Assembly (NCBI RefSeq): GCF_001597725.1
Contig: NZ_LUTR01000003.1
Span: 186,001-250,000 of the forward strand
Direction of reading: 5' to 3'
Length of the DNA: 64,000 bases
Source of the DNA: Neptuniibacter marinus
Lineage (GTDB): Bacteria; Pseudomonadota; Gammaproteobacteria; Pseudomonadales; Balneatricaceae
The notes beneath the pieces were generated by a model that was not told the origin of the DNA, did no database searches, and was given only the letters and a program-made list of their open reading frames with translations. The translations under genes and the position numbers were made by a program. Shown piece by piece: positions 1-64,000 of this stretch (the first letter of the stretch is position 1; each line of letters begins with the position of its first letter).

Positions 1-558
1 GCGAGTGTTGCACAAACCGAAATAGTTGAGTGGCCTTTTATGGCGGCAGCACTACGTCGATTTTGTCTTGAATATCCATCTATAGAAACGGGCTTAACTT
101 TAACGCAAACTTATTTACTGTTGACCTTATTGCGTGCCCCTGATGAATTACCTGCCTTGGAATATACTTTAAAGCAGTCGGAATTAAAGGGTTTACTGCC
201 TGAAGGGGTTACTGCTACTGAACGGTATTACGAGATTCTTTCTGGGCCAGCAACATTTAGGCGGGTTTTTAATCATCTGCAACAGTTGGAATCGGCTCCT
301 TTTATGGGAGACCTTTCTGTTCGTTCTGAACTTAACCGCCTGATGAATGCAGATCTACCTTATATTAGTAAGTGTCTAGTTAATGGTGAGGAGGTTTTTT
401 CGCTGACGGTTGCTGGGGCGGAAGCGCTTCAAGGTAATAAACAGTGGCAAGCGGACAATCCAAGTGATTTCTGGCGTGGTGGCGTGCATTTAACCTCAGA
501 AGCGTACTGGTTGTGGGATGAGCACTTAAAACAGTTCAATGTCTCAGCCTATGATTAG
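1..558 (+). CDS. DUF1835/DUF3658-type protein, C-terminal fragment
   Basis: The frame is open at the left edge, so only the last 185 residues are present and the start lies outside the window. Seen directly: a segment RRFCLEYPS, a middle segment APFMGDLS, and a tail with WRGGVHL followed by WLWDEHL. I recall this order (RR-L-EYPS, PFLGD, GGVHL, W-WD) from the C-terminal half of DUF1835-domain proteins, whose function is not established. No membrane segment is visible. No neighbour on the same strand helps, since the next gene is on the other strand. The family call is from memory of the motif pattern and is moderate. Confidence 0.6.
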   Translation, partial: ASVAQTEIVEWPFMAAALRRFCLEYPSIETGLTLTQTYLLLTLLRAPDELPALEYTLKQSELKGLLPEGVTATERYYEILSGPATFRRVFNHLQQLESAPFMGDLSVRSELNRLMNADLPYISKCLVNGEEVFSLTVAGAEALQGNKQWQADNPSDFWRGGVHLTSEAYWLWDEHLKQFNVSAYD

Positions 559-975
559 CCTAGCCCAGTAGGGAATCGCCTAGTTTCTTTTTTCGCGCTC
601 TTGGTAAATTCAAATAATCTCGTTGTTGAGTTACTTAGATAATTCTTATCTTCAAAAGTATATATGACGTGAAGGCGTAATACTTTATTTTGTTGGCTTA
701 TAAATAGATATTGATAACGTAAAACTATTTTTTATAGTCTTGTTATAAGGTTTAGTTAGTTCTAGATACGGTTTGGGGAAATCACTTATATCAGAAAATT
801 TAATAGCTTTTAGTATTTGAATTAGGCTTTTGAGCGATGATATAGCAGGGTTGTGTGTGGGGTAGGAATTTTGTGAGGAATAGGAAAGATTTCAGGCCCG
901 GACTGTGTTCGGGCCTTACTTTCTTTCTTGTTCCAGCAAGCAGGTTTTAGCCATTAGATATTAGACAGGGTTTCT
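559..975. other. gene-free stretch, 417 bp
   Basis: AT-rich spacer between the truncated plus-strand gene and the minus-strand diguanylate cyclase gene. I see no convincing coding frame and no tRNA. The only clear element is the GC-rich hairpin near its right end, annotated separately. Confidence 0.5.
894..930 (+). terminator. putative intrinsic terminator
   Basis: AGGCCCG (894-900) pairs with CGGGCCT (910-916) around a 9-nt loop and is followed on the plus strand by a T-rich run (TACTTTCTTTCTT). It lies 335 bp beyond the first gene and could also stop minus-strand transcription from the cyclase gene, although the T-run favours the plus strand. Confidence 0.5.
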
Positions 976-2004
976 TTAATTTGCGCAGTTCACTTGGTTG
1001 CGGCCACTGTCTTTGGCTTCATAAAGCGCTTTATCTGTGCGGTCTATTAATTGTTCAGCGGTTTCCCCAGGTTTTAACTGAGAAACCCCAAAAGACGCTG
1101 TAATCGAGCTGATGATTTCTCCCGATTTCTTTTGTTTAATTCTAATTGCTTGAATTTTTTCGCGTACCTTTTCTGCAATTTCGCTTGCAGATTCTATGTT
1201 CACTCCAGGCATCAAAACGGCAAATTCTTCACCGCCATAACGTACTGGAAGCATAGGCTCAGGGCATACATCTTTTAGAAGTTTGCCCACATATTGCAAC
1301 ACTTTATCGCCCATAAGGTGCCCATAGGTATCGTTAAAGTTCTTGAAGCGATCTATATCTACCAAAATGAATGATGAGATAAGGTTGTGATTTGTGTTAC
1401 TGATGAGTTGCGCTAGTTCAGAGTCAAATACCCGACGATTGAATAGATTGGTCAGCGGATCGACACGAGCATCTTGCCTTGTTTTATTTAGCTCTTCTTT
1501 GAGTGCTTGGATCTCTATTTGAGCCGCATGCATTCGTTCTTGAAATAGGCGTGCAGTGTCACCAATAGATTTGGTATGTGTTGATAGCACATGAATAATT
1601 GAATCTAAGGGTAGGCTTACTTCGCCATCCTCTTGTTCCTTAAGTGTGGCTAAGCTTTCTTCTAATACGGTACTAAAATTGGCCGTTTTTTCAGCTGTGT
1701 GGCCAGCATCTTCATAGAGGTTGTTAATTAAGCTGATTAAACTTGCTTGAATATCTTCAGCACCGTTGATCTCATCCTTGATCATGTGCTCACGAAAAAG
1801 TTGTTCGCTGAGCATGGTAGGGCAAGTGCCGTAGGTTGTAAGTGTTTTGTCTAGCTGAACATTTAATTCTGGTAGACGGTCACTCACATAGGTGTACCAC
1901 AACGCATAATTGAGTGGGTTGGGGGGGATGTTGTGCTTGACCATCAATGGGATGGCCTGACGAAGATATTCAGCAGCTTGGTTATTGTTTTCAGCGAATT
2001 TCAT
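976..2004 (-). CDS. diguanylate cyclase (GGDEF) without primary I-site
   Basis: Cytoplasmic GGDEF protein of 342 residues expected to make cyclic di-GMP from two GTP. Residues 1-160 form a helical N-terminal region seen in a group of soluble cyclases. The catalytic domain starts at DPLTNLFNRR (182-191), has the metal-binding Asp in DIDRF (215-219) and the intact active-site loop GGEEF (257-261). The RxxD product-inhibition motif normally sits five residues before GGEEF; here that position reads PEPM, so the primary I-site is absent. No membrane or sensor domain is seen. It stands alone, and its input signal cannot be inferred. Confidence 0.93.
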   Translation of the reverse strand: MKFAENNNQAAEYLRQAIPLMVKHNIPPNPLNYALWYTYVSDRLPELNVQLDKTLTTYGTCPTMLSEQLFREHMIKDEINGAEDIQASLISLINNLYEDAGHTAEKTANFSTVLEESLATLKEQEDGEVSLPLDSIIHVLSTHTKSIGDTARLFQERMHAAQIEIQALKEELNKTRQDARVDPLTNLFNRRVFDSELAQLISNTNHNLISSFILVDIDRFKNFNDTYGHLMGDKVLQYVGKLLKDVCPEPMLPVRYGGEEFAVLMPGVNIESASEIAEKVREKIQAIRIKQKKSGEIISSITASFGVSQLKPGETAEQLIDRTDKALYEAKDSGRNQVNCAN

Positions 2005-2380
2005 ACTACCTCAATCGCTTAGATATAGTTGAACGAATGTTGCTTTGAAACAGGCTTTCAGTGACACAATTTAGAAAGGTCGTTTCTTTATTACCCGGTA
2101 ACTCTAAAACAAGCGTTTTAATTTATAAACAGTTTATTAAATAAATATTTAATTACAGTCACTTAAACCTATATGTCCTGTATCGGCAGAAGTCTCTTAA
2201 TCTTCAACGAAATATCTATTTTCTTGATTTATATTCATAGTTCAATATATAGGTTTGATCAATTATTGCTCTGATGAATCGATGGTTCTATGTATAGGTG
2301 ATCTCTTGAGTCTTATAAAAATAAGGTTTCTTGCTACACTGTTTTGAGTATTAGTCATTTTATAAGGAGGGATTCTCTTT
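2005..2380. other. divergent intergenic region, 376 bp
   Basis: Separates the divergent cyclase and SulP genes and must hold both promoters. A possible extended -10 (TTGCTACACT, 2331-2340) lies 40 bp before the SulP start, without a convincing -35. A TTGATCAA palindrome at 2255-2262 lacks the four-base spacer of an Fnr site. Confidence 0.4.
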
Positions 2381-4030
2381 ATGGCGCTGCTTCGTGGTAT
2401 TCATTTTCGTAATATACGAGGAGATGTTTTTGGGGGTATTACTGCTGCAGTTGTTGCACTCCCTCTAGCGCTAGCCTTTGGCGTTTCTTCTGGTGCAGGG
2501 CCTATCGCTGGTATTTACGGCGCCATTTTTGTTGGTTTCTTTGCGTCTTTATTTGGTGGAACTCCGGCTCAAGTATCGGGGCCAACGGGGCCGATGACTG
2601 TTGTTATGGCGGCGGTTTTCACTCAGTTTAGTGCTATTGATCCGGTGCAGGGGCCTATTTTGGCCTTTACTGTTGTTCTAATGAGCGGCTTTTTTCAGGT
2701 GCTCTTTGGGCTGTTTAAGCTGGGTAAGTACATTACCTTAATGCCATTTCCTGTGATATCCGGTTTTATGAGTGGTATTGGGGTTATCATTATTATCTTA
2801 GAATTAGCGCCGCTATTAGGGCATCATGGTGAGTCATCAGTGATTGCATCATTGCAAATGCTACCAGAGAATATTTTATCTTATCAGGCTTCGGCCCTAT
2901 TGCTTGGTGTGTTAACGCTGTTAATTGTGTTTTTATGCCCAAAGTCAATCGCTAAAATTATTCCGTCGCCGTTGATCGCTTTGTTCTTAGGCACACTAAT
3001 TTATATCGCTTTGTTACCTGAAAACAGTGTGCCTGTTATTGGCACTATCCCTTCGGGTTTACCTGAATTTATCTTTCCAAGTATTGATTTTGCACTTCTT
3101 GAAGATATGTTGCTGGCTGCAATTATGCTGGCGGCTTTAGGCTCGATTGATTCTTTATTAACGTCATTAGTGGCAGATAATATAGTTAAAGAGCAGCATG
3201 ATTCCGATCGCGAACTGATTGGTCAGGGTGTTGGTAATATGATGGCGGGGCTTTTTGGTGGGCTACCTGGTGCGGGGGCGACCATGCGAACCGTTATTAA
3301 TATTCGTGCCGGAGGGAAAACTCCTCTGTCTGGAGCTGTTCATGCCATCGCGCTTCTTCTTGTCGTTCTAGGAGCGGGTCCTTTAGCGGAAGATATTCCT
3401 CACGCCGTACTTGCTGGAATTCTAATTAAAGTTGGTATTGATATCATTGATTGGAATTTTTTGAAGCGGCTTCATCGCGCCCCCATTTTTGTTGTTGTGT
3501 TGATGCTTTTAGTGTTCGGTCTGACGGTTTTTGTTGATCTTGTTAGCGCTGTGATTGTTGGTGTCTTTATAGCGAATGTTATTACCATTAAGCATCTATC
3601 GGATATTCAGATTGATTCCATTCGAGTTGTTGCAGATCAGCCAGATAACATTGATCACTTAAGCCTAAGAGAGAAAGAGATTCTTGTTAGCGCGGGAGGA
3701 AAAATCCTGCTTTATCATTTAGAGGGACCAATAAGCTATGCTTCAGTGAAAGGGATGACAAAGAAATTAACGAATAGTCAGCCCCATGATGCCCTGATGT
3801 TTGATTTCACCTCAGTCCCGTTGATTGATGTGTCTACCGCAATGGCGATTGAAAACATTATGGTTGAAGCATTAACGGCTAATCGAAGCGTGTATATGAT
3901 CGGTATTAACGGGCCGGTTCGCAGTGTGCTTTCTAAAATGCAGATACTTAACCGTTTAGCTGATGAGTGTTTGTTTGATAAGCGAATAGATGCCTTAGAA
4001 GCAGCTCACCAACGCATCTCTTTGTCTTGA
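2381..4030 (+). CDS. SulP anion transporter, BicA-like, with STAS domain
   Basis: Inner-membrane anion transporter of 549 residues. The N-terminus (IHFRNIRGD at 7-15, then LALAFGVSSGAG) and the segment SGPTGPMTVVM (66-76) closely match cyanobacterial BicA, a sodium-dependent bicarbonate transporter, as I remember that sequence. A transmembrane part spans roughly residues 15-415 and a cytoplasmic STAS domain roughly 440-545. The start is set by a strong Shine-Dalgarno AAGGAGG (2364-2370) ten bases upstream. Bicarbonate as substrate is inferred; other SulP members carry sulfate or dicarboxylates. Its end overlaps the convergent yigZ gene by 25 bp. Confidence 0.88.
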   Translation: MALLRGIHFRNIRGDVFGGITAAVVALPLALAFGVSSGAGPIAGIYGAIFVGFFASLFGGTPAQVSGPTGPMTVVMAAVFTQFSAIDPVQGPILAFTVVLMSGFFQVLFGLFKLGKYITLMPFPVISGFMSGIGVIIIILELAPLLGHHGESSVIASLQMLPENILSYQASALLLGVLTLLIVFLCPKSIAKIIPSPLIALFLGTLIYIALLPENSVPVIGTIPSGLPEFIFPSIDFALLEDMLLAAIMLAALGSIDSLLTSLVADNIVKEQHDSDRELIGQGVGNMMAGLFGGLPGAGATMRTVINIRAGGKTPLSGAVHAIALLLVVLGAGPLAEDIPHAVLAGILIKVGIDIIDWNFLKRLHRAPIFVVVLMLLVFGLTVFVDLVSAVIVGVFIANVITIKHLSDIQIDSIRVVADQPDNIDHLSLREKEILVSAGGKILLYHLEGPISYASVKGMTKKLTNSQPHDALMFDFTSVPLIDVSTAMAIENIMVEALTANRSVYMIGINGPVRSVLSKMQILNRLADECLFDKRIDALEAAHQRISLS

Positions 4031-4626
4031 TAATGTATTTGGTGTTGGTAGGGAATAAGTTGCTGCCTTAATTCGGCCAGTTGTTGGTCGCTTGCTTGGC
4101 CGGTGAGTAGTAACTCTTCATTCCAGTTACGAGACAGTACTTCTGCTTGGCATTTCATGAGTAGTGTTTCAATACTACCGACTAAAGCGTGGGGTAGGGT
4201 TAGAGTAAAACGAAACTTATCTACTTTTTCTAATGTAGGTAATGTTTTTAAGGCTTCTTGGACGGCTAAGCTGTAAGCTCTAACAATCCCGCCAGCACCG
4301 AGCTTAATACCACCAAAATAACGTGTTACTACGATGCTGATCTCACAAAGCTCTGTGTGACTAAGAACGTTGAGCATTGGTTTTCCTGCAGTGCCTTTAG
4401 GTTCACCATCATCGCTACTTCCCCAGCAGTTCAAATCTGATCTAGGTCCTGCAATCTGTGCCCAGCAGTTATGATTCGCTTTGTTATGTTCTTGTCGTAT
4501 TCCATCTAAAAAGGCTTTAGCGCTCTCTAGGTTAGGTGTATGGCCTATATGGGTAATGAAACGACTATGTTTGACTTCAATTTCTGATTGGTGGAGCGCT
4601 TGCGCGGGGATCTGTTGTTGATTCAT
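4006..4626 (-). CDS. yigZ: YigZ/IMPACT family protein
   Basis: 206-residue member of the YigZ (UPF0029/IMPACT) family, whose bacterial role is not settled. Seen: the family core around VVTRYFGGIKLGAGG and an upstream segment with NCWGSSDDGEPKGTAG. A longer frame is open upstream, but the start is placed at the ATG of 4626 because it overlaps the TGA of the preceding metal-exporter gene in a typical ATGA junction, implying translational coupling. The 3' end overlaps the convergent SulP gene by 25 bp. Confidence 0.9.
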   Translation of the reverse strand: MNQQQIPAQALHQSEIEVKHSRFITHIGHTPNLESAKAFLDGIRQEHNKANHNCWAQIAGPRSDLNCWGSSDDGEPKGTAGKPMLNVLSHTELCEISIVVTRYFGGIKLGAGGIVRAYSLAVQEALKTLPTLEKVDKFRFTLTLPHALVGSIETLLMKCQAEVLSRNWNEELLLTGQASDQQLAELRQQLIPYQHQIHYQDKEMRW

Positions 4627-5801
4627 CGCTCTAACCCTGTAGCTAAAAATATACGGCCTAGCCAATCTTGCGGAAGCTCTAGTTCTGCTAATGATTTTTT
4701 AAGACCTGCAATTATCTGTTCTGAACTATTATCCGGTAGGGTTAATGGTTGATGCTCAGGCGTGGATAAGAGTATTTCTAGATTTACTTTATTCTTGTAG
4801 TAATGAAGTGACAGACGATAAAGGTTTACTTCCTTATCTAGAGATTGCAGGTATTGTTTGATACATGGCTCAATCTCGTCGCGCATAGGCGGTAATTGGT
4901 CAGTAAGTAACTTTTCATGCTCTTCATCATCGTAGGTATCTATATGGTAGATAATATGAGCGATATCCCCGTTTTTATATAGCTTCATGCATGCGGCATC
5001 GCCAATAAGATGGCCTTCAGAGGCACTAATGAAAGGGGAGACTTGAATATGCATCTCTAACAAGCTTTTATTCCCCATTGCTCGAGTTTTAAAACTATGC
5101 ACACTGATGATTCCTTTAACTGACATCACTTGGCTTTTGTATTTACCTACCTGCTCTGGAGGTAAGGCTGAGCCAACGAGCTCTTGAAAACTTTTCCAGC
5201 TAAGGCTCCATCCAATTCTAGCAACCATCAATGCTACGGCTATAGCAGCTACAGAGTCGAGCCAAGTGATGCCTGCCATTGCCCCAGCAACACCAATAAA
5301 AACTACAACGGATGAAATTGCATCTGTTCGACTATGCCAAGCATTCGCAATCAGGAGATCAGATCCTATTTTACGGCCAATTCTAACTGTATATTGATAG
5401 ATCCACTCTTTTAAAATAATGGAGAGTAAAGCAGCGGCTAATGCGGGCCATTCGGGAATAGGTAAGGTTTCATTACTTAGTAAATTGAGAGTACTGTCGT
5501 ATGCCATAGCACCTGCGACGGCAATCAAAATACTGCCTAAGAGTGCAGTACCAACCGTTTCAAAATATCCATGCCCCCAAGGGTGGTTTTCGTCTGGTCC
5601 TTTATGAGAGATTCTTAAAATTACGATGACGATAAGATCAGTAAATAGATCTGATAAAGAATGGATGCCATCAGCGATTAAGGCGGATGAGTGCGAGACA
5701 AGGCCAACGCCTATTTTTAGTAGACCTAAGAGCGTATCGATTAACGCTCCGATGATGGTGACTTTATTTGCGGCTTTTAGCTGTGCCGTATCTTGTTGCA
5801 T
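4623..5801 (-). CDS. cation diffusion facilitator (divalent metal exporter)
   Basis: Inner-membrane CDF transporter of 392 residues that should export divalent metals by proton antiport. TM2 carries the metal-site motif DGIHSLSD (44-51), followed by the loop motif HPWGHGYFE, and TM5 carries HSRTD (156-160). The cytoplasmic domain after about residue 210 is longer than the roughly 300-residue FieF type: about 90 residues follow the usual ferredoxin-like domain, ending in DWLGRIFLATGLER. The metal cannot be predicted from these motifs. It is coupled to yigZ by a 4-nt overlap. Confidence 0.9.
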   Translation of the reverse strand: MQQDTAQLKAANKVTIIGALIDTLLGLLKIGVGLVSHSSALIADGIHSLSDLFTDLIVIVILRISHKGPDENHPWGHGYFETVGTALLGSILIAVAGAMAYDSTLNLLSNETLPIPEWPALAAALLSIILKEWIYQYTVRIGRKIGSDLLIANAWHSRTDAISSVVVFIGVAGAMAGITWLDSVAAIAVALMVARIGWSLSWKSFQELVGSALPPEQVGKYKSQVMSVKGIISVHSFKTRAMGNKSLLEMHIQVSPFISASEGHLIGDAACMKLYKNGDIAHIIYHIDTYDDEEHEKLLTDQLPPMRDEIEPCIKQYLQSLDKEVNLYRLSLHYYKNKVNLEILLSTPEHQPLTLPDNSSEQIIAGLKKSLAELELPQDWLGRIFLATGLER

Positions 5802-6319
5802 TATTTGTCCATTTTAACTCAGAGGGTGAAGATCAAAGATAGCTTTATCTTAGCAGTTTTATTGTTTTCGATAAGCAAGAAGTAAAGGCGGATAGGTTAT
5901 TTGAATGCTTTGTTTGAAATTGTCGGATAATGCTAGCTATTTAGGGGTGTTTAGACGAATCATTGTTTTATTGAAAATATACCTTTTACACTGTTAATTT
6001 GTGTAACTCATTAATGTCTCTCCTATACATATTTTAAAACCTTAAATTACAGTATTGACATATTTAACATGTTGATATTAAAGAAGTAATTTGTTATTGA
6101 TCAAAAAATGTTCAGTTTAACGGAGCGCCTTATTTAATAGGCGTTTCATGACGTTTTAAATAAATAACTCACAAAGTTATCCACAGCGTATGTGGGTAGC
6201 CTTTGCTATCCCTTATATCATCAGTGTTTGAGTTTTATTGGGTAAAAAAAATTGCCTTTTATGTTGTATGAAAACCAACAAAAACTTAGTATCGTTTTAT
6301 TAAAAATTTAGGATTGAAT
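5802..6319. other. divergent intergenic region, 518 bp
   Basis: Long AT-rich divergent spacer. A small hairpin CGCCT/AGGCG (6126-6143) and a TTGATCAA palindrome (6097-6104) are present, neither with a clear role. No coding frame or RNA gene is recognisable. The candidate promoter of the BASS gene is listed separately. Confidence 0.4.
6264..6292 (+). promoter_or_regulatory. candidate promoter of the BASS transporter gene
   Basis: TTGTAT (6264-6269), a 17-base spacer and TAGTAT (6287-6292) match the sigma-70 hexamers at 4 of 6 positions each and lie 28 bp before the start codon. Found by eye only. Confidence 0.3.
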
Positions 6320-7201
6320 ATGGAACATGGAATAGCCGTACAGCTGGTTTTACCTCTAGCACTTTTTACTATTATGCTGGGTGTTGGAATGTCTTTGCGG
6401 GTGTCTGAGTTTTCGCTGCTTTGGCGTCGACCTAACGTTGTCTTAGTTGGGGTTTTATCTCAACTTTTGTTATTACCTTTATTAGGTTTTGTTGTTGTCA
6501 GTGCTTTTGATCTCCCTGCGGCCCTAGCTGTCGGTATTATGGTGTTAACTTTTGCACCTGGGGGAGCGACATCTAATATGATTACTTATCTGTCACGGGG
6601 AGATACAGCTCTGTCTGTTTGTCTAACAGCTATCTCTGGTTTGATTACACCCATTAGTATGCCGATTTTAACGGCCTTAGCCGTCAGTTACTGGATGGGT
6701 GAACAAGCGGCGATAGAGTTTCCCATTGTTCTTACAATGGTCAAGTTGATGGTGATCTCTGTGCTTCCCGCTTTATTGGGCGCCTTAGTTCATCATCGCT
6801 GGCCTGCTTTTTGTCTGCGCATTGAGCGCTATGTTAAAGCGTTAGCAGGTCTTTTTCTGGTGTTGGTTGTTTTCGGTATAGTAAAAACGAACTGGGAGCA
6901 GTTACCCGCGTTAACTTTTCAGTTAGGGCCGAGCGTACTTGTACTCGTTTCTTTAGCTATGTTTTTAGGTTATTGGATTGCTCGTCAGATGCGACTTAAT
7001 ACAGAGCAAGGTATTAGTTTAGCTGTAGAGGTAGGTATTCAAAACGCGGCGATAGCCTTGTTAATAACGGGGGGGATTTTACACAATTCGGAGATGGCAG
7101 CCAGTGCGCTTATTTATGGCGTTCTGATGAATATTCCCGCTTTTATATTAATCGCTTACCGTTTTTATACATCTAGGCAGGCATTTAATCGTACAGTATA
7201 G
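6320..7201 (+). CDS. bile acid:sodium symporter (BASS) family transporter
   Basis: Inner-membrane protein of 293 residues with about nine or ten hydrophobic segments. Seen: the family segments FAPGGATSNMITYLSRGD and EVGIQNAAIAL, which match the sodium-binding and core regions of bacterial BASS transporters such as the ASBT homologues. The substrate (an organic anion or keto acid in known relatives) is not predictable. A TTG at 6314 is in frame, but AGGA at 6310-6313 has correct spacing only for the ATG at 6320, which I take as the start. Confidence 0.9.
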   Translation: MEHGIAVQLVLPLALFTIMLGVGMSLRVSEFSLLWRRPNVVLVGVLSQLLLLPLLGFVVVSAFDLPAALAVGIMVLTFAPGGATSNMITYLSRGDTALSVCLTAISGLITPISMPILTALAVSYWMGEQAAIEFPIVLTMVKLMVISVLPALLGALVHHRWPAFCLRIERYVKALAGLFLVLVVFGIVKTNWEQLPALTFQLGPSVLVLVSLAMFLGYWIARQMRLNTEQGISLAVEVGIQNAAIALLITGGILHNSEMAASALIYGVLMNIPAFILIAYRFYTSRQAFNRTV

Positions 7202-7204
7202 CGA

Positions 7205-7258
7205 CTTAGTTACAATCAATACCTTAGTTTCAATTATTACCTTAGCTTCAATCAATGC
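7205..7258. repeat. three tandem 18-bp repeats
   Basis: Copies at 7205-7222, 7223-7240 and 7241-7258 follow the pattern CTTAGTTTCAATCAATAC with one to three differences each. A fourth partial copy begins at 7259 with CTAAG. The array fills the gap between the convergent BASS and queE genes, and its last copy contains the queE stop codon. Confidence 0.85.
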
Positions 7259-7880
7259 CTAAGGTTTTATGGCTCTGAAGGCTCAGTTTCCACCGTGGGT
7301 TCTTTAAGCAGAAGTTGATAATATCTTGAGTGTGAATAGGGCGGGTTGGACTATCTAAAGGCTGTAGATAAAATTCTCTGAAATCCATCTCTTCAAACTG
7401 TTCAGGTCGGGCAAGTTGCTGAGGGTAAACTAGCTTTAATTCATCACCAGAAGTGATTATTACCTTGGCATCGGCTTTTGGACTGACACAGACCCAGTCA
7501 ATGTTGTTTGGAAGAGGTTTTGTTCCGTTGGTTTCTATGGCAATAATAAAACCATGCTGGTGGCAGGTATCGACTAAGTTTTGATCGAGCTGGAGAGCAG
7601 GTTCTCCACCAGTAAAAATAATATAAGGTGGGATATTACTGTCTTTAGGCCAAAAAGAGCTTAGAAACGTACAGAGATCATCGGCAGTTTTGAATTTTCC
7701 ACCGTTTTGACCATCAGTTCCGATGAAGTCAGTATCGCAGAAATTACAGACAGCTGTTTGCCTGTCTTGTTCGCGACCGGACCATAAATTACAGCCGCTA
7801 AAACGACAAAAGATTGATGCGCGTCCACTTTGTGCACCTTCGCCTTGCAAGCTATAGAAAATCTCTTTTACGGAATACAT
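7248..7880 (-). CDS. queE: 7-carboxy-7-deazaguanine synthase (radical SAM)
   Basis: QueE converts 6-carboxy-tetrahydropterin to 7-carboxy-7-deazaguanine in the queuosine pathway of tRNA modification. The 210-residue protein starts with YSVKEIFYSLQGEGAQSGR and carries the cluster-binding cysteines as CX14CX2C (C30, C45, C48), the unusual spacing known from some QueE enzymes in place of the standard CX3CX2C. FTGGEPALQ is the SAM-binding GGE segment. The C-terminus WKLSLQSHKTLGID is typical. No queC, queD or queF is nearby. The last codons lie inside the 18-bp tandem repeat array. Confidence 0.95.
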   Translation of the reverse strand: MYSVKEIFYSLQGEGAQSGRASIFCRFSGCNLWSGREQDRQTAVCNFCDTDFIGTDGQNGGKFKTADDLCTFLSSFWPKDSNIPPYIIFTGGEPALQLDQNLVDTCHQHGFIIAIETNGTKPLPNNIDWVCVSPKADAKVIITSGDELKLVYPQQLARPEQFEEMDFREFYLQPLDSPTRPIHTQDIINFCLKNPRWKLSLQSHKTLGID

Positions 7881-7994
7881 TAGATTATGTTAGAAAGGGC
7901 CTTTATTTTAAAGGCGCTAAGTCTACACTGGCAGATTTTGACTGCAAGTTAATTTCATTCATCATCATACAATTAGGTTTAATAGGGTAGTTAC

Positions 7995-8504
7995 GTGGAA
8001 CTTAAACAGATAGATAAAACGATTTATAAGAAAAAACAGCGTAAAGTTGCGCTGATTTTGTGTCTGATCTTTGCGCTGATTGCTTTAGGGTTAAGTGCTT
8101 TATTACGTAACTATTTTGGGAACCCAGAACAAGCAAACACCATGATCAATTTAATAGGTGTTTTAACGGGTGCTTTAATTACGATCGGTATTTTTTCTCG
8201 ATTTGTTGGGCGTCCCTATTATGATGAACTGCGTTATGCATGGAACCTTAAGCGTCAAGCTTTGAAAATACAGAATCATCGTCATCGCTGGGAAGTGTTG
8301 CTTGATGAAGGTGATAAGACGGCCGCTATTGTATTGGCTTTTTATTATAAGGCGACGTTACAAATTCAGAGTCTTGAAGGGAATGATTTTGGTTATCATG
8401 ACACTGAAAAACGGGAAGCTAAATTTTTAGATCAATGTCAGAAAAAAGGTTTAGAAGCGGACCCTCATTTATATACGATTGATATGTTACTCACCCTAAA
8501 ATAG
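7995..8504 (+). CDS. DUF3087 family membrane protein
   Basis: 169-residue protein with two membrane segments (about residues 16-36 and 48-68), a basic N-terminus and a soluble C-terminal helical part. The order ID--IY-K-QRK, two hydrophobic stretches and then a helix with LKRQALKIQN matches DUF3087 proteins known from Pseudomonas; their function is unknown. The start is a GTG preceded by TAGGG. It is a single-gene unit. Confidence 0.75.
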   Translation: MELKQIDKTIYKKKQRKVALILCLIFALIALGLSALLRNYFGNPEQANTMINLIGVLTGALITIGIFSRFVGRPYYDELRYAWNLKRQALKIQNHRHRWEVLLDEGDKTAAIVLAFYYKATLQIQSLEGNDFGYHDTEKREAKFLDQCQKKGLEADPHLYTIDMLLTLK

Positions 8505-8679
8505 AGAGGTTTATCTCGTTTCTATTTTATAAAGGTGTCGTTTTATATTTGTTCTTAGCGATAAGTCGTCCATCAGTTTATTCTAATGTCTTATATTAGA
8601 GTTAATGACTATTAGTAGGCTTTTGTGCAAAAATCGTTATAACTATACCGAATAAACTTATAATAATAGAGGTTTCGAC

Positions 8680-9315
8680 ATGTTAAAGCACACTGTGGGT
8701 CGTTTTGCGTTAGTGGCGGCATTGATCTCATCTCCCCATGTAATAGCTGAAGGAGGCAAGGCGATGATAGCGCCGGGTCTCGTGTCTTTTACTGTTCAGC
8801 ATGATGGTGAGCCTATTGAGGTTATGCGTAATCAAGATCCTAATAATACGATTAATGAGCTTTATAACACGACCTTTCGAGGTATGCCTCAGCCAATAAG
8901 ACCTTTTGAGCCTTATGATGTTGAAACTATTGGCGAACGTGAATTTGTTGATTATATGCAACAGGCGGAAACTGATGAGAATATCTTAATTGTAGATACT
9001 CGCACCGTTGGTTGGCATTATCGTTTAACGATTCCAGGTAGTATTAACGTTCCTTACACGGTAATGGAAGAAGAGGAAACGGCGGCAGATGCTCTGGAAG
9101 AGTTTGGCGCAGTTAAAAAAGAAGATGGTAGCTTTGATTATAGTCAAGCTAAGATATTAGCGATGTTTTGCAATGGTTATTGGTGTGGGCAAACACCTGC
9201 CTTAATTCGAGCAATGCTAGAAGCTGACTATCCAGCAGAAAAATTAAAGTATTACCGTGGCGGAATGCAAGCTTGGACAAGCCTAGGTCTGACTACTGTA
9301 GGCGATGGGGGATAG
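8680..9315 (+). CDS. periplasmic rhodanese-domain protein
   Basis: 211 residues with an N-terminal signal peptide (about 1-23, VIA|EGG) and a rhodanese domain from about 85 to 205. The catalytic loop follows the strand LAMFCNGYWCGQ: C164 is in the sulfur-carrier position and a second cysteine, C169, sits within the six-residue loop where many sulfurtransferases have Arg-Ser. VDTRTVGWH earlier and YRGGMQAWTSLG at the end are typical of the fold. A role in periplasmic sulfur transfer or redox is inferred; the substrate is unknown. Confidence 0.8.
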   Translation: MLKHTVGRFALVAALISSPHVIAEGGKAMIAPGLVSFTVQHDGEPIEVMRNQDPNNTINELYNTTFRGMPQPIRPFEPYDVETIGEREFVDYMQQAETDENILIVDTRTVGWHYRLTIPGSINVPYTVMEEEETAADALEEFGAVKKEDGSFDYSQAKILAMFCNGYWCGQTPALIRAMLEADYPAEKLKYYRGGMQAWTSLGLTTVGDGG

Positions 9316-9324
9316 AGTATTCCT

Positions 9325-9351
9325 AGGAAAGCCTACAGGGTAGGTTTTCCT
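9325..9351. terminator. hairpin between convergent genes
   Basis: AGGAAAGCCTAC (9325-9336) pairs with GTAGGTTTTCCT (9340-9351) with one G-T wobble around a 3-nt loop. It sits between the rhodanese stop and the stop of the minus-strand gene at 9350. There is no long T-run, so termination is only likely. Confidence 0.4.
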
Positions 9352-9844
9352 AACTAATTACTTGACCTCTATAAACTAGACCTGACTTTTTTCGTTCAAT
9401 TTTGGGTTTAGCTTTCTTCCGTTCGACTACTTGTCCTCTATAGATAACAGTGCTAGCTTTATCAGTAATCTCATCAGGCGCTTCAATAGGTGCCGGTTCG
9501 GCCTCAATGACTTCCTCAGAATAACCTATCTTTTCCAATAGATGTAATGCAGCTTCAGGTTGTAAGCTCTCGGCAATCGGGAAAAGTAGGTCTGGAGTAA
9601 AGGAGCAGCGAAGGTTTTGGCTGTTGACTAAAGTTTTGAATGCCTCTTCGTTACTTAATCCGCAATAATTTAATCCAATTAACGCGCCTTGATTGATAAC
9701 AATTTGCCCAGAGCGGTTTGATTCGGAAGCAATAAAAACCGTACCAGTAAGCTTTTCCCAGCATACTTTCAATAATGTATTTTCTAAAGAGAGTGGAACA
9801 TTTGTCATTGGAAATGGCCCATAAGCTATAGACCTGATAGTCAA
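9350..9844 (-). CDS. DUF4388/PATAN-like protein with duplicated C-terminal YRGQV motif
   Basis: 164-residue cytoplasmic protein. Residues about 18-110 read like a DUF4388/PATAN domain: a short helix, GTVFIASE, then GQIVINQGALIGLNYCGLSNEEAF and a C-terminal helix. These domains usually occur in signalling proteins of gliding or twitching systems and act in protein contacts. The last 35 residues hold two copies of a short strand motif, VIYRGQVVERKK and LVYRGQVIS, joined by a Lys-rich linker. The copies resemble the small DUF4278 YRG unit, but I am not sure of this. No partner gene is adjacent. Confidence 0.5.
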   Translation of the reverse strand: MTIRSIAYGPFPMTNVPLSLENTLLKVCWEKLTGTVFIASESNRSGQIVINQGALIGLNYCGLSNEEAFKTLVNSQNLRCSFTPDLLFPIAESLQPEAALHLLEKIGYSEEVIEAEPAPIEAPDEITDKASTVIYRGQVVERKKAKPKIERKKSGLVYRGQVIS

Positions 9845-9985
9845 AGCATTAATTATGCCACAAATGTTAACTTTATGATTTTTAATGACTAAATTTTTAT
9901 TATTCTTATTTTTTGTACCATTATGGTGATATCTGCTTCGTAGTGATTTTTTTAGTGCATATTTTTGTTTGATAACAATTAGAGT

Positions 9986-10012
9986 AAGAGGGGCAGATGG
10001 GTGCGCCCTCTT
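9986..10012 (-). terminator. putative terminator after the TehA/SLAC1 gene
   Basis: AAGAGGG (9986-9992) pairs with CCCTCTT (10006-10012) just downstream of the stop codon at 10017. The T-run is better on the plus strand, where no gene precedes it. Confidence 0.4.
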
Positions 10013-10016
10013 TAGT

Positions 10017-10988
10017 TTATTCAGGAAGGAATATTTCGTTGCGGATTATCGCAAGTATTGTACGAATAAAAAGTGTGCTGATGACTACTGAAGATAAGGT
10101 AAGTAATACAATAATCATATATTGAAAAAATGGAGATGGATTGTGCTGATGCATCACCATTGTTGCTATTGTTAAAGCTGCAAGAGGGAATGAGTAAGCC
10201 CACCAAGACATATAAAAGTTTATTTTACTAAATTTGGGTAGTTGAGTGATGAGTAACAATAATAAGAACATAGCGGAATAAAATAAGATACGCGCGAAAT
10301 TGTCTATATCACCGTTTAATTTCACATATGAAATGAAGCCTACCGCTGGTGGAGCGATCAATATAAATAGAGTGGGAAGAAGTTTTTGTGGTAATGGGTC
10401 ATGAAAAAACATGCGGTTAAAAATTAATGCTTTTAAAATAATCCAGTAGATAATCCCTATAGAAAAGCAGAACCAGCTCAATTCAATAAATCCATGCTCT
10501 ACACCGGCAATAGGAACCAAAATATTACCAACCACCGGAATAAACCATGCTGGAGTTGAATGTTCTATCTTGAATTTTGGATGGTGTATCCATTGGTTTA
10601 AAGTATGTAGCGTGAAGCTCAGATGTATTACAGTACCGGCTCCCCATAAATAGAAGGAGAGTTCTTTAGATACATGTAGCGTCGCAATACTCATTAAAAT
10701 AAGGCTAATCGAAAATGCTGGGAAGAAGCTTGTTTTAATAGGATGCTGAAACTCCTCTAGTACCGCGTCTGGGTAGTTCTTAGCTTTAAAGGTATAAGTG
10801 ATAACAATAAGCAATAATGCTAATGCACTTACGACCAGAAGTGTTTGGGCGACGGCCTCTGTAACACCCAAAACGGTGACAGCTTTATCCCAAGCTAGCG
10901 TCAATCCTGTTAGCCCCATAACGATAGAGAAGAATGCGGCGGGAAAAAATTTCAGTTTGGGTAAGGTTTGTTCTGAAGTATCTTGCAT
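10017..10988 (-). CDS. TehA/SLAC1 family transporter
   Basis: Integral membrane protein of 323 residues with about ten hydrophobic segments spread over its whole length, matching the SLAC1/TehA/Mae1 fold. The start LKFFPAAFFSIVMGLTGLTLAW is typical, as is the later segment WFIPVVGNILVPIAG. Family members move small anions or C4-dicarboxylates. The old name tellurite resistance reflects an overexpression phenotype and should not be read as a function here. It is a single-gene unit with a hairpin after the stop. Confidence 0.82.
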   Translation of the reverse strand: MQDTSEQTLPKLKFFPAAFFSIVMGLTGLTLAWDKAVTVLGVTEAVAQTLLVVSALALLLIVITYTFKAKNYPDAVLEEFQHPIKTSFFPAFSISLILMSIATLHVSKELSFYLWGAGTVIHLSFTLHTLNQWIHHPKFKIEHSTPAWFIPVVGNILVPIAGVEHGFIELSWFCFSIGIIYWIILKALIFNRMFFHDPLPQKLLPTLFILIAPPAVGFISYVKLNGDIDNFARILFYSAMFLLLLLITQLPKFSKINFYMSWWAYSFPLAALTIATMVMHQHNPSPFFQYMIIVLLTLSSVVISTLFIRTILAIIRNEIFLPE

Positions 10989-11067
10989 GTCTCTAATTAC
11001 TCGAACATTAGAATATACTAATATTGTAAGTGTTTTTAAGTAATAAAGCCAAGTTTTATATTCAACC

Positions 11068-11095
11068 CTTCCCAGCCGAATTAACCGCTGGGAAG
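11068..11095 (-). terminator. hairpin downstream of rdgC
   Basis: Perfect 9-bp inverted repeat CTTCCCAGC (11068-11076) / GCTGGGAAG (11087-11095) with a 10-nt loop, seven bases past the rdgC stop. No T-run follows, so Rho-independent function is uncertain. Confidence 0.45.
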
Positions 11096-11101
11096 ACGGA
11101 G

Positions 11102-12016
11102 TTAAGGTCTTTTCGCTTCACCACCAAAGGCTTTTATAATCGCAGGAAAGAGTTTTGCAAACTCTAAGCCCATTTGAACCATATCAGCATCAAATTGAGC
11201 GACTTCATCCTCAGCGGCCTCATCTGACATTTTGTCTTGTAATTGGTCACTGAGTTTAAGGCGTTTGATTGAGAGATCATCTTGTAGCAGAATTTTCAGA
11301 TGTTCATCCCATTCAAGAGCAAGTTTAACGACTCGTTTACCTGCTTCAAGGTGGGCAATAAACTCTTCATCTTCCAGTTGCTGACCTTTAATGCGAATAA
11401 CACCGCCTTCAAGTACATTATCGCGCAACTCGCATTCATCCAACACTTCAAAACCTTCAGGTATGCTCGTATCACTTTCTAGCCAAGTGGACATAACAGC
11501 TGAGGGTGATTGTTGCACATCAGGAAGAACTATAGGCAGACTACCTAGTGTTCCACGTAGGTGACTTAGTAGCTCTTCAGCACGTTTGTGGCTAGAAGAA
11601 TCAACAGCGATCCAGCCTAAGCTAGGAAGTATAATTGCACTTGTTTGTTGAAACTTGCTGAAAGCGCGGGGTAGGAGATCAAGCACCACTTCATCTTTCA
11701 GTTGGTCTTTCTCTTTTTTGTAAACTTTACGTGCTTGGTCGCGTTCAATAACAGCAACTTTTTCACCGACGGCCTCTTTGATAACCGCGCTGGGTAGAAT
11801 TTTTTCCTCTTTTCGTGCGGCAATCATAAACATGCCGTGGACTTGATGAGCAAAAACATCGTCTAGTAGGTGGCAAGGAGAAACCCAGCCATAGCGGCTC
11901 AATTCTTGGCTTTTACAAGGCGTAAATGTTTGTTCCAGTAGCTTTTCTTGTAACTGTTCCTGTGTGTATTCAAAGGGTTCAGTTAAACGATAAAAGATGA
12001 CATTCTTAAACCACAT
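11102..12016 (-). CDS. rdgC: recombination-associated protein RdgC
   Basis: 304-residue nucleoid-associated protein that forms a ring around double-stranded DNA and limits RecA activity in E. coli. The sequence matches RdgC along its length: MWFKNVIFYRL at the start, CARKEEKILP-like MIAARKEEKILPSAVIK, SLKDEV-like QLKDEVVLDLLPRAFSKF, and GGEAKRP at the end. Upstream codons are in frame, but the ATG at 12016 is chosen because AGGAG lies at correct spacing and E. coli RdgC starts at the equivalent position. Monocistronic by spacing. Confidence 0.96.
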   Translation of the reverse strand: MWFKNVIFYRLTEPFEYTQEQLQEKLLEQTFTPCKSQELSRYGWVSPCHLLDDVFAHQVHGMFMIAARKEEKILPSAVIKEAVGEKVAVIERDQARKVYKKEKDQLKDEVVLDLLPRAFSKFQQTSAIILPSLGWIAVDSSSHKRAEELLSHLRGTLGSLPIVLPDVQQSPSAVMSTWLESDTSIPEGFEVLDECELRDNVLEGGVIRIKGQQLEDEEFIAHLEAGKRVVKLALEWDEHLKILLQDDLSIKRLKLSDQLQDKMSDEAAEDEVAQFDADMVQMGLEFAKLFPAIIKAFGGEAKRP

Positions 12017-12120
12017 AGCAGCTCCTGATAGGAAAAAGGCAGTGCATAGTAGCAAGAAATGTTGTGGATGGAAGAGGAAATTATAGGTTTATGACGAAAT
12101 TAATTATCTTAATAGGGTAC

Positions 12121-12591
12121 TCAGGGATTTATTTTTTTAAAAGCTATGTTAAGGGCTTTATCGACATAGTATCCGTAGAGGTCTAGGGTGTTGATACCGA
12201 CCATCTCTTCTGCAATTTCCTCACCTTTATTGTTTAGAAAAAGTAGTGTCGGGGTTGCCCATGCATTGTAGCGTTGAGCAAATGTATTAGCACCTACCTG
12301 CTGCCCGTTAAAATCTTTAATACTTCCGCCTGTGTTAATTTCAAGCTCGCTAAAGAACGTAGTGCTCTCATAACGTCCACTTAAAAGCATTGGATGGATG
12401 ATCTCTTCGGTAATAAGAAGACAGTAGTGACAATTAGGTTGCGATACTAAGAGCATCACAACTTTTTCTTGGCCTGATGAATTTCTACCCGTCTCTATAT
12501 AGGCTTGTTGTAAGTCTTTTGTTTTAGGTATCTCTACAGCCCAGAGAGCTTGGCTGGTTATTAAACAAAAGGTTGCTAGTAATCTAAACAT
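12121..12591 (-). CDS. periplasmic thioredoxin-fold protein (SoxW-like)
   Basis: 156 residues with a signal peptide (about 1-18, ending ALWA) and a thioredoxin fold with the redox motif CHYC (C54, C57) after the strand VVMLLVSQPN, and a cis-proline segment ATPTLLFL. This suggests a periplasmic thiol-disulfide reductant or oxidase of the SoxW or DsbE-like group. It lies 38 bp downstream of a secreted alpha/beta hydrolase gene on the same strand, so both may be one transcript. No sox genes are in the window, so the sulfur-oxidation link implied by the name is not supported here. Confidence 0.75.
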   Translation of the reverse strand: MFRLLATFCLITSQALWAVEIPKTKDLQQAYIETGRNSSGQEKVVMLLVSQPNCHYCLLITEEIIHPMLLSGRYESTTFFSELEINTGGSIKDFNGQQVGANTFAQRYNAWATPTLLFLNNKGEEIAEEMVGINTLDLYGYYVDKALNIAFKKINP

Positions 12592-12629
12592 GTAAATTTC
12601 GGCGTGTATTCCAGGTCGCGGCTGAGTGT

Positions 12630-13511
12630 TTATAGTTGTTCGATGAATTCTAAACTATGTTCGGTAACTTCATCCATATAAAGGTCTCGAAAGAAGTGGT
12701 CAGCCCCCTCAATTTGAACACTTTGTACCACATCGTTGTTTAATGCTTCCATTTTTTCAAATAGACCGTTGACGATTGTATCTTCACTGCCACTAAAGAC
12801 CAGTGTTGGTAGTGTCGTTTTAGATAAAAGCGCTGGGGTATCAAAGCGAGGGTTGGCTTGGTAGTAGTTTACAAAACTTGCAGCTGCTACTTGTGTATCT
12901 TCACAGTAGATAAAATCTGTATGGATAAGCATGTCATTTGGCGTTAATTGCATTGCTTTTTCTAGCTGAGCTTGCAGTGGGTGTTGGTAGCGTTTGGTGT
13001 AACTCGCTGTTTCATCTTGTTCTGACCAAGTTTGCGGAGCAATTAAAATTTGTCCTTTTATAGCGGGGTCTGAGTGTGTATCCGCATACCAAGCTGTTTG
13101 ATTTCCTCCTCGTGAGTGGGCGGCTAATATTATTGCTTGGCTGCCTTGTGCTTTAAGCCAGTCTACCCAAGCAGCTATTTCATGAATTGCATCGGTATGC
13201 TTATGGGTGTGGGGCGTTTTACAGTCGTACATACCATGCCGATTATCAAGACCTAAACTTAAATTGATAGCTAGGCTACTCATGCCTTCATCAGCCAGTA
13301 GCTCTTGCCATGTGGCAATGATCTCCATGCCATTGTGGGCGAGTGTGCCGTGGGTGATGAGAAGTATATTGTTAAAACCGTTCTCTTCTGTCAGGTACAG
13401 GTTGGCATTTAAGTCGAGATGCTTATATTTTAGTGTGATCTCTTCTGCATATAGGTTGCTGGAGTTAAGAAGGCTGCTAGCAAGGAATAGGGCGATAATA
13501 ATACGGAGCAT
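12630..13511 (-). CDS. secreted alpha/beta hydrolase
   Basis: 293 residues with a signal peptide (about 1-22, LYA|EE) and an alpha/beta hydrolase fold. The nucleophile elbow is AHSRGG (S133), the probable acid is D244 in GSEDTIV and the histidine H272 in GADHFF. The oxyanion segment THGTLAHNG follows the third strand. The substrate is unknown; the exported location and the adjacent thioredoxin-like protein suggest an envelope role, which is inference. The start ATG follows an A-T rich stretch with a weak GGTAT ribosome site. Confidence 0.82.
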   Translation of the reverse strand: MLRIIIALFLASSLLNSSNLYAEEITLKYKHLDLNANLYLTEENGFNNILLITHGTLAHNGMEIIATWQELLADEGMSSLAINLSLGLDNRHGMYDCKTPHTHKHTDAIHEIAAWVDWLKAQGSQAIILAAHSRGGNQTAWYADTHSDPAIKGQILIAPQTWSEQDETASYTKRYQHPLQAQLEKAMQLTPNDMLIHTDFIYCEDTQVAAASFVNYYQANPRFDTPALLSKTTLPTLVFSGSEDTIVNGLFEKMEALNNDVVQSVQIEGADHFFRDLYMDEVTEHSLEFIEQL

Positions 13512-13612
13512 AGAAATACCTAAACGGCTTGTTTATCAATTAAGTTATAATGATATTCTTAAAAGAAATATGCAAGCCGTTTCAGTGTTCTATTAGAGGT
13601 CACTTGTAGTGT

Positions 13613-14155
13613 TTAAAGGCCTTCGTAGGCTAGAAGCGTATGTACTGGGACGCCGGCATCTTGGATTTTACTGGAACCTTGAAGGTCGGGTAGGTCAATA
13701 AGTGCAGCGGCTTCTGATACTGATGCTCCCAATTTTTTGATAATGCTGCAGGCCGCAAGTATTGTTCCGCCTGTAGCGATTAAATCGTCAAAAACTAAAA
13801 CTTTGTCTCCAGAAGTAACTGCATCAACCTGCATTTCAACTGTCGCTGTGCCATATTCCAGCTTATATTCTTGTTCGATTGTTTGGCCTGGAAGCTTCCC
13901 TTTTTTACGGACGAGAACTAAGGGAATATTTAGATGGTAGGAGATAATAGAGCCGATCAAAAAGCCTCTGGCATCAATGCAGGCGATATGAGTAATATCA
14001 CTATCAACATAACGCTGAATAAAAGCGTCAGAGATCATGCGTAATGCTTTTGGATCTTTAAACAGGGGGGTTATGTCACGGAACTGTACGCCAGGTTCAG
14101 GCCAGTCAGGGATGGTTCGAATAACTGACTTCACATAACATTCGTCGTATGACAT
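13613..14155 (-). CDS. apt: adenine phosphoribosyltransferase
   Basis: Apt salvages adenine, joining it to PRPP to make AMP. The 180-residue protein has the PRPP-binding loop VLVFDDLIATGGT and the N-terminal segment IPDWPEPGVQFRDITPLF typical of Apt. The ribosome site AAGGAG lies eight bases before the ATG. An Anr-like box at 14180-14193 lies 25-38 bp upstream of its start and could affect apt as well as the divergent small-RNA candidate. Confidence 0.97.
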   Translation of the reverse strand: MSYDECYVKSVIRTIPDWPEPGVQFRDITPLFKDPKALRMISDAFIQRYVDSDITHIACIDARGFLIGSIISYHLNIPLVLVRKKGKLPGQTIEQEYKLEYGTATVEMQVDAVTSGDKVLVFDDLIATGGTILAACSIIKKLGASVSEAAALIDLPDLQGSSKIQDAGVPVHTLLAYEGL

Positions 14156-14179
14156 TAAAAACTCCTTGGAAACAGCTTG

Positions 14180-14221
14180 TTGATTTGGCTCAATGCATTT
14201 TAGGGGAGGTAAAGGTCTAAT
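14180..14221 (+). promoter_or_regulatory. candidate Anr/Fnr class II promoter for a small RNA
   Basis: TTGATTTGGCTCAA (14180-14193) matches the Fnr/Anr consensus TTGAT-N4-ATCAA at 9 of 10 positions. TCTAAT (14216-14221), 5 of 6 to TATAAT, has its centre exactly 32 bp from the centre of the box, the geometry of an Fnr site at -41.5. The predicted start of transcription is about 14228 on the plus strand. Confidence 0.5.
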
Positions 14222-14227
14222 GAACCC

Positions 14228-14308
14228 GTTGGGTTACACATTGAGATGGCTACTTTTTGTGCGACTGACGAGCACCGGTAGTCAATATGCCGGTGCTCTT
14301 TTGTTTTA
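14228..14308 (+). ncRNA. candidate Anr-dependent small RNA
   Basis: Predicted plus-strand transcript of about 80 nt between the minus-strand genes apt and anr. It starts 7 nt after a -10 hexamer placed correctly behind an Anr-like box, and ends at a strong intrinsic terminator. GACT at 14263-14266 could also pair with AGTC in the terminator loop (14280-14283). The first 40 nt look mostly unpaired, with a U-run at 14253-14257. No known family is recognised; E. coli FnrS has a different sequence. Promoter and terminator are seen in the sequence, but that a stable RNA is made is inference. Confidence 0.45.
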
Positions 14309-14310
14309 TA
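14270..14310 (+). terminator. strong intrinsic terminator, plus strand
   Basis: Perfect 9-bp stem GAGCACCGG (14270-14278) / CCGGTGCTC (14290-14298), 11-nt loop, followed by TTTTGTTTTATA on the plus strand. On the minus strand no T-run follows, so it is oriented against both neighbouring genes and fits the small-RNA candidate. Confidence 0.8.
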
Positions 14311-14321
14311 TATTATATGAC

Positions 14322-15116
14322 TCAGCAGTGACCATTTTTACCACATTGCGCACTTACTGGTTCAGCGGTATCGCTTTCTATAACCTCTCCAGATAATCTG
14401 TAGAGTTGTTCTATATCTTCTATATGAACTTCTTTGCCTTCAACGCGCAGTAAATTGGCTTTCTGGAAACGTGTGAAAATACGGCTGACAGTTTCGACGG
14501 CTAAGCCTAAGTAATTACCAATCTCATTACGCGACATGGACAGGCGGAAGCTAGTTTCAGAATAGCCGCGAGCTTTAAAGCGTTGCGAAATTTTTACCAA
14601 AAATGTTGCTACACGCTCTTCTGCATTTTTCTTTGATAAAAGAAGCATCATTTGTTGTTCTTCGCGAATCTCTTTGCTCATAGTGCGTAAGAGTTGGCGG
14701 CGTAGTTCCGGTAGTTGCCCCGACAGATCATCGAGGCGTTCAAATGGAATTTCGCAAACGGTTGTTGTCTCTAGTACTTTTGCCGAGACAGGGTATTCGT
14801 TGCTATCAAATCCGCTCATGCCAACCAATTCGCCTGGAAAATAGAACCCAGTGATCTGTTCCTCACCTTCATTTGTGATGGTGTAGGTTTTGACGGTTCC
14901 TGCTCGAATCGCATACACGTCAGTGAACTCAGAACCTTGGTTAAATAGGTGATCACCTTTTTTTAATGGTCGACTTTTATCGATAATTCTATCTAACCGT
15001 TCCATCTCTGTCATATTAAGCGAAACGGGGAGACATAATGAGCTAAGACTACAAGTGTTACAGCTAACCTGCTGCAAACTACGCAGCTTCCCTTCGTTTG
15101 TCTTGTTATCACTCAT
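14322..15116 (-). CDS. anr: Anr/Fnr oxygen-responsive transcription regulator
   Basis: CRP/FNR-family regulator of 264 residues that binds a [4Fe-4S] cluster and activates anaerobic or microaerobic genes when oxygen is low. The four ligand cysteines are present: C19, C22, C28 and C121 (CX2CX5C near the N-terminus plus one central Cys). A cyclic-nucleotide-like barrel is followed by a helix-turn-helix whose recognition helix ETVSRIF has the Glu-Ser-Arg residues that read TTGAT. It sits beside hemN and the cco genes, as in Pseudomonas. Likely targets in this window are ccoN, the universal stress gene and the small-RNA candidate. Confidence 0.95.
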
Positions 15117-15188
15117 AATACATTCCTGTTGTCGTTATAATCGAGTGGCTACATTTTGATTATGTAATATTTCTGTAAATACGGGAAG

Positions 15189-16577
15189 TTAAATAATCCG
15201 TGAGAATCGCTGTGAGCTAATGTCTTTTGGTATATAAGCATCAAAAGCCATACATATTCTACGAATTAGTAACCGACCGGCGGGTGATACGGTAATGCGT
15301 TTTGTGTCCATTTGAATGAGACCATCGGAGGTAAAAGCGCTTAGCTCTTGTTGGGCATCAGCAAAGTACTGATCGAATTGGATACCGAAGCGCTGCTCTA
15401 TTGGTGCTTTTTCTAATTCGAAATGGCAAATAAGATGAGTGATGACATGGCGGCGTATAATGTCATCTTGGGTTAAGCTTACGCCGCGTTTAATTGCATG
15501 CTTTTCGCTTTCTACTGCATCTGTATAAGCTTGCATCTCATGCTGGTTTTGATAGTACACAGAACCAATTTGACTAATGGCAGATACACCCATGGCAACG
15601 AGGTCACATTCAGAATGTGTTGTGTAGCCTTGGAAATTTCTGTGTAGTTTTCCCGTGTTTTGCGCAATAGCTAATTCATCATCAGGTTTAGCAAAGTGAT
15701 CCATGCCTATATAGACATAGCCAGCTGCTAATAGTTTGCTAATGGTAGATTCGAGAATCGCAAGTTTTGTTTCAGGACTTGGTAAAGTGGATTCATCAAT
15801 ATGACGCTGTGGCCTAAAACGATCGGGCAAATGAGCATAATTAAATACAGAGAGCCGATCTGGGTTCATCTCAATAACAGTATCTAATGTCTCGTTAAAG
15901 CCATCAAATGTTTGATAGGGTAGGCCATAAATAAGATCAAGGTTAAGTGAGCGGAAGCCTTGGCGGCGAGCTTCTTCTAAAATGGCTGAGGTTTGTTCAA
16001 CCGATTGCACACGGTTAACAGCTTCTTGCACCTTAGGGTCTATATCTTGTAAGCCTAAGCTAATGCGATTAAAACCGATCTCTCTTAATACTTGGATTGT
16101 TTCTTCAGTGGCTTCTCTTGGATCTATCTCAATAGAGTAATCGCCGGAGTCATCATCTAGTAGATTAAAATTAGCCCGCATCTGCTGCATTAACTCTCTC
16201 ATCTGCTCATGGCTAATGAAAGTAGGCGTACCGCCGCCCCAGTGAAGCTGAGTGACCTGACGGTCATTATTATACCATTTGGAAAGCTGAGCCATCTCTT
16301 TATACAGGGTATCCAAATAGGGCTGTGCTTTCTTACGATTTCGTGTAATGACCTTATTGCAGGCACAGTAGTAGCAAACGTGCGCACAAAATGGAATGTG
16401 TACATAGAGAGAGAGTGGCGCATTTAAGTCGGCAGAGTTTTGTCCCGTTGTCACCAAATCCGAGGAAGATAGTTCAGGATCGAACTGAACGGCTGTCGGG
16501 TAAGATGTATAGCGTGGACCCGAAAGGTCATATCGCTTGATTAGATCTAAGTCCCATTTTATCAGGTTGCTATCCAC
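15189..16577 (-). CDS. hemN: oxygen-independent coproporphyrinogen III oxidase
   Basis: Radical SAM enzyme of haem synthesis that decarboxylates coproporphyrinogen III without oxygen. Cluster cysteines are in HIPFCAHVCYYCACN (CX3CX2C plus the following CxC), with GGGTPTF after it. Of several possible starts, I choose the GTG at 16577 (462 residues) because GAGGG lies eight bases upstream and the protein then begins VDSNLIKWDLDLI, aligned with the start of E. coli HemN. A GTG at 16613 would add 12 residues without a comparable ribosome site. It precedes anr by 72 bp on the same strand. Confidence 0.95.
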   Translation of the reverse strand: MDSNLIKWDLDLIKRYDLSGPRYTSYPTAVQFDPELSSSDLVTTGQNSADLNAPLSLYVHIPFCAHVCYYCACNKVITRNRKKAQPYLDTLYKEMAQLSKWYNNDRQVTQLHWGGGTPTFISHEQMRELMQQMRANFNLLDDDSGDYSIEIDPREATEETIQVLREIGFNRISLGLQDIDPKVQEAVNRVQSVEQTSAILEEARRQGFRSLNLDLIYGLPYQTFDGFNETLDTVIEMNPDRLSVFNYAHLPDRFRPQRHIDESTLPSPETKLAILESTISKLLAAGYVYIGMDHFAKPDDELAIAQNTGKLHRNFQGYTTHSECDLVAMGVSAISQIGSVYYQNQHEMQAYTDAVESEKHAIKRGVSLTQDDIIRRHVITHLICHFELEKAPIEQRFGIQFDQYFADAQQELSAFTSDGLIQMDTKRITVSPAGRLLIRRICMAFDAYIPKDISSQRFSRII

Positions 16578-16660
16578 GAATTTTTCCCTCGTTATCTCAA
16601 ATGCTGCCATCACTGACAGTAAATAATCTATTAGTAATTAAGCTTGGTTTAACTCTATGG

Positions 16661-17323
16661 CTAATTCACTATGCCTTGCCAAGGGATCGTGTAGAGTCCC
16701 ATCAGTATAATCAGGCTACCAGAGAGGTGTTTTGTTAGTTTTCGTTGTAAAACTGTTTTTACTTGCTGTGCTAAAACGCCAGTTAAAAGCATAGTGGGCA
16801 GCGTGCCTAATCCAAAAGCGATCATTAATTGTGCGCTTAAGGTCCAGTCCGCAGCGGCGGATGCCCATATGAGTGTGCTATAAACGAGACCGCAAGGTAG
16901 CCAGCCCCAAAGTACGCCGAGCATGAGTGCTTGGCGTAATGTTTTAACCGGTAAAAAGTGGCGTGCAAAAGGGCTGATTTTTTTCCAGAGATAGGAGCCT
17001 AGATGCTCAACCTTGGTCAGACCTTGCCACCATTGTGCTATATAAAGTCCCATGCTGACTAACATTAAACCTGCAAATATTCGTAATGCGAGTTGTATGC
17101 TTGGGTTTTCAATTAACCAACTTACACTGCCGAGTAATGCCCCCGCTATAGCGTAGCTGGTAATTCGCCCGCTGTTGTAACCCAGTAATAAGCCAAAGCC
17201 TTTCATACCATTTGGGCTGCTAAGGGAAACTGTTGTCGCAATACCACCGCACATACCAAGGCAATGTGTACCGCCGAGTAAACCTAGCAAAAATGCGGTT
17301 GGTAGTGAGAGTGCTTCAGTCAT
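16661..17323 (-). CDS. SafE/UreH-like (DsbD_2) membrane protein of the cco cluster
   Basis: 220-residue integral membrane protein with about six hydrophobic segments. It starts with FLLGLLGGTHCLGMCGG, the Cys-containing signature of the sulfite exporter TauE/SafE-like (UreH, DsbD_2) group. A gene of this type regularly follows ccoS in cbb3 oxidase clusters, where a role in copper or thiol handling during oxidase assembly is suspected but unproven. The start overlaps the end of ccoS by 8 bp. Confidence 0.85.
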   Translation of the reverse strand: MTEALSLPTAFLLGLLGGTHCLGMCGGIATTVSLSSPNGMKGFGLLLGYNSGRITSYAIAGALLGSVSWLIENPSIQLALRIFAGLMLVSMGLYIAQWWQGLTKVEHLGSYLWKKISPFARHFLPVKTLRQALMLGVLWGWLPCGLVYSTLIWASAAADWTLSAQLMIAFGLGTLPTMLLTGVLAQQVKTVLQRKLTKHLSGSLIILMGLYTIPWQGIVN

Positions 17324-17516
17324 CCTTATCCTTAGGAGAAGGTTTTTTTACTTTGGCGTCATCGGGAATCAGTGCTTCGTCATCGTCATATAAAATGCTA
17401 TGAGCGGGGCTGTCCAAATCATCATACTGACCATTATTAACGCTCCAAAAGAAAGCCCAAACGGCACAGCTCGCTAAGATGATAGCGATTGGAATAAGGA
17501 GAAAAATAATGTCCAT
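17316..17516 (-). CDS. ccoS: cbb3 oxidase assembly protein CcoS
   Basis: Small membrane protein of 66 residues needed for cofactor insertion into cbb3 oxidase in organisms studied. One N-terminal membrane helix (MDIIFLLIPIAIILASC) is followed by FFWSVNNGQYDDLDSPAHSIL, the CcoS signature. The ATG at 17516 is preferred over an ATT codon three positions upstream. It lies between ccoI and the SafE-like gene. Confidence 0.93.
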   Translation of the reverse strand: MDIIFLLIPIAIILASCAVWAFFWSVNNGQYDDLDSPAHSILYDDDEALIPDDAKVKKPSPKDKDD

Positions 17517-17568
17517 GGGAATCAATAACCCTTAATTTTTAAAGGAGTAATTCTACCTGATTTTATTG

Positions 17569-20049
17569 TTAGGGGTTAGTCTTCAACGTTTCAGATTGAT
17601 GTTTGATTGGGCCTAATTTTCTTTTCTTTAAGCGGTTCAAACGCATTGCATTACTGACAACAACAAGCGAGCTTGCAGACATTCCTAGTGCCGCCATATA
17701 AGGAGCAATAAAGCCAAAAGCTGCAAGAGGAAGCGCCATAAGGTTATAGAAAAGAGACCAAAATAAATTTTGTTTGATGATTCGCTTAGTTTTTCGAGCG
17801 AGTAAAATGCCGTCCACTAAGCGTAGTAGATCGTGACTGATTAACACTCCGTCAGCATTAGTTTTTGCTAAGTCTGTTGCGCCGCCCATAGCAATCGATG
17901 TTTGGGCGCCAGCTAGTACAGGAATGTCATTTATTCCATCGCCGACCATGACGACCTGTGCGCCATTTTCTTGAAGGTTTTTCACATGACTTAGCTTTTG
18001 CTCAGGAGAGACGCCTGATACTGTGTTATTAATACCTAAGAAAGTGGCTACTTCCTCAACCGCAGATGAATTATCGCCTGTTAGCATTTCACAGGTTAAT
18101 CCCAGTTGCTGTAGATGTTTGATGGTCTGTTGGGCTTCTCTGCGAACTTGGTCGTTGAGCCTAAACCAAGCTAAAGCTGAATTTTCATTGCAAAGGAGTA
18201 GCCATTGACCACTGATTTCTGGCAAAGGGGGTTGAGGTTGTGAACAAATCTGGGATGAAAAGTCTGGTTTTCCTATACGGTAGCGCTGATTACCTATAGA
18301 CCCTTCGAGTCCTTGACCTACTTCATTATGGATATTGGAAGCGTTCAGTTCGGCAGATTTCTCATGAAACGCTTTGGCTATAGGGTGTTCACTATGTTTT
18401 TCAATCGCCGCTGCAATTTTAATACATTCGCTTTCACTGAGATCTGTTAAGGGTACGATTTGCTGTAGGCTCAGATTGCCTTGAGTCAATGTGCCGGTTT
18501 TATCAAAAACAATATGGGTGGCAGTGGCTAGGCTTTCTAATACATGGCCGCGGGTAATCAATAACCCATTTTGTCTTAAGGTACCGGTTGCTGCAGTCAG
18601 TGCTGTCGGAGTTGCTAGAGAGAGTGCGCATGGGCAGGTGACAACGAGAACTGAGAGTGTAATCCAAAAGGCTTGAGAGGGTTCAACTAGCCACCAACTG
18701 AAGCCAACAATAATCGCTGTTAGTAGAACCGCAGTGACAAAATAGCTAGCGACTTTGTCGGCGACTTTAGCTACATGAGGTTTTTCCTCTTGCGCCCGTT
18801 CGAGCAAACGAACAATGGCAGATAACTGGGTCTCGTTACCTGTTTGAATGATCTTGATGGTAATTGGGTTTTCTACGTTAATTGTGCCGCCAACAACCTT
18901 ATCATCGATTTGCTTGCGTATAGGTAGGTATTCACCGGTTAATGCGGATTCATCAACTGAGCTGTTACCCGCGGTGATAATGCCGTCAGCTGGGATCGTA
19001 TGGCCTGGCCGTATAATGACATAATCGCCTACCGTTAAGTCTTTGACGGGAATTAGTTGCTCATCATTGCCGACGATCTTTAATGCACTTGCAGGTAGTA
19101 AATTAAGTAAAGAGTTCCCCGCACGGCCTGTGCGGTGACGGGCTTTCATCTCAAGGAAGCGACCAATTAAAAGAAAGAAAGTAAACATGGTCACTGAATC
19201 AAAATAGACTTCGCCGCTATTTGTGATTGTTGCCCAAACGCTGGCGAGATAGGCGCCACCTATAGCTAGTGATACAGGAACATCCATAGTGAGATGTTTG
19301 GTTTTGAGGTCTCGCCAAGCCGCCAGAAAGAAGGGGCGTGCGGCATAAAAAATAACGGGGGAAGCAATAACTAGGCTTGCCCAACGCATGAATGTGACGT
19401 ATCTATTTTCAATGCCCTGAATGTCACCGCCATAAAGAGCAACCGCGATCATCATTGTTTGCATCATCCCTATACCGGCAATACCTAGTCGGCGGGTTGC
19501 TCGCTTTTGTTCTTGTTCTAAAAGCTGCTCTTCTTTATCAGGGTGATAGGGGTGGGCTTGATAACCTATACGGTATATTTCAGAAAGCAGGGTGCTTAAT
19601 GGGGTAACTGTTTTATCCCAAGTGATACGCGCACGGTGGTTAGTTAAGTTAACGTGTGCTTTCTCAACGCCAGGAATCCCTTGAATATGATGTTCCAAGA
19701 GCCAAACACAGGCTGCACAAGTGATGCCTTCAATAACGAGGGAGGCTTCGGATAAGTTGTCTTTAGTAATGACAAAGTCTTTCTGGATATTAGGTTCGTT
19801 ATAGAGAGTTAGTTCTTGAAGAAGTTGTTCAGGTAACTCTTTGCTTCTAATTTCAGGTGAACCTGCTGATTCGGTACGATGCTTATAATAGGTATCTAGC
19901 CCACTATTAACGATGGTTTCTGCTACAGCTAAACAACCGGGACAGCACATGTCACGCGGTTCATCATTGATAATGGTTGTGAAATTGCTACCAGGTGGAA
20001 TAGGGAGTCCACAGTGGTAGCAATTTTTTGATGAGTGGTTGTCCGTCAT
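17569..20049 (-). CDS. ccoI: copper-exporting P1B ATPase CcoI/FixI
   Basis: 826-residue P-type ATPase that delivers copper out of the cytoplasm for assembly of cbb3 oxidase. Domains in order: an N-terminal cysteine-rich region (CYHCG, CCPGC), a heavy-metal domain with GITCAAC, the phosphatase-like loop TGEYLP, the membrane copper motif CPC, the phosphorylation site DKTGTLTQG and the hinge GDGINDIPVLAGA. The N-terminal extra Cys-rich region is typical of FixI/CcoI and not of CopA. It overlaps the fixH stop by 1 bp and is followed by ccoS. Confidence 0.96.
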   Translation of the reverse strand: MTDNHSSKNCYHCGLPIPPGSNFTTIINDEPRDMCCPGCLAVAETIVNSGLDTYYKHRTESAGSPEIRSKELPEQLLQELTLYNEPNIQKDFVITKDNLSEASLVIEGITCAACVWLLEHHIQGIPGVEKAHVNLTNHRARITWDKTVTPLSTLLSEIYRIGYQAHPYHPDKEEQLLEQEQKRATRRLGIAGIGMMQTMMIAVALYGGDIQGIENRYVTFMRWASLVIASPVIFYAARPFFLAAWRDLKTKHLTMDVPVSLAIGGAYLASVWATITNSGEVYFDSVTMFTFFLLIGRFLEMKARHRTGRAGNSLLNLLPASALKIVGNDEQLIPVKDLTVGDYVIIRPGHTIPADGIITAGNSSVDESALTGEYLPIRKQIDDKVVGGTINVENPITIKIIQTGNETQLSAIVRLLERAQEEKPHVAKVADKVASYFVTAVLLTAIIVGFSWWLVEPSQAFWITLSVLVVTCPCALSLATPTALTAATGTLRQNGLLITRGHVLESLATATHIVFDKTGTLTQGNLSLQQIVPLTDLSESECIKIAAAIEKHSEHPIAKAFHEKSAELNASNIHNEVGQGLEGSIGNQRYRIGKPDFSSQICSQPQPPLPEISGQWLLLCNENSALAWFRLNDQVRREAQQTIKHLQQLGLTCEMLTGDNSSAVEEVATFLGINNTVSGVSPEQKLSHVKNLQENGAQVVMVGDGINDIPVLAGAQTSIAMGGATDLAKTNADGVLISHDLLRLVDGILLARKTKRIIKQNLFWSLFYNLMALPLAAFGFIAPYMAALGMSASSLVVVSNAMRLNRLKKRKLGPIKHQSETLKTNP

Positions 20050-20570
20050 TAGTTGTGCGCTGGTTCTAACTCAATACTATTTTGATCATAAGGCGGATGG
20101 ATCTCCGCACGTAAGTTCCAGCTAGCAGAATCATCTTCTAAGATAAGGTAACGTTTACCTTTAAGGGATGTTTGCAGGCTACCGGTATATGAATTGGTGC
20201 TTGGAACCTGTTTTAGCATGATGTTTTGATCGTACTGTTGATGCGTTGGATGCACGATACTTAGTGTTAAATGCTTAGGCTTTTCGGTCTGGTTTGATCT
20301 GAAATGTACCATCAGATCGCCTGTTGCATTATCAAGTTCAAGAGTGCCTGAGACGCCTAAAGCTTTGGCTGCTTCTGAATGGGATTTGTCAACAAAGTGG
20401 CCCCGTGCAACTTTGTACATATCATCTTTAACTATACCGTCATGGGTAATGATAGATAGGTAAAGGAAAGAGGTGCCATAAATAACGACGGCAATGATTG
20501 GCGCTAAAATAAACCAGAGCCAAGGCTGTCTGTACCAAGGAGCAATCGGTGTGTTGTCTTCTGAATTCAT
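20049..20570 (-). CDS. ccoH: FixH family cbb3 assembly protein (CcoH)
   Basis: 173-residue protein with one N-terminal membrane helix (about residues 16-38) after APWYRQPWLWFI, followed by a periplasmic domain with beta strands; this is the FixH/CcoH layout. CcoH interacts with the oxidase during assembly. The ATG at 20570 is chosen (GGGG ribosome site nine bases upstream) over a TTG five codons earlier. It overlaps ccoI by one base. A terminator-like hairpin with eight T lies only 13 bp before the start codon. Confidence 0.9.
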   Translation of the reverse strand: MNSEDNTPIAPWYRQPWLWFILAPIIAVVIYGTSFLYLSIITHDGIVKDDMYKVARGHFVDKSHSEAAKALGVSGTLELDNATGDLMVHFRSNQTEKPKHLTLSIVHPTHQQYDQNIMLKQVPSTNSYTGSLQTSLKGKRYLILEDDSASWNLRAEIHPPYDQNSIELEPAHN

Positions 20571-20582
20571 TGTTATATACCC

Positions 20583-20636
20583 CAAAAAAAAGCTGCAAGT
20601 TAAATGCGTGTACGGTTACACATTTAACGGGCAGCT
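20583..20636 (-). terminator. terminator/attenuator just before ccoH
   Basis: On the minus strand AGCTGC (20636-20631) pairs with GCAGCT (20596-20591), enclosing a second stem: GTTAAAT with ATTTAAC and GTGTA with TACAC. It is followed directly by TTTTTTTT (20591-20584). The T-run ends 13 nt from the ccoH start codon, leaving no room for a promoter between them. Confidence 0.75.
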
Positions 20637-20656
20637 ATTCTAACCTATTTACCAAC

Positions 20657-20682
20657 AAGGTGGTGCATAAATGCACCACCTT
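20657..20682. repeat. perfect 12-bp inverted repeat after ccoG
   Basis: AAGGTGGTGCAT (20657-20668) and ATGCACCACCTT (20671-20682) form a perfect hairpin 22 bp past the ccoG stop. Without a T-run it may act as an mRNA 3'-end stabiliser upstream of the terminator at 20583-20636. Confidence 0.7.
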
Positions 20683-20703
20683 ATGTTGATCTTCAACAGC
20701 AAC

Positions 20704-22140
20704 TTAGCGTTTCGGCGCTGGGCCAATAAAGCGGTTTTCCTCTTTGATAGAAATTGAAGGGTTATCTAATGCTTCAACCTCAAAAAGTATATTGTTATTA
20801 GCTTTGCTTAAGTATTTAGCTGGAATAGCGATACGTATAGGCAGATCCAATAGTTCACCGGACTTAATCATTACAATCTCATCGCCCATATATTTCATGC
20901 CTTCAAGTCCTGAAACTTTAATGCTGAATTGATGGTCAATCTGCTCTTTGTTGGCGAGCTTGAGTGTGTAAGTATTTTCAATCATACCATTAGAGGTTTC
21001 AGCGAATAGCTTGCCTCGGTCACGCAAAATATCTACTTCAAGTGGGATACGGCTATATAGTGTATATCCGAATGCGATAAACATCGCGCAGAGAACTGCA
21101 AAGTAACCTATTAAACGTGGACGTAAAATATGAGTTTTATTTCCAGCTAACTGGTGTTCTGTTGTGTATTTAACGAGGCCCTTTTCATAGCCTACTCGTT
21201 CCATAATATCGTCACAAGCATCGACACATGCGCCACAGGCGACACACTCATATTGAAGACCATCGCGTATATCGATTCCGACAGGGCATACGTGAACGCA
21301 GTGGTTACAATCAATACAATCACCTAAGCCTTCGGCTTTATAGTCACTCCCTTTTTTACGTTTACCTCGGCTTTCACCGCGCTCTTCATCATATGAAATG
21401 ATAAGGGTGTCTTGGTCAAACATGACGGATTGGAAACGTGCATAGGGGCACATATAGATACAAACTTGCTCTCTTAGCCAGCCTGCGTTTCCGTATGTGG
21501 CAACCGCGATAAAACCAATCCACCACATTTCCCAAGGACCTAGCTGGAATGAGAGAACGCCATCGATGAGTTCTCTTATCGGGGTGAAATAGCCAACAAA
21601 GGCAATCGCTGAGGCAATAGAGAAAAGGATCCAAAGTATATGCTTAGCGCTTTTTCGCATGAGCTTTTCTGTGCTCATACCTTCGGTTTTATCCATGCGC
21701 ATGCGTTTGTTACGGTCACCTTCAGTCATGCTTTCGATCCAGATATAGATCCAAGTCCACACAAATTGTGGGCAAGCATAGCCGCACCATAAACGTCCAG
21801 CGAATACAGTGAAGAAGAAGAGGGCGAAAGCAAGAATAATAAGTAACCAAGATAACAACATGAAATCTTGTGGCCAGAACGTCATGCCAAATACATGAAA
21901 TTGGCGGTTGGGTAGGTCAAATAAGACAGCTTGACGGCCATCCCATGTAATCCAAGAAAAACCGAAGAACATTAGAAGCATAATGAAGCTTGATGCTTGA
22001 CGGAATTTTTTGAAAATGCCTGTATAGTCTTTAACGTAAATGTGCTCACGTTTTGCGTACAGATCAAAATTCTCCTCAGAATTTTTCTTTTTCTTTGGAG
22101 TGACGTCTTGAACTGGGATCTGATTCATATCGTTGCTCAC
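20704..22140 (-). CDS. ccoG: cbb3 oxidase accessory protein CcoG (FixG-type ferredoxin)
   Basis: 478-residue membrane protein with several N-terminal helices and two [4Fe-4S] motifs in the region around DCIDCNHCVHVCPVG and CVACGACVDACD, plus further Cys in FAGRLWCGYACPQ and CIYMCPY. CcoG is a cupric reductase involved in copper delivery to cbb3 oxidase in organisms studied. A C-terminal periplasmic immunoglobulin-like domain begins near residue 370. It lies downstream of ccoNOQP but is separated from ccoP by a strong bidirectional terminator, so it probably has its own promoter or depends on read-through. Confidence 0.96.
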   Translation of the reverse strand: MSNDMNQIPVQDVTPKKKKNSEENFDLYAKREHIYVKDYTGIFKKFRQASSFIMLLMFFGFSWITWDGRQAVLFDLPNRQFHVFGMTFWPQDFMLLSWLLIILAFALFFFTVFAGRLWCGYACPQFVWTWIYIWIESMTEGDRNKRMRMDKTEGMSTEKLMRKSAKHILWILFSIASAIAFVGYFTPIRELIDGVLSFQLGPWEMWWIGFIAVATYGNAGWLREQVCIYMCPYARFQSVMFDQDTLIISYDEERGESRGKRKKGSDYKAEGLGDCIDCNHCVHVCPVGIDIRDGLQYECVACGACVDACDDIMERVGYEKGLVKYTTEHQLAGNKTHILRPRLIGYFAVLCAMFIAFGYTLYSRIPLEVDILRDRGKLFAETSNGMIENTYTLKLANKEQIDHQFSIKVSGLEGMKYMGDEIVMIKSGELLDLPIRIAIPAKYLSKANNNILFEVEALDNPSISIKEENRFIGPAPKR

Positions 22141-22223
22141 ATACTCACCAGTGATAATTGAAAATCAACTTTGCTAATACCTGCTCAATGCATTAGCAAA
22201 GCTGAATATTTTAAACGATCTAC

Positions 22224-22264
22224 AAAAAAAGGCGATATGATCCATATCATATCGCCTTTTATTT
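22224..22264. terminator. bidirectional intrinsic terminator after ccoP
   Basis: GGCGATATGAT (22231-22241) pairs perfectly with ATCATATCGCC (22246-22256) around a 4-nt loop, flanked by seven A on one side and TTTTATTTT on the other. It ends the ccoNOQP transcript on the minus strand. Confidence 0.9.
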
Positions 22265-22277
22265 TCAATTTCTGCAC

Positions 22278-23171
22278 TTACTTATTTGACAAGCTATATA
22301 CGTAAGCGGTGATCAAATTGATTTTGTCTTCGCTTAATAGGTCTTTATGGGCAGGCATTACACCAGCACGACCGTTACGAATTGTATGAGCAATGTTCTC
22401 AAAAGAGCCACCATATAACCATGTGTTATCAGTTAGGTTTGGTGCTCCTAAGATAGGCAGGCCTTTAGCGTCAGCGCCGTGACAAGCAGTACAAAGTGCC
22501 TGGAATTGGCCTTTGCCGCGTTCAGCTGCTTCACTATCAGACTCTGCTCCGCTTAGTGATAGAACGTAGTGCGCAACATCACGTACACCTTCTTCACCAA
22601 GAACTGCGCCCCAAGGTGGCATACCACCTACGCGACCATTAGTGATGGTGGTTTTGATCGTTTTTGGATCGCCGCCGTATAACCAATCATTATCAGTCAG
22701 GTTAGGGAAGCCGTGTGCGCCTGTCGCTGCTGAACCGTGACACAGTGAGCAGTTGTTAGCGAACATGCGTTGACCCATTTTAAGGCCACCTGCATTTTCA
22801 GGCTTTAGAAGTTCTTCAGTAGGCAGAGAAGCGTATTTTGCAAATACAGGCTTATATACTTCTTCTGCATGTTGAATTTCTTCTTCCCATTGGTTGTGAG
22901 ATGTCCATCCAAGCAAGCCTTGGTAATTACCTAGACCTGGGTACAGAACAAGATAACACAGACCAAAAACAACAGTTCCAATAAACATCTGGAACCACCA
23001 TTTAGGGAGTGGATTATCATACTCAGCTATGCCATCAAATTCGTGGCCTAGCGTTTCTTCAGTAGTCTCGTCGTGCGGCTGGCTCTTGCGAGTAGCAAGA
23101 AGCAGCCAAGTACAGCCAAGAATTACTGCTAGGGTAATTACCGTTACCCATGCGCTCCAGAAAGCACTCAT
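22278..23171 (-). CDS. ccoP: cbb3 oxidase subunit III, dihaem cytochrome c
   Basis: 297-residue subunit that passes electrons to the CcoN core. Two CXXCH haem c motifs, CSLCH (141-145) and CTACH (227-231), follow two N-terminal membrane helices (about 5-26 and 59-80). Each haem domain has its distal Met in GGMPPWG and AGVMPAH. The start codon overlaps the end of ccoQ by four bases, showing translational coupling. Confidence 0.97.
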   Translation of the reverse strand: MSAFWSAWVTVITLAVILGCTWLLLATRKSQPHDETTEETLGHEFDGIAEYDNPLPKWWFQMFIGTVVFGLCYLVLYPGLGNYQGLLGWTSHNQWEEEIQHAEEVYKPVFAKYASLPTEELLKPENAGGLKMGQRMFANNCSLCHGSAATGAHGFPNLTDNDWLYGGDPKTIKTTITNGRVGGMPPWGAVLGEEGVRDVAHYVLSLSGAESDSEAAERGKGQFQALCTACHGADAKGLPILGAPNLTDNTWLYGGSFENIAHTIRNGRAGVMPAHKDLLSEDKINLITAYVYSLSNK

Positions 23172-23353
23172 TTTTGATCTCCCCCGTTATTGGACTCATC
23201 ACCCAGTATTGGCTCGTCAGGTTCCTGAAGAGGCATATTCGCTGCATCGTCATATTTTTCTTTGTTTTTAGGGTTAAGTACCCAGGCAAACAATGCTAAG
23301 AATGTGATTAGCATGACAACCGGAATGTATGGACCATAAACTTCGTAATTCAC
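23168..23353 (-). CDS. ccoQ: cbb3 oxidase subunit CcoQ
   Basis: 61-residue single-helix membrane protein (helix about 9-27) with the short cytoplasmic tail LNPKNKEKYDDAA that marks CcoQ/FixQ. It stabilises the interaction of CcoP with the CcoNO core. It lies 6 bp after ccoO and overlaps ccoP by 4 bp. Confidence 0.95.
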   Translation of the reverse strand: MNYEVYGPYIPVVMLITFLALFAWVLNPKNKEKYDDAANMPLQEPDEPILGDESNNGGDQK

Positions 23354-23359
23354 GCGTTA

Positions 23360-23980
23360 TTACCGCTTGTTGTTGTATTCAGAATGCAATTTGCCCAAGG
23401 ACTGCAAGTAGGCAACAAGAGCATCAATCTCATATTTGCCTTGCACTACATCCTGCGCACCAGCGATCTGTTCATCAGTGAATGGAACGCCAACACTGCG
23501 CTGTGCTTCAAGCTTCTTGGCAGTATCTTTGCCCGTTAGCTTGTTTTCAAACAACCAAGGGTATGACGGCATTTTAGATTCAGGAACAACGTCACGAGGG
23601 TTATACAAGTGAGCGCGATGCCAATCATCAGAGTAACGGCCGCCTACGCGAGCTAAATCAGGACCAGTACGCTTAGAACCCCATAAAAATGGATGTTCCC
23701 ATACGTGCTCATTAGCGGTTGAGAAGTGACCGTAACGTTCCGTTTCTGCACGGAAAGGACGAATCATTTGGCTATGACAAACATTACAACCCTCACGGAT
23801 GTAGATGTCACGGCCTTCAAACTCAAGTGCTGAGTATGTGCGAAGACCTTCGATAGGTTTAGTCGTAGAAGACTGGAAGAACAGAGGTACAATCTCAGCC
23901 AAACCACCGCCACTGATGACGATGATAATCAGCAGGATCATGATGCCGATGTTCTTTTCAATCGTTTCGTGTTTGATCAT
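23360..23980 (-). CDS. ccoO: cbb3 oxidase subunit II, monohaem cytochrome c
   Basis: 206-residue subunit with one N-terminal membrane helix (about 12-32) and a single haem c motif CNVCH (C65, C68, H69) in [14 protein letters not shown]. The sequence [16 protein letters not shown] and the Met-containing [10 protein letters not shown] are typical of CcoO. It lies 20 bp after ccoN in the same operon. Confidence 0.97.
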
Positions 23981-24000
23981 TTCTATATGCTCCCTTGACC

Positions 24001-25431
24001 TTAAGCTGCTTGTGCAGAAGCTTTGGCTTCTGGTGCAGTACTGCCTTTACGAACAGTCTGCCAAGTGTTGAAAGCCATCAGAACCATACCCGTTAGGAAG
24101 AACATACCGCCCAACCAACGAACGAAGTAACCAGGATGAGACGCTTCAAGTGCTTCAACGAAGCTGTATGTCAACGTACCGTCTTCATTCACTGCACGCC
24201 ACATTAGGCCCTGAAGGATACCGTTAACCCACATCGCACAGATGTATAGCACTGTGCCAACGGTAGCAAGCCAGAAATGTGTGTTAATAAGGCCAACACT
24301 ATACATTTGAGCTTTGCCGAATAGGCGAGGAAGCATATGGTATACAGCACCGATAGAGATCATTGCTACCCAGCCAAGTGCACCTGCGTGTACATGGCCA
24401 ATAGTCCAGTCAGTGTAGTGAGACAGTGCGTTTACTGTTTTGATGGACATCATTGGGCCTTCAAACGTAGACATGCCGTAGAAGGATAGGGATACAACTA
24501 GGAAGCGAAGAACAGGGTCGGTACGAAGCTTATGCCACGCGCCGGACAGTGTCATCATACCGTTGATCATACCACCCCATGATGGAGCAAGTAGAATCAA
24601 AGACATAACCATTGCTACAGACTGAGTCCAGTCAGGAAGCGCTGTGTAGTGAAGGTGATGACCACCTGCCCACATGTATGTCGCAATTAACGCCCAGAAG
24701 TGAACGATAGATAGGCGGTAAGAGTAAATCGGACGTTCAGCTTGTTTTGGTACGAAGTAATACATCATACCTAGGAAGCCAGCTGTCAAAAAGAAGCCTA
24801 CAGCATTGTGGCCGTACCACCACTGAACCATCGCATCAACAGTACCAGGGTAAATAGAGTATGACTTCCACATTGTTACGGGAATCGCCATGCTATTTAC
24901 AATATGCAGTACAGCAACTGTAATGATAAAGGCCATGTAGAACCAGTTGCCTACATAGATGTGAGATGTTTTACGCATCTTCACCGTGCCAAGGAAAACT
25001 ACTGCATAAGCAACCCAAACTACTGTAATCAGTAGATCGATTGGCCATTCTAGTTCGGCATACTCTTTAGAAGAGGTCAAACCTAGTGGCAATGTGATAG
25101 CAGCTGCAAGAATTACAACCTGCCAGCCCCAGAAGGTAAACGCTGCAAGACCATCAGAGATCAGGCGGCGCTGGCTGGTACGCTGTACAACGTAGTAAGA
25201 AGTTGCAAACAGGGCGCAGCCGCCGAATGCAAAAATAACTGCGTTAGTATGCAGTGGACGCAGACGACCATAGGTCAACCATGCGGTATCAAAGTTTAGT
25301 GCAGGCCAAACCAATTGTGCAGCGATTAGGACACCGACGGTCATGCCGACGATACCCCAAATTACTGTCATTATGGCGAACTGGCGCACCACTTTATAAT
25401 TGTAGGTGGGGTGTTCAGTTGCTGTGCTCAT
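24001..25431 (-). CDS. ccoN: cbb3 oxidase catalytic subunit I
   Basis: 476-residue haem-copper oxidase core subunit that reduces oxygen to water with high affinity and pumps protons. Twelve hydrophobic segments are visible, with histidine ligands in [23 protein letters not shown] and the pair [10 protein letters not shown]; the low-spin haem ligand region is [13 protein letters not shown]. Transcription probably begins far upstream: an Anr-like site lies about 310 bp before the start codon. First gene of ccoNOQP. Confidence 0.97.
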
Positions 25432-25802
25432 GTCAGACTCTCATCAACAAGCTAGATTATGGAAATTTGAGTTTCACTGCTAATTATCTGGGAATAAGCC
25501 CGTATTATCAATGTATTTAGGAGATTAACTGGGGCATATTGTCGCAGGAGTTGAATGTCGACCTAGGTCTAGTATCTTTACTTCTTAGGTCTTGGTTTTG
25601 TTTTTAACTTATTGAATTAAAAGGATTAAATTTCTTTGTGTGCCTGCTGCTTTTTCGAAGTTATGATCTATTTAGCGGCTTTTTTTGACCTATATCTATG
25701 TTTTTTGAAAAAGAACGGAGTTCTTTTCGGGGCTTTGTTTGACATAAATCAATTTCGATTTGTGCAATAATCAGTTGCTTTTATGTGGGTAGGGCACAGT
25801 TA
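25432..25802. other. divergent intergenic region of ccoN, 371 bp
   Basis: Holds the ccoN promoter region and that of the hydrolase gene on the plus strand. The Anr-like box at 25739-25752 is the only clear element. GACCTAGGTC (25560-25569) is a short palindrome of unknown meaning. No coding frame or RNA gene is recognised. Confidence 0.45.
25739..25752. promoter_or_regulatory. Anr/Fnr box upstream of ccoN
   Basis: TTGACATAAATCAA matches TTGAT-N4-ATCAA at 9 of 10 positions. cbb3 operons are classic Anr/Fnr targets, and an anr gene is nearby. I cannot place a convincing -10 at the -41.5 spacing; a GATATA at 25691-25696 would put the box near -61.5. Confidence 0.65.
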
Positions 25803-26402
25803 GTGTTAATCAATGGAAAGCCTGAGAATGGGCGGATTATTCTTGCGCATGGCGCGGGAGCCGGTATGAATAGTGAGTTTATGCAAACAATAGCTGAGAA
25901 ATTAGCTAGGCAAAACTTCGAAGTAGTCCGTTTTGAATTTCCTTATATGCAGCTTATATCTGAAACAGGCAAACGTCGTCCTCCTGATCGAATGCCTAAA
26001 CTCCTCGCTGCTTTTGACGAGGTGATAGCTCAATTTGATGATGGTGTGCCGTTATATTTAGCAGGGAAGTCGATGGGGGGACGTGTCGCTTCGATGTTGT
26101 TTGAGCACTCTCCAGCAATTGGGTGTTTTGTTTTTGGTTATCCGTTTCACCCCGCAGCTAAACCTGACAGGCTTCGTATTGAACATTTATTAGAGATTGA
26201 GAAGCCTATGCATATATTTCAAGGTACAAGAGATCGAATGGGTTCACTTTCTGATGTAACGCAGTACAATCTGCCACAATCGGTGTCATTGCATTGGTTA
26301 AACGATGGTGATCATGATCTAAAGCCTAGAAAAGTATCAGGTTTTTCGCGTGAGGATCATTTAAATCATATAGTTAGTTTCATTAAGGATTGGGTGCGTT
26401 GA
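25803..26402 (+). CDS. KANL3/Tex30-type alpha/beta hydrolase
   Basis: 199-residue cytoplasmic protein beginning VLINGKPENGRIILAHGAGAG, with FEFPYM about 30 residues later and the nucleophile elbow AGKSMGG (Ser). This is the bacterial KANL3/Tex30 hydrolase-like family, of unknown substrate. The acid and histidine are probably in QGTRD and GDHDLK. The start is a GTG at 25803 because AGGG lies eight bases upstream; a GTG six codons earlier has no ribosome site. Its stop overlaps the rlmM start. Confidence 0.82.
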   Translation: MLINGKPENGRIILAHGAGAGMNSEFMQTIAEKLARQNFEVVRFEFPYMQLISETGKRRPPDRMPKLLAAFDEVIAQFDDGVPLYLAGKSMGGRVASMLFEHSPAIGCFVFGYPFHPAAKPDRLRIEHLLEIEKPMHIFQGTRDRMGSLSDVTQYNLPQSVSLHWLNDGDHDLKPRKVSGFSREDHLNHIVSFIKDWVR

Positions 26403-27466
26403 ACCTTATTAATCGTTTACTTTTACAGTGTCGTTCCGGTTTTGAGAAAGAGGCTGCGGCGGAAATTACTGATAGGTGTGGGTCTGTAGGTATATATGGT
26501 TACTGCACGCTTAATGAGAACGACGGCTATCTCTTTTTTCATATTCAGCAAGAGGGCTATGCAGAAAAAGCGATACGAGAGCTCGGTTTCCACGAATTTA
26601 TCTTTATTCGTCAATGGATGGCTTGTGGTGACTGTCAACGTTTAGAACGAGAGGATCGTGTTGCTCAAATTGAAACTTTAATTGAAGGTTTTCCCTCCTG
26701 TTCTGATCTTTGGGTTGAATATCCAGATACGACCGATGGGCGAGAGTTAGCGACATTTTCGCGTAAATTCGGCTCCGCATTGGCACAAAAGTTACGTAAA
26801 TCTACTTTTTTGAAAAAAGAAAAACCGAACAAAGCCCTTCGGTTAATATTGTTTGTATTGACGGGTAGTGATGTTTATATAGGTTATTCTGCTGTGGCTA
26901 ATTCTGCACCTTGGCCGTTAGGGATTCCTCGGTTGAAGTTCCCTAAAAATGCACCTAGTCGTTCAACGTTAAAATTAGAAGAGGCATGGCATTGGTTTAT
27001 CCCTAAAAATGAGTGGGATGAACGTTTAGCACATGGTTCTCGTGCTGTTGATCTAGGCGCTGCGCCGGGCGGTTGGACTTGGCAACTTGTGCAGCGGAGT
27101 ATGTTTGTGGCCGCTGTTGATAATGGACCGATGCAGCCTGATTTAATGGAGACTGGGCAGGTTAACCATGTCCAAGAAGACGCATATAAATTTATTCCAG
27201 ATCAACCTGTTAATTTAATGGTTTGTGATGTGGTTGATAAACCGATTAAGACAGCGGATATGGCTGCTGACTGGGTGATCAATGGATGGTGTTCCGAAGC
27301 TATATTTAATCTTAAATTGCCAATGAAACAGCGTTACCAAGAGGTTACGGCATGTTTTACTTTGATCGCCGAGCGGTTTATGAATGCAGGGCTTGGTTAT
27401 GAATTGAGCGCTAAGCATCTTTACCATGATAGGGAAGAGATTACTTGTCTCTTGCGTATTCGTTAA
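26399..27466 (+). CDS. rlmM: 23S rRNA C2498 2'-O-ribose methyltransferase
   Basis: 355-residue SAM-dependent enzyme that methylates the ribose of C2498 in 23S rRNA. It matches E. coli RlmM throughout: LLLQCRSGFEKEAAAEI near the start (THUMP region), GIPRLKFPKNAPSRSTLKLEEA, the SAM site AVDLGAAPGGWTWQLV and the end LYHDREEITCLLR. The start is probably TTG at 26399, overlapping the hydrolase stop (TTGA), with AGGA nine bases upstream. Translational coupling with the hydrolase is likely. Confidence 0.96.
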   Translation: MNLINRLLLQCRSGFEKEAAAEITDRCGSVGIYGYCTLNENDGYLFFHIQQEGYAEKAIRELGFHEFIFIRQWMACGDCQRLEREDRVAQIETLIEGFPSCSDLWVEYPDTTDGRELATFSRKFGSALAQKLRKSTFLKKEKPNKALRLILFVLTGSDVYIGYSAVANSAPWPLGIPRLKFPKNAPSRSTLKLEEAWHWFIPKNEWDERLAHGSRAVDLGAAPGGWTWQLVQRSMFVAAVDNGPMQPDLMETGQVNHVQEDAYKFIPDQPVNLMVCDVVDKPIKTADMAADWVINGWCSEAIFNLKLPMKQRYQEVTACFTLIAERFMNAGLGYELSAKHLYHDREEITCLLRIR

Positions 27467-27500
27467 ATCGAAAACGCAGGAGACAAGTTTGTTTATCTTA
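27444..27500 (+). terminator. rlmM terminator that includes the end of the gene
   Basis: CTTGTCTCTTGCGT (27444-27457) pairs with ACGCAGGAGACAAG (27474-27487) with one wobble, and TTCG/CGAA extends the helix inward. The rlmM stop codon lies in the apical loop. TTTGTTTATCTT follows. Confidence 0.75.
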
Positions 27501-27779
27501 ATGTTCAAATATGGTGATTTTTTCTTCGCTTTCTAGCATTGGGTTAATCATCGCCATCATTTCTAAACGCTCTTCTGAGCTCGCCCAGCGTTGCCAGTCT
27601 TGCAGTGTTCTATAGGTTGCAATAACAAGCCGATGCTTATGATTGGTAACATTTTGTAATGCTTCTCCAGAGATAAAGCCGTGCGCTTGCATGGCGCGTT
27701 GTAAGGTTTCCCGTGCAACTTTGTCATAATGTATGACTAATTCATCTGCTATGTGACGTTCGATCATAACTCTGATCAT
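27498..27779 (-). CDS. antibiotic biosynthesis monooxygenase (ABM) family protein
   Basis: 93-residue protein of the dimeric ferredoxin-like ABM fold: IRVMIERHIADEL at the start, a long helix, then LVIATYRTLQDWQRWASSEERLEMM. The name comes from the founding member; small bacterial ABM proteins are mostly of unknown function, some binding haem or small phenols. It is convergent with rlmM and separate from other genes. Confidence 0.8.
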   Translation of the reverse strand: MIRVMIERHIADELVIHYDKVARETLQRAMQAHGFISGEALQNVTNHKHRLVIATYRTLQDWQRWASSEERLEMMAMINPMLESEEKITIFEH

Positions 27780-27929
27780 AGCGCTCTCCCCATCTGAAAT
27801 AACATATCTGTCTTATAGAATGGTTTATTTATGGCTTAAAAGCGATTTTAGTTAAGTAATTTGAGTTAAATTGCTTTTTCTGTCATAGGTAATTTGAGAC
27901 AATATGCAACTTTGTGCAAGAGACAAAAG

Positions 27930-28172
27930 ATGACAGATATCAAGGCAGACCATATTCTAGACGCGCAGGGATTATATTGTCCTGAGCCGGTTATGATGTT
28001 ACATAACCATGTCAGGGATATGGGAGTAGGGGAGATATTGCATATTATTGCAACAGATCCTTCAACTCAGCGTGATATCCCCAAATTTTGTAATTTTTTG
28101 GGTCATGAGTTGGTGGGAGAGTATGTAGAGCAGGAGCTTTTTGGGTATTATATCCGTAAAGGTGAGTGCTGA
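27930..28172 (+). CDS. tusA: sulfur carrier protein TusA
   Basis: 80-residue sulfur relay protein that takes persulfide sulfur from IscS for tRNA 2-thiouridine and other uses. The active Cys is C17 in [14 protein letters not shown], and [21 protein letters not shown] matches E. coli TusA closely. The ATG at 27930 is chosen; an upstream in-frame start would add 12 residues not seen in the family. It precedes the ProQ-like gene by 121 bp with a structured spacer. Confidence 0.96.
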
Positions 28173-28212
28173 TATCCATCAGATTTTTTTAAAACCAAGC
28201 AATTATTTATCA

Positions 28213-28278
28213 ACTGGAACAGTTGCTTGAATCTGCTGAAATGCAGCAGAACAACCATACAAAGTAATATGTTCCAGT
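28213..28278 (+). promoter_or_regulatory. structured RNA leader before the ProQ-like gene
   Basis: ACTGGAACA (28213-28221) pairs perfectly with TGTTCCAGT (28270-28278). Inside, GTTG (28222-28225) pairs with CAAC (28252-28255) and TCTGCTG (28232-28238) with CAGCAGA (28244-28250). The ribosome site GAGG starts three bases after the outer stem. No T-run follows, so it is unlike a terminator. Confidence 0.6.
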
Positions 28279-28293
28279 CCGAGGCTTAACAAG

Positions 28294-28710
28294 GTGAATG
28301 ACGTAGTAAACAAAGCGCCAAAGGCGAAATCCAAAAACCGTGCTGCTAATATGGCTGCCCTGCAGCAGTTGATGGAAGCGTATCCTAAAACCTTTGATCG
28401 TAAGAATGTCAGACCTCTTAAAATCGGTATTCAGGAAGATTTGGTTGCTGATGAGAAGGTTGCAAAAAACAAGATTAAAAGAGCTTTAGCGAGCTATGTT
28501 CGTGCCCTAAATTATTATCGTTCTTTGCGTGAAGGCGCTGAACGTATTGATATTAATGGTGAAGCGGCGGGTGTTGTTACTAAAGAAGAGTCTGAATACG
28601 CAAAACAGAAGTTGAAAGAGATTAATAAAGCCCGTCAAGAAAAGCGTCAGGAACAAGAGCGGGAAGAGCGTTTAAGTATGAAATTAGAGATGTTAGTTAA
28701 TCGTAGCTAA
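28294..28710 (+). CDS. small ProQ/FinO-domain RNA-binding protein
   Basis: 138-residue basic protein. Residues about 18-95 form a ProQ/FinO domain: LMEAYPKTFDRKNVRPLKIGI, then KNKIKRALASYVRALNYYRSL. A charged C-terminal helix (QEKRQEQEREERLSMKLE) follows. It lacks the long linker and Tudor-like C-terminal domain of E. coli ProQ, so it belongs with the minimal group such as NMB1681/RocC types. Such proteins bind structured RNA ends and hairpins and affect small-RNA regulation. The start is a GTG behind GAGG, directly after a structured leader. Confidence 0.88.
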   Translation: MNDVVNKAPKAKSKNRAANMAALQQLMEAYPKTFDRKNVRPLKIGIQEDLVADEKVAKNKIKRALASYVRALNYYRSLREGAERIDINGEAAGVVTKEESEYAKQKLKEINKARQEKRQEQEREERLSMKLEMLVNRS

Positions 28711-28720
28711 ATCTTTTTTC

Positions 28721-28762
28721 AGGCATAAAAAAACGACGGCATGCCGTCGTTTTTTTATGCCT
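28721..28762. terminator. bidirectional terminator, 42-bp perfect palindrome
   Basis: AGGCATAAAAAAACGACGGC (28721-28740), a central AT, and the exact reverse complement (28743-28762). A and T tracts on both arms serve the convergent ProQ-like and lapD genes. Confidence 0.93.
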
Positions 28763-28776
28763 AAGCCTAACTGAAT

Positions 28777-30723
28777 CTAGCTTAGTTCTTTCGGTGAACC
28801 ATGTAGATAGCCTTGGCTACCATCAATCTCAAGCAGAGTTAACAATTGTAGCTGGCTTTCGCGTTCTACATGCTCTGCGTAGGCTTGAATATCTAAACTA
28901 TGGGCCACGCTGATTAAACTGCTAACAAAAAAGCGATCTTCTGCATTTTGGTCTATTTCTCGGATGAGGGAACCGTCAATTTTCACGTAATCAGGTTGTA
29001 CAGAGTACAAATAGGAGAAACCATTGGGGTGAACACCAAAATGGTCAACACCGAAGCCAATATCAAGCTCTTTTAATGCTTTTCTAAAGGTTGTTATGGC
29101 ATCAGTATTATTTAAAACAGCAGTTTCATCTACTTCAAATAGCAGTTTGCCTGCTAGGGATTTGCCCTTTAGTTGTTTGGATAGCCAATCAATCAATGAA
29201 TCACTTTGTATAGCTTCATGGCTTAAGTTTATGGTTAACGGGCAAGCTGCGCTCTCAATTTTTTGTAAGGCTAGCTCGATAACAGCACGATCCATTTCAG
29301 CCATAAGACCAAGCTCTTTTACTAAGTTGATAAATTCGCCTGCCGATGTGGCTTTGTTATCGCGGTCTAAAATACGTGTGAAAATTTCATCTTGGATCGG
29401 CATTGAGTTCGGGCTTTTACTATAGACGCTTTGTGCTTGTAAAAATATTTTACGCTGGTTTATAGCATTAGCGACATGCTGTTTCCAATCAGAAGGTTGG
29501 GTGATGCTGGTGTTTGCTTCGCTATTATATTGCTTCCAAAGTACACTTTCTTTGCTCGCTTCCTCGCTGGCGATTTTAGCATCGGATAGGAGTTGACTAC
29601 TATGACTTATATCGCTGCATTCACAGCTACCCACACTAATAATAGGGTGAGAGATATCTGTATTCATAAGCTGGCTTAATAGCTTACGGCTTTCTAAGTC
29701 GACTTTGTCCAGTTTTAGTTTTAATTGATCAAAGTTTGTATGACTGGTTAATAAAACGAAGTCAGCCCCTGTAATCCTTCCAAGGATAGATTGGTCTGCT
29801 TGTCGAGATACCTCTTCCAGCAGTGTGGCTAAGTGCTTGAGAAGGTTGTTGGTTTTGTCCATACCTACCTGTTGGTTGATCTCTTGCAGGTTGATCAAAT
29901 GGATATTAAACAGGGTGCCCTTACCAAAATCTTTACGGTAATCAATTCGTTCTGCTAATTGAGTGATTGTGGCTCTTTGGTTAGATAAGCCCGTTAGATT
30001 ATCTTGATAGGCGTTACGGCGAAGCTCTTCAATATTTCGAGCCTGCTCTTCAAACATACCTTTTACGCGTCTAATCATGCGATTCATCGCTTCGACAACT
30101 TGGCGCAATTCTCGAGTGCTTGGTAGTTTTTCTTGTTCTATGTAACGTTTTTCTGAAAGCGCTATAGCTTGCTGTTCGACACTGTTTAGTGGTCTTAATA
30201 AATATCGGATCAGGCCGCTAATAGCTAATAGGCAGATGATGGAAAGAGATACAAACAAAATTATACTATCTTCAGCTCCCTTCCATAACTTATCGTATGC
30301 ATAGTCTGCACTACTTTGTACATAAATTTTACCCACCTGTTGCCATTGATAAGTGACTTCTCGATACATAGAGGGGGGGGTGATAACGACTAAATTCTGG
30401 AACCACTGGGGAATATCATCGCTAATTGTTGATGGCATACTTTTTTCGAATAAGATGCCTTGTTCAGCATTAGTTACGATGATTTGTTGGTAGAAACCGC
30501 TGTCAAAAATAGCGTTAACTGCGGTTTCCACAGTTGCGCTATCGTTCTCTGCCATATAAGGACCGAGGTAGAGGCCTAAGTGTGTTGCGGAGTCCTGCGC
30601 GTGCGATTCTAATTGGTCTTGTAGTATTGAACGCGAACTTTCTGACATAATATACAAAGTGCCAGAAACCAAGCCGATAAGAATGGCAAATATCGCAGCT
30701 ATCAGTTGGTTTACTAGTGACAT
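28777..30723 (-). CDS. lapD: LapD-type c-di-GMP receptor
   Basis: 648-residue inner-membrane receptor controlling the periplasmic protease LapG. Order: TM1 (about 8-28), a periplasmic LapD/MoxY domain to about 150, TM2, HAMP, a degenerate GGDEF domain (the loop reads ITGADF) and a degenerate EAL domain (QDEIFTRI in place of ExxLxR). Both domains should therefore bind signal rather than make or break it. The start at 30723 has GAGGAG seven bases upstream and is preferred to an ATG six codons earlier. It follows lapG by 23 bp. Confidence 0.92.
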   Translation of the reverse strand: MSLVNQLIAAIFAILIGLVSGTLYIMSESSRSILQDQLESHAQDSATHLGLYLGPYMAENDSATVETAVNAIFDSGFYQQIIVTNAEQGILFEKSMPSTISDDIPQWFQNLVVITPPSMYREVTYQWQQVGKIYVQSSADYAYDKLWKGAEDSIILFVSLSIICLLAISGLIRYLLRPLNSVEQQAIALSEKRYIEQEKLPSTRELRQVVEAMNRMIRRVKGMFEEQARNIEELRRNAYQDNLTGLSNQRATITQLAERIDYRKDFGKGTLFNIHLINLQEINQQVGMDKTNNLLKHLATLLEEVSRQADQSILGRITGADFVLLTSHTNFDQLKLKLDKVDLESRKLLSQLMNTDISHPIISVGSCECSDISHSSQLLSDAKIASEEASKESVLWKQYNSEANTSITQPSDWKQHVANAINQRKIFLQAQSVYSKSPNSMPIQDEIFTRILDRDNKATSAGEFINLVKELGLMAEMDRAVIELALQKIESAACPLTINLSHEAIQSDSLIDWLSKQLKGKSLAGKLLFEVDETAVLNNTDAITTFRKALKELDIGFGVDHFGVHPNGFSYLYSVQPDYVKIDGSLIREIDQNAEDRFFVSSLISVAHSLDIQAYAEHVERESQLQLLTLLEIDGSQGYLHGSPKELS

Positions 30724-30746
30724 AGTATTGCTCCTCGTCATTAAAC

Positions 30747-31466
30747 CTAGCGCAGGTTAATGTCTTTGTTTTCAATTCTTGATTGCAACTTAACCCAGGG
30801 TTTTAAACGATCAGATGTGCCGACTAATGTCGTTCTACGGCCCATTTTAGATATCCAAAGTTTATCACCATTGAAGCTGTAAACATGCAGCAAATCAGGG
30901 CGTTTTGATGCGGGTAAGATTGTGCCATTGATATTGTCGAGTATTAATGGGATAGCGCTCTGATTGGGGTAATAGGTTAAGACCATATGTGCTTGGTTAT
31001 ACTCTAATGCTTTTACGTAGGCTAAATTCATTTTTTCCACAGGTACACCCAGTTCTTTCAAGGTGTAATATTTAGCAATGCTGAAATCTTCGCAATCACC
31101 GCCATTTGTTATGAGAAACTCGACGGGGGTTGCCCAGTAATCTTTTTTCTTCCAGTGTTTGATATCATCTAGAAAGCGCACTTGGTTAAAAAAATCGTTT
31201 ACCTGTTCTAGCTTATCCTGCTCGCTCTCATTGGCCAGCGTTATAAGCAACTCCTGCCAAATTTCTAATCGGCGCTGTGCTTTTGCTCCGTACTGCTTAC
31301 CTAGCTTTTCTATATCTGCTTGGCTAAGGCGAATGCTTTCATCTGCCCCCACTTGAATGAAAATTAGGCAGGATAGTGCTAGCATAAATGCCAGTAGAGA
31401 TAGATGGCATTGGTTGCTAAAACTGCGCTTGTCTATAGAGCGAACTGAATTCAATGTTGAGTCCAT
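30747..31466 (-). CDS. lapG: periplasmic cysteine protease LapG
   Basis: 239-residue transglutaminase-like cysteine peptidase that releases large LapA-type adhesins from the cell surface when c-di-GMP is low. An N-terminal export segment (about 22-40) is followed by the catalytic triad C125 (in GGDCEDFS), H160 (AHMVLTYY) and D177 (LILDN). The calcium-binding acidic residues around D124-E126 are present. The adhesin substrate is not in this window. Operon with lapD and the upstream DUF3080 gene (10 bp gap). Confidence 0.94.
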   Translation of the reverse strand: MDSTLNSVRSIDKRSFSNQCHLSLLAFMLALSCLIFIQVGADESIRLSQADIEKLGKQYGAKAQRRLEIWQELLITLANESEQDKLEQVNDFFNQVRFLDDIKHWKKKDYWATPVEFLITNGGDCEDFSIAKYYTLKELGVPVEKMNLAYVKALEYNQAHMVLTYYPNQSAIPLILDNINGTILPASKRPDLLHVYSFNGDKLWISKMGRRTTLVGTSDRLKPWVKLQSRIENKDINLR

Positions 31467-31476
31467 AACCTAATGG

Positions 31477-32574
31477 TCAATCACTATGTGTAGGCATCAT
31501 GCCACATTGTTTGAGCAGTTTCTGCCAGCTTTGCGTATGTTTATCCCGTGCAAAAATATATTGTGCCCATAAACTATCTGGTTTCGAGTTGGATAGTATT
31601 AAACGTTGATAAATTTCTAGTTGCTTAGAGGGTTTCAAATTGTAGTTATTAAACGAATCAATTAGTTGATTGTTGGCTGATCTCCATTCTATCGCATACT
31701 TGTGGACCATAGCTAAATAGGGCTGGACCTCACCAATATAATATTTATAAAAAACGTTTTGTATAATTCTAGCTCTTCTAGAGGGCGTATTGTTAAAACA
31801 CAGCTGTTTTTTTTGTAATCCATGCTCAATCGTTTGCGATGCATTCATTAAATGGGCAGTCAGCAATTGAAGAGAACTTAGAATTTTAGGACCCGAGCGG
31901 TTGTTATATAGAATTTTATAATTAGATTCTAAGTTATTGAGCGCTTGAGGGATTTCCCATTGGGTATCTAGGCGGGGGGATTTAATAATATCGGTTAAGG
32001 TTTTAATCGCATTGATGCTGTTCTGCGTACTACCATCATCCAGTAAAGGTAGTAGATCTTTAGCGCGTGAGAAGTTTAGTTCTATCTCTTTTGCGGTGAA
32101 TATACCGTTCCATAGTTCTGAAGGTAGGTTTTCCTTTTTTATCTGATAAATAGTATCAACTTGGGCCAGTAGCTTTTGATCCACTTGAGTATCAGTGTTT
32201 AATTTTTTCCTACACTTTTCTAATGCATGAAAAAATATTAACTCATAATACATTTTTTGCGAGGGAGCATAAACTTTGCCTAAGGAGCTATTTCGTTCCG
32301 CAATTAAAGGTAATAACTTACATTCTTTTAAGCTCATAACGTCGAGTAGGCCCTCTCTGATCTCTTTAGTGGGGCGGATCAGATGGCGACGAAGGGGGAA
32401 CTGGTGACGAGAGGGGGTATCTTCTACATGTAATTGGTCAACCTTGAGTACATTGCTAATTCTGTATTGGTAGTTATTTAGCATCTCTTCAGGTGTGTCT
32501 CGCTCACAGCCTGTAAGGATTAGGGTCAGTAAGGTTCCCCATAAAAGGTGATAGCTATATCGAAAGAGAGGCAT
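31477..32574 (-). CDS. DUF3080 lipoprotein
   Basis: 365-residue predicted lipoprotein with a signal peptide ending in the lipobox LTGC (C23). The rest is mostly helical, beginning RDTPEEMLNNYQYRISNVL and with no recognised catalytic motif. The layout and the conserved LRRHLIRPTKEIREGLLDVM segment match DUF3080, whose role is unknown. It overlaps the norM stop by 20 bp and precedes lapG by 10 bp, so it is in the same transcript as the Lap genes. Confidence 0.85.
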   Translation of the reverse strand: MPLFRYSYHLLWGTLLTLILTGCERDTPEEMLNNYQYRISNVLKVDQLHVEDTPSRHQFPLRRHLIRPTKEIREGLLDVMSLKECKLLPLIAERNSSLGKVYAPSQKMYYELIFFHALEKCRKKLNTDTQVDQKLLAQVDTIYQIKKENLPSELWNGIFTAKEIELNFSRAKDLLPLLDDGSTQNSINAIKTLTDIIKSPRLDTQWEIPQALNNLESNYKILYNNRSGPKILSSLQLLTAHLMNASQTIEHGLQKKQLCFNNTPSRRARIIQNVFYKYYIGEVQPYLAMVHKYAIEWRSANNQLIDSFNNYNLKPSKQLEIYQRLILSNSKPDSLWAQYIFARDKHTQSWQKLLKQCGMMPTHSD

Positions 32575-33913
32575 GTAAGGTCTGCTTGCTTTTCCACGTT
32601 AAACGAGAGAGTAACAGTATAGCGCTAATTGTTAGGCCGATTAAAAGACCAATCCAAAAACCACTAGGTCCCATTTGTGCAGCAATTAGATCTGTTTTGC
32701 CTAAAATATAGCCTGTTGGTAAGCCTACAAGCCAGCATGAAATAAAGACAAGGATAAGAGGGAATTGTGTGTCTTTGTAGCCCCTTAGGGCGCCAGAACA
32801 GGTGATTTGTATAGCATCTGATAGTTGGAATACGGCAGCTATTGTTAGAAGGGTGGTCGCAATCTTAATGATCTCTACATCTGCAGTGTATAAGGAGGCT
32901 ATTTGTTGGGCAAAAAATGCGATAAGCCCAGAGCTAATTAAAGCAATAGATAAGGTGATGATTAAACCTGCTTTTGCACTATGAATCGCCCCTGCTGCAT
33001 TTTGGGCTCCTAATTGATGCCCAACTCGAATGGTGAGTGCAAAAGAGATGCTCAATGGAATCATAAAGACGAGCCCAGTAAAGGTTATAGTGATCTGGTG
33101 AGAGGCAATAATTATTTCGCCAAGGTCAGCTATTAAGAGGGCGATCACAGAAAACATGCTCACTTCGATCAATAAGGCAAACCCTATAGGTAGACCTAAT
33201 GCTACATAGCGTTTAAAAGCATCGATTTCGGGGAGTTTCCAGCCATTCAGTGGGGATAGTTTCCTAAATGTGTTGGCATTGGTTAGGTAGATAATAGAGA
33301 CAAATAACATTAGCCACATCACAATTGCGCTAGCCCAGCCGCAACCAACCCCACCGAGTTGAGGGAAACCTAATTCTCCATAAATTAGCAGGTAATTAAG
33401 TGGGATATTACATAGAAGACCAAAGACAGCAATTTTCATAGCGGGTTGGGTTTTGCCAAAGCCTTCGATATAGCTGCGGATCAGTTGGTATAGAAGTAAA
33501 GCAGGTATGCCCCATGAGATTGCAGCAAGGTACTCCATGGTTAGTATTGCTAAATGGGGTTCTACATCCATGAAAGCTAAGATGGGGGCGCAGTTATGTA
33601 GAAAAAACATAGAGCAAAGGCTTAGTAGAATCACAATAAGTGATCCTTGGTGAAGTGTTTCATTTGCTTGGTGAGGTTTCTCTTCGCCTACAAAATGCGC
33701 AACCATCGGCGTTGTTGCCATTAAAATCCCTTGGCAAGCAATAAATATAGGTAGCCAAATGCTCGAGCCTAAAGATACAGCAGCAAGGTCGGTTGAACTA
33801 AAACGACCCGCCATAAGGGTATCGACAAACCCCATGGAAGTTTGCGCTATTTGTGCGATCGCAATAGGGAAACCGAGATTAAGCAATAACTTGATTTCAG
33901 AAAGGTATTTCAG
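32555..33913 (-). CDS. norM: NorM-type MATE efflux pump, probable CTG start
   Basis: 452-residue cation-coupled multidrug efflux protein with twelve hydrophobic segments. IAQIAQTSMGFVDTLMAGRFS, LGGVGCGWASAIVMW and CSGALRGYKDTQFPLI match E. coli NorM. The first standard start codon (TTG at 33886) would drop the N-terminal segment. Upstream codons in the same frame read LKYLSEIKLLL, which aligns with MQKYISEARLLL of E. coli NorM. A CTG at 33913 has GGAG (33921-33924) seven bases upstream, so I take CTG as the probable start. Confidence 0.88.
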   Translation of the reverse strand: MKYLSEIKLLLNLGFPIAIAQIAQTSMGFVDTLMAGRFSSTDLAAVSLGSSIWLPIFIACQGILMATTPMVAHFVGEEKPHQANETLHQGSLIVILLSLCSMFFLHNCAPILAFMDVEPHLAILTMEYLAAISWGIPALLLYQLIRSYIEGFGKTQPAMKIAVFGLLCNIPLNYLLIYGELGFPQLGGVGCGWASAIVMWLMLFVSIIYLTNANTFRKLSPLNGWKLPEIDAFKRYVALGLPIGFALLIEVSMFSVIALLIADLGEIIIASHQITITFTGLVFMIPLSISFALTIRVGHQLGAQNAAGAIHSAKAGLIITLSIALISSGLIAFFAQQIASLYTADVEIIKIATTLLTIAAVFQLSDAIQITCSGALRGYKDTQFPLILVFISCWLVGLPTGYILGKTDLIAAQMGPSGFWIGLLIGLTISAILLLSRLTWKSKQTLHASLSI

Positions 33914-33972
33914 CGTTCTGCTCCAGTAAAATAAGGACTAGTTTTATATAGTAAAGAAGCTGTAGGTTTACT

Positions 33973-34206
33973 TTAACGAGTATTTTCTTCTAAAAGTTCG
34001 AGTATTTGTATCGCTTCAGTTGCTGATTGACCACAAAAATCTGGTTCCGCTTTAAAGTCTGCGCATGCTTTCGGCCGATCGGGATGGTGGAAGATAGCAC
34101 AGCGTAGAGTTTCTGTAAGATGTTGGCATCTGACACCGGCAGGTTTTTGGAGGCTACTGATACTTGGAGCTATACAGCATGCCCCGCATTTTTCTCTGCA
34201 CTGCAT
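33973..34206 (-). CDS. YkgJ-like cysteine-cluster protein
   Basis: 77-residue protein with eight cysteines: CREKCGACC at the N-terminus (C3, C7, C10, C11), then CQHL, CAIF, CADF and FCG. This is the YkgJ/UPF0153 zinc- or iron-cluster pattern. Function is unknown. It may be the first gene of the norM-lap transcript, with a 59-bp gap. Confidence 0.85.
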   Translation of the reverse strand: MQCREKCGACCIAPSISSLQKPAGVRCQHLTETLRCAIFHHPDRPKACADFKAEPDFCGQSATEAIQILELLEENTR

Positions 34207-34264
34207 AGTGTAATGTGCTTCATATAGATTAAGAGGTGGGTATTGTACGTTGGCAATCAGTAAA

Positions 34265-34297
34265 GAAAAAGGCCGATAGTGTTATCGGCCTTTTAAA
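34265..34297. terminator. bidirectional terminator after mqo
   Basis: GGCCGATA (34271-34278) and TATCGGCC (34283-34290) form a perfect stem with a GTGT loop, flanked by AAAAA and TTTT. On the minus strand it ends mqo transcription. Confidence 0.88.
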
Positions 34298-34357
34298 GTT
34301 TGAGCTAGCTTTTAGCTTCAGTCGCGAGTTTGTTGATGAGTTGATACTACCTGCTGG

Positions 34358-35851
34358 CTAGGCTTGTTCTGGGTCTAGTTTTAAGGTGGAAAGTGTATAT
34401 TCGCGAATTGATTTTAGGCGTTCAGGGTCTTGCGTAAGGTCGTGACCATAGGAAGGTATCATCTCCTTAATTTTTGCCTGCCACTCAGGTGACGCCAGTT
34501 GATCTTTAAAGCAGATTTCTACAATACTAAGCATCGCACTAACCGATGTTGATGCTCCAGGTGACGCGCCAAGTAAAGCAGCTAAAGTGCCATCAGCAGC
34601 GGTAATCACTTCAGTCCCGAATTCTAATTTCCCTTTACCGTTTTCATCTTTCTTGATGATCTGTACACGTTGGCCTGCGTGAGAGATCTCCCAATCATTT
34701 TCTTTAGCTTCAGGGATAAAGTTGCTCAATGACATAACACGTGAACCATGTGTCTGCATCACTTCACTAATTAGGTATCGTGTTAGATCCATATTAGTAG
34801 CACCAACATAGAGCATTGGTTTGAGGTTATTAAGCTTCATGCTGCCAACTAAATCGAAGATAGACCCGTTTTTGAGGAATTTAGTTGTGAACCCTGCAAA
34901 AGGCCCAAACAGCAGTGATTTCTTGCCATCAATGATTCGAGTATCAAGGTGAGGCACAGACATAGGTGGGGCGCCAATAGGGGCGGCCCCATATACTTTA
35001 GCGGCATGCTGTTCGATGATCTCTTCATTTTTACAGACCAGCCATTGGCCACTTACAGGGAAACCACCATATCCATCAGCTTCAGGAATTGCTGTTTTCT
35101 GTAATAGGGGGAGTGCTCCGCCGCCAGCGCCTAAAAATACAAAGCGGCTATCAATAACATCAAACTCGTTGGTTGCGTTATTTTTAATCGTGACAGACCA
35201 GCTAGTATCTTTATTTTGATAGAAATCTTTAACATCATGGTTAAGAAGAAGCTCAAAATCACTTTGATCTTGAAGGTTTTTAACCATGTGACGGGCCAGT
35301 GCGCCAAAGTTTACATCAGAGCCATAACGTACCCGAGTCGCCGCTATTTTTTCATTGCTCTTTCTGCCTTCCATGACCAGTGGCATCCATTTTTTAATAA
35401 CTTCAGGATCTTCACTGTACTCCATCACGTTAAACTGATGGTGTGAGCTTAGGGCTTCGTAGCGCTTACGTAAAAATTCTACGTTTTTATCGCCCCAGAC
35501 GAAACTTTGATGGGGGACTGGGTTTATAAACTGTGAAGGTTCGGGTAGTGCATTTTGCTGGACCAAATAGGACCAGAACTGCAGGCTCACTTCAAAGGAG
35601 GCATTAATAGCAAAGGCTTTGTCACAATTAATGCTGCCATCATCCATTTCTGGCGTATAGTTCAATTCACAATAAGCGGCATGTCCTGTTCCCGCGTTAT
35701 TCATGCAATCTGTGCTTTCGACAGCAATTTGATCGAGTCGTTCGATCATGGCTATTTTTAGGGATGGGTCCAGCTGCTTGAGCATAACACCAAGTGCCGT
35801 ACTCATCGCTCCCGCGCCGACTAGCAATACGTCTACTGATTTTGTGGTCAT
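34358..35851 (-). CDS. mqo: malate:quinone oxidoreductase
   Basis: 497-residue FAD-dependent, membrane-associated enzyme that oxidises malate to oxaloacetate and feeds electrons to quinone. The FAD site VLLVGAGAMSTALG is at the N-terminus, followed by NNAGTGHAAYCELNY, and the C-terminal part has GASPGASTSVSAML. All are characteristic of Mqo. It is a single-gene unit ending in a clear terminator. A TTGTTGCAGTGCAG motif lies about 165 bp upstream and resembles one upstream of phaC. Confidence 0.96.
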   Translation of the reverse strand: MTTKSVDVLLVGAGAMSTALGVMLKQLDPSLKIAMIERLDQIAVESTDCMNNAGTGHAAYCELNYTPEMDDGSINCDKAFAINASFEVSLQFWSYLVQQNALPEPSQFINPVPHQSFVWGDKNVEFLRKRYEALSSHHQFNVMEYSEDPEVIKKWMPLVMEGRKSNEKIAATRVRYGSDVNFGALARHMVKNLQDQSDFELLLNHDVKDFYQNKDTSWSVTIKNNATNEFDVIDSRFVFLGAGGGALPLLQKTAIPEADGYGGFPVSGQWLVCKNEEIIEQHAAKVYGAAPIGAPPMSVPHLDTRIIDGKKSLLFGPFAGFTTKFLKNGSIFDLVGSMKLNNLKPMLYVGATNMDLTRYLISEVMQTHGSRVMSLSNFIPEAKENDWEISHAGQRVQIIKKDENGKGKLEFGTEVITAADGTLAALLGASPGASTSVSAMLSIVEICFKDQLASPEWQAKIKEMIPSYGHDLTQDPERLKSIREYTLSTLKLDPEQA

Positions 35852-36293
35852 AGGAACTTCGCCATTTTAATAATAATAATGGTTTGTGAAGTGGCACAGG
35901 TAAGGGGGCTTGTGGCCGCAACGTAATTCTAATCATGCCGAAATAGCTTACTACGTGATTACCTGAGACTTCAGAGCCTGCAAACAATTGGATAAATATA
36001 TTACAAATTATATTGTTGCAGTGCAGTTGGCGCGAATTATACGGGTTTTGTTCTGAATGTCTTGGTTTGAGAGTCTAAAGACGTTAGCCATTTGGATAAT
36101 AATAGTCCTAAAGTATTATTTTTTAGGGCAAGTTGAGTTGTTTTTTTTCAAATCGCTGACTTATATCAATATTTACTATTCCGTTTAGCTATAAGTACGG
36201 GCTTTTTTGATATTAGTTTATATATATTTACATAGCGGATGGTCTGGACTAGGCTGCAAGCCTTATACAACATACATCTGCTTGGAGTTGTTA
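35852..36293. other. divergent intergenic region, 442 bp
   Basis: Between mqo and the SUKH gene. Apart from the TTGTTGCA motif at 36013-36026 I see no regulatory site with confidence, and no RNA gene. A longer frame into the SUKH gene exists from 36207 but lacks a ribosome site. Confidence 0.4.
36013..36026 (+). promoter_or_regulatory. TTGTTGCA motif upstream of mqo
   Basis: TTGTTGCAGTGCAG shares TTGTTGCA-S-TGCA with the site at 39082-39097 upstream of phaC (read on the minus strand). Possible operator of an unidentified regulator. Confidence 0.3.
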
Positions 36294-36695
36294 GTGGAAG
36301 ATATTATTGAGTTGTTACAGGAACGTAACCAAAAAGTTCCGGTGCCATTAGATCTACCGAATTACGATGATCTGGTTGAGATAGAAGAAGCGATTCTGAT
36401 CTCTTTACCAGATGAGTATAAACAGTTCATGCTTGAGGTAAGTGATATTGTCTGTGGTTCCATTGAGCCAGCGACATGCGCAGATCCCCAATCTCATACC
36501 TTTCTTCCCGATATGGCAGCAAGAGCTTGGGATCTAGGCATGCCACGTGAATATATCCCCATTTGTGAACATGAAAATGGATTTTATTGTATCGCTGATA
36601 CTGGACAGATCTTTCTATGGTTGTATGACGAGGGTATCGATGATGAGTGGGGATCAATATGGGATTGGGCTAAAGATGTGTGGTTGGAGAGTTAA
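36294..36695 (+). CDS. SMI1/KNR4 (SUKH) family protein
   Basis: 133-residue SUKH-fold protein: the helix YDDLVEIEEAILISLPDEYKQFM followed by strands, the segment YIPICEHENGFYCIADTG and the C-terminal WDWAKDVWLE are typical. SUKH proteins include immunity proteins to polymorphic toxins, but also housekeeping members; no toxin is nearby. The GTG at 36294 has GGAG six bases upstream and is chosen over an ATA at 36207. It lies 3 bp before the next gene, so the two are coupled. Confidence 0.82.
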   Translation: MEDIIELLQERNQKVPVPLDLPNYDDLVEIEEAILISLPDEYKQFMLEVSDIVCGSIEPATCADPQSHTFLPDMAARAWDLGMPREYIPICEHENGFYCIADTGQIFLWLYDEGIDDEWGSIWDWAKDVWLES

Positions 36696-36698
36696 TCT

Positions 36699-37112
36699 AT
36701 GAATGCCCAATTATTTAAACAGGTAGAGCAGCTGGCTGAAGCATTAATCTCCGCAGCAGATCGAGATGATGAAACTGTCTTTTATCAACTTTATGATCAG
36801 TTGAAGTCGTTATGTGAGCAGCACGTTGGTAAGAAAAGCGATCATCCGCTTTTCCTCGAAACCTTGGCTGATTTTACTGACGATAGTGTGACCGCTGTGG
36901 ATTATTATCAGCGCGCATTTTTAATTGCTGATTCGCTTAAGGAAAATGAGTATAAGGCTTCCATACAGTTCTCTCTTGCGCAGCGATTGATTGAATTAGA
37001 TCAAATAGGTGAGGCTAAAGCGGTATTGGTTAAAGCGGAGAAGTTTGCCAGCTTTACTGAAGATGATGTGTTAAAAAAAGAAATTGCTGAATTGCATCAA
37101 ACCGTGATTTAA
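36699..37112 (+). CDS. helical (TPR-like) protein of unknown function
   Basis: 137-residue acidic all-helical protein. A region like a tetratricopeptide repeat (AVDYYQRAFLIADSLKENEYKASIQFSLAQRLIEL, about residues 65-100) is followed by a second helix pair (IGEAKAVLVKAEKFA). No signal peptide or catalytic motif. I do not recognise a named family. It starts three bases after the SUKH stop, suggesting a two-gene operon and perhaps a physical partner of that protein. Confidence 0.7.
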   Translation: MNAQLFKQVEQLAEALISAADRDDETVFYQLYDQLKSLCEQHVGKKSDHPLFLETLADFTDDSVTAVDYYQRAFLIADSLKENEYKASIQFSLAQRLIELDQIGEAKAVLVKAEKFASFTEDDVLKKEIAELHQTVI

Positions 37113-37134
37113 CGGCTAAAATTTTAGCCTAAAT

Positions 37135-37163
37135 AAAAAAGGAGCCAATAGACTCCTTTTTTA
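37135..37163. terminator. bidirectional terminator after the helical protein gene and phaC
   Basis: AAAAAAGGAG (37135-37144) pairs with CTCCTTTTTT (37153-37162) around an 8-nt loop, between the convergent genes ending at 37112 and 37180. Confidence 0.85.
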
Positions 37164-37179
37164 TGGTTTAGCATTTATG

Positions 37180-38916
37180 CTAGTCGATACGAACAGTTAC
37201 GTAACGACCTGGTGCTGCTTCAATACCTTTATAAGTATCGTTGCCTTCAGTTTCTGGTGCGGCTACTTTTTTGCCTGCACGGCGTTTTAGCCATTCAGAC
37301 CAGTGTGGCCACCATGAACCTTCTTGGCGTTCTGCTGATTCTAGCCAATGGTCTGGGCCTTGACCTAGCTCACCGTTAATCCAGTAGTTACGACGGTTTT
37401 TAGAAGCAGGGTTAATAACACCTGCAACGTGGCCGCTTGCGCCTAGCACAAATTCATTTTTACCTTTAAGGAGTTCGGTACCAGGAAAGGTGCCTTTCCA
37501 AGGGGCAATATGGTCTTCAATGGTGGATAGGAAGTAGCAAGGGATCTTGATTTTTCCTAAGTCGATCTTTTCACCACAGAGGGTTAATGCGTCTTTCTTA
37601 ACCAATGCGTTATCAAGGTACATATTGTTGATGTAGAAAGTGTACATAGTCGCAGGTAGGTTAGTCGAGTCACTGTTCCAGTAGAGAATATCGAAAGGAG
37701 GCGGTGTCTGACCTTTTAGGTAGTTATTAACAACGTATGACCAAATTAAATCATTAGAGCGGAGCATGTTGAATGAGGTTGCAAGCTCACGACCACTCAG
37801 GTATCCCTGATTAGTAACTTTGTCTTCTAATTTTTTAACTTGCTGCTCATCAATAAACACACATAGATCGCCTGGATCCGAGAAGTCTAATAGTGTTGTA
37901 AAGAATGTGGCGGATGCAATTGTTGTATCTTTACGTGCTGCCATAACTGCTAATGCTGAGGCTAAGAACGTACCACCGACACACCATGCAACGGCATTAA
38001 CCTTGTCCGCCTCAGTAATCTCTTTAACTACATGGCTTGCTTTTATGATGCCCTCGTCTACGTAATCGTCCCAGCTAATGTTACCTTGCTCAATTGTAGG
38101 GTTTAGCCAAGAAATGAGGAAAGTTGTTTGTCCTTGATCAACACAGTATTTCACATAAGAGTTACTTTCTTGCAAATCAAGAATATAAAACTTATTGATG
38201 CATGGAGGAACGATCAGCGTTGGGCGCGTGAATGTTTCTTCAGTGGTTGGTTTGTATTGAATTAGTTGAAATAGTTCGTTTTCAAAAACAACCGTGCCTG
38301 GCGTAGTAGCAATGTTTTCCCCAAGTACAAAGGCTGACTCATCGGTCATCGAGATTCGACCTTTATCAACATCGCCTAGCAGATTTTTAAGGCCATCAAC
38401 TAAACTCTGTCCATTTGTTTCCAGTGCTTGCTGTAACACTTCTGGATTTGTCATGGCAAAGTTTGTTGGTGAAAGCGCGTCAATGTACTGCTGGGTATAG
38501 AATTCTAACTTCTTCTGCTCGTTATCGGACAGGTTTGCATTTGCTGCCATCTCTTGCATCAGCTTAGAGCTTAGAAGGTAGGACTGCTTGATATAGTCAA
38601 AAACAGGGTTTTGAGACCACTCTTCAGCTTGGAAACGACGATCACCACGGGCAGGTTCGGCAACCGCGTCAGATGCTTTACCGGTTAAGAGGTTTGTCCA
38701 TAAATTCATCTGACTTTGTTGATAATCGGTAATAGCACGAATCCAAACCGTTGGGTCTTCCCACGAGCGGTTTGCAAGCTCAGTCCAAGATTGTGCAAAT
38801 TGAGTAAAAACATCATCGCCACCAGAAGTGGAAAACATATCAAACACTTTTTGGGTCTCAGTGTTTAGATAGTCAATAAATTCCTGAGGGTTTGAGAGCA
38901 GGTTGTTGTTATCCAT
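37180..38916 (-). CDS. phaC: class I polyhydroxyalkanoate synthase
   Basis: 578-residue polymerase that joins hydroxyacyl-CoA units into PHA granules. The catalytic triad is C312 in VAWCVGGT, D468 in IEDHIAPW and H496 in SGHVAG (numbered from 38916). The length and the N-terminal region (NPVFDYIKQSYLLSSKLM) indicate class I. The usual lipase-like box GFCVGG reads AWCVGG here, a Gly-to-Ala and Phe-to-Trp change at its start. The ATG at 38916 has AAGG at good spacing; an ATG at 38937 does not. No phaA, phaB or phasin gene is in the window. Confidence 0.95.
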   Translation of the reverse strand: MDNNNLLSNPQEFIDYLNTETQKVFDMFSTSGGDDVFTQFAQSWTELANRSWEDPTVWIRAITDYQQSQMNLWTNLLTGKASDAVAEPARGDRRFQAEEWSQNPVFDYIKQSYLLSSKLMQEMAANANLSDNEQKKLEFYTQQYIDALSPTNFAMTNPEVLQQALETNGQSLVDGLKNLLGDVDKGRISMTDESAFVLGENIATTPGTVVFENELFQLIQYKPTTEETFTRPTLIVPPCINKFYILDLQESNSYVKYCVDQGQTTFLISWLNPTIEQGNISWDDYVDEGIIKASHVVKEITEADKVNAVAWCVGGTFLASALAVMAARKDTTIASATFFTTLLDFSDPGDLCVFIDEQQVKKLEDKVTNQGYLSGRELATSFNMLRSNDLIWSYVVNNYLKGQTPPPFDILYWNSDSTNLPATMYTFYINNMYLDNALVKKDALTLCGEKIDLGKIKIPCYFLSTIEDHIAPWKGTFPGTELLKGKNEFVLGASGHVAGVINPASKNRRNYWINGELGQGPDHWLESAERQEGSWWPHWSEWLKRRAGKKVAAPETEGNDTYKGIEAAPGRYVTVRID

Positions 38917-39467
38917 TGGTTCGCCTTTCTTTGTCATATCCGTTTTCCATCTAGCCTAGCTTCACATAGTCTTTATGAGTAGGAGGCGGGATTAAGGGCA
39001 ATAATTACCAGTTTCAGCATATTCGCACAGGTTTTTCTTTGCAAGAATACAAGAGCGTTCATTTAATAGAATAGCATATTATTGTGCAGTGCAACAAATC
39101 AAGCTATTCATTGGTCGATGGAACTTAGGTGTTACGACTAAATAATATGTTCATTATCGATCTTAGCAGCAATATATTGCAGTATTTTGTACTACTCATC
39201 CGCTGAACTGTATAAGCATTATTTGTGTTGATTGAAGAGGGTTTTAAAGTAATTACTTAGACTGCTGTCTATTGATCTCCTATGTTAGGTGAAACGAGTA
39301 GTTCTTATGTCTGCTATTTAGCCCCATTGTTTTTTGCTGACTTGATTAGTATAAGCGGCGATCTTATTTTTATTTAATAATTTTGTTGGTGTATTTTACA
39401 GAGAGTAGTGTTTTAGCAAGGCAATCTTAAAAAGCTTAATTAAGTATTAATTTGATGTGGAAAGGGT
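38917..39467. other. divergent intergenic region, 551 bp
   Basis: Long AT-rich gap upstream of phaC and the glutaredoxin-like gene. The only element I can point to is the near-palindrome at 39082-39097. A minus-strand TATTCT just downstream of it could be part of a phaC promoter. No coding frame or RNA gene recognised. Confidence 0.4.
39082..39097. promoter_or_regulatory. TTGTTGCA near-palindrome upstream of phaC
   Basis: TTGTGCAGTGCAACAA, reading TTGTTGCACTGCACAA towards phaC, is an imperfect inverted repeat about 165 bp before the phaC start, the same distance as the related motif before mqo. The regulator is unknown. Confidence 0.35.
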
Positions 39468-39716
39468 ATGCGGGAATTAGAGTTAATGGGAACCTTAGGT
39501 TGCCACCTATGTGAGGTTGCTGAGGCGGTTGTTACTTCAGTGGTCAATATGGACGTGTATGCCATCTACCAGGTTGATATTGCTGAAGATGATGACTTAA
39601 TGGAGAAATACGCTTTAACGATACCTGTATTAGTTGATCTACAGACAGGCAAAGAGCTTATGTGGCCATTTGATGGTTGCCAGCTGACTGCTTTTTTAAA
39701 CGAGCTATCCGTTTAG
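39468..39716 (+). CDS. glutaredoxin-like DUF836 protein
   Basis: 82-residue thioredoxin-fold protein with the redox motif CHLC (C12, C15) after MRELELMGTLG, and a cis-proline TIPVLVD. This is the DUF836/glutaredoxin family of small cytoplasmic proteins of unproven function. It is a single-gene unit convergent with tatD. Confidence 0.88.
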   Translation: MRELELMGTLGCHLCEVAEAVVTSVVNMDVYAIYQVDIAEDDDLMEKYALTIPVLVDLQTGKELMWPFDGCQLTAFLNELSV

Positions 39717-39748
39717 GTTATTAGGTTCCTATATTTTTTTACTGGTAT

Positions 39749-40549
39749 TTAATCGTTGATATTAAAAAAGTCGAGGGTAGTTTTCTGAACATCATGGTTC
39801 AGTTCTTCCAATGTTTTATCCACAAGTGTTGCGACTACTGCGGCAATATGAGGTAAATGACTTGGAATGTTGCGTCTAGATTTTGGTTTAGGCTTTAAAT
39901 CTCTTGGCAGTAGGTAGGGTGCATCTGTTTCGAGCATTAAGCGATTAGAAGGGATCTCCTTGACTAGTTTTTGCAATTCTAAGCCTCTACGCTCGTCACA
40001 AATCCAGCCGGTTATACCTATATGGAGGTCTAAATCTAAATAGTTATATAACTCCTGTTTCGAACCGGTAAAGCAGTGTGCTACCGCATGAGTAAAATCA
40101 TCACGGTGGGACTTGAGTATTTCCAACTGTTTTTTGTGGGCATCTCTTTCATGTAGAAAGAGGGGGAGTTTGTGGGTAGAGGCTATTTCTAACTGTGTAA
40201 CAAAACTGAATATTTGTTGTGCTGGCGTTGATAGGTTGCGATTGAAATCTAAACCCGTTTCACCTAAAGCCACGACGCCGGCTTCTTTTGTTAGTGTATT
40301 TAATTCTGCGAAGTCCGCGGATGAATGGTCTTTTGCATAGTGAGGATGAATACCTACTGTGCAGAATAGCTGTTTAGGGTAGCGCTGGCATAATTGAATA
40401 GCGTCTAATGACTCTTGAAGGGTTGTACCAGTAATAATAAGTTTATTTATACCATCGGTAAGTGCTTGCTCAATTACCTCATGCCGGTCTTTATCAAAAC
40501 TGCTATCCGTTAAATTTACGCCAATATCGGTCCAAAAACAGTTGTTCAT
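39749..40549 (-). CDS. tatD: TatD metal-dependent DNase
   Basis: 266-residue amidohydrolase-fold nuclease. Seen: DIGVNLTDSSFDKDRHEVI at the start, GIHPHYAKD, GETGLDFNRN, HCFTGSKQE, GITGWICDERRG and LETDAPYLLPRDL, which together match E. coli TatD rather than YcfH or YjjV. It degrades single-stranded DNA in repair of oxidative damage in E. coli. Minus-strand, 81 bp after slt with a hairpin between. Confidence 0.95.
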   Translation of the reverse strand: MNNCFWTDIGVNLTDSSFDKDRHEVIEQALTDGINKLIITGTTLQESLDAIQLCQRYPKQLFCTVGIHPHYAKDHSSADFAELNTLTKEAGVVALGETGLDFNRNLSTPAQQIFSFVTQLEIASTHKLPLFLHERDAHKKQLEILKSHRDDFTHAVAHCFTGSKQELYNYLDLDLHIGITGWICDERRGLELQKLVKEIPSNRLMLETDAPYLLPRDLKPKPKSRRNIPSHLPHIAAVVATLVDKTLEELNHDVQKTTLDFFNIND

Positions 40550-40570
40550 TCAAATAGCCTGATCAATAGG

Positions 40571-40609
40571 AAAATATCTAGGGGTGACGTTATCACCGCT
40601 AGATATTTT
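40571..40609 (-). terminator. long hairpin between slt and tatD
   Basis: AAAATATCTAG (40571-40581) pairs with CTAGATATTTT (40599-40609) and, past one mismatch, GGTGA pairs with TCACC around a 5-nt loop. No free T-run follows on the minus strand, so partial termination is possible. Confidence 0.5.
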
Positions 40610-40630
40610 AGTGAGTATGGTTTATCGGTT

Positions 40631-42592
40631 TTACAGCGCTGTTGCTTTGTTTTGGTTTAAAGCTAATAGTTTAATCTGCTTTTCTGTCAGTAGGCGGGCT
40701 TCACGTCCTGCTAAACGATCGTAAATAACTCGAAACGCCAAGACATTCTGTACATATCTACGTGTTTCTTTGAATGGAATAGTTTCGATCCATATATCTA
40801 AAGGAAGGTCACCGCGCTGTCGGAGCCATCGTTTTACGCGATGGGGACCTGCATTGTAAGCGGCAGCCGCAAATGCAGGGTTATTATCAAAGCGTTTTAG
40901 CATATCGCCTAGATAAGCCGAGCCCAAGGTTATATTCGTTTCTGGATCATAAAGTTGTGATGTCTTTTTATAGGGTACTTCGTGCTTTTGGGCTGTTTGT
41001 TTGGCCGTTTTAGGCATTAACTGCATAAGTCCTCTGGCCCCTACAGGTGATTGTGCATTATAGAGAAATGCACTTTCTTGACGGGCTATAGCCATGGGAA
41101 AGCTTAGATCTAACTCATTTTTTAAAGCGTGAGTTTTGAATAATTTGCTGTGAGGTTGAGGGAAGCGTAAGTCGATATGATCCCAGCGTTTCGTTTTAGC
41201 AGCATTAATAATAGCCTGTAAGTACCAACCCCAAGATTTCGCTAAGTAACCAGCGACATTTTTTTCTTCGGGCGTCATTTGTGATAGGGCTAAATTCCAT
41301 TCACGGTTAGCTTCTATTAGTCTGCCTAATTTAAACAACTCTCTGGCTCGAGCTACTGCAGGTTTGCTTGATAGTTGAGAGAGTTGCTCTGATGAGAAGG
41401 GGTTATTAATGGCATTTAGTTGGAAGGGGCTTTTGTTGAGTTCAGCAGCGAGGAAACCGTAAAAGCTTCTATCTTTAGATAGATCAGCTAATTGCTTTGC
41501 CTGACTTTTGTTGGGTGATAAGTTTCGTTCAGCAATTAAGTGCCAGTATTGCCATTTTGGGTCGGCTTTAGCTGTTTCGCTGAGGTGTGCGATACCTATT
41601 TTTACGGTCTTCCAATCTTGCTTTGCGAGTGCATTTCGAATACGGGTTTCAGTTAAAGACTCGATTTTATAGTCAGGATCTAGTAGATGAGATAACTGAA
41701 TTGCTTGGCTATGGTAGTTAGCATTTAGGCGAATCCCCATATATTCAGTAACAGATAGCTGCTCTTCTTGGCTCATCAACTTATCCCGCACTTTTATCCA
41801 AGCTTGGATCGCGCTAATCGGCTGTGTGCGATACCAGCGTTTGTAAATTATCGTTGCAACTTTGCCTCGACTCTCTTTTGGCAAGAAGGATAATGATTTT
41901 TTACTGATGCTTTCTGGTTTTTTGTAAAGCGCCCAAAACTGTTGGGTTTGTTGTTTTTGCTTTTTGTTTTTGATCTTTTTATCGATATATTGAGCGAGTT
42001 TAATATTATTTTCTTCGATACTAAGCCAAAAACGCTCATAAGCTTCATCTGATGTAGGTCTGCCTGTTGCCATCCACTCTTTAAATAAGGGGTCACAAGT
42101 CTTGGGCTGAGATTCTCCGACGACCCAAAGGTCTTTAGCTTTATATAGAGCCTCTTTCTTCTGTTTTGCTGTCCCGTTCAAAAATGCTTGAAGTTGCATG
42201 CACTGATAATGGGTGTGATCTATAGGGTGTAGGCTGAAATGTTGGGAATAGGAGTTCCACTGTTTTTGTCTGTTCAGGTGTTTAAGCCAAGTTTTATTGA
42301 GTCGCTGTGCTATAGGTAGTTCATGATTTTTTTCAATAAACGCATTAATTTTTTCAGGTTTTGAGCTTGTGAGATTTTTTAATATCTCTTGATAGTCTAA
42401 GTAAGGAGCTAGAGGGTATTCATCGAGTTGTGCACGTAGTTTTGCATAGGCTTCTGTTTTGTTTTGCTTTAAAAGTGATTCGGCCTTAAGAAACTGTTTA
42501 CGTAACGATTCTGTAGACGCATTGATAGTCGTTGCAAGAGTTAACAGTGTAAAACAGAAAAAAATGATGAATTTGTGCATGACACGATACAT
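40631..42592 (-). CDS. slt: soluble lytic murein transglycosylase
   Basis: 653-residue periplasmic enzyme that cleaves peptidoglycan to 1,6-anhydromuropeptides. A signal peptide (about 1-26) is followed by a long superhelical U/L domain and a C-terminal lysozyme-like domain with the catalytic Glu in ARQESAFLYN, SPVGARGLMQLMP and AAYNAGPHRV. This is the Slt70 architecture. The start ATG at 42592 has AGGA eight bases upstream. Confidence 0.94.
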   Translation of the reverse strand: MYRVMHKFIIFFCFTLLTLATTINASTESLRKQFLKAESLLKQNKTEAYAKLRAQLDEYPLAPYLDYQEILKNLTSSKPEKINAFIEKNHELPIAQRLNKTWLKHLNRQKQWNSYSQHFSLHPIDHTHYQCMQLQAFLNGTAKQKKEALYKAKDLWVVGESQPKTCDPLFKEWMATGRPTSDEAYERFWLSIEENNIKLAQYIDKKIKNKKQKQQTQQFWALYKKPESISKKSLSFLPKESRGKVATIIYKRWYRTQPISAIQAWIKVRDKLMSQEEQLSVTEYMGIRLNANYHSQAIQLSHLLDPDYKIESLTETRIRNALAKQDWKTVKIGIAHLSETAKADPKWQYWHLIAERNLSPNKSQAKQLADLSKDRSFYGFLAAELNKSPFQLNAINNPFSSEQLSQLSSKPAVARARELFKLGRLIEANREWNLALSQMTPEEKNVAGYLAKSWGWYLQAIINAAKTKRWDHIDLRFPQPHSKLFKTHALKNELDLSFPMAIARQESAFLYNAQSPVGARGLMQLMPKTAKQTAQKHEVPYKKTSQLYDPETNITLGSAYLGDMLKRFDNNPAFAAAAYNAGPHRVKRWLRQRGDLPLDIWIETIPFKETRRYVQNVLAFRVIYDRLAGREARLLTEKQIKLLALNQNKATAL

Positions 42593-42741
42593 TTACCAAG
42601 TCCTATGTGATGTTCCGTTACCTATTTATACGGCAGTTTGAGCTTATTATTAAATAATAATTTGTCTGAATGCAGCATTTTCATGCATATCTAGTAAAAA
42701 CTAGTAGAATAGCGCCTTCATAGAACAAAAGCTGAACAAAC

Positions 42742-44625
42742 ATGCCACTTATTAGACTCGATAAAATATCAATCGCCTTTGGCGCGAACCCTCTTTTAGA
42801 TAATGTTGATTTTCAAATAGATCCGGGAGAAAGGGTTGCTTTAGTTGGATTAAATGGTGCGGGCAAGTCCACACTGCTCAAAATCGTTGCGGGCCATCAT
42901 AAACCGGATGGGGGAAAATTCTGGGTAGCACCTACCTGTCGAATCGCTGAACTTCCCCAAGCTATGCCAGCTGCAGATGAACGCTTAGTGCGAGATGTGG
43001 TTACGTCGGGGCTGCACGATATTCTTAAGCTGAGAGAGGCTTATGATGAATTAGCTTCATCTGCAGAAGTGGATATGAACAAGCTTGATCACCTTCAGCA
43101 TGAGATTGAAGCGGTTGATGGTTGGCATCTAGAGCAACGGGTCCAGCGAGTTATTGAGCAGCTTGAGCTTCCTGGCGATAAGCTAATGTCTGAACTTTCT
43201 GGTGGTTGGCGTCGTAGAACGGCCTTAGGTGCGGCTCTAGTTCAGCAGCCTGATTTGTTACTTCTCGATGAGCCGACAAACCACTTGGATATTGAAACTA
43301 TTGAGTGGTTAGAGCAACAGTTGCTTGAGTTTAGGGGGGGATTATTAATTATTTCTCATGACCGAGCATTGGTGGATAGATTAGCGACCCGTATTATTGA
43401 ATTAGATCGGGGTAACTTATCTTCGTTTCCGGGTAGTTATTCAGCCTACATGGAACTTAAACAGAAGATGCTAGAGGACGAAGAGAAGCAGAATGCGCTC
43501 TTTGATAAGCGTTTAGCGCAGGAAGAAACTTGGATAAGACAAGGAATTAAAGCGCGTAGAACCCGTAATGAAGGACGTGTTCGTGCCCTGAAACAAATGC
43601 GTAATGAACGCTCAGATCGACGTGAACGAGGTGGTAAAGCTAAATTCTCGCTCGAAGAAGCCGCACGTAGCGGTAAGATTGTTGCTGAGTTACAAAACGT
43701 TAGTTTAGGCTTTAATGATAAAACCCTCTTCAGTCATTTTGATTTCACACTTTTACGTGGTGATCGTGTTGGCTTGATCGGTCCTAATGGAGCGGGTAAG
43801 AGTAGTTTGTTAGGTGTGTTGTTAGGTAAGCAAACGCCAGATAGCGGTCAGGTTAAATTAGGGACTAACATCGAAGTTGCGTACTTTGATCAATTGCGTG
43901 CCCAAGTCGACCCTGAAAAAACAGTAATAGATAATATTGCTGAAGGCCGTGAAAGTATCACTATCAATGGTAAACAGCGCCACCTTATTAGCTATCTAAA
44001 TGATTTCATGTTTGCCCCAGAGCGAGCTAGAACACCCGTCAAAGCATTATCGGGTGGTGAGACTAACCGAGTATTACTCGCCAAACTTTTTAGCCAACCA
44101 GCTAACTTATTGGTACTCGATGAGCCGACAAACGATCTAGATATAGAAACCTTAGAGCTGTTAGAGGAGATAATCCTTGATTTTGATGGCACTATTTTGT
44201 TGGTAAGCCATGATCGATCTTTCCTTGATAATGTGGTGACAAGCACATTGGTTTTTGAGGGTGATGGAAAGCTAAATGAATATGTCGGTGGATACGAAGA
44301 TTGGCTTCGTCAGCGGCCGAGCCTAGTAAAAAATACACCTAAAAAGTCTTCCAAAGTCGATAGTGGTCCGGTTGTTGAAAAGCCAGCTAAAAAGAAAAAA
44401 CTAAGCTATAAAATACAACGAGAGCTTGATGAATTACCCGCTTTGTTGGAAGCGGCTGAGGAAAAATTAGCAGGGTTACAAGAGCAAACCGGTAAGGCTG
44501 ATTTTTATCAGCAAAGCCAAGATGTAGTGAGTTCTATACTTGAGGAAATGCAAGCTCAAGAGCAGGTAGTGGAAACACTGATGGAACGCTGGGTTGAGCT
44601 TGAAGCTATGCAAGAGGAGGGCTAG
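42742..44625 (+). CDS. uup: ABC-F ATPase Uup
   Basis: 627-residue cytoplasmic protein with two ABC domains: Walker A LNGAGKSTLLK and signature LSGGWRRRT in the first, PNGAGKSSLLG and LSGGETNRV in the second, with DEPTNHLD and DEPTNDLD Walker B motifs. A basic linker and a C-terminal coiled coil (about residues 560-620) identify Uup within ABC-F. Uup binds branched DNA and acts on ribosomes in E. coli. It stands alone and its end forms a short GC hairpin around the stop codon. Confidence 0.93.
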   Translation: MPLIRLDKISIAFGANPLLDNVDFQIDPGERVALVGLNGAGKSTLLKIVAGHHKPDGGKFWVAPTCRIAELPQAMPAADERLVRDVVTSGLHDILKLREAYDELASSAEVDMNKLDHLQHEIEAVDGWHLEQRVQRVIEQLELPGDKLMSELSGGWRRRTALGAALVQQPDLLLLDEPTNHLDIETIEWLEQQLLEFRGGLLIISHDRALVDRLATRIIELDRGNLSSFPGSYSAYMELKQKMLEDEEKQNALFDKRLAQEETWIRQGIKARRTRNEGRVRALKQMRNERSDRRERGGKAKFSLEEAARSGKIVAELQNVSLGFNDKTLFSHFDFTLLRGDRVGLIGPNGAGKSSLLGVLLGKQTPDSGQVKLGTNIEVAYFDQLRAQVDPEKTVIDNIAEGRESITINGKQRHLISYLNDFMFAPERARTPVKALSGGETNRVLLAKLFSQPANLLVLDEPTNDLDIETLELLEEIILDFDGTILLVSHDRSFLDNVVTSTLVFEGDGKLNEYVGGYEDWLRQRPSLVKNTPKKSSKVDSGPVVEKPAKKKKLSYKIQRELDELPALLEAAEEKLAGLQEQTGKADFYQQSQDVVSSILEEMQAQEQVVETLMERWVELEAMQEEG

Positions 44626-44671
44626 CCTCCTCTCTACTCAGCACACCGCACCACACCACACAAAGGAGAGA

Positions 44672-45115
44672 TTATTCAGCCTCTTCTTTTATACGTATTG
44701 CGAGTACATCACAGGTTGCGCCGTGCAGAATGCCATTGGCTGTAGAGCCTAATAACAGCGCAATACCATGGCGGCCATGACTACCGACAATGATTAGGTC
44801 AATAGCTAAATCATCAGCAATACGGTGGACCTCAGATTCAGTTTGGCCGGTTGCTACTTGTTTTGTTGTAACGGGGTAGCCAAGTGATTGGCAGAATGCT
44901 TCAAGCTTATTTTTCGCATGTTCATCAAGTTGTTCTTGAATAGAGGTTAAATCCATCGGCACATCACCGCCGTAAGCGAAGCTTAACGGCTCTATTACAT
45001 GCACAATATGTAGTTCTGCCTGGTTTTGTGAAGCAATCTCACGAGCTTTGTCTTGTAGTTGTTCCGATTCAGTGGACAGATCTAGAGCAAGCAAAACTCT
45101 TTTATAAATACTCAT
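44672..45115 (-). CDS. universal stress protein, UspA family
   Basis: 147-residue cytoplasmic Usp with the start KRVLLALDLSTES and the nucleotide-binding motif GSHGRHGIALLLGSTANG. The ATG at 45115 has AAGGA seven bases upstream; a longer frame adds ten residues without support. A perfect Anr/Fnr box lies 120 bp upstream, so expression under low oxygen is likely, as known for some Pseudomonas Usp genes. Confidence 0.93.
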   Translation of the reverse strand: MSIYKRVLLALDLSTESEQLQDKAREIASQNQAELHIVHVIEPLSFAYGGDVPMDLTSIQEQLDEHAKNKLEAFCQSLGYPVTTKQVATGQTESEVHRIADDLAIDLIIVGSHGRHGIALLLGSTANGILHGATCDVLAIRIKEEAE

Positions 45116-45234
45116 GATTATTTCCTTGAAGTGCTTATCGGTCACATGCTGAACCTATTTATAGGGCTCAACACTCATTGTTAATCAGATTAGCATAGAG
45201 CGTGTGGCTTAGTACTCTGTTAAACTTCATGGCA

Positions 45235-45248
45235 TTGATATTTATCAA
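45235..45248. promoter_or_regulatory. perfect Anr/Fnr box upstream of the Usp gene
   Basis: TTGATATTTATCAA matches TTGAT-N4-ATCAA at all ten positions. A minus-strand TACTAA lies where a -10 hexamer would be expected for a box near -41.5. Confidence 0.75.
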
Positions 45249-45333
45249 TTAACTAAAGCTTACAAGAATCCTAACTCACTTATTTATAACTGATTTTAAG
45301 CCTCTTTGCTTACAGTTAAACGGAGTACCGTTT

Positions 45334-45840
45334 ATGAAATGGATGATCATAATTGTTATTATGATGTCGCTCATTGGTTCAATGATGTGGGTAATGCCTA
45401 CACCACGACAGAAGTATCAGGCAGCACTGAGGATGAAAGCTAAGAAAATGGGTTTTCTTGTTCAGTTAGAAAGGCTGACTGCACCTAGGGCTAAAGGTGA
45501 AATGGAGCCAGAATCTCGTGATATAACGGCTTATCGAGTTATTCGTGAAGGTCTGAATAGGGAAGAGAAAAATCATTTTACAACATGGCAAATTTTTAGA
45601 CTTGAATCAATTTCTGATATAGGTCTCCCCTCTGGGTGGAGTTGGTCTGAGGGTGAGCGAGCCTTGTCTGAAAAGCAGTTAGATAGGTTAGCAGAGGTGA
45701 TTTCTAAATTACCTGACGGTGTTTTTTCTCTTGAATCTACACCTATTCATGCTGGTGTATATTGGAATGAAGAGGGCGGTGATGAGGCTCTGGACGAAAT
45801 TAAAACGCTATTAGATAGCTTAGTGGCAGAGAGGTTTTAG
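45334..45840 (+). CDS. membrane-anchored protein of unknown function
   Basis: 168 residues. One N-terminal membrane helix (MKWMIIIVIMMSLIGSMMWVM, about 3-21) is followed by a basic stretch and a soluble domain with WQIFRLESISDIGLPSGWSWSEGERALSE and a Trp at GVYWNEEGGD. I do not recognise a family. GGAG lies about ten bases before the ATG. It is 3 bp before the DUF1653 gene, so the two are one operon. Confidence 0.7.
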   Translation: MKWMIIIVIMMSLIGSMMWVMPTPRQKYQAALRMKAKKMGFLVQLERLTAPRAKGEMEPESRDITAYRVIREGLNREEKNHFTTWQIFRLESISDIGLPSGWSWSEGERALSEKQLDRLAEVISKLPDGVFSLESTPIHAGVYWNEEGGDEALDEIKTLLDSLVAERF

Positions 45841-45843
45841 ATA

Positions 45844-46053
45844 GTGCAGATTGAATTAGGGCGTTATAAGCATTATAAGGGCGCTGAGTATGAAGTGATT
45901 AACCTAGCTAGACACTCTGAGACAGAGCAATGGCATGTCATCTATCGCCAGTGTTACGGTGATGAGGGCCTATGGATACGGCCTCTTGATATGTTTATTG
46001 AGCAGGTAAGATTAGAAAATGGTCAGCAGATTGCTCGGTTTGCCAAAATCTAG
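45844..46053 (+). CDS. DUF1653 protein
   Basis: 69-residue protein of the DUF1653 family: GRYKHYKGAEYEVINLARHSETEQ, then VIYRQCYGDEGLWIRPLDMFIEQV. Function unknown. It starts with GTG, three bases after the preceding gene. Its stop codon overlaps that of the convergent gene at 46050. Confidence 0.88.
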   Translation: MQIELGRYKHYKGAEYEVINLARHSETEQWHVIYRQCYGDEGLWIRPLDMFIEQVRLENGQQIARFAKI

Positions 46054-46754
46054 AGTAAACGATCTAATGATTCAGCTAAAGAGCCTTGGGGTCTAGGCTT
46101 TTTAGGTTGTATCTCTTCAATCAGTTTCTCAACGGCTTCCATTCTGGATTTTTTGTTTTGAGTTGGGATGTTAGCTCGAACAAGCAGCGCTTTGGCATGG
46201 CGATAATGAGAGAGTGCTGTCATCAAATCATCTGATTTTTTGAAGCGTTCACCTTGCATAAGGTGGGCATCTGCTACGACAGTGATACGTAACCAATAAA
46301 GTTCCTGTTGATAGCTTCGGGCTAAAGGGCGTGTTATTTTTCCGCCACGTGCTAGTTGAAGTATGAGTTTCTCTGCAAAATTAATGTAGATTTGGGCCCG
46401 TTTTAGCGCTCGGTCACTGTCAAAAGCGTCTGGAGATGAGAATGCTTTATCAGCGGTATCTTTTTGTTGTGTTAATGCTTCGAAAAGCTCTGAATCAGGT
46501 GCGAGCATAGCGACTTCTTCTAATAGTGCTGTTGCATGCTCATTAATTTTTTGAACTATTTCAGGCTTACAATCGGCCTCCCTTAATACCGCGAGTGCTT
46601 GCAGAATATGCTCAGCTTGGCCTTGAAGCCAGGTTAAACGTTTTTCTTTAGCTTCTTCCTGCTGCTCGCGTGTAGTAATGACAAAATTAACGGTAATAGC
46701 AACTAACCCAACTACAGCAATCAGTACTACTAATAGAATATTGTCATTTAACAT
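46050..46754 (-). CDS. membrane-anchored helical protein of unknown function
   Basis: 234 residues: an N-terminal membrane helix (about 6-26) then a long, mostly helical cytoplasmic part with charged coiled-coil stretches (REQQEEAKEKRLTWLQGQAE) and a TPR-like segment (DDLMTALSHYRHAKALLVRA). I do not recognise a family. The stop overlaps the DUF1653 stop by four bases. Confidence 0.7.
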   Translation of the reverse strand: MLNDNILLVVLIAVVGLVAITVNFVITTREQQEEAKEKRLTWLQGQAEHILQALAVLREADCKPEIVQKINEHATALLEEVAMLAPDSELFEALTQQKDTADKAFSSPDAFDSDRALKRAQIYINFAEKLILQLARGGKITRPLARSYQQELYWLRITVVADAHLMQGERFKKSDDLMTALSHYRHAKALLVRANIPTQNKKSRMEAVEKLIEEIQPKKPRPQGSLAESLDRLL

Positions 46755-47064
46755 GAGGTTGTTTCAGCCAGTTGAGATGTTGTTGATTATGCTGAATATT
46801 GTGGCCTTTAAGGCTCCATTGGTAAAGTTCTAGTTGGTCTATTAGTCGACTTTTATCACAATTGTTGCTTGACCCCAGCATTCTCAGCACTTATATATGC
46901 ACCCAAATTATTATTTATTATGTCGTTATTTAAAAGAAGCGTTGTAGATTTGCTTACAGTGTCGTAGGTTAAAAGACAAAATCATGGTTGAATTTTGCTT
47001 TCTAACCCTTTTCTGTTTTTAAACTATAGCTTCTTAATTATAGCCCTGAGGAAAGAAGGACTCT
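46755..47064. other. intergenic region upstream of topA, 310 bp
   Basis: AT-rich divergent gap. No coding frame or RNA gene recognised. AAGGA at 47055-47059 is the topA ribosome site. TATAGC near 47025 may be part of a topA -10. Confidence 0.4.
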
Positions 47065-49701
47065 ATGGGAAAGTCTCTTGTTATCGTCGAGTCACCAGCT
47101 AAAGCGAAGACTATCAACAAATACTTGGGCAACCAGTTTGTTGTGAAATCCAGTGTAGGCCATATACGCGATCTGCCAACGAGCGGTAGCACTAAAAAGA
47201 CCGATCCAAAAGAAAGGGCTCGTTTGGCGGCGCTAACACGTAAAATGTCGCCTGAAGCAAAAGCTGAGCATAAAAAGAAGAAGGCGCGTGAACAACTGAT
47301 CGGGCGCATGGGGATTGACCCTGAAAAAGGGTGGGAGCCTCACTACGAAATTTTGCCGGGCAAAGAAAAGGTCGTAGACGAATTAAAACGGCTGGCAAAA
47401 AATGCCGATGAAATCTATCTCGCGACCGATTTGGACCGTGAGGGAGAGGCGATTGCATGGCATCTACGCGAAGCGATTGGTGGTGATGAAAGTCGTTATC
47501 GTCGCGTGGTGTTTAACGAGATTACCAAAAAAGCAATTACTGAAGCATTTGAAGAGCCATCTCTATTAGATATGGATCGCGTCAATGCCCAGCAAGCGCG
47601 CCGCTTTCTTGACCGTGTTGTTGGTTACATGGTGTCCCCTTTATTATGGGAGAAAGTTGCACGTGGTTTGTCTGCAGGTCGTGTTCAGTCGGTTGCGGTC
47701 AAACTTGTTGTCGAACGTGAGAAAGAGATTAGAGCGTTTATTCCTGAAGAGTTTTGGGAAGTGCAGGCTGATGCCCTAACTGAAGGCAAAGCACCGCTTA
47801 AATTACAGGTGAACCGTGTTAACGGTGATACCTTTAGGCCTGGCTCTGAAGCTGAGACAAAAGCACATTTAGAGCGTTTACAGTCAGCCTCCTTAGAGGT
47901 CATTAGTCGCAAAGATCGACCTACAACAAGTAAACCTTCTGCACCTTTTATTACCTCTACGCTTCAGCAGGCTGCCAGTACTCGCCTTAGCTTTGGGGTG
48001 AAGAAAACTATGATGATGGCTCAGCGTCTATATGAGGCGGGCTACATCACCTACATGCGTACTGATTCTACCAATTTAAGTGCAGAGGCTATCGCGGCTT
48101 GTAGGGAATATATAGGTGATAATTTCGGTAGTAAGTATCTGCCGGAGAATCCATTGAGTTACAGCAGCAAAGAGGGAGCACAAGAGGCTCATGAGGCGAT
48201 TCGCCCCTCAGATGTTACTGTTGAGGCCACAGCCCTCAAAGGCATGGATCGCGATGCTGAGCGCTTGTATGAGCTTATTCGTCGACAATTCCTCGCATGC
48301 CAGATGACACCTGCTAAGTTTTTGAGTACGCGGGTAACGGTTGCCGCTGCAGAATTTGAATTAGTAACTAAAGGTCGTATCTTACAATTTGATGGTTACA
48401 CACGAGTGATGCCAGCAAAAGGTAAAGGGGAAGAGGATATACTCTTACCTGACGTTAATGCAGGCGAAACACTTTCTCTCGTTGAGTTAACACCCAAGCA
48501 ACACTTTACTAAACCAGCGCCTCGATTTACTGAAGCGAGCTTGGTAAAAGAGCTAGAAAAACAAGGAATTGGTCGCCCATCAACCTATGCGACGATAATC
48601 TCTACGATTCAAGATCGAGGTTATGTTCAAGTACAGAATCGACGTTTTTATGCGCAGAAAATGGGCGATATTGTTGTTGAGCGCTTAGGTGAGAACTTTG
48701 CTGACCTGATGGATTATAGCTTTACCGCTCGCATGGAAGAAAGCTTAGATGATGTTGCTGAAGGAAGCGCAGATTGGAAAGCATTGCTTGATCAGTTTTA
48801 TGCGGATTTCTCTGCAAAATTAGAAGAGGCACAAAGTGATGAGCATGGGATGAGGCCTAATACGCCGACAGAGACGGACATTAGCTGTCCTGACTGCGGC
48901 CGTCATATGATGATCCGCACGGCGAGTACAGGTGTTTTTCTCGGTTGTTCTGGATATAGCTTACCTCCGAAAGAACGTTGTAAATGTACTATTAACTTAA
49001 CCCCTGGTGATGAGGTGGTTAGCGTTGATGGTGATGACGAAGAAGAGTCACGTATTTTACGTAATAAACATCGTTGCGGCATATGCGGTTCGGCGATGGA
49101 CTCTTATCTAATAGATGAGAAACGTAAACTTCATGTGTGTGGTAATAATCCCGATTGTTCTGGTTTTGAGGTTGAGGCTGGAGAATATAGAATTAAAGGT
49201 TATGACGGGCCTGTATTAGAGTGTGATAAATGCTCGGCTGAAATGCAGTTAAAAACAGGTCGGTTCGGTAAATATTTTGGTTGTACAGAGTGTAAAAACA
49301 CCCGCAAGTTGCTAAGAAGTGGTGAAGCTGCACCGCCAAAAATGGATCCTGTTCCTATGCCTGAATTGGCTTGTGAAAAGGTTGAGGATACATATATTCT
49401 TCGTGATGGGGCATCAGGCTTATTTCTTGCTGCCAGTCAGTTTCCACGAAATAGGGAAACAAGAGCACCAAAAATTGTTGAGTTGTTGCCGCACCAAAGT
49501 GAAATAGATCCTAAATATGAATTTTTGTTTAGTGCGCCTAAAAAAGATGCTGATGGAAATTTAACGGTTGTTCGATATAGTCGCAAGACTAAGGAGCAAT
49601 ACGTCATGACCGAGGTCAATGGTAAAGCGACCGGTTGGCGGGCATTCTATCAGGATGGGAAGTGGGTCGTTGAAGAAGCCCGCAAAAAGGCGAAAAAATA
49701 G
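47065..49701 (+). CDS. topA: DNA topoisomerase I
   Basis: 878-residue type IA topoisomerase that relaxes negatively supercoiled DNA. TOPRIM domain at the N-terminus ([16 protein letters not shown] and [16 protein letters not shown]); the catalytic Tyr is in [14 protein letters not shown]-terminal zinc-binding units include [18 protein letters not shown] and CDKCSAEM, followed by a lysine-rich end. The gene order topA, DUF6586, small gene, sulA, lexA matches that of Pseudomonas. Confidence 0.97.
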
Positions 49702-49713
49702 TTAGGGTACTCC

Positions 49714-50238
49714 ATGAGCGGTATTTATTTAGCACGGACTAATCAGAAATTAAGTTTTACACGTATTCATCTTGAGCTACTAAAGCAAGCTCAAGATGAT
49801 ACCAGCTGGAATAAACATGCACTCATCGAATCATTTAATGAATCTGTTCTTTTTCACTTAATGTCTGCTTATGACGCGTTTTTACGTGAAATAGCAGAAG
49901 TTTATAAAGTGGATACTGAAACTTTAGAGGGTTACCGATCGTTAGCTGCTGAACTTGAAGTTACCGGTGTTGAAAGCCCCGAGCTAAAACAATTAAGTGT
50001 GCTAGAGAATGATTCGACAGCTTGGCTACATAAGATGATAGGTGCTTATGAAGCCTGTTGGCATGGTGCGGATAAGAAAGGGGCTACTAGCGATACTAAA
50101 AGCCTGTCAGAGATCCATGTGTTGCAGGTTAATCCTGATCATGCGGAAGATAAGGCGATTATAGTCGAGTATGAAGGTTGGTTTAATGCTTTGTCTCAGT
50201 TAGTTGATTCTCTGAGAGAAGGAATGCAGGAGTGGTAA
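49714..50238 (+). CDS. DUF6586 family protein
   Basis: 174-residue cytoplasmic, helical protein: YLARTNQKLSFTRIHLELL at the start, FNESVLFHLMSAYDAFLREIAE, and LDSL-type C-terminal helix. It corresponds to the Pseudomonas gene next to topA (PA3010 position), of unknown function. It lies 12 bp after topA. Confidence 0.8.
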   Translation: MSGIYLARTNQKLSFTRIHLELLKQAQDDTSWNKHALIESFNESVLFHLMSAYDAFLREIAEVYKVDTETLEGYRSLAAELEVTGVESPELKQLSVLENDSTAWLHKMIGAYEACWHGADKKGATSDTKSLSEIHVLQVNPDHAEDKAIIVEYEGWFNALSQLVDSLREGMQEW

Positions 50239-50243
50239 AATAA

Positions 50244-50504
50244 GTGTCAGGTATAGCGTCGGAAATGGTATTAGAAATAATAGAGCTTGAAAATGGTGAA
50301 TTGGCCATACGGAATGCAGATAGTGATGCGGAGCCAATGATTAAGGTTAATTTCTCATCTGAGTTGAAAGATAAGTTAAATGGGCACTATCTTGACGTAG
50401 CGCGGGTCATGTTAACCGCGGGTATTCAGATGGTTGCCGAATCAGGTTTTGACTTGGATGATAATGCCGAGTCTGAATCAGAGCCAGAACCTATTATTCA
50501 TTAA
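50244..50504 (+). CDS. small conserved protein of the topA-lexA region
   Basis: 86-residue acidic protein beginning with GTG, five bases after the DUF6586 gene. It has the segments LEIIELENGELAIRNADSDAEPMIKV and VARVMLTAGIQMVAESGFDLDD, then an acidic tail. It corresponds by position to PA3009 of Pseudomonas. Function unknown. An internal ATG eight codons later is an alternative start. Confidence 0.75.
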   Translation: MSGIASEMVLEIIELENGELAIRNADSDAEPMIKVNFSSELKDKLNGHYLDVARVMLTAGIQMVAESGFDLDDNAESESEPEPIIH

Positions 50505-50515
50505 ACTGGATTGCA

Positions 50516-50545
50516 AAAGCCCTCTTATCTATCAGGGCCTTAGCT
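50516..50545 (-). terminator. putative terminator after sulA
   Basis: On the minus strand AAGGCCCT pairs with AGGGCTT with one bulged G around an 8-nt loop, followed by TTTTGC. It includes the end of sulA. Confidence 0.5.
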
Positions 50546-51010
50546 ATGCTGTCTTCGACGTATAACTATTCCGTGGCTTTGCCCTTGCTTTGCCGCATTT
50601 TCTAACTCATTTAGCTCCTTTTCTGAAAGGTAACCAGGCCATGAAATGACGGAGTGGCTTGTGCCTGTGCTTAAGGCTTGTTTAGCTAAAGCGAAGGTGC
50701 TGTGCTTGTTATCTGGGTTTAACAGAATTACTTTGTTTAGATCTATGCCCGCGTCAGCTAGAAGCTGTTTAGGTAAAAGTACAGGGGGTGCAATCCAGAC
50801 AAACCATCTATCATCTTGACTCAGTTGTGCCAGTAGAGGCATGAGCATAGGGATGTTAGAGAAGTTGTTATTCTGCACTACAATTTCTGTAACACTGCCA
50901 GCTAACTCCGATTTTGTAGAAGGGGTTACCGGAAGGGATGTAACTTTAGCTGATACTTTGTTTTTTAGAAGAACAAGTGGAGCCTTAGTACTTACTGGAA
51001 GTGCCATCAT
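50540..51010 (-). CDS. sulA: SOS cell division inhibitor SulA
   Basis: 156-residue protein matching the SulA/ImuA-like fold of Pseudomonas SulA: VTEIVVQNNNFSNIPMLMPLLAQLSQDDRWFVWIAPP, then LLADAGIDLNKVILL and ISWPGYLSEKELNELENAA. It blocks FtsZ polymerisation after DNA damage. It starts 2 bp after the lexA stop, so it is co-transcribed with lexA and controlled by the LexA sites upstream of that gene. Confidence 0.9.
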   Translation of the reverse strand: MMALPVSTKAPLVLLKNKVSAKVTSLPVTPSTKSELAGSVTEIVVQNNNFSNIPMLMPLLAQLSQDDRWFVWIAPPVLLPKQLLADAGIDLNKVILLNPDNKHSTFALAKQALSTGTSHSVISWPGYLSEKELNELENAAKQGQSHGIVIRRRQHS

Positions 51011-51012
51011 TT

Positions 51013-51615
51013 TTAGTTACCTCTGCGAATTACACCAACGCTTAAGCCTTCAATCGCGATTTCTTGCTCTTTCAAGTCAATGACAATCGGTTCAAATTCT
51101 TCATTTTCAGCGATAAGATAAACGATATTTCCCTCTTTCTTAAAACGTTTAACCGTGACTTCATCTTCAATTCTTGCAACGACAATTTCGCCATCTTTTG
51201 CTGTATTACATTGGTGTACTGCAAGTAGGTCTCCATCCATAATGCCAATGTTTCTCATACTTTCACCTTTTACTCGAAGCAGATAATCTGCTTTGGGTTG
51301 GAAAAAGTTTGACGAAATTGTGCAGTGATCTTCTACATGTTCTTCGGCTAATATCGGGGAGCCTGCAGCAACTTGACCAATAATAGGCATACCTAAATCT
51401 GCTTCGAGCTCAGGGACTCTGATTCCTCGTGATGTACCTGGAATAATTTCAATAGCTCCTTTACGTGCTAAAGCCTTCATGTGTTCTTCAGCTGCATTAG
51501 CTGATCGGAAGCCTAAGTCCCGGGCAATATCGGCACGGGTAGGCGGGTAACCCGTTTCGTCGATGTGTCGCTTGATACATTCAAGCACTTCAGTTTGTCG
51601 TTTCGTTAGCTTCAT
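51013..51615 (-). CDS. lexA: SOS repressor LexA
   Basis: 200-residue repressor. The winged helix covers about residues 1-65 ([14 protein letters not shown]), the self-cleavage site Ala84-Gly85 is in QVAAGSP, and the serine-lysine catalytic dyad is S119 (GESM) and K156 (TVKRF). It represses its own operon with sulA and probably dinG. Three LexA-type sites lie immediately upstream. Confidence 0.97.
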
Positions 51616-51624
51616 AGTATTTGT

Positions 51625-51640
51625 CTGTTTGTTTATACAG
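51625..51640. promoter_or_regulatory. LexA box 1
   Basis: CTGTTTGTTTATACAG has the full CTG-N10-CAG consensus and lies 9 bp before the lexA start codon. Confidence 0.85.
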
Positions 51641-51643
51641 TAC

Positions 51644-51659
51644 GTGTATTTTTATACAG
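51644..51659. promoter_or_regulatory. LexA box 2
   Basis: GTGTATTTTTATACAG matches CTG-N10-CAG except for the first base. Same TTTATACAGT half as box 1. Confidence 0.7.
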
Positions 51660-51683
51660 TATTTTGCGTTTGTAAAGAAACTT

Positions 51684-51699
51684 ATGTTTTTTTATACAG
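51684..51699. promoter_or_regulatory. LexA box 3 (dinG side)
   Basis: ATGTTTTTTTATACAG has a full CAG half and a degenerate ATG half. It lies 74 bp before dinG and is the best placed of the three to control that gene. Confidence 0.55.
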
Positions 51700-51772
51700 T
51701 GTTTTTTGTTTTTCTTCCTAGTGAGCTGTTAGAATTACATCTAGACATCCAATCCTAGGTTCGGTACTTCCT

Positions 51773-53893
51773 TTGTTAGATAAGCAGCTTAAACAGTCAA
51801 TACAGCAGGCCTATAGTACGTTCTTAAGTAATCGTGGGCTTCAATCTCGTTATGGTCAAAAAATGATGATTGCTGAGATTGCGCGAACTTTAGCTGCGAT
51901 CTCGCAGAACAGTGAAGGCGAACGTAATGGTGGTTCGCATATTAGTGTGGTAGAAGCGGGAACAGGTACGGGTAAAACATTAGCCTATTTGTTGGCGGCT
52001 GTTCCCATTGCCCAGCAGCGAAAGAAAAAGGTTGTTGTATCTACGGCAACAGTTGCTTTGCAAGAGCAGCTAATCATGAAGGATCTGCCCCAGTTAGTAA
52101 CAGAGGCTGGCGTTAATCTGACCTATGGCTTGGCGAAAGGACGTGGTAGGTATTTTTGTATTTCTAGTGCAGAAAAAGTACTAGAGCAGCAAAATGAGTT
52201 AGGCCAGATCGCGTTGTATGAAGATGAAGTTGCGCAAAAAATTGATCAGTCAGATATTTCTCAAGTTCAGGAATTGCTGAGTTTGTATGCTTCTGGTGAG
52301 TGGGATGGCGATCGTGATGGATTAAAAAATACTGTGGCTGATCCTATTTGGCGGTTATCCACCAGTGATCATATGCAGTGTACTAATCGGCGCTGCAGTA
52401 ATTTTTCAATTTGTCCTTTTTTTAAAGCCCGACAAGAGCTTGACCGTTGGGATCTGATTGTTGCAAATCATGACTTAGTGTTAGCTGATCTCTCCCTTGG
52501 CGGTGGTGCGATTCTTTCCGCTCCGGAAGATACGATCTATATTTTTGATGAAGGTCACCATCTTGGTACGAAAACTACAGGTCATTTTTCTTATAGATTA
52601 CGTGTTAAGTCTAGTCAGCGCTGGTTGGCGAAAGTTACTCGTTCATTAAATAAGCTGCTAAATGACACATCAGCGCATGTGGTATTGCAGGGCTATGTAG
52701 AAAAAATGGCTAACCCCTTCTCTGATATGGAGCGTTCACTTGAGGAGTGGCAGTTGCTGTTGCAGCAGTTATTAATAGATAAACTTCAGGGGGCAAGTGA
52801 CCGTTATCGGTTTGCTCAAGGGGTTATTCCTGAGCCTTTGCAACTTATTTGTCATAACTTCGCTACGGCAGCCGAACGTGTTGTACTCAAATTGGAGCAG
52901 ATAGTCGATCTATTAAAAGAGGCGATGGATGGTGAGTTGGCTGATATTGATAGATCCATTGCTGAAAAATGGTACCCGCAAATGGGTGTTTTTCTCTCAA
53001 GAATGCAGGCTATGTTTGGTTTAGCTCGCTCTTATGCATCTCCTGATGAGAAAGGGGGGCTTCCGACAGCACGCTGGGTCTTACGTGTTGACGGTAATGA
53101 AGGTTTAGATCTGGAGTGTTGTAGTAGCCCTGTATCAGCTGCCGCGACACTTCAGGAACATCTTTGGTCCCAATGTTATGGTGCTGTTGTAACTTCAGCA
53201 ACACTAACAGCATTAGGACGTTTTGATCGTTTGTATGCCGATTTAGGTATTCCTGTAGATAGTCCGTGCGCTATATTTCCTAGCCCGTTTAATTTTAGTG
53301 AGGCTGCTGAGCTACGGGTTCCAGCAATGCGTACTGATCCCAGTAATCCGAATGATCATAATGGCGAATTGGCTGAAATTTTGTTGGCTTCTTTGCCTAA
53401 AGAAAAATCGACCTTAGTGTTATTTAGTTCTTGGCGACAGATGCGGTATGTTCTTGAGCAGATGCCTGATAAGATGGTCGACAATATTTTGGTTCAAGGT
53501 GACCTTGCAAAGCATGAGATTTTGCGACTGCATCGTGAACGTATAGATAATGAACTGCCAAGTATTATTTTTGGACTTGCTTCGTTTGCGGAAGGGGTAG
53601 ATCTTCCTCACGAATATTTGACGCATGTGGTTATTACTAAACTGCCTTTCGGCGTGCCTGATGACCCTGTGGATGCCACATATTCAGAATGGATAGAATC
53701 TCAAGGCGGCAACCCGTTTGCTGAGTGGGTTATACCTATGGCCTCGATGCGTCTTACTCAGGCGACTGGCCGATTACTTAGAACAGAAAAAGATCAAGGT
53801 ATAATTACTCTACTGGATCGGCGGTTTATTACGCGTCGTTATGGTAAGCAGTTGTTGGCAGCATTACCGCCGTATAGGCGAAATTTTTCTTAG
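51773..53893 (+). CDS. dinG: ATP-dependent DNA helicase DinG
   Basis: 706-residue XPD-like 5'-3' helicase with an iron-sulfur cluster. Walker A is [13 protein letters not shown], the Walker B box is DEGHH, and the cluster cysteines are in FCISSAEK and the [12 protein letters not shown] region. [13 protein letters not shown] and QATGRLLRT are helicase motifs V and VI. The start is a TTG at 51773 with only a weak ribosome site. Divergent from lexA, with LexA-type sites in the shared region, fitting its SOS control in E. coli. Confidence 0.94.
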
Positions 53894-53904
53894 GATATAT
53901 TGAG

Positions 53905-55353
53905 TTGACTATAGATAATACAATGGATATGCATGAAAAAAATAAGACCGAAAGGAAGGTGAGATCTGTACCTTCTCACGCATCACGGTCGGATGACCGC
54001 GCTGAATGGAGTCCAGACCAAGTAAATATTCCTGCGGTTGAAGGAAAACAGCGTTTTTGTGATTTCAATTTGCCAGATACTGTTCTTCATGCTATCGCCG
54101 ATCTTAATTTTGAGTACTGTACAGGGATTCAGGCTGCAACAATTCCGGCTGCGCTGGATGGTAAAGATATAATTGGTAAGGCCCAGACAGGTACAGGTAA
54201 AACTGCTGCTTTTCTATTGGGAATTATCACCGACTTAATCGATTTCCCAATCGAAGAAAAACGTCGTAAGGGTGAGCCAAGGGCTTTAATTGTCGCGCCG
54301 ACTCGTGAGTTAGCGTTACAAATCGCTGATGATGCTGAAAACTTAGCTAAGTATACGGATCTTCATGTGGTTAGCCTTGTTGGAGGTATGGATTACGATA
54401 AGCAACGCCAAAAGCTAAAGAAAAAACCTGTCGATATTCTGGTCGCAACGCCTGGGCGTTTAATCGATTTTGTAAACCGTAAAGATGTCGATCTGTGGAA
54501 TGTGGAGATACTGGTTCTTGATGAAGCCGATCGTATGCTAAGTATGGGCTTTATCCCTGATGTACGTACTATTGTTCGTAATACACCGCGCAAAGGGAGT
54601 GATCGTCAGACATTGCTTTACAGTGCAACGTTTACCGATGATATTTTGAGCTTGGCGGAACAGTGGACACTTGATCCCGTGGTTATTGAGATCGCTCCAG
54701 AGATCAGAACCACTGATAATGTGAGTCAAACCGTATATCTTGTGGCGGCGGATCAGAAATACCGCTTACTGCGGAATTATATGGATAAAGATCAAGCTGA
54801 GAAGGTTATTGTTTTTGGTAATCGTCGAGATGAAACACGTCGTTTAGCCGAAAAATTATCTAAAGATGGGATTAAAGCGGCGCTAATGTCGGGTGAAATT
54901 CCACAGCAAAAACGTGTACGTACCTTAGAAGATTTCCGTAATGGGAAAATCCAAGTACTGGTTGCAACAGATGTGGCTGGGCGTGGTATCCATATTGATG
55001 GTGTGACCCATGTTTTTAACTATCAACTGCCTGAAGATCCTGATGATTATGTTCATCGTATTGGACGCACAGGGCGAGCGGGCGCTGCCGGCGCTTCTAT
55101 CTGTTTTGCCTGTGAAGATGATTCCTTCCTTATTCCAGAGATTGAGGCGGAAACAGGGGTTAAGTTAAACTGTATCCACCCGGAACCAGAGCTTTTACAA
55201 GAGCCGCAAACGGCTCCTCGTACACCCAAAAAAGAGTCGCCGGTTCCGCAAGAATTAGATTTAAAAACTGAAGCTGTCAGCAAAGATAGCGGAAGTGAAA
55301 TTAATGGAAGTGACGATGCAAAAGGACATACACAAGACAAAGCGTCTAGCTAA
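53905..55353 (+). CDS. rhlB: DEAD-box RNA helicase RhlB
   Basis: 482-residue RNA helicase. Q motif and [14 protein letters not shown], Walker [16 protein letters not shown] as [16 protein letters not shown] as YSATF, and [12 protein letters not shown]. The charged C-terminal tail after about residue 430 has low complexity ([12 protein letters not shown]), as in RhlB. In E. coli RhlB works with RNase E in mRNA decay. The start may be TTG at 53905 (AGGA nine bases upstream) or ATG at 53923. It is 11 bp after dinG. Confidence 0.88.
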
Positions 55354-55537
55354 TATTGTTGCGGTAGTATTTAGTGCGGTGATTGCCGCATTAGGTGTTG
55401 CCGGGTATCAGCGCACAGATGATCCTTTACAGTTGATGCTTTTTTTAGGCTTGGCGTGTTTAGGGTATTTCATCGTTCTGCTGTTATTTAAAGGCATTAA
55501 TAAAATGCTGGATAGCTTGGACGATTCTGTTAAATAA
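55304..55537 (+). CDS. small two-helix membrane protein
   Basis: About 77 residues with two hydrophobic segments ([18 protein letters not shown] and [20 protein letters not shown]). I do not recognise a family. It begins inside the end of rhlB in another frame (about 50 bp overlap). The ATG at 55304 has GGAAG eight bases upstream, and the ATG at 55316 has GGAAG five bases upstream; either could be used. It is followed by gpsA at 19 bp. Confidence 0.7.
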
Positions 55538-55556
55538 GTTTGTACTGGAAAAAGTT

Positions 55557-56585
55557 ATGTCTCAGATACGTAAGGTGGCCGTTCTTGGTGGGGGTAGCTT
55601 TGGTACCGTTATCGCAAATATGGTAGCGGAAAACGGTTCTTATGTTCGTTTGTGGTTAAGAGATGAAGTGCTTGCCGAAGCTATAAATCACAAGCATGAG
55701 AACGCTCGCTACCTTCCTGGTTATATACTTTCTGACCGTTTGTCAGCTTCAACTTCGTTACAAGACGTTTTGTCAGATGTTGATCTAGTGTTTATCTCCA
55801 TTCCTAGTCAATCCTTTCGTCAGGTTGTTCAGCAAGCTCGCCCTTTTTTAAAGGCGGATCAGATGCTGGTGTCTACTACAAAAGGGATTGAAGCCAATAG
55901 CTTCCGTTTAATGAGCGAGATTCTTCGAGAGGAGATGCCCTCTGCCCGTATAGGCGTACTGAGCGGACCTAACTTAGCGAAAGAAGTGGCGGCTAAGCAG
56001 TTGACGGCAACAGTTATTGCGAGTGATTGTGCAGAGTTACGAAGCGAAGTGCAGGCTAGGCTTCATTCATCCTATTTTAGAGTCTATGCCAGTTCGGATA
56101 CTTATGGTGTTGAACTAGGGGGAACCTTAAAAAATATCTATGCAATTGCTGCAGGCCTTAGTGCTGCTCTTGGCATGGGTGAAAACACCAAAAGTATGTT
56201 GATGACACGAAGTTTAGCCGAAATGAGTCGCTTCGCTGTTTCTATGGGGGCAAATCCCATGACCTTTATTGGTCTTGCTGGTGTAGGCGATCTTATAGTG
56301 ACGTGTATGTCTCCATTAAGCCGTAATTACCGCGTAGGTTATGCTTTAGGTGAAGGCAAAAGTCTTGAAGAAGCTGTAGAGGCTTTAGGGCAGGTAGCTG
56401 AAGGTGTAAACACTATAAAGCAAGTTAAAGAGAAAGCTTCTGAAATGCAGATTTATATGCCTTTAGTAGTTGGGCTGTATGAGGTGGTTTTCAATAAAGC
56501 GCCTATTGCTGAGGTCGTTAAAATGCTAATGATGAGTGAGCAAAGCACGGATGTAGAGTTTGTTCTTCCACGTGAGGGAGTATGA
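55557..56585 (+). CDS. gpsA: glycerol-3-phosphate dehydrogenase (NAD(P)+)
   Basis: 342-residue cytoplasmic enzyme that makes sn-glycerol 3-phosphate for phospholipid synthesis. NAD site [14 protein letters not shown] at the N-terminus, [17 protein letters not shown], the catalytic Lys region [13 protein letters not shown] and [19 protein letters not shown] are all typical. Its stop overlaps the sixA start by four bases. Confidence 0.97.
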
Positions 56586-57037
56586 AGTTCTTTTTGATGC
56601 GTCATGGTGAAGCGGAGCATTCAGCTTCATCGGATGCTAAAAGACATCTAACGACAAATGGGATTAAATCAGTAAGAGGAAGAGTGAATCAATACTCTGA
56701 GGACTTATCTGAGATTGATCTTATTATTCATAGTCCTTACCTTCGTACGATTCAGACATCGGAGATTATAGCTGATAGCCTGAACTTATCGTCGGCTCTC
56801 GTAGAGTCTGCTCTCTGGACGCCAGACTCTGACCCTTTAGTTGCACTGGAGTCGTTGGCGCATCATAGCAAGTCAACACCTATAATTGTGACCCATATGC
56901 CGCTAATCTCTATTGTCGAAGCTTTATGCTGTGAGGGCGTAATATCTTACCCTAGATCATTTTCTTGTGCTGAAATTGCAGAGATCACGGCTGACTGGCC
57001 TGCGGCTGGGCTTGGGAGCTTGATTCGACGTTTTTAG
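56582..57037 (+). CDS. sixA: phosphohistidine phosphatase SixA
   Basis: 151-residue histidine-phosphatase family protein with the catalytic RHG in [11 protein letters not shown] and the second His in VTHMPLIS. SixA removes phosphate from histidine phosphocarriers such as ArcB or NPr in E. coli. It is translationally coupled to gpsA. Its last 53 bp overlap the convergent ligase gene. Confidence 0.92.
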
Positions 57038-58793
57038 CTTTAAGAGCGTTTTTGCCTTTTATGCGCAGTTTTTGCTGTAGCTCTAATAGCCCACTATGAG
57101 TAGGAAACATGCTCAATGCTTTGTCTAATACTTGATCCCTATCTTCTTCCTTTCCAATTATATCGTAAGCAATGGCTAAATCTCTATAAGTTACAATCGC
57201 CGGTGTAACTTTAACTGATTGCTCAGCCCAATTAATATAGTCCTGTGCTGGTTTTTTGTTATTTTTAGAGGCGCTAATTAGCATGTTACGTCTAAGTAAT
57301 AGATAGGTTGTGTATTCTCTAAAATAAGCTGATTCGAGCGATGAACGTAGATATTGAGGTTGGCTCTGATTACGTTGCAAATAACTTACAATGCCTGCGC
57401 TTGCTATCTGTGTCTGGATTAAAGTAATTGTTGCGAAAATAGAGAGGGTAGCGAAGCTAATCGGTATAGTTCTTTGCGCCGCCATTGATAGCTTTTCGGT
57501 TGTTATCGATTTTTTACCATGTTGATGGGTTAAAAATAGTAGGAAAAGCAATAAAAACCAATGGGTATTGGAGATATAAAAGGGGAGTTCCACTTGAGTA
57601 TGGAAGACTAGCGGTAAGAGGAGTGCTGAATAGCCCCATCCTCTCTGCCAGCCTGCTTTGAATAATTGAACTAGTGTAAAAATTGCGGCTGCGAGTATAC
57701 CAATAATTGATACAATCCCACCTTCAACCAGCCAGAAGATCAATTCATTATGAGGGTGGCTAAAACGGGGAGCAGATCTAAGACTACTGTCTGTTTGCTG
57801 TTGATATTCGATGCGCTCTTCTTGGAAAACCTTTTGGAAACTCCCCAATCCGTGACCAATAAGTGGGGCTTGAGCGAAAATATTTAAGGAAAGGCTGTAT
57901 ATATGCCATCTGACATCAGCGCTAACTCCACCAATTGCCCTGTCTACTTTATCTGCTGTTTTCTCAAGTCCGCTTTTGCCTAAAATACCACCTGCTAAGG
58001 TTGCTATGATGAGTGCAATAAAAATTATTTTGGTCTGTCGAAATAGTTTCCAGCGACCGATAAATAGGCAGAGTAAGCCTAAGGCTGCACCGAGCAGTCC
58101 GACCCTAGAACCACTGGTTGCTATATTGTAACTTGCACCTAATGCAGCGATTAATAAGGTTGCTTGTATTATAAAGCTAAAGCTACGAAGCGATGGCCTA
58201 GATGCTAAATAGTAAGTAAGCACCAAAAATGTAGCCATAAAAGAGGCTTGTAAATTTACTTGTTGGAAGATACCTACTGGTAGATGGTTAGGACTTACAG
58301 GCATTAAAAAACTTAAATTAGACGCTCCTGTTAGGGCTTGAATAATGCCGTAAGTAGCAGCAATGAGTCCCATAGCCAAAATTATATAAAGACTGCGTTC
58401 TATATGTTTAGATTTAAGCTGGAATTGAAAAAGGCTAAGAAAAAATAGATAGCCTCCCATAATAACGGATAATCTGACAATCCATTCAGTTGGATTGTTT
58501 TTATCAGCAATAAAGCCTGTTACTAAAGCACCAATAGGTAACAGCGCTAGACCTAGCCAATATTTTGGTAAAATAATTTGTTGGTTTTTATAAATCAAAA
58601 AGCTAGCACTAGCAATAATCCAGCTTGCAACAATCCAAATAGCTCCGTTGTAAGGTAGAAACAGCCCTTCGCCACCTAAATTTGGTTGGTAGTAAAAAGG
58701 CGCAATTAAAAACAAACAGCCGAATAATATAAAAAAAAGGCGTTGCGGCTTTTTTAAGCTTGGGTCATGTTCCAGTTGCTGTCCTAATATCAT
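56985..58793 (-). CDS. PglL/Wzy_C-type O-oligosaccharyltransferase or O-antigen ligase
   Basis: 602-residue inner-membrane protein with about twelve hydrophobic segments, then a large soluble C-terminal region with helical repeats. The Wzy_C core has the periplasmic loop with HPHNELIFWLVEGG and, before it, GHGLGSF. This pattern is shared by PglL protein O-glycosyltransferases and WaaL O-antigen ligases. The TPR-like tail (TYRDLAIAYDIIGKEEDRDQVLDKAL) favours PglL. The ATG at 58793 has AAGGA seven bases upstream. No pilin or glycan cluster is in the window. Confidence 0.85.
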   Translation of the reverse strand: MILGQQLEHDPSLKKPQRLFFILFGCLFLIAPFYYQPNLGGEGLFLPYNGAIWIVASWIIASASFLIYKNQQIILPKYWLGLALLPIGALVTGFIADKNNPTEWIVRLSVIMGGYLFFLSLFQFQLKSKHIERSLYIILAMGLIAATYGIIQALTGASNLSFLMPVSPNHLPVGIFQQVNLQASFMATFLVLTYYLASRPSLRSFSFIIQATLLIAALGASYNIATSGSRVGLLGAALGLLCLFIGRWKLFRQTKIIFIALIIATLAGGILGKSGLEKTADKVDRAIGGVSADVRWHIYSLSLNIFAQAPLIGHGLGSFQKVFQEERIEYQQQTDSSLRSAPRFSHPHNELIFWLVEGGIVSIIGILAAAIFTLVQLFKAGWQRGWGYSALLLPLVFHTQVELPFYISNTHWFLLLFLLFLTHQHGKKSITTEKLSMAAQRTIPISFATLSIFATITLIQTQIASAGIVSYLQRNQSQPQYLRSSLESAYFREYTTYLLLRRNMLISASKNNKKPAQDYINWAEQSVKVTPAIVTYRDLAIAYDIIGKEEDRDQVLDKALSMFPTHSGLLELQQKLRIKGKNALKAKNVESSSQAQPQASQP

Positions 58794-58895
58794 CAAACTT
58801 TCCTTGCAGTGCTTATTTCTGCACAAGATATTACCCGAATTTCTGTTTATAGTATGCAAATAGCTTTGTGTATCAGCTGATTAGTGAGAATTTCA

Positions 58896-59750
58896 ATGTC
58901 GGATTGTCGTGAGTATTATATCGATGCTGCTGGATATAAAGTTGCTGTTGTGGAATATGGAAACCCTAATGGGCGGCCGGTATTGGCGTTGCATGGATGG
59001 TTAGATAATGCCGCCAGTTTTTATCTATTAGGGCAGCATATATCGGAGATTCGTTTCATTGCGATTGATTTAGTTGGGCATGGCCTTTCAGATCATCGAC
59101 CTAAAGGGATGCCTTATCATATTTGGGATAATGTGACTGACCTGCATGGAGTAATAAACGCCCTAAATCTTGATCAAGTTGATTTGATTGGGCATTCAAT
59201 GGGAGCAAGTATCGCTATGATGTTTGCAGCGTGCTTTCCTTTGAAGGTTGATAATCTGATGTTCATTGATGGATTAGGACCACTGTTTTATGAGGTGGAT
59301 GAGCTACCACAGGTTTTTTCTGATGCGATAATCAAAAGAGAGAAAATGCTTTCACGTTCTCTTAAGCCTTATGGGAGTTTTGATGCGGCTGTTGAAGCAC
59401 GAGCGAATGGTCGATGGCCTGTATCAAAAGAAGCCGCAGAGAAATTAATGGCGCGGGGGTTAACATATACGGACAAAGGTTATATTTGGAACAATGATCC
59501 TAAATTGCTACTACCCTCATTGATACGTTTCAGCCCTGAGCAGGCGAAATCCTTTATTCGGAAAGTGAAATCTAACGCTATAGTTATAATAGGTGAAGAG
59601 GGGGCACGTGATAGTATTGTCGATCCGTGGCTAGATGATTTGGCCTCTTCAGAGGTTATCGAGTTGGTAGGTGGGCATCATCTACATTTAGATCTTCCCA
59701 TAGCAACGTTATTGGCTAGCAAAATAGATAGCTGGGGGAGTAAAAAGTAG
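58896..59750 (+). CDS. alpha/beta hydrolase
   Basis: 284-residue cytoplasmic hydrolase with HGWLDNAASFY (oxyanion region), nucleophile elbow GHSMGAS (S101) and a probable His in VGGHHLHLD near the end. The group includes SERHL-type serine hydrolases; the substrate is unknown. The ATG at 58896 is preferred over a GTG four codons earlier. Divergent from the ligase gene, 59 bp before the DUF4892 gene. Confidence 0.85.
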   Translation: MSDCREYYIDAAGYKVAVVEYGNPNGRPVLALHGWLDNAASFYLLGQHISEIRFIAIDLVGHGLSDHRPKGMPYHIWDNVTDLHGVINALNLDQVDLIGHSMGASIAMMFAACFPLKVDNLMFIDGLGPLFYEVDELPQVFSDAIIKREKMLSRSLKPYGSFDAAVEARANGRWPVSKEAAEKLMARGLTYTDKGYIWNNDPKLLLPSLIRFSPEQAKSFIRKVKSNAIVIIGEEGARDSIVDPWLDDLASSEVIELVGGHHLHLDLPIATLLASKIDSWGSKK

Positions 59751-59809
59751 ATGGTCATTTGTTAGTAGATTAGATTTAGTTTTAGTAAACGAATCGGGAT
59801 AAAAAAGTT

Positions 59810-60625
59810 ATGCGGTTTTCTGTTTTTCTATATGTATTATTTTATTCCACTTTTGCAGTAGCAGAGGCGGACCTTACTAATTCAAGTGATTACTTTCAGC
59901 TTGAACGTTTTCCAGGCTCCTACATTGTTCAATATGATAAAAAGGATGAAAACTACCGACTGATACTGGGTGGTTTAAAGAAAATAAAGGGCGTTGTTAC
60001 ACCAGAAAAAGAACGTCGGGTTACAGGGGAATTAACACAAATTACATACCGGATACCTGAGTTGAATACGCCTGATGAAGCATTTTCAGTACTAGAAAAT
60101 CAGCTGATCAAATTAGGTGCTACGAATTTATTTAAATGTACTGGGCGGGATTGCGGAAGTAGCAATCAATGGGCTAACGCTATATTTCGCTATTCTCGCT
60201 TGTATGGTTTGGAAGAGAGTCAAACCTTTGCATCTTACCGTATAAATAATAAGTACTTTTCTCTATATGCGGTTAAGCGCGGTAATAAACGTGTTTACTT
60301 AAGAGTAGAGGTGTTGGTGGAAAATGTTCTAGGCATGGAAGCCCAAGCTGAGCAAGGTGATGGAATACCATTCACTGGAAAAGAATCTGAATTTAAAGCC
60401 TTAGTTAAATATTTAACAGAGAACCCCGAGCGAACATTATGGCTTGTCGGGCAAAACTTTTCAGGCTCTACCTATAGACAGCAATTGGATAAGTCGAATG
60501 ATCAGATTATGGCTTTAAAAAATCGCTTAATAGAGCAAGAGATTGATGCGGAACGTATATCTTTATATTCCTTAGGTGGTTTTTCTTCAGAGCAAAATAC
60601 TGAAGTGTTAATTTTTATTGAGTAA
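59810..60625 (+). CDS. DUF4892 envelope protein
   Basis: 271 residues with a signal peptide (about 1-18, AVA|EA). FKCTGRDCGSSNQWANAIFRYSRLYG holds a conserved cysteine pair and the SNQWAN signature of DUF4892, followed by a predicted OmpA-like C-terminal half (ALVKYLTENPERTLWLVGQ). Function unknown. Its end overlaps in frame-shifted fashion with upstream codons of the patatin gene but not with the start I chose. Confidence 0.8.
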   Translation: MRFSVFLYVLFYSTFAVAEADLTNSSDYFQLERFPGSYIVQYDKKDENYRLILGGLKKIKGVVTPEKERRVTGELTQITYRIPELNTPDEAFSVLENQLIKLGATNLFKCTGRDCGSSNQWANAIFRYSRLYGLEESQTFASYRINNKYFSLYAVKRGNKRVYLRVEVLVENVLGMEAQAEQGDGIPFTGKESEFKALVKYLTENPERTLWLVGQNFSGSTYRQQLDKSNDQIMALKNRLIEQEIDAERISLYSLGGFSSEQNTEVLIFIE

Positions 60626-60650
60626 TGCTTTACTTCAAGGGTGTGAATAT

Positions 60651-61535
60651 ATGGCAACTGTTTCGCTGGTTTTAGGTAGTGGTGGTGCGCGTGGTTATGC
60701 TCATATAGGTGCGATTGAAGAGATTGAACGTAGAGGCTATGAGATTGTTTCTGTTTCCGGAAGCTCTATGGGCGCATTGGTTGGGGGTATGTATGCCGCG
60801 GGTCGGCTAGCGGAATATAAAACATGGGTTTCATCGCTAAACTGGATGGGCGTTGTTAAGCTACTTGATTTTACTTTGTCTAAAGGAGCGATTAGAGGAG
60901 ATAGAATATTTGTACAACTTGCTGAAATCTTAGGTCCTCGTTTAATCGAAGAGCTAGACATTGATTTTACCGCCGTTGCAGCGGATATTGCTCATCAAAA
61001 AGAGGTTTGGTATCAAAAAGGTTCATTGCTTGAAGCGATTAGGGCGTCGGTTGCTGTACCGGGATTATTTACGCCTGTGATTAAAGAGGGGCGGGTACTT
61101 GTTGATGGAGGAATTCTCAACCCTCTGCCAATTATTCCTGTCGTGGCTGCACAAGCTGATCTTATTGTTGCGATCGACTTAAATACAGGTGACTCTAGTC
61201 ATAGTCATTTATCTTTACCACGTAATCAATATTTGAATCGCAGTGGAATAAGCGATGAATGGAATATGCCAGACCACGATAGACCTGAGGATAGGTATAT
61301 TCCTAAAGCAGATAAGATTGGTGGGCGAATGGATATACTGCTTAATTCTGTTGAGGTTATGCAGGCCAGCTTAGCTGAATATAAAATAGCAGGTTATCCC
61401 CCTGATCTTGTTATTCGTATCCCTAAAGTTTTATGCAGTTTTTATGATTTTCATCACGCAGTACCTATCATCGAATATGGGAGGCTTGCTGCTCGCGAAA
61501 GGTTAGAGGCGTTTGAGAATGGTCAGCCGCTATAA
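60651..61535 (+). CDS. patatin-like phospholipase (RssA type)
   Basis: 294-residue patatin-fold hydrolase. The oxyanion loop is GSGGARG (9-15), the nucleophile Ser is S39 in GSSMG, and the acid is in the DGG of VLVDGGILNPLP. This is the RssA/YchK group of probable lysophospholipases. The ATG at 60651 has AAGGG about nine bases upstream; an in-frame start 11 codons earlier overlaps the previous gene. Confidence 0.9.
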   Translation: MATVSLVLGSGGARGYAHIGAIEEIERRGYEIVSVSGSSMGALVGGMYAAGRLAEYKTWVSSLNWMGVVKLLDFTLSKGAIRGDRIFVQLAEILGPRLIEELDIDFTAVAADIAHQKEVWYQKGSLLEAIRASVAVPGLFTPVIKEGRVLVDGGILNPLPIIPVVAAQADLIVAIDLNTGDSSHSHLSLPRNQYLNRSGISDEWNMPDHDRPEDRYIPKADKIGGRMDILLNSVEVMQASLAEYKIAGYPPDLVIRIPKVLCSFYDFHHAVPIIEYGRLAARERLEAFENGQPL

Positions 61536-61561
61536 TGGCTGTCAGAATTTACTTTGAAATT

Positions 61562-62116
61562 TTATTTCTCTCGTTTAAGTAATACATAGAGTGCACCGGT
61601 TCCACCATCTTTTGCTTGAGCTGAACAGAAGGCCAATACGCCAGGCAAGCGTTTTAGCCATTCATTGACATAAGACTTTACCATGGGTTGTTCACTGGCT
61701 GATGAATGCGCTTTACCATGAACTACTATAACGCAGCGGCACTTGTTTCTACGTGCATCGAAGATAAAACGGCTGAGTTGGTCCCTTGCCTGGTCAACGG
61801 TATAACCATGAAGATCTAAGCCTTGTTCCCAAGGCAGATGGCCTTGTTTAAGGCGTTTTAAAACGCTGAATTGTACACCAGGGTTAGCAAAGAGCAGCTC
61901 CTCAGTTGATTCAACTAATTCTACAGCTTGATCAGATAGGCCATCGATCACTTTATCTTCTTCAAGTGTTGCCGCTTGGCGACGATAAAGCAGACTGTGT
62001 TTATCCTTAGGTTTTGTTACTGAAAGGTCTGCTTTGTCGTGTTTATGTTGTTGGACGCCCTCCATTGCATCAAAAAAGGATAATTCGTTAGTTGGATTAT
62101 CATTCGGGTCTTTCAT
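61562..62116 (-). CDS. smrB: ribosome rescue factor SmrB (Smr-domain endonuclease)
   Basis: 184-residue protein with a variable N-terminal half and a C-terminal Smr domain: LDLHGYTVDQARDQL, VVHGKAHS and GTGALYVLLKR. In E. coli SmrB cleaves mRNA between collided ribosomes. Divergent from prmB as in E. coli, which supports the SmrB assignment. The ATG at 62116 has GGGA seven bases upstream and is preferred to an earlier ATG. Confidence 0.9.
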   Translation of the reverse strand: MKDPNDNPTNELSFFDAMEGVQQHKHDKADLSVTKPKDKHSLLYRRQAATLEEDKVIDGLSDQAVELVESTEELLFANPGVQFSVLKRLKQGHLPWEQGLDLHGYTVDQARDQLSRFIFDARRNKCRCVIVVHGKAHSSASEQPMVKSYVNEWLKRLPGVLAFCSAQAKDGGTGALYVLLKREK

Positions 62117-62181
62117 GGTGTTCCCAAGCAAAGTTTATTAATATGGCGGTCTTTCATAAACAAATTATCGGTCCAGAGTGT

Positions 62182-63108
62182 ATGAGTGATCAACCCTTGT
62201 TTTCTAATTCGGTGAAAAATGAACTGCATAGCCTTAGAGATTATATCCGTTTTGCGATGAGTCAATTTGGTGAACACCGAGTTTATTTTGGGCATGGGAC
62301 GGATAATGCTTGGGATGAGGCGACACAATTGGTCTTGGCCGCTGTTCATCTACCTTGGAATATAAATCCTGCTGTTTTGGACGGTCGTTTAACGGAAGAT
62401 GAAAAGGAGCGGGTATTAGATTTTATTAAACTACGTACGCTAAGGCGTAAGCCATTGCCATATATCACTCATGAATCTTGGTTCTGCGAACTGCCTTTCT
62501 TTGTTGATGAAAGGGTGCTGATTCCTCGTTCTCCTATTGCTGAGCTTATTCAAAGTGAGTTTGCTCCATGGCTAAGAGAGGGGAGTGTTGATCGCATTTT
62601 AGATCTTTGTACTGGGAGTGGTTGTATTGGTATAGCTTGCGCTTATGCATTTCCCGAAGCGGAAGTTGATCTCGCGGATATTTCTAAGGGGGCACTCGAT
62701 GTTGCAAATATTAACATTGAGAAACATGAGATGATTGATCGTGTGCATACCATTGAAAGTGATCTGTTTTCCGATTTAGACGGTAGAAAGTATGATCTGA
62801 TTGTCAGTAATCCCCCTTATGTTGATGAGGCCGATCTAGCGTCTATGCCCGATGAATATAGCCATGAGCCAGAAATCGCTTTAGGTTCAGGCTCTGATGG
62901 ATTGGATATTACGCGTAGAATTTTACGGGAAGCATCTGAATATTTAACCGATGACGGTCTTCTTGTGGTTGAAGTCGGTAATAGCGAAGTACATTTAATG
63001 GAAACTTATCCAGAGCTTCCTTTAATTTGGCTAGAATTTGAGAATGGTGGAAATGGCGTATTTACCATTACTGCTCAAGAGCTACGTGCATATAGAGATA
63101 GCATTTAA
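62182..63108 (+). CDS. prmB: ribosomal protein L3 glutamine methyltransferase
   Basis: 308-residue SAM-dependent enzyme methylating a Gln of ribosomal protein L3. SAM site ILDLCTGSGCIGIACAYA, catalytic NPPYVDEADLASMPDEY, and near the start FGEHRVYFGHGTDNAWDEA as in E. coli PrmB. The ATG at 62182 gives an N-terminus like that enzyme; upstream starts at 62092 or 62143 would overlap or crowd smrB. It precedes aroC by 63 bp. Confidence 0.94.
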   Translation: MSDQPLFSNSVKNELHSLRDYIRFAMSQFGEHRVYFGHGTDNAWDEATQLVLAAVHLPWNINPAVLDGRLTEDEKERVLDFIKLRTLRRKPLPYITHESWFCELPFFVDERVLIPRSPIAELIQSEFAPWLREGSVDRILDLCTGSGCIGIACAYAFPEAEVDLADISKGALDVANINIEKHEMIDRVHTIESDLFSDLDGRKYDLIVSNPPYVDEADLASMPDEYSHEPEIALGSGSDGLDITRRILREASEYLTDDGLLVVEVGNSEVHLMETYPELPLIWLEFENGGNGVFTITAQELRAYRDSI

Positions 63109-63111
63109 TTT

Positions 63112-63126
63112 GCTATAATTACGCGC
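63112..63126 (+). promoter_or_regulatory. extended -10 promoter of aroC
   Basis: TGCTATAAT (63111-63119) is a perfect extended -10, giving a transcript start near 63126 and a leader of about 46 nt before the aroC ATG. No good -35 is seen. Confidence 0.55.
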
Positions 63127-63171
63127 CTAATTTTTTATATATGTTTTTTTGTTTCTTAATGGACCGATACA

Positions 63172-64000
63172 ATGTCAGGAAATAGCTACGGTAAACTGTT
63201 TACGGTCACCACTTTTGGTGAAAGCCACGGTAAGGCATTAGGTTGTATTGTTGACGGCTGTCCTCCCGGCATTGAATTGTCTGAAGCTGATCTTCAGCTT
63301 GATCTGGATCGTCGTAAACCAGGTACATCTCGTCATACTACACAACGTCGAGAGGCGGATGAAGTGGAGATACTATCAGGTGTATTTGAAGGTAAAACGA
63401 CTGGTACACCTATAGGTTTGTTGATTAAAAATACAGATCAACGTTCTAAAGACTACTCTAATATTGAAGAGACTTTTCGACCTGCCCATGCGGATTATGT
63501 TTATACGCATAAATATGGTTTCCGTGATTATCGTGGTGGTGGGCGCTCTTCTGCCCGTGAAACAGCTATGCGGGTAGCGGCTGGAGCTATTGCTAAGAAG
63601 TTTTTGGCATCGAAAGGGGTGGAGGTAAAAGGTTATTTATCTCAGCTTGGCCCGGTAAAAATTGACCACGCAAAGTTTGACTGGAATGAAGTTCACAATA
63701 ATCCTTTTTTCAGTCCAGATGCTGAAATAGTCGCGACTATGGAGCAGTATATGGATGACCTTCGTAAAGAGGGAAATTCGGTAGGTGCAAAAATTAGTGT
63801 GGTAGCTACAGGTACACCTGTTGGTTTAGGTGAGCCTATATTTGATCGTTTGGACGCGGATCTAGCCCATGCTTTAATGAGTATTAATGCAGTCAAAGGT
63901 GTTGAAATTGGTGATGGTTTTGATTGTGTTGCTCAAAAAGGGACTGAGCATCGGGATGAGATGACACCGGATGGTTTTCTCTCAAATCATGCTGGCGGTG
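63172..64000 (+). CDS. aroC: chorismate synthase, 5' part
   Basis: The last enzyme of the shikimate pathway, making chorismate from 5-enolpyruvylshikimate-3-phosphate with reduced FMN. The first 276 codons are present and the frame runs off the right edge. [56 protein letters not shown] and [13 protein letters not shown] are the family signatures. The frame has no stop, so the gene continues beyond the window. Confidence 0.97.

Follow-up and report, generated by a model that had tools for sequence, protein, structure and literature searches.

The gap between apt and anr in Neptuniibacter marinus, analyzed here within a contiguous stretch of 64 kb that is referred to as the window, contains what looks, from its sequence features, like a previously undescribed small RNA gene (Table 1). 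Both neighbors, apt and the gene for an Fnr-subfamily regulator, are located on the minus strand, opposite to the RNA, and hemN is located upstream of anr. A preliminary description of this interval had claimed an Anr box with 9 of 10 matching bases, a TCTAAT hexamer at the spacing of class II promoters and a terminator with a perfect 9-bp stem followed by a T run, and all of these features were found in place. The stem pairs positions 14270–14278 with positions 14290–14298, and the terminator scan counts 11 pairs. The start of a class II promoter is expected at a distance of 41.5 bp from the box centre, and the conserved part of the RNA begins at the very base that had been predicted as +1. 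As in Fnr/Anr-activated small RNA promoters, the Fnr-type box at −41.5 and the −10 hexamer have nothing but the RNA downstream.

Table 1. Features of the apt-anr region, given in window coordinates.
Feature	Position	Strand	Remarks
apt	13613–14155	−	downstream of anr
Anr box TTGATTTGGCTCAA	14180–14193	+	9/10 match; centred at −41.5
−10 hexamer TCTAAT	14216–14221	+	box centre to hexamer centre, 32 bp
candidate small RNA, ~80 nt	14228–14307	+	predicted start 14228; conserved block begins there
RNA nt 1–27	14228–14254	+	complementary to predicted 5′ end of anr mRNA
hairpin 1, loop AUGGCUAC	14234–14266	+	little variation
intrinsic terminator	14270–14307	+	stem 14270–14298; T run TTTTGTTTT 14299–14307
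anr, Fnr-subfamily regulator	14322–15116	−	neighbor of the RNA gene; presumed activator of the RNA
site in anr leader	15127–15153	−	complementary to the RNA; GUAGCC at 15147–15152
predicted anr promoter	15159–15187	−	TTCCCG (15182–15187), 17 nt, CATAAT (15159–15164); read from sequence

Taken alone, boxes with 9/10 matches show only a mild enrichment in the window (10 vs. 4.4 expected), and terminators are not above chance in the surrounding 1.5-kb stretch (1 found vs. 1.5 expected). A box and a hexamer that are 32 bp apart are found together at a single place in the 64-kb window, and 60 mononucleotide shuffles of one strand contained no such pair. A perfect 10/10 Anr/Fnr box (TTGATATTTATCAA) was also observed at window positions 45235–45248, and a further one with 9/10 matches at positions 25739–25752.

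We collected anr loci with the Anr protein and compared the best 80 of 566. All 80 loci contain apt, and in 30 of them the RNA element is present in the anr-apt gap, with the box, the hexamer and the terminator recurring together; the preliminary description had named a failure of these three to be conserved together in relatives as grounds for rejecting the gene. Among these best 80 of 566 loci, the element was identified in Neptuniibacter (7/7), Marinobacterium (16/19), Pontibacterium (2/2), Neptunomonas (3/3), Nitrincola (1/6) and one other member of the Oceanospirillaceae, and in none of the loci from Amphritea (0/8), Motiliproteus (0/2), Pokkaliibacter (0/1), Balneatrix (0/1), Pseudomonas (0/28) and two others (0/2). 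In the alignment of the 30 relatives and the window (31 sequences), the Anr box has 8–9 of 10 matches throughout, the centres of the box and the hexamer are separated by 32 bp in 29 sequences and by 33 bp in two, and the RNA opens with a conserved G, whose distance to the box centre is 41.5 bp in 23 rows and 42.5 bp in 8. The distance from the start of apt to the box ranges from 24 to 87 across the loci, and the box thus goes with the RNA rather than with apt. Nine further copies, which were found by the core motif and were outside the set used to build the model, all have a box with 8–9/10 matches and the 32-bp spacing. This joint conservation of box, hexamer, spacing, RNA core and terminator is, at the level of sequence comparison, the real proof of the gene, and the comparison likewise establishes the promoter geometry and the terminator. 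The claim that a small RNA with an Anr-type promoter is encoded next to its activator is supported by the 32-bp geometry, by the conserved start and by the pairing that is kept in the terminator, and we infer that the gene is transcribed and that its transcription depends on Anr.

Positions 1–40 of the RNA show almost no variation, in contrast to the remainder of the anr-apt gap. The RNA gene is antisense within this gap, which in some relatives is only 13–41 nt long, an arrangement that would suit an effect exclusively in cis, in which transcription against read-through from anr into apt impedes apt or leads to the destruction of the mRNA of both genes. A pure antisense RNA is complementary whatever its sequence and needs no fixed letters, yet those 40 positions hardly change, and we consider this explanation very improbable. 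In the terminator, the letters change freely and the pairing is kept. Under the named structure, 92.3% of the cells of the alignment are paired in the 31 sequences, as compared to 78.9% in shuffles, and 104 cells are changed on both sides, as compared to 37.9 in shuffles, a signal that is abolished if the partners are slid against each other. Nearly all of this compensatory support is due to the terminator; in hairpin 1 there is little variation, with one pair changed on both sides in three rows, and this hairpin is therefore weakly tested. The U-tailed intrinsic terminator, together with the presence of an hfq gene in the genome, is the combination expected of Hfq-dependent small RNAs and suggests that the RNA is Hfq-dependent. 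An ATG at RNA position 19, which is present in 27 of the 31 rows, could be taken as the start of a small-protein gene, but it is absent from the other four, the frame that it opens, where closed, has a length of 3 to 37 codons, and one-base length changes occur inside it. The element is for these reasons not read as a small-protein gene, the chance of which we regard as negligible.

The preliminary description had also proposed a covariance search of the interval in relatives. With a model of the RNA alone, which matches the window at positions 14227–14305, a single copy was recovered from each of 43 of the 116 genomes of the family (E ≤ 2.6e-12). Of two further weak matches in the family, one (G316) looks like a true diverged copy and the other (G393) like chance. 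The diverged copy was found in two genomes of one genus (g121; G316 and G321), in which the box, the hexamer and GUUGGGUUAC are kept and the hairpin is different. A search of 293 genomes of the order with the interval as DNA gave matches in 7, including the genome of the window itself, and all 7 belong to the same family. A model search (R1) of 390 genomes of the order gave 11 strong matches, all in the family of the window; weak matches in two genomes (G097, G430) were read as 3′ ends of genes with terminators. No convincing copy outside the family was found among these 390 genomes, which are a sample searched with strict filters, so that a rare copy may exist elsewhere. A pattern of a box and GTTGGGTT was searched for in 369 genomes of the class and matched the genome of the window and 15 others, which are scattered and lack a −10 hexamer as judged by eye; the reversed control pattern matched 7 genomes, that of the window included. 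A scan of viral contigs for anr found nothing.

Likeness to FnrS and PhrS, another point of the preliminary description, holds for the type of regulation and not for the family. At the gathering score, Rfam 15 has no matches in the 64-kb window, and the best match over the interval is a weak one to ctRNA_pGA1 (E 0.21, 17.4 bits vs. a gathering score of 45). The FnrS family model (RF01796, listed as frnS) has no match in the genome of the window at E ≤ 0.001, while the E. coli control was matched. The RNA is not a member of any family tested. FnrS of E. coli is expressed under anaerobiosis through Fnr and represses > 30 mRNAs (PMC8139620), and the RNA in the window would resemble it in its predicted Fnr/Anr-type control. 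PhrS of P. aeruginosa is stimulated by Anr and activates pqsR (PMC9308961); with its 213 nt and a frame of 37 codons it is set apart from the RNA of ~80 nt without a conserved frame. Two other small RNAs of P. aeruginosa, PaiI and SicX, are also tied to low oxygen and Anr; PaiI has 126 nt and is dependent on NarXL, with a role of Anr that is probably indirect (PMC8139620). A literature search that covered few subscription journals found no small RNA work on Neptuniibacter and no Fnr- or anr-mRNA-targeting RNA, which does not imply absence from print.

The 5′ part of the RNA is complementary to the leader of anr. In the window, RNA positions 14228–14254 pair with positions 15153–15127 of the minus strand at a predicted −24.4 kcal/mol, and none of 1304 other 55-nt stretches from the surrounding 7.5 kb (both strands) pairs as well. 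The pairing spans positions −37 to −11 before the anr start codon, and GUAGCC starts at the predicted +1 of the predicted 36-nt leader. In most RNA-bearing loci, a GUAGCC-like stretch is located just after the anr −10 hexamer, of which the CATAAT of the window recurs in many anr leaders, and is followed by further matches to RNA nt 1–27; comparison thus shows the complementarity to be recurrent. Where present, the site starts at a median of +2 of the predicted anr mRNA. A site motif (TAGCC, AGCCAT, AGCCGC or GTAGC), defined post hoc after inspection, was identified in 32 of the 40 leaders with the RNA and in none of 61 leaders without it, two of which repeat another. With relatedness ignored, the median duplex energy is −24.5 in the 40 leaders with the RNA and −12.2 in 33 non-Pseudomonas leaders without it (p = 2e-12), and the gain on co-folding also differs (31 vs. 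21 leaders, p = 3e-8). Compared to resampled leaders, the co-folding z is below −2 in 18 of 31 cases (−3.1 in the window), and the rank of the pairing within the same locus gives p < 0.01 in 18 of 31 loci. By the post hoc motif, the complementarity of the activator leader is tied to the presence of the RNA, as in circuits of the OmrA/OmrB type, with only 4 independent contrasts: in an anr tree of 74 rows, 3–4 of the 4 supported contrasts agree and none opposes (p = 0.125), and the test cannot reach 0.05 with so few.

Two genomes that lack the RNA inside RNA-bearing genera (G351, G359) have anr leaders that also lack the site. The most diverged RNAs have a pairing advantage with their own leaders (−17.4 kcal/mol in G321, −13.1 in L033, −9.5 in G316, −6.9 in L005, −4.3 in L026 and −3.4 in L040). 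Matched changes were identified in L005, with UUUAG for UUGAG in the RNA and CUAGA for CUCGA in the leader, and in L026, with GGCUAU for GGCUAC in the RNA and AUAGCC in the leader; L034 has the same AUAGCC leader, yet its RNA is unchanged. The advantage is negative, favoring the own leader, in only 12 of 24 diverged RNAs. Of three leaders obtained after the idea arose, two contain GUAGCC and one (G347) has a mismatch. On the RNA side, L003 has a mismatch. The sites are weak in five RNA-bearing loci (L033, L028, L035, L027, L037), and in Marinobacterium litorale (L024) the RNA core and promoter are conserved and the leader has no site, with 1138 of 1169 stretches pairing as well or better, so that this species offers a natural setting in which to look for other targets. 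Because of this locus and the five weak leaders, the RNA probably has other work too.

The persistence of the RNA core in M. litorale, though its anr leader has no site, would also fit a different explanation, namely that the RNA is real and Anr-driven and acts on other mRNAs in the manner of FnrS, with the likeness to the anr leader a functionless relic of shared descent, for example if the promoter and leader of anr had been copied in inverted orientation. Some anr promoters have an untranscribed part, TGTTACATAAT, to which the complement of the RNA is also similar. Weighing against this explanation are the lack of the site in loci that lack the RNA, also inside a single genus, the best fit of some diverged RNAs to their own leaders and an unbiased search for further recurrent targets in which none held up, and we judge it to be unlikely. 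We favor an Anr-induced small RNA that feeds back on its own activator, most likely negatively, by pairing with the anr mRNA at its 5′ end, and assign to this reading, which rests on sequence data, a probability of roughly 0.7. A stricter form of it, for which we would put the odds slightly below even, is a dedicated feedback arm in which the RNA made under Anr silences the anr mRNA, the two genes are adjacent, the RNA and the leader evolve as a matched pair, perhaps after an inverted duplicate of the anr promoter-leader had given rise to the RNA, and loss of the RNA in a lineage is accompanied by loss of the site in the leader.

According to the favored reading, Anr would bind the box at −41.5 under low oxygen and activate the promoter of the RNA in the class II manner. 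The product would be an RNA of ~80 nt that has a single conserved hairpin and a terminator hairpin followed by a U tail. The 5′ tail of this RNA and the hairpin 1 loop would pair with the anr mRNA over roughly its first 30 nt, and this contact, if it takes place in cells, would feed back on the amount of Anr, the activator of the RNA itself. The region from −37 to −11 before a start codon overlaps the footprint of the initiating ribosome, for which reason a negative sign of the feedback is favored. In the predicted leaders, the site of the RNA is on average 40% unpaired, and the ribosome-binding site of anr is about half open (mean 0.55 in 37 predicted leaders) and not clearly hidden, which leaves little for the RNA to open and makes the blocking of ribosomes likelier than the opening of a closed site. 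These half-open sites also weigh against a positive loop, in which the same pairing protects the anr mRNA from decay at its 5′ end or aids its translation, and which could draw on the start of the site near the predicted +1 of that mRNA. In its favor is also ErsA of P. aeruginosa, which is named sigma-22-dependent in a cited title and which acts on the anr mRNA and raises Anr (PMC8575079). The pairing of ErsA is, however, predicted in the coding region instead (PMC8575079), and ErsA is not part of a loop driven by Anr; a positive loop seems rather improbable to us.

The closest circuit to the proposed anr loop, among the known systems considered here, is that of OmrA/OmrB in E. coli and Yersinia, which are activated by OmpR and repress the mRNA of OmpR itself in a negative feedback (PMC12692685). 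They differ in the regulator, the signal and the RNA, with the Rfam scan as the comparison of sequences, and the RNA gene in the window adjoins the gene of its putative activator.

Fnr-type regulators are controlled mainly by oxygen that acts on the protein. If the proposed loop is true, an RNA made by the regulator against its own message adds RNA-based control of the amount of the sensor in marine bacteria. A distance of 0.9 kb separates the RNA from its site, and both differ from species to species, which makes the loop testable with natural pairs; it would also give insight into the birth of a small RNA next to its target. Anr boxes with at least 8/10 matches in the 110 nt before anr were identified in 2 of 40 RNA-bearing leaders and in 2 of 61 others. 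Two Marinobacterium loci without the RNA (L049, L051) have an Fnr-type box (TTGACTTGGGTCAA, 8/10) before anr, as if direct autoregulation had replaced the RNA. Downstream of anr in one locus (L182, from G321), repeats with GTTGGGTTACGTGG...CACCCAACCTAC share the 5′ motif of the RNA and may be an interspersed repeat.

We also examined exact complements of RNA nt 1–10 in 16 chosen RNA-bearing genomes, in which 134 sites were found as compared to 119 for the reversed control, with no enrichment; 16 of the 134 sites are in the RNA gene itself, and clustering covered 110 entries, of which 4 were flagged as the gene itself. The recurrent gene among the clustered sites is enolase (eno). It was matched in 112 of the 116 genomes, of which 88 were examined, and one locus in which the motif was not found (G324) was dropped. 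As a target, eno was rejected as an effect of codon usage, with sites in 17 of 43 RNA-bearing genomes and 14 of 45 others (p = 0.50; p = 0.058 for the energies). The eno codons for DSRGNPTVE pair with the whole 5′ half of the RNA in one locus (L327, from G177; −42 kcal/mol), and eno of a genome from the same genus without the RNA (G359) also pairs at −37, which is probably due to codon usage. A site in the leader of infB was seen among the clustered sites in two Marinobacterium-type genomes only (L214 from G327, L274 from G329), in which the exact complement of RNA nt 1–10 is located directly before the ribosome-binding site of an apparent infB gene.
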